NCBI GenBank assembly: GCA_913053235.1
Contig: CAJXFT010000016.1
Location: 1 to 32,273 of the forward strand
Reading direction: 5' to 3'
Source of the DNA: an uncultured Alphaproteobacteria bacterium
Lineage (GTDB): Bacteria > Pseudomonadota > Alphaproteobacteria > UBA828
DNA: 32,273 nucleotides
Of the stretch, positions 1-32,273 are shown piece by piece. A program made the translations under genes and the position numbers. Below the pieces are notes generated by a model, which saw nothing but the letters and a program-made list of their open reading frames with translations, did no database searches and was not told the origin of the DNA. Positions within the stretch are counted from its first letter, which is position 1, and each line of letters starts with the position of its first letter.

Positions 1-94
1 AGTGATGATCTACAATCTGCTCCGAACTGAAGGTTATCTGGGAAATGTCGGATAAGGGAACAATGCGGCGCTCGAATATCACCGCTTCTTGGTA

Positions 95-760
95 TTAATT
101 GACGGCGCTCTCACCGCGCGCCTCGACCTGGGCACGCAATTCTTCGAGAAAGCCGTCCATTCCCTTGCGTTTGATCACCGAGGCGAATTCGACGCGATGG
201 GTGTGCAGCATGCTGATGCCCTCGACATTCACGTCGACCACTCTGTAGCCGCCATCGATCACGCGCACGCGATAATCGACGCCAACCGGATCACCGCCCG
301 ACGGCCTGAGAATATGGGTGCGCACGATGGTGTCACCGTCGATATCCGACTCGACGGTCTGCAGGATTTCGAAGATTTCGCCGTTATACGAATCAAAACG
401 GCTGGCATAGACGCGGACGATAAAGTCGACGAACACATCATCATAGGCTTGGCGCTGCGCTTCCGTGGCGCGTTTCCAATAACGCCCCAGAACAAAGCGG
501 CTGATCGTCTTTATGTGAAAGCCCTCGACGAGGATGTTGCGGAACGCCGATTCACGCTCGGCAAAAGTGGTGTTCTCCTTATCGCCCAACACGCTGACGG
601 CGCGCTCGCCAAGGCTGCGGATGAATTCACCGGCGTCGCTGTTCTCGGCGCTCATCGAAACGTTGGCGGCGGAAATGGTGAACAGCAACAGCGCCAGCAG
701 GGCGATGATTCGACGACGTCCGGCCACACTTCGACGCGCCACGATGCCTATTATTTTCAT
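95..760 (-). CDS. mlaC: MlaC-type periplasmic phospholipid-binding protein
   Basis: The 221-residue product matches the MlaC/Ttg2D family (E. coli MlaC is about 211 residues). In known systems this soluble periplasmic protein shuttles phospholipids between the outer membrane MlaA complex and the inner membrane MlaFEDB transporter to keep the outer leaflet free of phospholipid. An N-terminal signal peptide is visible: RRR followed by the hydrophobic run IIALLALLLF and an A-rich end near residue 38. The mature part carries family-like segments such as ISRFVLGRYW and YRVVDVNVEG. The start overlaps the mlaA stop as ATGA, so it is the second gene of an mlaA-mlaC unit. The transporter genes mlaFED are not in the window. 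The 94 bases between its stop and the window edge show no gene I can support. Confidence 0.9.
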   Translation of the reverse strand: MKIIGIVARRSVAGRRRIIALLALLLFTISAANVSMSAENSDAGEFIRSLGERAVSVLGDKENTTFAERESAFRNILVEGFHIKTISRFVLGRYWKRATEAQRQAYDDVFVDFIVRVYASRFDSYNGEIFEILQTVESDIDGDTIVRTHILRPSGGDPVGVDYRVRVIDGGYRVVDVNVEGISMLHTHRVEFASVIKRKGMDGFLEELRAQVEARGESAVN

Positions 761-1587
761 TCTTCACTCTCTTCGCCGGTAGCCGAAGCCTGGTCAAATT
801 CCTCGTCCGAGAATTCTTCCAACGTGATACTGGGTATAGGCAGGGGCGGTGGCAGTTCGCCGTTGCGAATTTCATTCGACCGGTGCTGGCGGTAGAGCTC
901 GCGCATGGCGGCATAGAAATCGATCGAGGTCTCTTCCAGGGTCTCCAAATCGTCAATATGCAGGGCGCGCTGATCGATGCCGCGGGCAATGAAGCGCTGA
1001 TATCTCTCATGATCGCGCAAGGCCTTGGTGAAGGGATCGAGGACCCAATCCACACCCATGCCCACGGCGTCGCGCGGATTGGAGGGGCCGAACAGAGGCA
1101 GCACCAGATAAGGCCCCTCGCCGACACCCCAAACACCCAATGTCTGGCCAAAATCTTCATCCGTCCGGCTCAGGCCGATGCCCGCGGCAACATCGAAAAA
1201 ACCGGCCAGGCCGATGGTCGAATTGAAGGCGAAGCGCAGCATCGAGGTGGCGGCGCGCTCCAATTCCCACTGCAACAGGGCGTTGGCGAAGTTGACCGGC
1301 TCACCCAAATTGTTGAGCGCGTCATTGACCCGGTCGCGGCCCCATTGCGGCACCACGCCGACATATATCTCGGCCAGCGGTTTAAGCAACACGCCATCGA
1401 CGGTTTGATTGATGGCGAAGGTGACCCGATTGATGTCTTCAAACGGATCGTTCACCGAATATTCTTCGTCATCATATTCGCCGGGCGGCGGCGTCGACGA
1501 GCAACCGGCGGCAATGCCGACCACCACCATCAGGGCCAGCATTTGCGCCAGACGTCTCCATGCTCCAGATGCCGCCCAAAAGCTCAA
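757..1587 (-). CDS. mlaA: MlaA (VacJ) outer membrane lipoprotein, TTG start
   Basis: The 276-residue product belongs to the MlaA/VacJ family, an outer membrane lipoprotein that removes mislocalised phospholipid from the outer leaflet and passes it to MlaC. Residues 1-28 form a lipoprotein signal (WRRLAQ, hydrophobic core, then AAGC), with lipidated Cys29 followed by Ser, which suits outer membrane sorting. Family motifs include NDPFEDINR near residue 46, FGQTLGVWGVGEGPYLVLP in the middle and the stretch around DPFTKALRD. I accept the TTG start because a GAGGA ribosome site lies 7 bases upstream and it supplies the charged n-region. The next in-frame ATG (residue 16) would leave a signal without positive charge. 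The C-terminal about 25 residues are acidic and probably disordered. It is the promoter-proximal gene of mlaA-mlaC. Confidence 0.92.
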   Translation of the reverse strand: MSFWAASGAWRRLAQMLALMVVVGIAAGCSSTPPPGEYDDEEYSVNDPFEDINRVTFAINQTVDGVLLKPLAEIYVGVVPQWGRDRVNDALNNLGEPVNFANALLQWELERAATSMLRFAFNSTIGLAGFFDVAAGIGLSRTDEDFGQTLGVWGVGEGPYLVLPLFGPSNPRDAVGMGVDWVLDPFTKALRDHERYQRFIARGIDQRALHIDDLETLEETSIDFYAAMRELYRQHRSNEIRNGELPPPLPIPSITLEEFSDEEFDQASATGEESEE

Positions 1588-1594
1588 ATGCCCG

Positions 1595-1599
1595 TCCTC
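1595..1599 (-). promoter_or_regulatory. Ribosome binding site fixing the mlaA TTG start
   Basis: On the minus strand GAGGA is followed by 7 bases and then TTG. No in-frame ATG exists at this distance, so this site decides the unusual start codon. Confidence 0.6.
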
Positions 1600-1623
1600 G
1601 AATTCACAACCTTGCCCATCACC

Positions 1624-1646
1624 GATTCCACCGATTCCTATGATTC
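1624..1646. promoter_or_regulatory. Three GANTC sites at 9-bp spacing upstream of mlaA
   Basis: GATTC occurs at 1624, 1633 and 1642, an exact 9-bp period, 37-59 bases upstream of the mlaA start. On the minus strand two of them form the tandem GGAATCGGT GGAATCGGT. GANTC is the target of the CcrM methyltransferase of alphaproteobacteria. A regulatory role here is inference. Confidence 0.5.
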
Positions 1647-1686
1647 TTATCCGGCACGCATTACGTCGGCATTAACGGTAACGCAG

Positions 1687-1715
1687 TTTTTACCCAGATG
1701 ATTGATTTTTAGCAA
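1687..1715 (-). promoter_or_regulatory. Weak candidate promoter for mlaA
   Basis: On the minus strand TTGCTA (1710-1715) and TAAAAA (1687-1692) are 17 bp apart, each matching 4 of 6 consensus sigma70 positions. It is the best pair I see upstream of mlaA, but the match is weak. Confidence 0.3.
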
Positions 1716-1732
1716 TCCCGTGATTTTAGCAA
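1703..1732. repeat. Direct repeat TGATTTT(T)AGCAA
   Basis: TGATTTTTAGCAA (1703-1715) and TGATTTTAGCAA (1721-1732) differ by one inserted T and start 18 bp apart. They overlap the candidate mlaA -35 box and could be a double binding site. Confidence 0.45.
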
Positions 1733-1905
1733 CAGTCAGAGAGTAGCGAATTCATCGATGAGGCCCAAGACGAATATCCCAATCCCAGGCCCGCACGATT
1801 CTCCAATTCAGTCCGTAACCCCGTCAGCTAATTAACATATCCCAAATCAAGACACCAGCACCACAATATGCGAATCCCGCCCGCAACCGACTGGGCGGAC
1901 CGCGA

Positions 1906-1923
1906 TGTAACATTTATGCTACA
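1906..1923. repeat. 18-bp operator-like palindrome
   Basis: TGTAaCATttATGcTACA is a near-perfect inverted repeat (7 of 8 arm positions match). Its length and symmetry resemble a dimeric regulator site. It lies about 320 bp upstream of mlaA; no regulator can be assigned. Confidence 0.4.
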
Positions 1924-2009
1924 GGTTCGGTTAACGCGGCATCAATTTTCTAGGTTCACCGGGTTGAGATTCGCCGCAATCCGAGGAAAATACAGCTAAC
2001 TAATTGATA

Positions 2010-2027
2010 AACAATAATAATATTGTT
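2010..2027. repeat. AT-rich inverted repeat AACAATA-N4-TATTGTT
   Basis: The two 7-bp arms are perfectly complementary around a 4-base centre. There is no GC-rich stem or T-tract, so it looks more like a protein-binding site or a bendable AT-rich element than a terminator. Confidence 0.35.
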
Positions 2028-2157
2028 GACGAAAATAAATGTCACAGATCGCGGCAAATCGAATCGGAAAATGCCGCGTGCGATGGCGCGGAATGTCTTT
2101 GACGGCACGGTTCTCGCTCGTTGGCGCCGGGCGTCGTGATGGCCGGCGCGCGGGCGA

Positions 2158-4194
2158 TTATTCTTCGCCTTCCTTCGCCGCCGCCAGCACATCGTCGGCG
2201 AGGCGGCCGGTCAATTCCTGCAAATGATCGAACTCGAATTCAAAACTGCCGACTCCGAGGCTTAAGGATCGCAATTCGATGATCAGGTCATGCATCTCGG
2301 CCTGCGGCATTTGGAAGGTGGTCTCGTCCCAGCCGGTCCAGCCTTCCTTGGCGGAAAATCCCAGCACTTGGCCCCGGCGTCCGGTAATCAGGCGCTGGAC
2401 GTTGGGCGTGAAATCGCTCGGCGCCGAAATCTTGACCTCGTAAATCGGCTCCAACAGAACCGGGCTGCATTTCGGCATGCCTTCCGACATCGCCATGCGG
2501 CCGGCCGTCTTGAACGCCTGCTCCGAACTGTCGACGGCGTGATGCTTGCCGTCGGTGAGCGTCACGGAAACATCGACCACGGGAAATCCGAGCGGCCCTT
2601 TGATCAAATATTCCAGAACTCCGTTTTGCACCGCCGGGATGTATTGCTTGGGCACCGAGCCGCCGACGACCGTGTTTTCGAATTCGAACCCGGCGCCGCG
2701 CGGCAGCGGTTTGATGTCGATGTGAACGTCGCCGAACTGGCCGTGCCCGCCGGACTGCTTCTTGAAACGCGAATGCTGCGATACCGGTTTGCGAATGGCT
2801 TCCTTATACGCCACTTTCGGAATCTCGGTGGCCAGCCCAACGCCGTATTTTTCCTTCAGGCGGTCGAGCGCGACACGCAAATGCATTTCTCCTTGCCCCC
2901 AAAGGACGCTGTCATTGGTGTCCTTGACGAGCTTGAAAACCACCGAGGGGTCTTCCTGGCGTAACTTGGCGATGGCGCCGGAAAGCTTGACCTCGTCCTC
3001 GCGCTTGCTGGCGTGAACCGCAAAGGAATAGACCGGCGGCAATTCGGGGGCGAACGGCAGGGCTTCGCCGACCGGCGTATCCTGCGGCGAGATCGTCGCG
3101 CCGGTTGTGATTTCGCTGAGCCGCCCGAGCCCGACAATTTCACCGGCGCCGGCCTTGGCGAGCTTGTTCTGCTGCTGGCCGAGCAGCGAGAACATGCCGG
3201 CAATGCGCTCTCCGCCATCGAGGACCGTGCCGTCGGCAAACTCACCGCGCCAGATTCGCGCCAGCGATATTTTGCCGCCATGCGGCGAAATATAGGTTTT
3301 GATGATCTGCCCGAGCGGCTCCGCGGCCGCCATGTCGATACCCTTGAGGCGCGCCACCGAGCTGCCGTCCGGGCCGATCGATATGATCGCCTGCAGCAAA
3401 CGGCGCACGCCCCAATCCTTTTCCGCGGCGCCCATGAACACCGGCGCCACATTCGCCTCAGCCAAGGTCGCGCGGAGAAACTCAGAGACCTCCTCCTCGC
3501 TCGGAATCTTGTCCTCGAGCAAATTCTCCAACAGCGAATCGTCGAAATCGGCCAGACTTTCGAGCAGTTGGGTGCGCGCTTCTTCCTGGCGCGACGATAC
3601 GCTGTCCGGTGTGCCGATCTTCCCCGACACCTGATTGTCGGCATATTGATAGGCATTTCCGGTGATCAGATCGACATAGCCGCCGACCGAATCGCCCTCC
3701 CGTATCGCCACTTGGCAGGGCACCAGCGGAGTCTCGGAAACGGTGCTCAGCGCCTCGATCAGCTGCGCCACCCTTACCGTCGATTCATCGATCTTATTGG
3801 CGAATACCGCATGCGGTATCTTGTTCTGGCCGAGAAATTTGAACAGCCGGCCCATCGTCCAAATTCGATCGATATCCGGTTCGCAGACGACGATGGCGAG
3901 ATCGACGCCCATCAGCGCATTGAACGTCTCCTGGGAAAACTCCACCGAGCCCGGACAATCGAGTATCGTCACATGCGTGCCGCCATGATCGAAAGTCGCG
4001 GTATTGACTTCGACCCCGGATGTGCGCGCCCGCGCCTCCGGCGACGCGTCGCCGACGCTGTTGCCGTCGCGCACGCTGCCGCGCCGGCCGATGGCGCCGG
4101 AGACGAACAGCATGCTTTCGAGAAGCGTCGTCTTGCCGCTCGTATAGGGGCCCACGAGAGCCACACTGCGCGGCCCGCCAGCTACATCGCTCAT
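2158..4194 (-). CDS. EF-G-like translational GTPase (EF-G2 type)
   Basis: The 678-residue protein aligns along its length with elongation factor G: an N-terminal G domain, a domain II region near residues 290-370, and EF-G domains III-V including HGQFGDV and GGSVPKQYIPAVQ segments. The G1 loop is GPYTSGKT (15-22) and G4 is NKID (133-136). G3 reads DCPGS (79-83) where canonical EF-G has DTPGH, so the histidine that positions the hydrolytic water is Ser. Switch I reads SGVEV where EF-G has RGITI, losing the Mg-coordinating Thr. This pattern matches the divergent EF-G-like/EF-G2 family, whose role is poorly defined, so the protein is probably not the housekeeping translocase. A GGGAG ribosome site lies 5 bases before the ATG. 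It is divergent from djlA. Confidence 0.85.
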   Translation of the reverse strand: MSDVAGGPRSVALVGPYTSGKTTLLESMLFVSGAIGRRGSVRDGNSVGDASPEARARTSGVEVNTATFDHGGTHVTILDCPGSVEFSQETFNALMGVDLAIVVCEPDIDRIWTMGRLFKFLGQNKIPHAVFANKIDESTVRVAQLIEALSTVSETPLVPCQVAIREGDSVGGYVDLITGNAYQYADNQVSGKIGTPDSVSSRQEEARTQLLESLADFDDSLLENLLEDKIPSEEEVSEFLRATLAEANVAPVFMGAAEKDWGVRRLLQAIISIGPDGSSVARLKGIDMAAAEPLGQIIKTYISPHGGKISLARIWRGEFADGTVLDGGERIAGMFSLLGQQQNKLAKAGAGEIVGLGRLSEITTGATISPQDTPVGEALPFAPELPPVYSFAVHASKREDEVKLSGAIAKLRQEDPSVVFKLVKDTNDSVLWGQGEMHLRVALDRLKEKYGVGLATEIPKVAYKEAIRKPVSQHSRFKKQSGGHGQFGDVHIDIKPLPRGAGFEFENTVVGGSVPKQYIPAVQNGVLEYLIKGPLGFPVVDVSVTLTDGKHHAVDSSEQAFKTAGRMAMSEGMPKCSPVLLEPIYEVKISAPSDFTPNVQRLITGRRGQVLGFSAKEGWTGWDETTFQMPQAEMHDLIIELRSLSLGVGSFEFEFDHLQELTGRLADDVLAAAKEGEE

Positions 4195-4210
4195 AATATC
4201 TCCCTTGTTC

Positions 4211-4233
4211 AGCGCCCGTCTTTCGCGGGCGCT
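4211..4233 (-). promoter_or_regulatory. Stem-loop in the leader of the EF-G-like gene
   Basis: On the minus strand AGCGCCCG and CGGGCGCT form a perfect 8-bp stem with a 7-base loop, ending 6 bases before the GGGAG ribosome site. No T-run follows, so it is not an intrinsic terminator. It may influence initiation or mRNA stability. Confidence 0.45.
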
Positions 4234-4446
4234 TGGACTCGATGTTCCTTGAATTTCCGTTTCGAACGGCCGCTGAAAGCGTCACCGCCATGTCGCGCGG
4301 CGGATGGTTCCAGCACTCTGCCCTTATTGCAACAGAGATTGCCGCATCTCGCAATTCCGGCTTTTGATCGGCGCCCTCCGCTCTCGGCACTGGCGCCGGG
4401 AGAGGCGGCGGATTATCTTGCTCGCATATCAGCCGAGGAATGGTCG

Positions 4447-5193
4447 ATGAGCATTTGGGGCAAAATAATCGGCGGCGCCGCGGGCTTTGCGCTGGGCGGG
4501 CCGATCGGCGCGCTGGTCGGCGTCGCGGCCGGTCATTTCGTCGATCGGGCGAGCATGCGCGGGCGCCAGGTGGGCGGCTCGGCGGCGCCCGGAATCGAGA
4601 CCAAGCGCCAGGTCTTCGCCGTCGCCCTGATCGTGCTGTGCGCCAAAATGGCCAAGGCCGACGGCCAGGTCACGCGCGACGAGATCGACGCCTTCAAACG
4701 CATCTTCCGCGTGCCCGAGCGCGAAATGGAGCAGGTCGGCCAGATCTTCAACGAGGCGCGCCGCGAATCGACCGGCTTCGAGCCCTATGCCGAGCAGGTC
4801 ATGGAGATATTTCCGCATAACCACCATGTGCGCGAGGAATTGCTCGCCGCACTGTTCCACATCGCCCAGGCCGACGGCGTGATTCACGAGGGCGAGCTCG
4901 CCTATCTCAAAAGCGTCGCCCGCATCTTCCAATTCAACGAACGCGATTTCGAGCGCATATTCTCGCGCCATATCGGCTCCGACGATGCCGACCCGTATGA
5001 AATTCTGGGCGTCGAGCGCGACGCCGAGGACGCCGAGATCAAGCGCGCCTACCACGATTTGATACGCGAGAACCACCCCGACCGGCTGATGGCCGAAGGC
5101 CTGCCGCAGGAGATGATCGACGTGGCGAACGAGAAAGTGGCGTTTATCAACGACGCCTATGACCGCATCGAAAAGCTGCGCGGCATGAAATGA
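4447..5193 (+). CDS. djlA: DjlA-like membrane-anchored J-domain co-chaperone
   Basis: The 248-residue product starts MSIWGKIIGG and continues as a Gly-rich hydrophobic segment to about residue 34, very like the single membrane anchor of E. coli DjlA. A TerB-like helical domain covers about 50-165 (the KMAKADGQVTRDE and HIAQADGVIHEGEL repeats). A C-terminal J domain covers about 182-248 with DPYEILGV and the HPD motif at 210-212 that stimulates DnaK ATPase. I chose the ATG at 4447 because it gives the DjlA-type N-terminus and has GAGGA upstream at good spacing. The track's longer version (from 3013) is an antisense extension across the EF-G-like gene, and an overlapping ATG at 4440 is in another frame. 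It probably recruits DnaK to the inner membrane. Confidence 0.9.
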   Translation: MSIWGKIIGGAAGFALGGPIGALVGVAAGHFVDRASMRGRQVGGSAAPGIETKRQVFAVALIVLCAKMAKADGQVTRDEIDAFKRIFRVPEREMEQVGQIFNEARRESTGFEPYAEQVMEIFPHNHHVREELLAALFHIAQADGVIHEGELAYLKSVARIFQFNERDFERIFSRHIGSDDADPYEILGVERDAEDAEIKRAYHDLIRENHPDRLMAEGLPQEMIDVANEKVAFINDAYDRIEKLRGMK

Positions 5194-5201
5194 TTCGAGC
5201 C

Positions 5202-5234
5202 GCGCCGGGGGCGCCGGGGGCGCCGGGCGGCGCC
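5202..5234. repeat. GC-rich 9-bp tandem repeat before the EamA gene
   Basis: GCGCCGGGG occurs twice in perfect tandem, then once with one change (GCGCCGGGC), followed by GGCGCC. It fills nearly all of the djlA to permease gap where a ribosome site would be expected, and no clear Shine-Dalgarno is visible. Confidence 0.55.
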
Positions 5235-5236
5235 GA

Positions 5237-6139
5237 ATGACGCCGCTCCATATCCTGCTCGGTATCGCATTGGCGATGCTGTGGGGCTTCGGGTTCGTGA
5301 CCGGCAAATACGCCGCCAGTCACATGGAACCGCTGTTTTTCCTGGCCCTTCGCTTTATCGCCGTATCCTTGATACTGGTCTGGTTCGTACGCCTGCCGCG
5401 CGGCCACATAAAGGCCGTCATGCTGTTCGCCCTGAGCATGGGCGCCGGGCATTTCGGCCTCTTCTATATCGCCCTCGGCATGGGCGTCGAGGCCTCGACA
5501 GCGGCCATCATCTGGCAGACCCAGGTTCCCATGACAGTGGTTCTGGCCGCCCTCCTGTTGGGCGACCGTCCCGGCTGGATCGGCTTTTTCGGCATCGTCA
5601 TCGCGTTTAGCGGCGTGCTGGTGCTGGTCGGCGAGCCGCGCCATTTCGGCAACGGCCTGGCCATCGGTCTGGCGCTGGCGTCATGCGTCATGTGGGCGAT
5701 CGCCAATATCCAGGCCAAGAAGTTGACCGATGTCGAGCCGCTGGCGCTCAACGCCTGGATGTCGGTGTGCTCGGCGATCATGCTGCTCATCTGCTCGCTC
5801 ATTCTCGAGCGCGGACAATTGGACAGTTTTCTGGTCGCCGACTGGCGCCTGCATGGCTCGCTCATCTATCAGGTCGTGCCTTCGACCGTGGTCGCCTATT
5901 GGATCTGGTATTTCCTGCTCAGCCGGCACCCGGTATCGCGGGTCAGCGGATTCATGCTGCTGGTGCCGTTCTTCGGCGTGCTCGCGGGAATCTTCGCCCT
6001 CGGCGAGCCGATGACCTGGCCGACGGCGCTGGGCGGCGTGGTGACCCTGATCGGGGTGTCGATGATCGTCCTCTCCAGGCGGCCATCCGACGGCGGCGCC
6101 GAAAAGAACGCCCGCGCGCCGGCGCAAAAGCCGGGTTAA
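5237..6139 (+). CDS. EamA-family (DMT superfamily) permease
   Basis: The 300-residue protein is a drug/metabolite transporter superfamily permease with about ten hydrophobic helices, built from two EamA repeats (about 5-135 and 145-285). The first repeat begins with the family-typical AMLWGFGFV, and each repeat ends in a hydrophobic helix preceded by a Gly-Glu/Asp segment (LLLGDRP and FALGEPM). Members export amino acids, cysteine derivatives or other metabolites across the inner membrane; the length and internal motifs recall the E. coli EamA/YdeD group, but the substrate cannot be read from sequence. The start is the first ATG after the GC repeat and gives a membrane helix at once. The hydrophilic C-terminal tail is probably cytoplasmic. 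Ten bases separate it from the amidase gene, so co-transcription is likely. Confidence 0.88.
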   Translation: MTPLHILLGIALAMLWGFGFVTGKYAASHMEPLFFLALRFIAVSLILVWFVRLPRGHIKAVMLFALSMGAGHFGLFYIALGMGVEASTAAIIWQTQVPMTVVLAALLLGDRPGWIGFFGIVIAFSGVLVLVGEPRHFGNGLAIGLALASCVMWAIANIQAKKLTDVEPLALNAWMSVCSAIMLLICSLILERGQLDSFLVADWRLHGSLIYQVVPSTVVAYWIWYFLLSRHPVSRVSGFMLLVPFFGVLAGIFALGEPMTWPTALGGVVTLIGVSMIVLSRRPSDGGAEKNARAPAQKPG

Positions 6140-6149
6140 AATACATCCC

Positions 6150-6902
6150 ATGGCGATAACCTTCACGGCCTGGCCGAGCCCCAATCAGGACGCGCGCCCC
6201 GAGGCGGCGGGCGGCATCGATATATTGGTGCTGCATTATACCGGCATGGCCAGCGCCGGCGCGGCGCTCGAGCGCATGCGCGATCCGGCCGCCAAGGTCA
6301 GCGCCCATTGGTGCATCGACGAAGACGGGCAGATCTACCGCCTGGTGCCGGAGAACATGCGCGCCTGGCATGCCGGCTTGAGCTATTGGCGCCGCAAACA
6401 TCTGGTGAACGACATTTCGATCGGCGTCGAGCTGGTCAATCCGGGCCACGAATTCGGCTACCGGCCGTTTCCGCGCGCCCAGATGGATGCCCTGATCGCG
6501 CTCGCCGGCGATATATTGTCGCGCCACGAAATTGCCGCCGCCGATGTGCTCGGCCATTCCGATGTCGCGCCGCTGCGCAAGCAGGACCCCGGCGAATTGT
6601 TCGACTGGGCCCGCCTGGCGCGCCACGGCATCGGCGTCTGGCCGCAGGCGGCCGGCGAGCCCGAGCAACAGGCGCCGGCGCTCGGCATCGGCGACGCCGG
6701 CGCGGAAGTGCGTGCGTTGCAGGAAAATCTCTTCGATTTCGGCTATGGCCTTAGCAGCGACGGCCACTACGGCGAGGAAAGCGAGGCCATCGTGCGGGCG
6801 TTTCAGCGCCATTTCCGCCAGGCCCGTGTCGACGGCGTCGCCGACGGCGCGACGCGGGCGATTCTCGAGCATCTGCTGGCGCAAACCGGCCGCGCCGCTT
6901 GA
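6150..6902 (+). CDS. AmpD-like N-acetylmuramoyl-L-alanine amidase with peptidoglycan-binding domain
   Basis: The 250-residue enzyme has an Amidase_2 domain (about 22-160) and a C-terminal PG_binding_1 domain (about 178-245; LGIGDAGAEVRALQ and DGHYGEESEAIVRAFQ). Likely zinc ligands are His29 in LHYTGM, the His of VLGHSDVAP and the Asp of KQDPGELF; GVELVNPG matches the conserved amidase strand. The reaction cleaves the MurNAc-L-Ala bond, releasing stem peptide from muropeptides. No signal peptide is present, so it probably acts in the cytoplasm on recycled anhydro-muropeptides, as AmpD does, although the wall-binding domain is more typical of AmiD-like enzymes that meet polymeric wall. The ATG lies 10 bases after the permease stop without a clear ribosome site. 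The stop overlaps the candidate -35 box of rnpB. Confidence 0.88.
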   Translation: MAITFTAWPSPNQDARPEAAGGIDILVLHYTGMASAGAALERMRDPAAKVSAHWCIDEDGQIYRLVPENMRAWHAGLSYWRRKHLVNDISIGVELVNPGHEFGYRPFPRAQMDALIALAGDILSRHEIAAADVLGHSDVAPLRKQDPGELFDWARLARHGIGVWPQAAGEPEQQAPALGIGDAGAEVRALQENLFDFGYGLSSDGHYGEESEAIVRAFQRHFRQARVDGVADGATRAILEHLLAQTGRAA

Positions 6903-6924
6903 CCGCACCGCCAAGCGGTATAAT
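6899..6924 (+). promoter_or_regulatory. Promoter of rnpB
   Basis: A perfect TATAAT (6919-6924) sits about 7-9 bases before the expected 5' end of the RNase P RNA. The best -35 match is TTGACC at 6899-6904, which contains the amidase stop codon. The spacer is only 14 bp, shorter than the usual 16-18, so the true -35 may be a poorer match nearby. Confidence 0.65.
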
Positions 6925-6933
6925 CTGAACATT

Positions 6934-7358
<425 letters not shown>

Positions 7359-7390
7359 TTCTCTCGATCAAACTCGGCCAATACCCGGCG

Positions 7391-7657
7391 TTATTTGAAA
7401 AATTAAGGAAACTGCTTGGAATTCCTACATATTGTGGGTAGCTACGAATGCATCACAATATACGGTATTTTATTGCATACCAGCACGCAAGCGCGTTTCG
7501 TGGCGAAACGGAACACAACGAGAACAATATTCATTTCCAGTTATTTGAAATTCGATAGCGGGCGGCAGGTATCCGATCCCTCCGCAAGCCATTTCGTTAA
7601 TAACATCCTGTCTGTTTGCATTAATTCCCGGGGCCAAACACTTGTTTTTATTTGAAA
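7391..7657. repeat. Three copies of TTATTTGAAA upstream of mraZ
   Basis: Identical 10-mers occur at 7391-7400, 7541-7550 and 7648-7657, all in the same orientation. The last lies 4 bp upstream of the predicted -35 box. Such a repeat is not expected by chance in about 430 bp and suggests binding sites for an unidentified regulator. Confidence 0.6.
7494..7510. repeat. Hairpin CGTTTCG-TGG-CGAAACG
   Basis: A perfect 7-bp stem with a 3-base loop, with no following T-run. It could be a DNA-binding palindrome or an RNA structure; it does not look like a terminator. Confidence 0.4.
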
Positions 7658-7661
7658 TCAT

Positions 7662-7690
7662 TTGACGTCCAAACTTTCCCACGATATACC
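7662..7690 (+). promoter_or_regulatory. Predicted dcw promoter upstream of mraZ
   Basis: TTGACG (7662-7667) and TATACC (7685-7690) are separated by exactly 17 bp, giving 5/6 and 4/6 consensus matches. Transcription would begin near 7697, leaving a leader of about 90 bases. The MraZ-type boxes run from the -35 box to the start site. Confidence 0.65.
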
Positions 7691-7701
7691 ATGATGTCCC
7701 A
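7667..7701 (-). promoter_or_regulatory. Phased MraZ-box-like operator (four TGGNN repeats)
   Basis: On the minus strand TGGGA, TGGTA, TGGGA and TGGAC occur every 10 bp (plus-strand TCCCA 7697, TACCA 7687, TCCCA 7677, GTCCA 7667) with 5-bp spacers. This is the architecture described for E. coli MraZ sites (TGGGN direct repeats with 5-nt spacers). The boxes cover the spacer, -10 box and start site of the promoter, which fits autorepression by MraZ. Confidence 0.6.
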
Positions 7702-7773
7702 AGTGCCTGGTTAGGCGTGGTATTCGCGTCGCCCACGGCTTTCAGACGATGCGCGCGGGACGGATGTTTATTT

Positions 7774-7779
7774 GGGGAG
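7774..7779 (+). promoter_or_regulatory. Ribosome binding site choosing the mraZ TTG start
   Basis: GGGGAG lies 7 bases before TTG 7787, an ideal distance. The alternative GTG 7781 would be one base away, and TTG 7772 lies upstream of the site. Confidence 0.55.
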
Positions 7780-7786
7780 CGTGGAC

Positions 7787-8257
7787 TTGGCTTTATTTAC
7801 CGGCCATGTCGTCAACAAGGTGGACCGCAAGGGACGGGTGTCCGTTCCGGCGTCGTTCCGCAACGAACTCGCCAAACTGAGTTTCCCCGGCATCGTCGTC
7901 TTTCCCTCTCCCGAGGGCCTGCCCGCCATCGATGGCGCCGGCATCGATTGGCTGGAAAATCTGAGCGCCAATTTCGGCACCGCAAATCCTTTCGCGCCCA
8001 AACTGCGCCAGGCCCGGATGGCGCTGTTCGGCCAAGTCGAGCGGCTCGGCTTCGACCCGGAGGGCCGCGTCATCCTCACCCGCGGGCTCATGGAACAGGC
8101 CAATATCAGCGACAGCGCCGCCTTTATCGGCATGGGCGAAACGTTCCAGATTTGGCAGCCGGAGGCCGGCGCATCGGTGCTCGGCGACGCCATCGCCGGC
8201 GCCCCGGCCGAGTTCGAAGCGATGGCGCAAAACGGCTCGTCGGAGGGTGATTCGTGA
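7787..8257 (+). CDS. mraZ: MraZ transcriptional regulator of the dcw cluster
   Basis: The 156-residue product has two tandem MraZ/AbrB-like half-domains, each with the DxxxR signature: VDRKGRVSVPASFR at the N-terminus and FDPEGRVILTRGL in the middle. E. coli MraZ forms a ring-shaped oligomer that binds repeats upstream of its own gene and represses the cluster. I chose TTG 7787 because GGGGAG lies 7 bases upstream and the resulting MALFTGHVVNKVD start resembles alphaproteobacterial MraZ proteins. The track's TTG 7772 and a GTG at 7781 are the alternatives. The C-terminal about 15 residues are low complexity. The stop overlaps the rsmH start (TGATG). MraZ-type operator boxes over the upstream promoter suggest autoregulation. 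Confidence 0.93.
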   Translation: MALFTGHVVNKVDRKGRVSVPASFRNELAKLSFPGIVVFPSPEGLPAIDGAGIDWLENLSANFGTANPFAPKLRQARMALFGQVERLGFDPEGRVILTRGLMEQANISDSAAFIGMGETFQIWQPEAGASVLGDAIAGAPAEFEAMAQNGSSEGDS

Positions 8258-9261
8258 TGGCCAGCGGTTCTTCATCGCGTCGGGCCGGGGCCGCCACGGG
8301 CGGTCACACACCGGTCATGCTGGCCGAGGTCTTGGAGACGCTGGCGCCGCGCGACGGCGCCGTCTATGTCGATTCCACCTTCGGCGGCGGCGGCTACAGC
8401 CGCGGCCTCCTGGAGGCGGCGGCGTGCCGCGTCTGCGCCATCGACCGCGACCCGGCGGCGATCGAGACGGGTGCGGCGCTGGCCCAGCGCTATCCCGGCC
8501 GCGTGACGCTGATCCAGGGCCGCTTCGGCGAGATGCAACAATTGCTGGCGCCGCACGGCATTCGCGAGGTCGACGGCATCGCCTTCGATCTCGGCGTTTC
8601 CTCAGCCCAGCTTGACGATGCGGCGCGCGGTTTTTCGTTCCGCTACGACGCCGCCCTCGACATGCGCATGGGCAGCGGCGGGCCGAGCGCCGAAGAGGTG
8701 ATCAACGGCGCGACGCAGGAAATGCTCGCCGATCTGATTTATGATTACGGCGAGGAGCGCCGCGCCCGCGCCATCGCCCGCGCCATCGTCGCGGCGCGCA
8801 CCGAGGCGCCGATCCGGCGCACCAGCCAGCTCGCCGACATCGTACGCGCCGTGGTGCGCCGCGGCGCCGGCGGCATCGACCCGGCGACGCGCACCTTTCA
8901 GGCGCTCCGCATCTACGTCAATGACGAGCTCGGCGAGCTCGATCTCGGTCTCGCCGCCAGCGAACGGATGCTGCGCCCGGGCGGCCGCCTCGCCGTGGTG
9001 TCCTTCCATTCGCTCGAGGATCGCCGCGTCAAGGCCTTCCTCAATCGGCGCGCCGGCGCCACACCGCGGCCGAGCCGCCATCTTCCCGAAGCGCTCGGCG
9101 ACGCCACAAAAATGCCGCAACCGAGTTTTAACCTGCTGCGCAAGCGGGCGCTGAAACCCGGCGCCGCCGAGCTGAGCGCCAACCCGCGTTCGCGCTCGGC
9201 ACGGCTGCGCGGCGGCGAACGCACCGGGGCGCCGGCCTGGCCCGAGGGCGCGGCGCCATGA
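8257..9261 (+). CDS. rsmH: 16S rRNA m4C1402 methyltransferase RsmH (MraW)
   Basis: RsmH uses SAM to N4-methylate C1402 in the ribosomal P site of 16S rRNA. The 334-residue protein has the N-terminal HTPVMLAEVLETL motif, the SAM-binding loop YVDSTFGGGGYSRGLL, the family segment AFDLGVSSAQLDDAARGFSF and the C-terminal VVSFHSLEDRRVK with the NPRSRSARLR tail. The length fits the family. Two adjacent starts are possible, GTG 8254 and ATG 8257. GGAGGG lies 6 and 9 bases upstream respectively, and I prefer the ATG, whose TGATG junction with mraZ permits coupling. Its last bases overlap ftsL as ATGA. Confidence 0.95.
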   Translation: MASGSSSRRAGAATGGHTPVMLAEVLETLAPRDGAVYVDSTFGGGGYSRGLLEAAACRVCAIDRDPAAIETGAALAQRYPGRVTLIQGRFGEMQQLLAPHGIREVDGIAFDLGVSSAQLDDAARGFSFRYDAALDMRMGSGGPSAEEVINGATQEMLADLIYDYGEERRARAIARAIVAARTEAPIRRTSQLADIVRAVVRRGAGGIDPATRTFQALRIYVNDELGELDLGLAASERMLRPGGRLAVVSFHSLEDRRVKAFLNRRAGATPRPSRHLPEALGDATKMPQPSFNLLRKRALKPGAAELSANPRSRSARLRGGERTGAPAWPEGAAP

Positions 9262-9548
9262 TTAGGCCCGACCTCATTCTGTGGATCGGCCTGCCGGCCA
9301 TCGTCACCATCGCGCTGCTCCTCATCAGCTATCAGGTTCAGCGCCTCGAGAACGAGTTGGACCGGCTGGAGCGCGCGGCGATCGCGCAACAGGAAGAGAT
9401 ACATGTGCTGAACGCCGAATGGAGTTTTCTCAACCGCCCCGAACGGCTGGCCCGCCTGGCCGAGCGCCATTTGCAGCTCGCCCCCGTGGCGCCCAGGCAG
9501 ATGATTTCCTTTACCGACGAACCCCCGTTTCAAGGCCTGGAAGAATGA
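9258..9548 (+). CDS. ftsL: FtsL-like cell division protein
   Basis: The 96-residue product is a small bitopic protein: a short cytoplasmic N-terminus, one membrane helix (about 7-24, LILWIGLPAIVTIALLLI) and a periplasmic coiled coil (about 25-55, QRLENELDRLERAAIAQQEE). A conserved-looking NRPERLARLAERHLQL segment follows, as in alphaproteobacterial FtsL-like proteins. FtsL works with FtsB and FtsQ to activate FtsW/FtsI at the septum. Identity rests on size, topology and position between rsmH and ftsI, since FtsL sequences diverge strongly. Both ends overlap neighbours by ATGA. No ftsB is in the window. Confidence 0.88.
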   Translation: MIRPDLILWIGLPAIVTIALLLISYQVQRLENELDRLERAAIAQQEEIHVLNAEWSFLNRPERLARLAERHLQLAPVAPRQMISFTDEPPFQGLEE

Positions 9549-11302
9549 GCGAATTATCGGTCCGAGCCTGGCGCGATGCCGCCGGGGAAATGAGCCGCAA
9601 TGGCGGCATCGAGAAACTCAGCGCCCGCGACGCCCGCCGGCCGCTGGAGACGGCGCGCACCCGCCTGCTCGTCGCCGGCGCCATATTCGCGCTGTGTTTT
9701 GCCATTCTAGGCGGCCGCCTGGTTCAGCTTTCGCTGCTCGGCGATGGCACCGACATGGCGCGCACCGCCCAGCACGGGAGCGCGCTTTTGACGCTTCAGC
9801 GCGCCGACATCCTCGACCGCAACGGCGCCCTCCTGGCCACCAACCTGCCCTCCCAGTCGCTCTATGTGGACCCCACTCTGGTGCTCGATGCCGTGGAAGC
9901 GGCGCGCAAGATCCACGGCGTTCTGCCCGAGCTGTCGCGCCAGGAGATCACCGACAAGGCCAGCGCCACGGGAAGTTTCCGCTGGATCCGGCGCAATCTC
10001 ACGCCCGAGCAATATTATGCCGTCAACCGCCTCGGCCTGCCCGGCTTCGGCTTCCGGCGCGAGGAACGGCGCGTCTATCCGCATGGCTCGCTGTTCGTTC
10101 ATACGCTCGGTTTCGCCGGCATCGACAATAGCGGCCTGGCCGGGCTGGAAGCCGCCCGCGACAGCGATTTGAAAAGCCTGGCGGCAAGCCATGGCGGCGC
10201 CATGATCACCTCGCTCGACAGCCGCGTTCAGCATATCGTCAATGGCGAACTGGCCGCCGCAATGGCCGAGTTCGACGCCAAGGGCGCCGCCGGCATCGTG
10301 CTCGACGTGCATAGCGGCGAGGTGCTGGCGCTTTCCAGCCTGCCCGACTTCAATCCCTATGACCTCAAATCCAGCAAGGCGGATCAGCGCTTCAACCGCG
10401 CCACGCTCGGCGTCTACGAGCTCGGCTCGACCTTCAAGGCCTTCACCACCGCCATGGCGCTCGAATATGGCGTCGTCGATCTGGGCGACCGCTATGACGC
10501 CACCGAGCCGCTCAAGGTCGCGCGCTTTGTCATCCGCGACGACCATCCGCAAAACCGCTGGCTCGATATCCCGGAAATCTTCATCCACTCATCGAATATC
10601 GGCGCCGCCCAGATGGCGCGCGACGTCGGCGCCGAACGGCAGAAGGAATTTCTCGGCCGTCTCGGGATGCTCTCGCAATTGCCTCTTGAGCTGGCCGAGA
10701 ACGGCCGCCCGCTGGCGCCGCGCCGGTGGCGTGAAATCAATGTCATGACCATCGGTTACGGCCACGGCATCGCGGTAACGCCGCTGCATCTGATCAACGG
10801 CTTCGCCACCCTGGTGAATGGCGGCATCATGCGCCCGCCGACATTGCTGCGCCGTGACGGCGCGGTGGCGGGGAAACGCGTGATGACGCGCGAAACCTCG
10901 GATGCGATGCGCGCCCTGATGCGCATGGTGGTCGAAGACGGCACCGGCAAGAAGGCCGAAGCCGCCGGCTATCTCGTCGGCGGCAAGACCGGCACGGCGG
11001 AAAAGGCGGTGCGCGGCGGCTACAAGAAAAACGCCCTGATCACCACTTTCGTCGGCGCCTTTCCCATGGATGCGCCGCGCTATGCCGTCTTGGTGATGCT
11101 CGACGAGCCGCATGGCAACAAAGCCACGCACGGCTTCGCCGCCGCCGGCTGGAATGCGGCGCCGGTGGTCAGCCGGATCGTTTCGCGAATCGCACCCATG
11201 CTGGGCGTCATGGCGCTGCTGCCGTCGGACGAAGATGAAGAAGACAGTGAACGCTTGTTGGTGCGGGCCGATGGAGAGGGCCGCCGATTTGCGTCTTTTT
11301 GA
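9545..11302 (+). CDS. ftsI: Septal peptidoglycan transpeptidase FtsI (PBP3)
   Basis: This class B penicillin-binding protein of 585 residues cross-links septal peptidoglycan with FtsW. One N-terminal membrane helix (about 41-60, LLVAGAIFALCFAILGG) is followed by the PBP dimer/pedestal domain (about 75-235) and the transpeptidase domain. The catalytic motifs are all present: S295-T-F-K298 with the nucleophilic serine, S349-S-N351, and K481-T-G-T. The ATG at 9545 overlaps the ftsL stop as ATGA and gives a typical cytoplasmic tail. The track's longer ORF from 9281 runs antiphase through ftsL. The C-terminus extends about 10 residues past the family end with an acidic then basic tail and overlaps murE. 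Confidence 0.95.
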   Translation: MSELSVRAWRDAAGEMSRNGGIEKLSARDARRPLETARTRLLVAGAIFALCFAILGGRLVQLSLLGDGTDMARTAQHGSALLTLQRADILDRNGALLATNLPSQSLYVDPTLVLDAVEAARKIHGVLPELSRQEITDKASATGSFRWIRRNLTPEQYYAVNRLGLPGFGFRREERRVYPHGSLFVHTLGFAGIDNSGLAGLEAARDSDLKSLAASHGGAMITSLDSRVQHIVNGELAAAMAEFDAKGAAGIVLDVHSGEVLALSSLPDFNPYDLKSSKADQRFNRATLGVYELGSTFKAFTTAMALEYGVVDLGDRYDATEPLKVARFVIRDDHPQNRWLDIPEIFIHSSNIGAAQMARDVGAERQKEFLGRLGMLSQLPLELAENGRPLAPRRWREINVMTIGYGHGIAVTPLHLINGFATLVNGGIMRPPTLLRRDGAVAGKRVMTRETSDAMRALMRMVVEDGTGKKAEAAGYLVGGKTGTAEKAVRGGYKKNALITTFVGAFPMDAPRYAVLVMLDEPHGNKATHGFAAAGWNAAPVVSRIVSRIAPMLGVMALLPSDEDEEDSERLLVRADGEGRRFASF

Positions 11303-12758
11303 ACTCAGGGATGAAGGCCGCGGGGCGCATGAGGGTAAGGATGTGGAGATAACCGGCCTGACATCGGATTCGCGCGAAGTCCGGCCGGGCTTTCTGTTCG
11401 CGGCGCTCGACGGCAGCCGCGCGCGCGGCGCCGATTTCATCCCCGAAGCTTTGCTGAACGGCGCCGCCGCCATCCTGGCGCCGCCGGGAACCAGCCTCGG
11501 CGAGGCGCCACCAGGCGCCGCGAGTCTGATTTCGGACGCTAACCCGCGCCGCCGTTTTGCCGAGATGGCGGCGCGCTTTTTTGTCCGCCAGCCGCGCACC
11601 ATCGCGGCCGTGACCGGCACCAACGGCAAGAGTTCGACCGTCACCTTCATCCGCGAACTGTGGCGCGCCGGCGGATCGAAGGCCGCCAGCCTCGGAAGCC
11701 TCGGCGTCGAAGGCGACGGTCCAGCCTCCGATGTCACCTTGACCACGCCCGATCCGGTGGTCCTGCATCGCACCCTGGCGGCGCTCGCCGAGGCCGGCGT
11801 GACGCGCTGCGCATTGGAGGCGTCGAGTCACGGCCTCGATCAATACCGCCTCGATGGCGTCCGCGTGACCGCTGCCGCGTTCCTCAACCTGACCCGCGAC
11901 CATCTCGACTATCACCGCGATCTGGAAAGTTACTTAGCCGCCAAGCAACGCTTGTTCGCCGACGTCATGGCGCCGGGCGGCGATGCGGTATTGAACGGTG
12001 AATCGCCCTACAGCCAGCGCATCGCCGAGATCTGCCGCGCCCGCGGCCACCATATTCTGCGCTTTGGCGGCGCCGACGCCGATATCCGGCTGATATCGCG
12101 CCGCGACGAGAATTTCGGCCAGCGCATCGAGCTCGAACTGCTCGGCACGGCCTATGATCTGTTCATCCCGCTGCCCGGCGCCTTTCAGGTGCAAAACATG
12201 ATGGCCGCCGCCGCGCTGGCCATCGCCACCGGCATGTCGGAGGATCAAGTGGCGGCCGCTCTGCCGCGCCTCGCCGGCGTCCGCGGGCGCCTCGAACTGG
12301 CCGCCCGCCTGCCCGGCGGCGCGCCGGTCTATGTCGATTACGCGCACACGCCCGACGCCTTGGAAGCCGCCCTCAATGGGCTGCGGCCCTATATCAGCGG
12401 CCGCCTCATCCTGTTGTTCGGCTGCGGCGGCGACCGCGATGCCGGCAAGCGCCCGCAAATGGGCGAAATCGCCGCCCGGCTGGCCGACATGGTGTTCGTC
12501 AGCGACGACAATCCGCGCTACGAGGATGCGGCGTCGATCCGCCACGAAATCATTGCCGCCTGCCCGGATGCCATTGAAATTTCCGGGCGCGGCGAGGCGA
12601 TCGCCGCCGCCATCGCCGAGCTGCGCCAGCATGACCTGCTGTTGATCGCCGGCAAGGGCCACGAGCAGGGCCAAAGCATCGCCGAGCGCTGGGTACCCTT
12701 CGATGACGGCGAAATGGCGCGCCGCGCCGTCATGGCGCATGCGCGGATGCCGTCATGA
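11289..12758 (+). CDS. murE: UDP-MurNAc-L-Ala-D-Glu:meso-diaminopimelate ligase MurE
   Basis: MurE adds meso-diaminopimelate to UDP-MurNAc-dipeptide using ATP, in the cytoplasm. The protein has the three Mur-ligase domains: the UDP-binding part with ITGLTSDSREVRPG, the ATP-binding centre with TGTNGKSS (Lys114), and a C-terminal domain with DYAHTPDALEAAL. DNPR within VSDDNPRYED is the signature for diaminopimelate rather than lysine. Two starts are possible. ATG 11271 has no ribosome site, whereas TTG 11289 has GGAGAGGG 8 bases upstream and yields MRLFEL, which resembles family N-termini, so I chose TTG (489 residues). The gene overlaps ftsI by 14 bases (32 with the ATG) and murF by ATGA. Confidence 0.93.
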   Translation: MRLFELRDEGRGAHEGKDVEITGLTSDSREVRPGFLFAALDGSRARGADFIPEALLNGAAAILAPPGTSLGEAPPGAASLISDANPRRRFAEMAARFFVRQPRTIAAVTGTNGKSSTVTFIRELWRAGGSKAASLGSLGVEGDGPASDVTLTTPDPVVLHRTLAALAEAGVTRCALEASSHGLDQYRLDGVRVTAAAFLNLTRDHLDYHRDLESYLAAKQRLFADVMAPGGDAVLNGESPYSQRIAEICRARGHHILRFGGADADIRLISRRDENFGQRIELELLGTAYDLFIPLPGAFQVQNMMAAAALAIATGMSEDQVAAALPRLAGVRGRLELAARLPGGAPVYVDYAHTPDALEAALNGLRPYISGRLILLFGCGGDRDAGKRPQMGEIAARLADMVFVSDDNPRYEDAASIRHEIIAACPDAIEISGRGEAIAAAIAELRQHDLLLIAGKGHEQGQSIAERWVPFDDGEMARRAVMAHARMPS

Positions 12759-14203
12759 ATAAAAGCGTGAACATGACAGTGCCATTGTGGAGCGCCGCCG
12801 AGGCGGCCGATGCCACCGGCGGCGAGCAGCGCGGCGATTGGCGCGCCGACGGCGTCTCGATCGACAGCCGCACCCTGGCGCCGGGCGATTTGTTCGTCGC
12901 CCTCAAGGGCCCCAATCATGACGGCCATGACCATGTCGCCAAAGCGCTCGACGCCAGCGCCGCGGCGGCGATGGTCGAGCGCGCGCCGGATATCGAGAGC
13001 GCGCCGGCGCCGCTTCTGATCGTGCCCGACAGCCTCGAAGGCCTCGCCGCCCTGGCCCAGGCGGCACGGGCGCGCAGCACCGCGCGCATCATCGCCGTCA
13101 CCGGCAGCGTCGGCAAGACCGGAACCAAGGAATTGATCGCCCGGGCGCTGGCTACGGCGGGCCGCGTCTCGGTCAGCGCCGGCAATCTGAACAATTATAT
13201 CGGCGCGCCGTTGAGCCTGGCGCGGCTGCCGGCGGAGGCCGCGTTCGGCGTCTTCGAGCTGGGCATGAATCAGCCCGGAGAAATCGCGCCCCTTTCCCGC
13301 CTGGCGCGCCCGCATGTCGTGCTGGTGACCAATGTCGAGGCGGTCCATACCGAATTCTTCAGCCATGTCGACGCGGTGGCCGAGGCCAAGGCGGAAATCT
13401 TCGCCGGCCTCGAGCCGGGCGCCGTGGCGGTGCTCAATTGCGACAATAAATATTTCGAGTTCTTAAAGGCACGGGCGCGCGATGCCGGGGCGGCGCGCAT
13501 CATCGCCTTTGGCCGCGGCAAGGAAGCCGAGGCGCGCCTGCTCGCCTGGTCACCCGACCGCGAGGGCGGACAGGTTGAAGCGGAAATATGCGGCAGCCGC
13601 TGTTCATACCGCATTTCCCTGAGCGGCGAACATTGGGCGCTCAACAGCGTCGCCGCCCTCGCCACCGCCGTCGCGGCGGGAGCGCCGCTCGGCGCGGCGG
13701 CGGATTCCCTGATCGCGCAGCAGGCCCTGCCCGGCCGCGGCGCGCGCCACCGCCTCGCCGTGCCGGGCGGGCAGTTCGATTTGATCGACGAATCCTATAA
13801 CGCCAGCCCGGTCGCCGTCGGCGCCGCCATCGAATGCTTGAAGAATTTCCCGCCCGGCCCGGGCGCGCGCCGCATCGCGGTGCTCGGCGACATGCTCGAA
13901 CTCGGCGGCGGCGCGGCCGCGGCGCATGCCGCCCTTGCGCCGGCGCTGGAGGCAGCCGGGGTCGATCTGGTGTTTACCGTCGGGCCGCTGATGTCCCACC
14001 TCTTCGCCGCCCTGCCCAACTCGCTGCGGGCCGCTCAGGCGGACAGCGCCGCCGACCTGCTGCCGGCGCTGCGCGCGGCGCTCAGGCCCGGCGATGTGGT
14101 GCTCATCAAAGGCTCGCTCGGCATCAGGATGGGGCTTCTCGTCGATGCTCTCACCGATGACGGCGAAAGCGCGGCGCCGTCCGGTGCGCGGATGAGCGGC
14201 TAG
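12755..14203 (+). CDS. murF: UDP-MurNAc-tripeptide:D-Ala-D-Ala ligase MurF
   Basis: MurF attaches D-Ala-D-Ala to the tripeptide precursor, completing UDP-MurNAc-pentapeptide. The 482-residue enzyme shows the N-terminal [18 protein letters not shown] segment, the ATP loop [13 protein letters not shown] (Lys121), the [16 protein letters not shown] and [19 protein letters not shown] stretches of the central domain, and [16 protein letters not shown] in the C-terminal region. The start overlaps the murE stop as ATGA; a second in-frame ATG at codon 7 is possible. Eight bases separate it from mraY. It is somewhat longer than E. coli MurF (about 452), with Ala-rich loops accounting for the excess. 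Confidence 0.95.
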
Positions 14204-14211
14204 GGGGAGCG

Positions 14212-15300
14212 ATGCTTTATAATCTGCTGTTTCCGCTTTCCGATTCGATCGGTTTCTTCAATATTTTCCAGTATCTGACGTTCCGCGCCGGCGCCGCGAT
14301 CGTCACCGCCATATTGGTGAGTTTCCTCGTCGGTCCGGTGCTTATTCGCACGCTCCGCGCGCGCCAGGGCAAGGGCCAGCCGATCCGCGAGGACGGGCCG
14401 GAATCCCACCTCAAGACCAAGCAGGGCACGCCCACCATGGGTGGCTTTTTGATACTTCTCGGCGTTCTCGCCGGCACGCTTCTGTGGGCCGACCTCACCA
14501 ATGCCTATGTCTGGATTATCCTGTTCGTGACCATCGGTTTCGGCGCCGTCGGTTTCGTCGACGATCTGTTGAAGCTGCGCCGCCGCTCGAGCAAGGGCTT
14601 GCCGATGAAAATCAAATTTGTCGTCGAAATCGCCATCGCCGTGGTGGCCGGCCTGTGGATCATATCGGTTTCGGAGGAATCGCTCTCGCACGGCCTGGCG
14701 CTGCCCTTTGTCAAGGCCGTGCTCGTCGACCTCGGCTGGTTCTTCCTGCCGTTTGCCGCCATCGTCATGGTCGGCGCCTCCAACTCGGTCAATCTTACCG
14801 ACGGCCTGGATGGCCTGGCCATCGTGCCGATCATGATCGCGGCGATCACCTTTGCGCTGATCTGCTATGTCGTCGGCAACACCGTCTTCTCCGAATATCT
14901 CCAGGTCCATTACGTCGCCGGCGTCGGCGAGCTGGCGGTGTTTTGCGCCGCCATGGTCGGCACCGGGCTCGGCTTTCTGTGGTTCAACGCCCCGCCCGCC
15001 ATGGTCTTCATGGGCGATACCGGCTCGCTCTCGATGGGCGCGGCACTCGGCGCCGTGGCGGTCATGACCAAGCATGAACTGGTTCTGGTGATCGTCGGCG
15101 GCCTGTTCGTGCTGGAGACCATCTCCGTCATCGTCCAGGTCGCATCGTTCAAATTGACCGGCAACCGGGTGTTCCAGATGGCGCCGCTGCATCACCATTA
15201 TGAAAAAAAGGGCTACGCCGAATCGACCATCGTCATTCGCTTTTGGATCATCGCCGTGATCCTGGCGCTGGCCGGCCTGGCAACCCTTAAATTGAGGTAA
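14212..15300 (+). CDS. mraY: Phospho-MurNAc-pentapeptide translocase MraY
   Basis: MraY transfers phospho-MurNAc-pentapeptide from UDP to undecaprenyl phosphate, forming lipid I at the inner membrane. The 362-residue protein is polytopic with about ten membrane helices. It carries the active-site Asp pair in [11 protein letters not shown], the [10 protein letters not shown] motif, [14 protein letters not shown] and the [13 protein letters not shown] loop near the C-terminus. [11 protein letters not shown] marks the first cytoplasmic loop. A GGGGAG ribosome site directly precedes the ATG. It is one of only a few non-overlapping junctions inside the cluster, with 8 bases upstream and 4 bases before murD. 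Confidence 0.97.
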
Positions 15301-15304
15301 CAGG

Positions 15305-16690
15305 ATGATCGTAGGAACATCGCGTTTTGCCGGCACAGTCGTCGTTCTCGGGCTCGCAAGGAGCGGCCTGTCGGCGGCCCGCGCGCTGATGGCGAGCGGC
15401 AACACGGTGCTCGCCTGGGACGATACGCCGGAGCGTGTGAAGACGGCGGCGCGCGCCGGCATCCCGGTCCATTCCGGTGCCGACTTCGACTGGCGCCGCG
15501 TCGCCGCCCTGGTGCCCAGCCCCGGCATCCCGCTCGACCATCCGACCATCGTCTCGGCGCGCGCCGCGAGAATCGAAATCCTCGGCGATGTCGAGCTTCT
15601 CGGGCGCGCCATGGCGGAGCGTAAATTCGTCGGCATCACCGGCACCAACGGCAAATCCACAACCACGGCGCTGATCGGCCATATCCTCGAACATGACCGC
15701 CAAACCGTTCAGGTCGGCGGCAATCTGGGCACGCCGGCGCTCAGCCTGGAAGCGCTGTGGGCGGACGGCACCTACGTGCTGGAAATGTCGTCATTCCAAC
15801 TCGACCTGACCCGCGAAATGTCGTTCGACATCGCCGTTTTGCTCAACATCGCGCCCGATCATCTCGACCGCCACGGCAGTATGAACGCCTATGTCGCGGC
15901 CAAGCGCAAGATTTTCCGCTCGGGCAGATTGAAAACCGCCGTGGTCGGCATCGACGGGCCGGACAGCTTGCGCATCTACAACGAGCTGCGCCTGCGCGAC
16001 GGCCTCGACGTGGTGCCGGTGACCACCGGCCGCCGCCTGTTGGACGGCATCGCGGTAAATGGCGGCCTGCTTGAAGATCGCGGGCGGGCGATTTGCGATT
16101 TGGCGGCCGCCACGGCGCTGCCCGGCCGGCACAATTGGCAGAACGCCGCCGCCGCTTATGGCGCCGCGCGCGCCCTCGGTGTCAATGCCGAGACCATCGC
16201 CCGCGCCCTGCTCAATTTTCCCGGCCTGGCGCACCGTATGGAGCATATCGCCGCCATCGACGGCGTGCAGTTCATCAATGACTCGAAGGCGACCAACGGC
16301 GATGCCGCGGCGCGGGCGCTGGCTTGCTACAATCCGATCTACTGGATCGCCGGGGGGCGCGCCAAATCGAACGGGCTGAGCGCGCTCAGGCCATATTTTC
16401 AGCGCATCTCGCATGCCTTTTTGATCGGCGAGGCCGAGCAGACATTTGCCGCCGAGCTCGACGGGCGCGTCGACCATAGCCTGTGCCAAACGCTGGACAG
16501 CGCGCTCGATGCGGCGGCGGCACAGGCGCGCGCCGACGGCCGGCCGGGCGCGGTGGTGCTGTTTTCGCCGGCCTGCGCCTCGTTCGACCAATATGCCGAT
16601 TTCGAGGCGCGCGGCGAAGCCTTCCGCGAACTGGTTTACGAGCTGGAAAGGCGCCAATCCGAACAGGCGCGCAGGGCCTGGGCCGGATGA
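15305..16690 (+). CDS. murD: UDP-MurNAc-L-alanine:D-glutamate ligase MurD
   Basis: MurD adds D-glutamate to UDP-MurNAc-L-alanine with ATP. The 461-residue protein has the N-terminal Rossmann-like uridine-binding domain (VVVLGLARSGLSAARAL), the ATP loop GITGTNGKSTTT (Lys117), the LEMSSFQLD motif, NIAPDHLDRHGSM and FINDSKATNGDAAARAL in the C-terminal region, and a final CASFDQYADFEARGEAF segment. All are typical of MurD rather than the other Mur ligases. A GAGGT ribosome-site-like sequence overlaps the mraY stop region. The end overlaps ftsW as ATGA. Confidence 0.96.
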   Translation: MIVGTSRFAGTVVVLGLARSGLSAARALMASGNTVLAWDDTPERVKTAARAGIPVHSGADFDWRRVAALVPSPGIPLDHPTIVSARAARIEILGDVELLGRAMAERKFVGITGTNGKSTTTALIGHILEHDRQTVQVGGNLGTPALSLEALWADGTYVLEMSSFQLDLTREMSFDIAVLLNIAPDHLDRHGSMNAYVAAKRKIFRSGRLKTAVVGIDGPDSLRIYNELRLRDGLDVVPVTTGRRLLDGIAVNGGLLEDRGRAICDLAAATALPGRHNWQNAAAAYGAARALGVNAETIARALLNFPGLAHRMEHIAAIDGVQFINDSKATNGDAAARALACYNPIYWIAGGRAKSNGLSALRPYFQRISHAFLIGEAEQTFAAELDGRVDHSLCQTLDSALDAAAAQARADGRPGAVVLFSPACASFDQYADFEARGEAFRELVYELERRQSEQARRAWAG

Positions 16691-17814
16691 CCAGCTTCTC
16701 GCGCGCCGACCCCTCGATTCTGGGCCGCTGGTGGTGGACCCTGGATCGCTGGGCGTTGCTCGTCCTGACCCTCTTATTCGCGGTCGGCGCCATTCTCACC
16801 GTCGCCGCCAGCCCCGGCGCCGCCCAGCGCATCGGGCTGGAGCCGTTTTATTTCGTCCGCCATCAATTCGCCTTCATGGCGCCGGCGCTGCTGATCATGC
16901 TGGCGGTTTCGATGTTGTCGCCGCGCGGCGTCCGCCGCATGGCGGTGCTGATCCTCGCCGTCGGGCTGGTCTTTGTCGTGGCGACCCATTTCGCCGGGGT
17001 CGAGGCCAAAGGCGCCAGCCGCTGGCTGTCGCTCGGCGGTTTCACCTTCCAGCCGTCCGAATTCGTCAAGCCCTGTTTCGCCGTCGTCGCCGCCTGGATG
17101 TTCGCTGAATACCGCCAGTCGGAAAATTTCCCGGGCCGCGCCATCGCCAGTGCGCTGCTCCTCATCACCGTCGCACTGTTGCTGCTGCAACCCGATTTCG
17201 GCATGGCGGTGACGGTGACCGTGGTCTGGTTCGTGCAGTTTTTTCTCGCCGGCCTTTCGCTTTGGTGGGTCGGCCTTTCGCTGGCCCTGACGCTCGGCCT
17301 GGTGACGGCGGCCTACGGCATTTTTCCCCACGTCGCCAAGCGCATCGATCTTTTCATCGACCCCTCCTCGGGCGATTCCTATCAGGTGACGACCTCTCTC
17401 AAGGCCTTCCAGCAGGGCGGGTTGTTGGGAAAAGGCCCCGGCGAAGGCGTCGTCAAGGGATATCTGCCGGACGCCCATACCGATTTCATCTTTGCCGTCG
17501 CCGCCGAGGAGTTCGGCATGCTGGCGGCGCTGGCCATCGTCGGCCTGTTCTCTTTCGTCGTGCTGCGCGGCCTCGCGCGGGTGGTGCGCGAGGCGAATTT
17601 ATTCGTCCTCCTGGCGGTCGCCGGGCTGCTCACCCAGTTCGGCCTGCAGGCGCTGATCAATATGGGAGTCACCGTGCAACTGCTGCCGGCCAAGGGCATG
17701 ACGCTGCCCTTCGTCAGCTATGGCGGCTCGTCGCTGATCGCCAGCGCGCTCGGCATGGGCATGGTGCTGGCGCTGACCCGCAGCGGTTATCGGGGCGAGG
17801 CCTCGCAGGCATGA
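16687..17814 (+). CDS. ftsW: Septal peptidoglycan glycosyltransferase FtsW
   Basis: FtsW is the SEDS-family polymerase that makes septal glycan strands from lipid II together with FtsI. The 375-residue protein has about ten membrane helices and the SEDS signatures: EAKGASRWLSLGGFTFQPSEF, LLQPDFGMAVTVTVVW with the conserved Pro-Asp, the large loop containing SYQVTTSLKAFQQGG and DAHTDFIFAVAAEEFG, and PFVSYGGSSLIAS near the end. The ATG at 16687 overlaps the murD stop as ATGA. The track's ORF from 16483 adds an antiphase stretch of murD. The C-terminus overlaps murG by ATGA. Confidence 0.96.
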   Translation: MTSFSRADPSILGRWWWTLDRWALLVLTLLFAVGAILTVAASPGAAQRIGLEPFYFVRHQFAFMAPALLIMLAVSMLSPRGVRRMAVLILAVGLVFVVATHFAGVEAKGASRWLSLGGFTFQPSEFVKPCFAVVAAWMFAEYRQSENFPGRAIASALLLITVALLLLQPDFGMAVTVTVVWFVQFFLAGLSLWWVGLSLALTLGLVTAAYGIFPHVAKRIDLFIDPSSGDSYQVTTSLKAFQQGGLLGKGPGEGVVKGYLPDAHTDFIFAVAAEEFGMLAALAIVGLFSFVVLRGLARVVREANLFVLLAVAGLLTQFGLQALINMGVTVQLLPAKGMTLPFVSYGGSSLIASALGMGMVLALTRSGYRGEASQA

Positions 17815-18959
17815 CCATGCGCACCCAGCAAGCACCCATCGTGCTCGCCGCCGGCGGCACCGGCGGCCATGTCTTCCCGGCCCAGGCGGTGGCATCGGTG
17901 CTCGAAGGGCGCGGCCGCCGCCTGGTGCTGATTACCGACAGCCGCGGCGTCGAATTTGGCGCCGCGCTGGCGCATATCGAAAGCCATAAGATTCGCGCCG
18001 GCACACCGCTGGCGCGCGGACCCATCGCGCGCGGCCTCGGCATCGTCAAACTGCTTGTCGGCGTGCGCGACGCGGCCCGCCTGTTGCGCCGCCTCGAGCC
18101 CGCCGCGGTCATCGGCTTCGGCGGCTACCCCTCGGTGCCGACCATGATCGCCGCCAGCCGCGCCGGTATGGCGACGGCGATTCACGAACAAAATGCGATA
18201 CTCGGGCGCGCCAACCGCCTGCTCGCCTCGCGCGTCCTCAGCATCGCCACCTCGTTCGAGCACACCGGCGGCATCTCGAAAGCCGACGGTTTCAAGGTCG
18301 CGGTTACCGGCAACCCGGTTCGCCCCGCCGTCGCGGCGCTGGCAACGGGCGCCTATCCGCTGCCGGATCATGACGGCCCGCTCCGCCTTCTCGTCATCGG
18401 CGGCAGTCAGGGCGCGCGTGTGTTCGCCGAGCTGGTGCCGGCTGCCCTGGCCAAGCTGGCGCCGCAAATTCGCTCTCGCCTGCGGGTCACGCAGCATTGC
18501 CGCAAGGAGGATTTGCAGCAGGTGCGCCAGCTTTATGCGGCGGGCGGCATCGAAGCGGACTGCGCCGCCTTCTTCGATGACCTGCCGGCGCGCCTGGAAA
18601 GCGCCCATCTGGTCGTCAGCCGCGCCGGCGCATCGACCGTGGCCGAGCTCGCGGCGGCCGGCCGGCCGGCCATCCTGGTGCCTTATCCATTCGCCACCGA
18701 TGACCATCAAAGCGCCAATTCGCGCGCCCTGGAAGCCGCCGGGGGCGCCATCATGCTGGCCGAATCGGAGACCGGCGCCGGGCGTCTGGCCGAATGTCTG
18801 AGCGGTTTTCTGGCTTCTCCCGAAGCCCTGGCGCGGGCCGCATCCGCCGCCGCCGGCATCGGCCGGCCGGACGCCGGCGAGGCGCTCGCCGATCTCGTCG
18901 AAAGCCTGATCCCGGCCAATGGCGATTCACTGAGCGCGGTGGGGAGGAAAGCGGCATGA
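17811..18959 (+). CDS. murG: Lipid II synthase MurG (GlcNAc transferase)
   Basis: MurG transfers GlcNAc from UDP-GlcNAc to lipid I on the inner face of the membrane, producing lipid II. The 382-residue GT-B fold enzyme has the first G-loop [10 protein letters not shown] with His20, [12 protein letters not shown], the [14 protein letters not shown] segment, the second G-loop [10 protein letters not shown], and the donor-binding [19 protein letters not shown] followed by [13 protein letters not shown] took ATG 17811, which overlaps the ftsW stop (ATGA); ATG 17817 in the same frame is an alternative. The end overlaps murC as ATGA, with GGGGAGG inside murG serving murC. Confidence 0.96.
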
Positions 18960-20413
18960 AGGCGCTGCCCCTATCCATCGGCACCATTCATTTCGTCGGC
19001 ATCGGCGGCATCGGCATGAGCGGCATCGCCGAAGTGATGCGCAATCTGGGCTACGCCGTGCAGGGCAGCGATCTGTCGGAAAACGCCAATGTGCGGCGCC
19101 TCGGGGCGCTCGGCATCGATATCGCCATCGGCCATGATGCGTCGGCCATCGGCGACGCCCAGGTGGTGGTGATTTCCTCGGCCGTGAAAGAGGACAATGT
19201 CGAGGCGGCGGCGGCGCGCCAGCGCTTCATTCCGGTGGTTCGCCGGGCCGAAATGCTGGCCGAGCTGATGCGCCTCAAATGGTCCGTCGCGGTGGCCGGC
19301 ACGCATGGCAAGACCACCACCACTTCGATGATCGCCGCCATGCTCGACGGCGCCGGCCTCGATCCCACCGTGATCAATGGCGGCATCATCAATGCCTACG
19401 GCACCAATGCGCGCCTCGGCGCCGGCGACTGGATGGTGGTCGAGGCCGACGAGTCGGACGGCAGCTTCGTCAAACTGCCCGCCACGGTCGCCGTGGTGAC
19501 CAATATCGACCCCGAGCATATGGAATTTTACGGCGAATTCGACGCCGTTCGCGACGCCTATCGCACCTTCCTGGAGAACCTTCCCTTTTACGGTTTCGCC
19601 GCTTTGTGCCTCGATCATCCCGAGGTGCAGGCGCTGGTCGGGCGCATCTCCGACCGCCGCATCGTCACTTACGGCATGAGCCCGCAGGCCGAAATTCGCG
19701 CCTTCGACACGCGCTCCGACGCGCTCGGCTCGATATTCAACGTCGACATCTCGGATCGCTTGAGCGGCACCAGCCAAACGCTCGAAAATCTGCGCCTGCC
19801 GATGCTCGGCGCGCATAATGTGCAAAACGCCCTCGCCGCCATCGCCATCGCCCGCGAGATGAAAATTCCCGAGCAGACCATGCGCCGGGCGCTCAACGAT
19901 TTCGCCGGCGTCAAGCGGCGGTTCACCAAAACCGGCGTTACCGACGGCATCACCGTCATCGACGATTACGGCCACCATCCGGTGGAGATTTCCGCCGTGC
20001 TCAAATCCGCGCGCGATGCCTATGAGGGGCGCATCATCGCCGTCGTGCAGCCGCATCGCTTTACGCGCCTCAGGGATCTGTTCGAGGATTTTTGTTCCTG
20101 TTTCAACGATGCCGACGCGGTCATCGTGGCGCCGGTTCACGCCGCCGGGGAAGCGCCGATAGAGGGCTATGACCGCGACAGCCTGGTCGAGGGCTTGCGC
20201 GCGCGCGGCCACCGCCAGGTTACGGCGCTCGATGCGCCCGAGCAGCTCGCCGACATCATCGGTCCGCTCGCCGAGCCCGGCGATCTGGTGGTCTTCCTCG
20301 GCGCCGGCACGATCACCAATTGGGCCAATGACCTGCCCGAAGCGCTTGCCGTTTGGCGCCAGGCGCCGGCGCGGCGCGGCAACGGCCAAGTCAGCGGCGG
20401 GGGAGCGTCATGA
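18956..20413 (+). CDS. murC: UDP-MurNAc:L-alanine ligase MurC
   Basis: MurC adds the first amino acid, L-alanine, to UDP-MurNAc with ATP. The 485-residue protein has the dinucleotide-like loop [17 protein letters not shown], the ATP loop [10 protein letters not shown] (Lys119), [27 protein letters not shown], and the C-terminal [15 protein letters not shown] and [15 protein letters not shown] motifs, all diagnostic for MurC. The ATG at 18956 overlaps the murG stop and has GGGGAGGAA upstream at good distance. The track's longer ORF from 18794 begins inside murG in another frame. It overlaps murB by ATGA. Confidence 0.97.
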
Positions 20414-21381
20414 TGGCGGCGGCGCGCCATGACCTGATGCAGCGCCTGCCCAAGGTGCGCGGCGAATACACCGCCGACGCGCCGCTGGCGCCGTTCGCCT
20501 GGCTGCGCGTCGGCGGCGCCGCGGAAATATTGTTCCGCCCGGCGGATGGCGTGGATCTGGCCGATTTTCTTGCCGCCAAGCCCGGCGATATCGCGGTTAC
20601 CCTGATCGGCTCGGGCTCCAACATATTGGTGCGCGACGGCGGCATCGCCGGCGTCGTGATCCGCCTCGGCGCCGCCTTCCGCGAGTGCCGCGTGGCGTGG
20701 CAAAACGACAGCGCGCATGTCCATGTCGGCGCCGGCGCCAGCGATATCAGCGTGGCGCGCCATTGCCGCGATGCCGGCGTCGCCGGGCTCGAATTCCTGA
20801 GCGGCGTCCCCGGCACCATCGGCGGCGCGCTACGCATGAACGCCGGCGCCTACGGGTGCGAGATGGCCGATGTGACGCTGGCGGCCGAGGCCCTCGACGC
20901 GGCGGGCGGGCGCCACCCCCTGGCGCCCCGCGATCTCGGCTTTGCCTACCGCCATTCGGCGGTGCCGGCGGATTTCATATTCCTCTCCGCCGTTCTCGAA
21001 GGCCGGCGCGACGAGCCGCCGGCGATCGCCGAGCGCATGGCCGAGATCGAAAGCAATCGCGAAGACAGCCAGCCCATACGCACCCGCACCGGCGGCAGCA
21101 CCTTCACCAACCCGCCCGGCGAAAAGGCCTGGCAATTGATCGAGCGCGCCGGCTGCCGCGGCCTCAGGCGCGGCGGCGCCATGGTGTCGGAGAAGCATTG
21201 CAATTTCCTGATCAACACCGGCGGCGCCAGCGCCGCCGATCTCGAAGGCCTGGGCGAGGAAATCCGGCGCCGCGTCAAGCGCGAGACCGGCGTTACCCTG
21301 GAATGGGAAATCCGGCGCCTCGGGCGCCACGCCGACGGTCAAACCATGCGCGCCGGCAACGGTCAGGACGGTGCGTCATGA
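20410..21381 (+). CDS. murB: UDP-N-acetylenolpyruvoylglucosamine reductase MurB
   Basis: MurB is the FAD-dependent, NADPH-using enzyme that reduces UDP-GlcNAc-enolpyruvate to UDP-MurNAc. The 323-residue protein has [14 protein letters not shown], the FAD-binding [38 protein letters not shown], and [23 protein letters not shown] carrying the proton-donating Ser region; [11 protein letters not shown] ends the fold with the catalytic Glu. The size and loops suggest the shorter type II MurB found in many alphaproteobacteria. The ATG at 20410 overlaps the murC stop and is followed by a second ATG; GGGGGAG lies upstream. The end overlaps ddl by ATGA. Confidence 0.96.
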
Positions 21382-22292
21382 GCCGCCATGTCGCGGTCAT
21401 CATGGGCGGCCCTTCGGTCGAGCGCGAAGTCTCGCTGGTGTCGGGCCGCGCGGTCGAGAAGGCCTTGTCCGAACTCGGCTACAACGTCACGCCGATCGAC
21501 GCCGACCGCACGCTGCCGGCGCGTATTCTCGACTGCAAACCGGATGTCGCCTTCAACGCCCTGCATGGCCGCCTCGGCGAGGATGGCTGCGTCCAGGGCC
21601 TGCTGGAGGTGCTCGGCATCCCCTACACCCATTCGGGCGTACTCGCCTCGGCCCTGGCCATGAACAAGCCGGCCGCCAAGAAGCTCTTTGCCGAGGCCGG
21701 GCTGACCTGCCCGGAAGGCCGGGTGATGAAACTCGAGGCGGTGCTGGCGGGCGAGGGGCTCAAACCGCCCTATGTCATCAAGCCGCTCAACGAGGGCTCC
21801 AGCGTCGGCGTTCATATCATTCTCAACGGCGACAACCATCAGCGCCTCGAGCGCGAGACCTGGCCCTTCGGCGATGACGTGCTGGTGGAAAAATACATCC
21901 CCGGGCGCGAGATCCAGGTCGCCGTCATGGGCGAGCGCGCCCTCGGCGCCATCGAAATCCGGCCGCGCGGGCGCTTCTACGACTATGAGACCAAATACAC
22001 CGACGGCAAGGCCGAGCATTTCATGCCGGCACCGATACATCCGCGCTGCTACGCCGAGGCGCTCGACATCGCGCTGTGCGCGCACCGCACGCTGGGCTGC
22101 CGCGGCGTCAGCCGGGCCGATCTGCGCTACGACGATGTCGCCGGCGAGCCCGGCACACTCTACCTGCTCGAAATCAACACCCAGCCCGGCATGACGCCGC
22201 TCTCGCTGGTGCCGGAAATTGCCGCCGACAACGGCATGGAATTCGCCGACCTGGTTGCCTGGATGGTGGAGAACGCATCATGCGACAACTGA
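21378..22292 (+). CDS. ddl: D-alanine:D-alanine ligase
   Basis: Ddl condenses two D-alanines with ATP to give the dipeptide used by MurF. The 304-residue protein has an ATP-grasp fold: IMGGPSVEREVSLVSG at the N-terminus, NALHGRLGEDGCVQGLLE, the substrate loop KPLNEGSSVGVHII, the ATP-grasp segments VEKYIPGREIQVAVMG and SRADLRYDD, and LEINTQPGMTPLSLVPE with the metal-binding Glu and Asn. It corresponds to the DdlB type encoded in dcw clusters. The ATG overlaps the murB stop. The final 13 bases overlap ftsQ. Confidence 0.96.
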   Translation: MSRHVAVIMGGPSVEREVSLVSGRAVEKALSELGYNVTPIDADRTLPARILDCKPDVAFNALHGRLGEDGCVQGLLEVLGIPYTHSGVLASALAMNKPAAKKLFAEAGLTCPEGRVMKLEAVLAGEGLKPPYVIKPLNEGSSVGVHIILNGDNHQRLERETWPFGDDVLVEKYIPGREIQVAVMGERALGAIEIRPRGRFYDYETKYTDGKAEHFMPAPIHPRCYAEALDIALCAHRTLGCRGVSRADLRYDDVAGEPGTLYLLEINTQPGMTPLSLVPEIAADNGMEFADLVAWMVENASCDN

Positions 22293-23149
22293 GTTTCAAC
22301 GATCGCCTGGCGCCGCGCCGCGCCGCCGCCGCCGGCAAGCGGGTGGCGCGCCGTTCGCGCACCGCGTGGCTGCGCGTGATTCGCCGGCGCGCGCGCCTGC
22401 TCGGCGTCGCGGCGGCATTCACCGCCCTCGTCTCGGCGAGCTGCTGGTGGCTCTTGCAGCCCGGCCATGCCGAAGCGCTCGGCGCCAGCGCCCGGCACGC
22501 CTTCATGAGCGCCACCGCCGCGCTCGGCATGACCGTCGAGAATGTCTACAGCGCCGGCCACCGCGAGGCCAAACCGGCGGCCATTCTCGCCGCTCTCGAG
22601 ATCAACCGCGGCGATCCGATTCTCGCTTTCGCGCCCGAACAGGCGCGCGCCCGCCTGCTCGCCCTCGATTGGGTCGAAAGCGCCACCATAGAGCGCCGCC
22701 TGCCCGATACCATCCGCGTTGAAATCACCGAGCGCCGGCCCTTCGCCCTGTGGCAGCACGATCAGCGCATTCAAATGATCGACCGCCTCGGCACCGTCAT
22801 CAATGCCACCGACGTTCCGCGCTACGGCCATCTGCCGCTCATCGTCGGCGCCGGCGCGCCGAACCACGCGCCGGCCCTGTTCGACATCATGAGAGCCGAG
22901 CCGGCGATCCTGCGCCGCCTGGTCTCCGCCGTCTGGGTCGGGTCGCGGCGCTGGGATCTGCATTTCGCCAGCGGGCTGACCGTGCGCCTGCCCGAAACCG
23001 GCACCGCCCGGGCGTGGCAGAGATTGGCGCGCCTGCTGGGCGCCTACGATATGAGGCAACAACGCATCGTCTCGATTGACCTTCGCCTGCCCGACCGCGC
23101 CGTCTTCACCAAGCGGCCCGACGAGGCGATGGACGGCTCCTCGACATGA
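22280..23149 (+). CDS. ftsQ: Cell division protein FtsQ
   Basis: FtsQ is a bitopic membrane protein that bridges early and late divisome proteins and binds FtsB/FtsL. The 289-residue product has an unusually basic cytoplasmic N-terminus (about 1-42, many Arg), one membrane helix (about 43-63, LLGVAAAFTALVSASCWWLL), a POTRA domain (about 80-150, ending WVESATIERRLPDTIRVEITERRPFALW) and the beta domain. The ATG at 22280 has GGAG upstream inside ddl and overlaps ddl by 13 bases. The next gene, ftsA, is in the same frame after a 24-base gap. Confidence 0.94.
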   Translation: MRQLSFNDRLAPRRAAAAGKRVARRSRTAWLRVIRRRARLLGVAAAFTALVSASCWWLLQPGHAEALGASARHAFMSATAALGMTVENVYSAGHREAKPAAILAALEINRGDPILAFAPEQARARLLALDWVESATIERRLPDTIRVEITERRPFALWQHDQRIQMIDRLGTVINATDVPRYGHLPLIVGAGAPNHAPALFDIMRAEPAILRRLVSAVWVGSRRWDLHFASGLTVRLPETGTARAWQRLARLLGAYDMRQQRIVSIDLRLPDRAVFTKRPDEAMDGSST

Positions 23150-23173
23150 GCACAAGGAAGGGATTTTGATATC

Positions 23174-24409
23174 GTGATCGCGGCGCTTGATGTTGGCACT
23201 TCCAAGGTCACCTGCTTTATCGCCGAGCGCGACAGCCAGGGTGAACTCGGCATCGTCGGCATCGGACAGGATACGGCCGAGGGGTTGAAGGCCGGCACCG
23301 TCACCGACATGGCGGCGGCCGTGCATTCCATCGGCACCGCCGTGCACCGTGCCGAGATCATGGCCGACAGGCGCGTGCACGAAATCTTCGTCAGCGTATC
23401 CGGCGGCGCGCCGCAATCCTCCTATGCCAACATATCGCTCGATGTTTCGGGGCGCCAAATCGGCAATACCGATATTCAGGCCGCCTTCGACGAGGCGCGC
23501 GCCGGCGGCGCCACCGAGGGCCGCGAAATCGTCCATGCGATCTCGACCGCCTACGATCTCGACGGCAGCCGCGGCATCCGCAATCCCAAGGGGATGTACG
23601 GCAACCGGCTAAGCGTGCAGCTGCATATGGTGAGCGTCGCGCATGGCGCCTTCCGCAATCTCCTGAGCTGCATATCGCGCTGCGATCTCGATCTGGTGGC
23701 GCCGGTAATCTCGGCCTATGCCTCGGGTCTCGCCTGTCTGGTCGAGGACGAAAAGGACCTCGGCGTCACGATCGTCGATATGGGCTGCGGCGGCACCGGG
23801 TTGGCGTCGTTTTGCGGCGGCGAATTGACCTGGACCGCGACGGTGCCGCTCGGCGGCGCCCATGTCACCAACGATATCGCGCACGGCCTGACGACGCCGG
23901 TGGCCAGCGCCGAGCATATGAAGCGGCTTTATGCCAGCGCCATCGGCGGCCCGGCCGACAACCGCGAAATGATCGAGGTGCCCGAGCTCGGCGAGCCGGA
24001 GCTGCTGGCGGCGCGGCAGATCCCGCGCTCGCTCTTAACCGGTATCGTGCGCCCCAGGTTGGAGGAGACCTTCGAGCTGGTGCGCGATTACATCGATTCC
24101 TCGGGCGCCACCGGTGCCTCGGCGCGCCGCATCGTCCTGACCGGCGGCGCCAGTCAATTGCAGGGCGTCGGCGATCTCGCCTCGGAGATTTTGGAAAAAC
24201 AGGTCCGCCTCGCCCAGCCGCTGCCCATCGAAGGCCTGGCCGAGGCTGTCGCCGGGCCCAATTGCGCGGCCTGCGCCGGGCTTCTGATCTACGCCGCGGA
24301 GCGCCATGACGATTCCCAGATTCGTCGGCATACGCGCGAACACACATCCCCGCAACCGGCCGAAAACGCTCTGGGGCGCATCGGCCAATGGCTGAGAGCG
24401 AATTTTTAA
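23174..24409 (+). CDS. ftsA: Cell division protein FtsA, GTG start
   Basis: FtsA is the actin-like ATPase that tethers FtsZ filaments to the membrane and recruits later divisome proteins. The 411-residue protein begins with the phosphate-1 loop AALDVGTSKV, has the FtsA-specific 1C region and GGAPQSSYANISL, phosphate-2 VTIVDMGCGGTGLA, and the adenosine motif RIVLTGGASQLQGV. The end NALGRIGQWLRANF is an amphipathic membrane-targeting helix. GTG 23174 is the only start codon between the in-frame ftsQ stop and the conserved domain, with AGGAAGGG about 11 bases upstream. The ATG at 23146 is in a frame that closes at once. A 98-base gap separates it from ftsZ. Confidence 0.95.
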   Translation: MIAALDVGTSKVTCFIAERDSQGELGIVGIGQDTAEGLKAGTVTDMAAAVHSIGTAVHRAEIMADRRVHEIFVSVSGGAPQSSYANISLDVSGRQIGNTDIQAAFDEARAGGATEGREIVHAISTAYDLDGSRGIRNPKGMYGNRLSVQLHMVSVAHGAFRNLLSCISRCDLDLVAPVISAYASGLACLVEDEKDLGVTIVDMGCGGTGLASFCGGELTWTATVPLGGAHVTNDIAHGLTTPVASAEHMKRLYASAIGGPADNREMIEVPELGEPELLAARQIPRSLLTGIVRPRLEETFELVRDYIDSSGATGASARRIVLTGGASQLQGVGDLASEILEKQVRLAQPLPIEGLAEAVAGPNCAACAGLLIYAAERHDDSQIRRHTREHTSPQPAENALGRIGQWLRANF

Positions 24410-24418
24410 AGATGGACC

Positions 24419-24451
24419 GGCCCGGCGCCCACATCCCAGGCGCACCGGGCC
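24419..24451 (+). promoter_or_regulatory. Stem-loop between ftsA and ftsZ
   Basis: GGCCCGGCGCC and GGCGcaCCGGGCC pair as an 11-bp stem with a 2-base bulge around a 9-base loop. An A-rich stretch follows instead of a T-run, so it is probably not a terminator. It could be an mRNA processing or stabilising element that adjusts FtsZ:FtsA ratio; that role is inference. Confidence 0.5.
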
Positions 24452-24472
24452 AAACCAAAAAGACGTAAGGGA

Positions 24473-24484
24473 TTGACGTGAATC
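24473..24484 (+). promoter_or_regulatory. TTGACG box overlapping a GANTC site upstream of ftsZ
   Basis: TTGACG (24473-24478) is followed by GAATC (24480-24484), 24 bases before the ftsZ ATG. No matching -10 box is at 16-18 bp, so an active promoter is uncertain. In Caulobacter ftsZ transcription responds to CcrM methylation of GANTC, which makes the site worth noting. GGAGG (24498-24502) is the ftsZ ribosome site. Confidence 0.35.
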
Positions 24485-24507
24485 AACAAGCTGTTCTGGA
24501 GGACTAA

Positions 24508-26361
24508 ATGAGCATCGATTTTGCACCGCAGCAATGGGAAGAGACCAAACCCCGCATTACCGTTATCGGCGTCGGCGGCGCCGGCGGCAACGCCGTCAAC
24601 AACATGATCAATGGCGGATTGGAGGGTGTCGAATTCGTTGTCGCCAACACCGATTCGCAATCGCTTCAGCAATCCCTGTCGGAACAACGCATCCAACTTG
24701 GCGTCAATGTCACGCACGGCCTGGGCGCCGGCGCGCGGCCCGATATCGGGCGCGTCGCGGCCGAGGAGGCGCTCGACGATATTCAACAATATCTCGAAGC
24801 CAACAATATGGTGTTCATCGCCGCCGGCATGGGCGGCGGCACCGGCACCGGCGCCGCGCCGATCATCGCCCGCGCGGCGCGCGAGCAAGGCATCCTCACC
24901 GTCGGCGTGGTCACCAAGCCGTTCCAGTTCGAAGGCGTTCAGCGCATGCGCCTCGCCGAGGAGGGGCTGCGCGAGTTGCAGCAATATGTCGATACGCTGA
25001 TCGTCATCCCCAATCAAAACCTGTTCCGTGTCGCCAACGAGCACACCACCTTCGCGGCCGCCTTCAATCTCGCCGATGAAGTGCTCCATGCCGGCGTGCG
25101 CGGCGTCACCGATCTGATGGTGAGCCCCGGCCTGATCAATTTGGATTTCGCCGATATCCGCACCGTGATGGGCGAGATGGGCAAGGCGATGATGGGCACC
25201 GGCGAAGCGGAAGGCGAAAACCGCGCCATCGAGGCGGCCGAGGCGGCGATCAACAATCCGCTCCTCGACAATGCCTCCATCGAAGGCGCGCGCGGCGTCC
25301 TCATCAACGTGACCGGCGGCTCCGACGTCACCCTGATGGAGGTCGACGAAGCGGCCACGCGCATCTGCCAGGAAGTCGACACCGACGCCAACATCATCTT
25401 CGGCACCTCGATGTCGAGCGATCTTGAAGGGCAAATGCGGGTCGCCGTAATCGCCACCGGCATCGACGCCGATTTGGCGCTCGAGCCGGTGCCGGTGCCC
25501 TCGGACAAGGTGCATGTCCTCGGTATCAGCAACCGCAAGGGCGGCGACCGGCCGGCCTCGGGCGCCATGGGTGCGGCCGAACAAAGCGCGCCGGAAGCGA
25601 TGGTTGGCGAAACCGAAACGCCGCACCAGGATGGCGCGGCCGATATCGCCGCCGAGGCGGATGATGGCGGATCGGCCGATGCCGGCACCGCCGTCGCGCT
25701 CAACAGCGTCGAGCAGAGTTTCGAGAATGTCGAAGCGCCGGCGCAGCCGGGCGAAGCCGGGCAAGCCCCGGAACCGGTCCTGGTCGAAAATTCGCCGCCT
25801 GTGCGCAAGACCGTGTCGGCATCTACGTCGGGCGGTGTGCGGGCCAATGTCGTCACCCGCAAGGAACGGCCGGAAGCGGTCGCGCCGAGCCCCGTCGAGC
25901 CCACTACCGAGGCCAAGCCGGGCAACGCCGAAGTGCCGCCCGAAACCGCGCCCGCAGCGCCGGCCAAGGCCGATACCGTCAGCATCGGTTTCATCGCGTC
26001 ACCTCCCGTGACGCCGGGCCAGGAATCTGCGGCCGGGCTTGAGGAGACGGCCGATCCGTTCCGCGTGGCGAGCATGGAAAATGCCGGCAACAGCGGCAAG
26101 AAGCGCGGGCCGTCGCTGTTCGAGCGCATGACCGGAAGCGGCAGGGCGCGGCGGGAAACGGCGGACAAAAAGCCGGCACGTGGCGAAACCGCGCGCCAGC
26201 GGACGGCGCCACCGGCGGCGCAAAAACCGGCGCGCGAGGCCGCCGGCAAGGAACCGACCTTCGAAAACATTCCGCAAACCGCACAACCTATTGCGGATAT
26301 GAACTCGATAGAGGATGATCCGTTGGAGATTCCGGCTTTTCTACGGCGCCAAGCAAATTAG
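24508..26361 (+). CDS. ftsZ: Cell division GTPase FtsZ with long C-terminal linker
   Basis: FtsZ is the tubulin-like GTPase that forms the cytokinetic ring. The GTPase/polymerisation domain (about 14-320) has the [14 protein letters not shown] loop, the tubulin signature GGGTGTG at 109-115, and the T7 loop [11 protein letters not shown] needed for GTP hydrolysis. The protein is 617 residues, against about 383 in E. coli. The excess is an intrinsically disordered linker (about 320-600) rich in Ala, Pro and Glu, turning basic near its end ([15 protein letters not shown]). It ends with the conserved tail [11 protein letters not shown] that binds FtsA and other partners. Long linkers are usual in alphaproteobacteria. 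The start has GGAGG 5 bases upstream. Confidence 0.97.
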
Positions 26362-26403
26362 CCGCCAAAGCGCCCGAGAAACACGAGGAATTGGCCGTAA
26401 CAT

Positions 26404-26414
26404 TTTGTAACAAA
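26404..26414. repeat. Palindrome TTTGT-A-ACAAA after ftsZ
   Basis: A perfect 5+1+5 inverted repeat 42 bases after the ftsZ stop and immediately upstream of the candidate lpxC promoter; a possible binding site. Confidence 0.3.
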
Positions 26415-26421
26415 GAGTGAT

Positions 26422-26450
26422 TTGAGTGCTTCGGAGGGGGCTGCTACAAC
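26422..26450 (+). promoter_or_regulatory. Candidate lpxC promoter
   Basis: TTGAGT (26422-26427) and TACAAC (26445-26450) are 17 bp apart, each 4/6 to sigma70 consensus. The perfect stem-loop at 26428-26461 overlaps the spacer and -10 box. The match is moderate. Confidence 0.35.
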
Positions 26451-26461
26451 CCCTCCGAAGC
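26428..26461. repeat. Perfect 12-bp inverted repeat between ftsZ and lpxC
   Basis: GCTTCGGAGGGG (26428-26439) and CCCCTCCGAAGC (26450-26461) are exactly complementary with a 10-base loop. No T-run follows on either strand, so an intrinsic terminator is unlikely. It may be an operator or an mRNA structure separating ftsZ and lpxC expression. Confidence 0.6.
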
Positions 26462-26480
26462 GACTCGGAGTCGGTGATTC
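26462..26480. promoter_or_regulatory. Three GANTC sites upstream of lpxC
   Basis: GACTC (26462), GAGTC (26468) and GATTC (26476) fall within 19 bp; the first two form the palindrome CGACTCGGAGTCG. They lie 44-62 bases before the lpxC start. GANTC is the CcrM methylation target in alphaproteobacteria. Confidence 0.5.
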
Positions 26481-26523
26481 GCATATTATGCCAGCACCGC
26501 CGGAGTTGCTTAGCGGCCGTGGA

Positions 26524-27471
26524 ATGGAAAGTTCGGTTTTGATCAGACAAATGCAACGCACCTTGAAAGCGCCGATACACTGCACCGGCGCCGGCCTTCA
26601 TAGCAACGCCAAGGTATCGATGACCCTCGGTCCGGCGGCGCCCGGCACGGGCGTAGTGTTTCGCCGCACGGATTTGGCGACGGATGCCGGAATTGAGGCG
26701 CATCACGACAATATCGTCGATTCGCGGCTGTGTACGACGATCGGCAACGGCAACGGGTTGTCGGTTGGCACGATCGAACATTTAATGGCGGCGTTCGCCG
26801 GTTGCGGCGTCGATAATGCCATCGTCGAATTGACCGGCGCCGAGGTTCCGATCATGGACGGCAGTGCGCGCGCCTTCGTCTTCCTGATCGAATGCGCCGG
26901 CATCGTCGAGCAAAATGCGCCGCGCCGCGCCATCCAGGTGCTCAAGGACATCTCCGTCGGCAATGAAAATCGCTGGGCTTCCATTTCGCCGGCGCAAAAT
27001 TTCTCGCTGCATTGTGAAATTGTCTTCGACCATCACGCCATAGGCGCGCAATCGTTCGACTATGATTCGCGGCTGTCCTCGTTCGAGGATGAACTCAGCA
27101 GTGCGCGTACCTTCTGCCTCGCCGCCGATGTCGAGGAAATGCGCGCCGCCGGGCTGGCGCTGGGCGGCTCGCTCGACAACGCCGTGGTCATCGGTGAGCA
27201 CGGTTTGCTGAATGACGAGGGCCTGCGTTTCGAGACCGAATTTGCCCGCCACAAGGCGCTCGATCTGATCGGCGATCTCAGCCTCGCCGGGGCGCCGCTG
27301 TTGGCCCATGTCGAGAGCCATTGCGCCGGACATGCGATGAACCATCAATTGCTCGATGCGCTGCTCGACGACGGGACGGCGTGGTGCTGGACCGATACCG
27401 ACGCGGACGGCGCCGAGCGCATGGATGCGGCGGTGCAGGTGCGTCTGGCGGTGGCGGCGGCCAGCACCTAA
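26524..27471 (+). CDS. lpxC: UDP-3-O-acyl-GlcNAc deacetylase LpxC
   Basis: LpxC is the zinc deacetylase that commits precursor to lipid A. From ATG 26524 the protein has 315 residues, close to the usual 300-305. It shows the N-terminal QRTLKAPIHCTGAGLHSN, the zinc-site motif TIEHLMAAF, IMDGSARAF, HKALDLIGDLSLAG (second zinc His plus Asp) and HCAGHAMNHQLL with the catalytic His. The track's TTG at 26422 would add 34 residues that run across the 12-bp stem-loop, which is unlikely. ATG 26488 and ATG 26551 are other options, and none has a clear ribosome site. It follows ftsZ after 162 bases, as in many proteobacteria, but probably has its own promoter. Confidence 0.93.
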   Translation: MESSVLIRQMQRTLKAPIHCTGAGLHSNAKVSMTLGPAAPGTGVVFRRTDLATDAGIEAHHDNIVDSRLCTTIGNGNGLSVGTIEHLMAAFAGCGVDNAIVELTGAEVPIMDGSARAFVFLIECAGIVEQNAPRRAIQVLKDISVGNENRWASISPAQNFSLHCEIVFDHHAIGAQSFDYDSRLSSFEDELSSARTFCLAADVEEMRAAGLALGGSLDNAVVIGEHGLLNDEGLRFETEFARHKALDLIGDLSLAGAPLLAHVESHCAGHAMNHQLLDALLDDGTAWCWTDTDADGAERMDAAVQVRLAVAAAST

Positions 27472-27564
27472 GCCTTATCTCACGCCCACCTGCTCGGGTT
27501 TTGCTGTAAGAAATTTTGGCGCGACATCCCTCCCCTCGCCGGCCGGGCATGATATAGTCGCGCC

Positions 27565-27581
27565 GATTCAAGCATCGAGTC
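27565..27581. promoter_or_regulatory. Two GANTC sites just upstream of bamD
   Basis: GATTC (27565) and GAGTC (27577) lie within 25 bases of the bamD ATG. A TATAGT at 27553-27558 is a possible -10 box, but no acceptable -35 box is at the right distance. Confidence 0.35.
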
Positions 27582-27588
27582 CGGGACC

Positions 27589-28422
27589 ATGCCTCTCGCC
27601 TTAACCTATCGCCGCTCTTCAATTTTGCGCGCCCTCGCCTGCGCCCTCACCATGTCGGTGTTTCTCGCCGCCTGCGCGGATGACGAGGATGTTTACAACG
27701 AACAGCCCGTCGAAGACCTCTACAACGACGCCATGGACGAATTGCTGGACGGCTCCTATATCGACGCCGCCAAGGGGTTTGACGAGGTCGAACGCCAGCA
27801 TCCCTATTCGGTGTGGGCAACCCGGGCGCAAATCATGGCCGCCTATGCCTATTACGAAAACAATGATTACGACGAATCGATCATTTCCGCCGGCCGCTTC
27901 ATCAAACTGCACCCCGGTCACCGCGATGTCGCCTATGCCTATTACCTGAACGCCGTTTCCTATTACGAGCAGATTTCGGACGTCGCGCGCGATCAGCAAA
28001 TAACCGAGCTGGCGCTGCTGTCGCTTGAGGAATTGGTGCGCCGTTTTCCGGACTCGTCATATTCGCGTGACGCCCGCCTCAAGATAGATCTCACGCGCGA
28101 TCATCTGGCCGGCAAGGAAATGAGCATCGGCCGCTATTATTTGAAACGCACCAATTACGTCGCCGCGGTCAACCGCTTTCGCCGCGTGATCGAGCGTTTT
28201 CAAACCACCAGCCATGTGCCGGAAGCGCTGCACAGATTGGTGGAAGCCTATCTGGCGCTGGGTGTCGCGCATGAAGCCCAGGCGGCGGCGGCGGTGCTGG
28301 GACATAATTTCCCGGGCAGTGAGTGGTATATCGACAGCTATGCCCTGTTGGAAGGAGTCGATCTGCGCCCGGCCGCCGACGAAGATTCCTGGATCGGCCG
28401 CACCTTCGATTCGATTTTCTGA
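27589..28422 (+). CDS. bamD: Outer membrane assembly lipoprotein BamD (ComL)
   Basis: BamD is the essential lipoprotein of the BAM complex that inserts beta-barrel proteins in the outer membrane. The 277-residue protein has a lipoprotein signal (RRSSILRALACALTMSVFLAAC) with lipidated Cys29 followed by Ala, consistent with outer membrane sorting. After it come about five TPR-like helix pairs, including EDLYNDAMDELLDGSYIDAA, GFDEVERQHPYS, FIKLHPGHRDVAYAYYL and FPDSSYSRDARLK. ATG 27589 gives a normal signal peptide, though no strong ribosome site is visible. It follows lpxC by 117 bases, in which I see no clear terminator, and precedes recN by 33 bases. Confidence 0.95.
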   Translation: MPLALTYRRSSILRALACALTMSVFLAACADDEDVYNEQPVEDLYNDAMDELLDGSYIDAAKGFDEVERQHPYSVWATRAQIMAAYAYYENNDYDESIISAGRFIKLHPGHRDVAYAYYLNAVSYYEQISDVARDQQITELALLSLEELVRRFPDSSYSRDARLKIDLTRDHLAGKEMSIGRYYLKRTNYVAAVNRFRRVIERFQTTSHVPEALHRLVEAYLALGVAHEAQAAAAVLGHNFPGSEWYIDSYALLEGVDLRPAADEDSWIGRTFDSIF

Positions 28423-28455
28423 TTGGCTGTCACCGAGCAGCGGGGATAATGACCC

Positions 28456-32237
<3,782 letters not shown>

Positions 32238-32273
32238 TTAGAACCCATGCGCCCATTGGCGGCGGCCGATGGA

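Follow-up and report, generated by a model that had tools for sequence, protein, structure and literature searches.

A conserved 28-bp element before lpxC in Alphaproteobacteria and a hairpin at the ftsZ 3' end that overlies the predicted lpxC promoter

Our results reveal a 28-bp sequence element that is kept before lpxC across much of the Alphaproteobacteria and that matches none of the CenR, ChvI, NtrX and CtrA motifs. It came to light in the window, i.e. the whole 32,273-nucleotide stretch of DNA from an uncultured alphaproteobacterium that was analysed here. The element lies between ftsZ and lpxC, upstream of a perfect stem-loop, and appears to be the main conserved regulatory sequence of this region, one that the first-pass annotation had not listed. 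The region is probably the lpxC promoter of Alphaproteobacteria, with a hairpin of the ftsZ 3' end, or a terminator hairpin, laid over its core.

The window contains a dcw-type cluster in which murC, murB, ddl, ftsQ, ftsA, ftsZ, lpxC, a gene for a BamD-type lipoprotein, recN (called from an SMC_N/RecN Pfam match and gene order) and ligA all lie on the plus strand (Table 1). The conserved element begins 35 nt past the ftsZ stop codon. The lpxC start codon is likely the TTG at 26539, because sequence inspection places the ATG at 26524 out of frame in a relative (G004). LpxC catalyses the committed step of lipid A synthesis, and its level in Escherichia coli is set through proteolysis by FtsH. 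Elsewhere in the window, an RNase P RNA of bacterial class A is found at 6935–7357 (Rfam, 288.6 bits).

Table 1. Coordinates of features at the ftsZ–lpxC locus of the window
Feature	Position	Strand	Remarks
ftsZ	24508..26361	+	Pfam Tubulin/FtsZ 3e-49, FtsZ_C 1e-36
lpxC promoter element (putative), GTAACA-N4-GTAACAAAGAGTGATTTG / GTAACA-N4-GTAACA-AA-NN-GTGATTTG	26397..26424	+	
Predicted -35 hexamer, TTGAGT	26422..26427	+	TTG ~98-99% conserved
Hairpin 5' arm, GCTTCGGAGGGG	26428..26439	+	pairs perfectly with the 3' arm; in the promoter spacer
Predicted -10 hexamer, TACAAC	26445..26450	+	in hairpin loop, except for the final base, which opens the 3' arm
Hairpin 3' arm, perfect reverse complement of GCTTCGGAGGGG	26450..26461	+	
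Palindrome CGACTCGGAGTCG, two GANTC sites	26461..26473	+	not conserved
TGATTCG	26475..26481	+	shared by most genus members and by part of the family
lpxC	26539..27471	+	Pfam LpxC 2e-103

When the 301-bp region was searched against relatives, the best conserved stretch began upstream of the stem. It consists of direct repeats at a phasing of 10 bp, with GTAACA at 26397 and 26407 and a weaker third copy, GTGATT, at 26417. The same arrangement is found over 109 loci (GTAACA at element positions 0 and 10, GTGATT at 20, then the TTG of the -35 hexamer), in which the 28 positions have an information content of 39.5 bits. Allowing two mismatches at most, the pattern GTAACANNNTGTAACAAANAGTGANTTG occurs in 59 of 289 class genomes with one copy each, and a reversed-pattern control gave no match in the same 289 genomes. 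To avoid selecting by pattern, we looked for LpxC itself in this class sample and read the upstream DNA of 53 loci from pattern-negative genomes. The element is present in 52 of these 53, a figure that is not representative of the whole class since the loci rank high on the list of LpxC matches. Three mismatches or fewer separate 34 of them from the pattern, and under a weight matrix 18 of the remaining 19 clearly exceed every one of 40 shuffles; the sole exception (L127, genome G109) keeps the element in part. Of 16 genomes that are mostly reduced and come chiefly from the end of that list, three carry a clear element, and at most fragments are left in G109, G172 and G228.

Besides being conserved across the class as a single copy, the element is associated with lpxC. 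In each of the 38 loci examined at the outset, this gene follows the element on the same strand; the 38 include L016, L021 and L022, where ftsZ could not be found ahead of the element. A scan of a genome collection returned 87 stretches, of which 80 were read; lpxC lies within 700 bp downstream in 78 of the 80, and the other two end before lpxC could appear. Named genera with the element include Azospirillum, Nitrospirillum, Skermanella, Pelagibius and Thalassobaculum, and the phylum sample of non-alphaproteobacterial Pseudomonadota gave 0 of 213.

The spacing between the element and the promoter is also fixed. The pair TTGAGT-N17-TACAAC, proposed as a promoter by the first-pass annotation, is indeed present (Table 1). 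A scan with the strict E. coli sigma-70 consensus did not score it as a promoter. Support for an lpxC promoter comes from conservation: the TA of the -10 hexamer lies 20 nt past the element in 86 of the 109 loci and one base further in 11. Judged from the -10 position, lpxC transcription would start at about 26456–26458, within the 3' arm of the hairpin. As a whole, the first-pass interpretation of the region is partly supported; the part that holds is a control region that would give lpxC a promoter of its own where the division-gene transcript ends. Loci L160–L166 (genus g6 of the same family) have a near-perfect 28-bp element and have lost the -10 TA and the hairpin (TTTGCCAGG), which suggests a shifted start site or a promoter whose strength depends on a bound factor in these loci. 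L013 and L015 contain a GC-rich stem followed by CTCTTTGT within ~60 nt past the element, just 3' of the predicted lpxC start; this stem would put a terminator-like hairpin in the lpxC leader and is a possible candidate attenuator.

The flawless 12-bp inverted repeat reported earlier at 26428–26461 was recovered at exactly these coordinates, with a 10-nt loop (GCTGCTACAA). It is the window's sole perfect 12-bp stem with a loop of 3–20 nt. Such a stem also arises in 7 of 30 shuffled windows; by itself it is therefore only mildly unusual, and its meaning had to come from relatives. The RNA fold at the locus outperforms shuffled sequences (z = -3.25 for 163 nt and z = -4.7 for the 50-nt region), and the stem is GC-rich and follows a gene end, that of ftsZ. 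Directly 3' of it, no T-tract is seen (one T in 9 nt).

We then compared the hairpin across 188 pooled loci, reduced to 157 by removal of near-duplicates. In the 50 nt 3' of the element, 56 of 157 loci fold below z = -2.5, compared with 5 of 148 downstream and 22 of 157 upstream controls (mean z of -1.76, -0.21 and -0.72, respectively). The TA of the -10 hexamer is unpaired in 47 of 57 strong hairpins. Several pair types occur at nearly every arm position, i.e. pairing is kept as the sequence varies; these counts lean towards structure because the pairs were taken from predicted folds, and the shuffle and control comparisons are less biased. The hairpin thus appears to be conserved as a structure and not as a sequence, and the check for compensating stem changes among relatives, which had been proposed earlier, found them. 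Strong hairpins are also linked to a close ftsZ stop: they are found in 49 of the 81 loci whose stop lies at 70 nt or less and in 8 of 76 others (p = 3e-11, which overstates certainty because related genomes are not independent). Counting against our preferred explanation, no hairpin, whether overlapping or upstream, is present in 25 of the 81 loci with a close ftsZ stop.

T accounts on average for 4.2 of the 10 nt that follow the stem, versus ~2.7 expected from a local T frequency of 0.27, with five or more T in 28 of 57 strong hairpins. At some loci (L093, L094, L086, L019 and L105) the hairpin looks like an ordinary intrinsic terminator that has the lpxC -10 hexamer in its loop. The window's own genus has kept the stem and lost the T-tract, so that intrinsic termination is doubtful in this genus; here, an additional factor may be required for termination, or the role of the stem may be to protect or process ftsZ mRNA. 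The absence of a T-run had been taken to argue against a terminator. The T-run is missing as described, but the conclusion does not follow: the hairpins of relatives are often T-tailed and their presence tracks a nearby ftsZ stop, which leaves a terminator origin possible for these homologous hairpins.

From these patterns we infer promoter activity, binding by an OmpR-family protein and a hairpin that terminates or protects ftsZ RNA. RNA polymerase would start lpxC from TTGAGT-N17-TACAAC, and a dimer or oligomer of an OmpR-family regulator on the phased GTAACA repeats, the last of which touches the -35 hexamer, would set promoter strength. Read-through RNA from ftsZ would span the whole inverted repeat and fold into the stem-loop, by which the ftsZ mRNA would be ended or protected. 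Transcripts of lpxC would start inside the 3' arm and could not form the stem-loop, so only ftsZ read-through RNA could. The first-pass annotation had suggested a control element that uncouples lipid A synthesis from division transcription, perhaps with methylation input; a region with its own lpxC promoter after the division genes agrees with our analysis, but the key sequence lies upstream of the stem and the case for methylation is weak. A bolder version, which we regard as rather unlikely, has one factor with a near single-gene target setting lipid A synthesis class-wide and, in addition, the overlapping hairpin letting ftsZ transcription hinder lpxC initiation (or the supercoiled palindrome extruding with the -10 hexamer in its loop). 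If true, this would tie division to outer-membrane synthesis.

The element looks like tandem 10-bp half-sites, and direct repeats at ~10-bp phasing, as in OmpR-family sites, are found across the 109 loci; this makes it a putative site for an OmpR-family response regulator. In 23 mostly reduced genomes, each response regulator with a Trans_reg_C domain was assigned a type from its best match among six reference proteins, which we take to be PhoB, ChvI, CtrA, CenR, OmpR and QseB. An OmpR-type regulator is present in 10 of 10 genomes with the element and 7 of 13 without (p = 0.02), and a CenR-type regulator in 8 of 10 and 2 of 13 (p = 0.003), with lineages that are not independent in either comparison. 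The element is absent from typed genomes having CtrA only or no such regulator. The reduced genomes G076, G197, G292, G152 and G253 lack the lpxC element, and CtrA is the only regulator of the Trans_reg_C family detected in them. Several reduced genomes have an OmpR-type gene and no element, which counts against an OmpR-family regulator. For the OmpR-type protein of the window's own genome, the NCBIfam OmpR model gives the highest score, one that stays under the cut-off of that model.

Elsewhere in its own genome, the double GTAACA repeat is not enriched (41 versus 123 for the reversed control), which is unusual for a response regulator with a regulon. Other copies of the double repeat (L040–L042) were considered as a regulon; they lie near unrelated genes and give no sign of one. 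The near-absence of further copies in this genome suggests that the regulon would be very small or that looser sites occur elsewhere. Published motifs of other regulators do not fit either: the CenR site TGA-N8-TGA (PMC9275681) is absent from the element consensus, the ChvI sites TTGC-N3-GCAA or GCC-N8-GCC (PMC9731502) and the NtrX site GCA-N9-TGC (PMC7240162) do not fit it, and the CtrA site TTAA-N7-TTAA (PMC4287350) has no match to the element.

The hairpin and the sites next to it could be read in other ways. If the inverted repeat were an operator, a dimeric repressor covering the -35/-10 spacer and the start would shut off lpxC. Its position over the core promoter is ideal for this and the arms are near-identical within the genus, but the stem sequence differs widely between lineages and yet stays paired, many loci that retain the promoter have no stem, and the dependence on a nearby ftsZ stop would be needless for an lpxC operator. 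We therefore consider a fixed operator improbable. A riboswitch-like RNA leader element of lpxC, in place of promoter DNA, agrees with the stable fold and is extremely unlikely: no Rfam family was found at the hairpin locus with either the gathering or a permissive threshold, and the 28 bp at fixed spacing to the -35 and -10 hexamers lie upstream of the predicted start, hence outside lpxC RNA.

Methylation control, in which CcrM would methylate the GANTC cluster and GcrA would adjust lpxC through the cell cycle, seems very improbable as well. GACTC at 26462, GAGTC at 26468 and GATTC at 26476 are all where they had been reported, in a window that is depleted in GANTC overall (81 versus 151 expected); ~0.7 pairs at 9-nt spacing are expected by chance per window. 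The three-site cluster is private to this genome, and class-wide GANTC stays at chance level from +60 to +140 (43 versus 42.6 expected). In its favour, GcrA is encoded in the genome, and TGATTCG fits YGAKTCG, which we take to be a GcrA-type motif. Most genus members retain this site, which lies ~20 nt past the predicted start; three genus genomes share a GATTC at +79 that falls within YGAKTCG; and between +75 and +95 YGAKTCG shows a slight excess over all loci (8 versus 1.5). The place of the site downstream of the predicted start speaks against methylation control. The shared YGAKTCG site and the encoded GcrA make a local methylation input possible in the genus, which would not be a general function of the region. 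Another tight GANTC array lies at 1624–1646 of the window, with three GATTC at exact 9-bp spacing (CCGATTCCACCGATTCCTATGATTC).

The 28-bp element points to shared transcriptional control of lpxC and is a clear lead to how Alphaproteobacteria control their outer membrane; its conservation makes lpxC control testable via the protein that binds it. The nested hairpin would be a compact way to end one gene's message within the next gene's promoter. Searches of an incomplete set of open-licence papers turned up no description of an lpxC promoter motif, of an ftsZ–lpxC terminator or of a terminator whose loop contains a promoter, so the 28-bp element and the nested arrangement appear to be without prior description there.

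A 2025 review describes NtrYX as lowering lpxC transcription in Rhodobacter sphaeroides and Caulobacter crescentus, and ChvGI as raising it in C. crescentus; beyond the well-studied species, how LpxC is controlled is only beginning to be worked out in detail, and its control in Alphaproteobacteria is unclear (PMC12444477). No ChIP site of R. sphaeroides NtrX lies upstream of lpxC (PMC7240162). CenKR, ChvGI and NtrYX (PMC9275681, PMC9731502, PMC7240162 and PMC12444477) resemble the proposed system as two-component envelope control in Alphaproteobacteria, but their published motifs differ from the lpxC element. The hairpin shares with intrinsic terminators a GC-rich stem just past an ORF stop and, in about half of the relatives' strong stems, a T-rich tail; it departs from them in having the next promoter's -10 hexamer in its loop and, in the window's genus, in lacking the T-tract.

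The sites of the OmpR/EnvZ system in E. coli are AC-N8-AC direct repeats. The lpxC element differs from them in its target and in occurring in full at one gene only, and the likeness, a lead to the putative regulator, consists in direct repeats of AAC-containing half-sites in 10-bp phase, upstream of a promoter, in a genome with an OmpR-type regulator.
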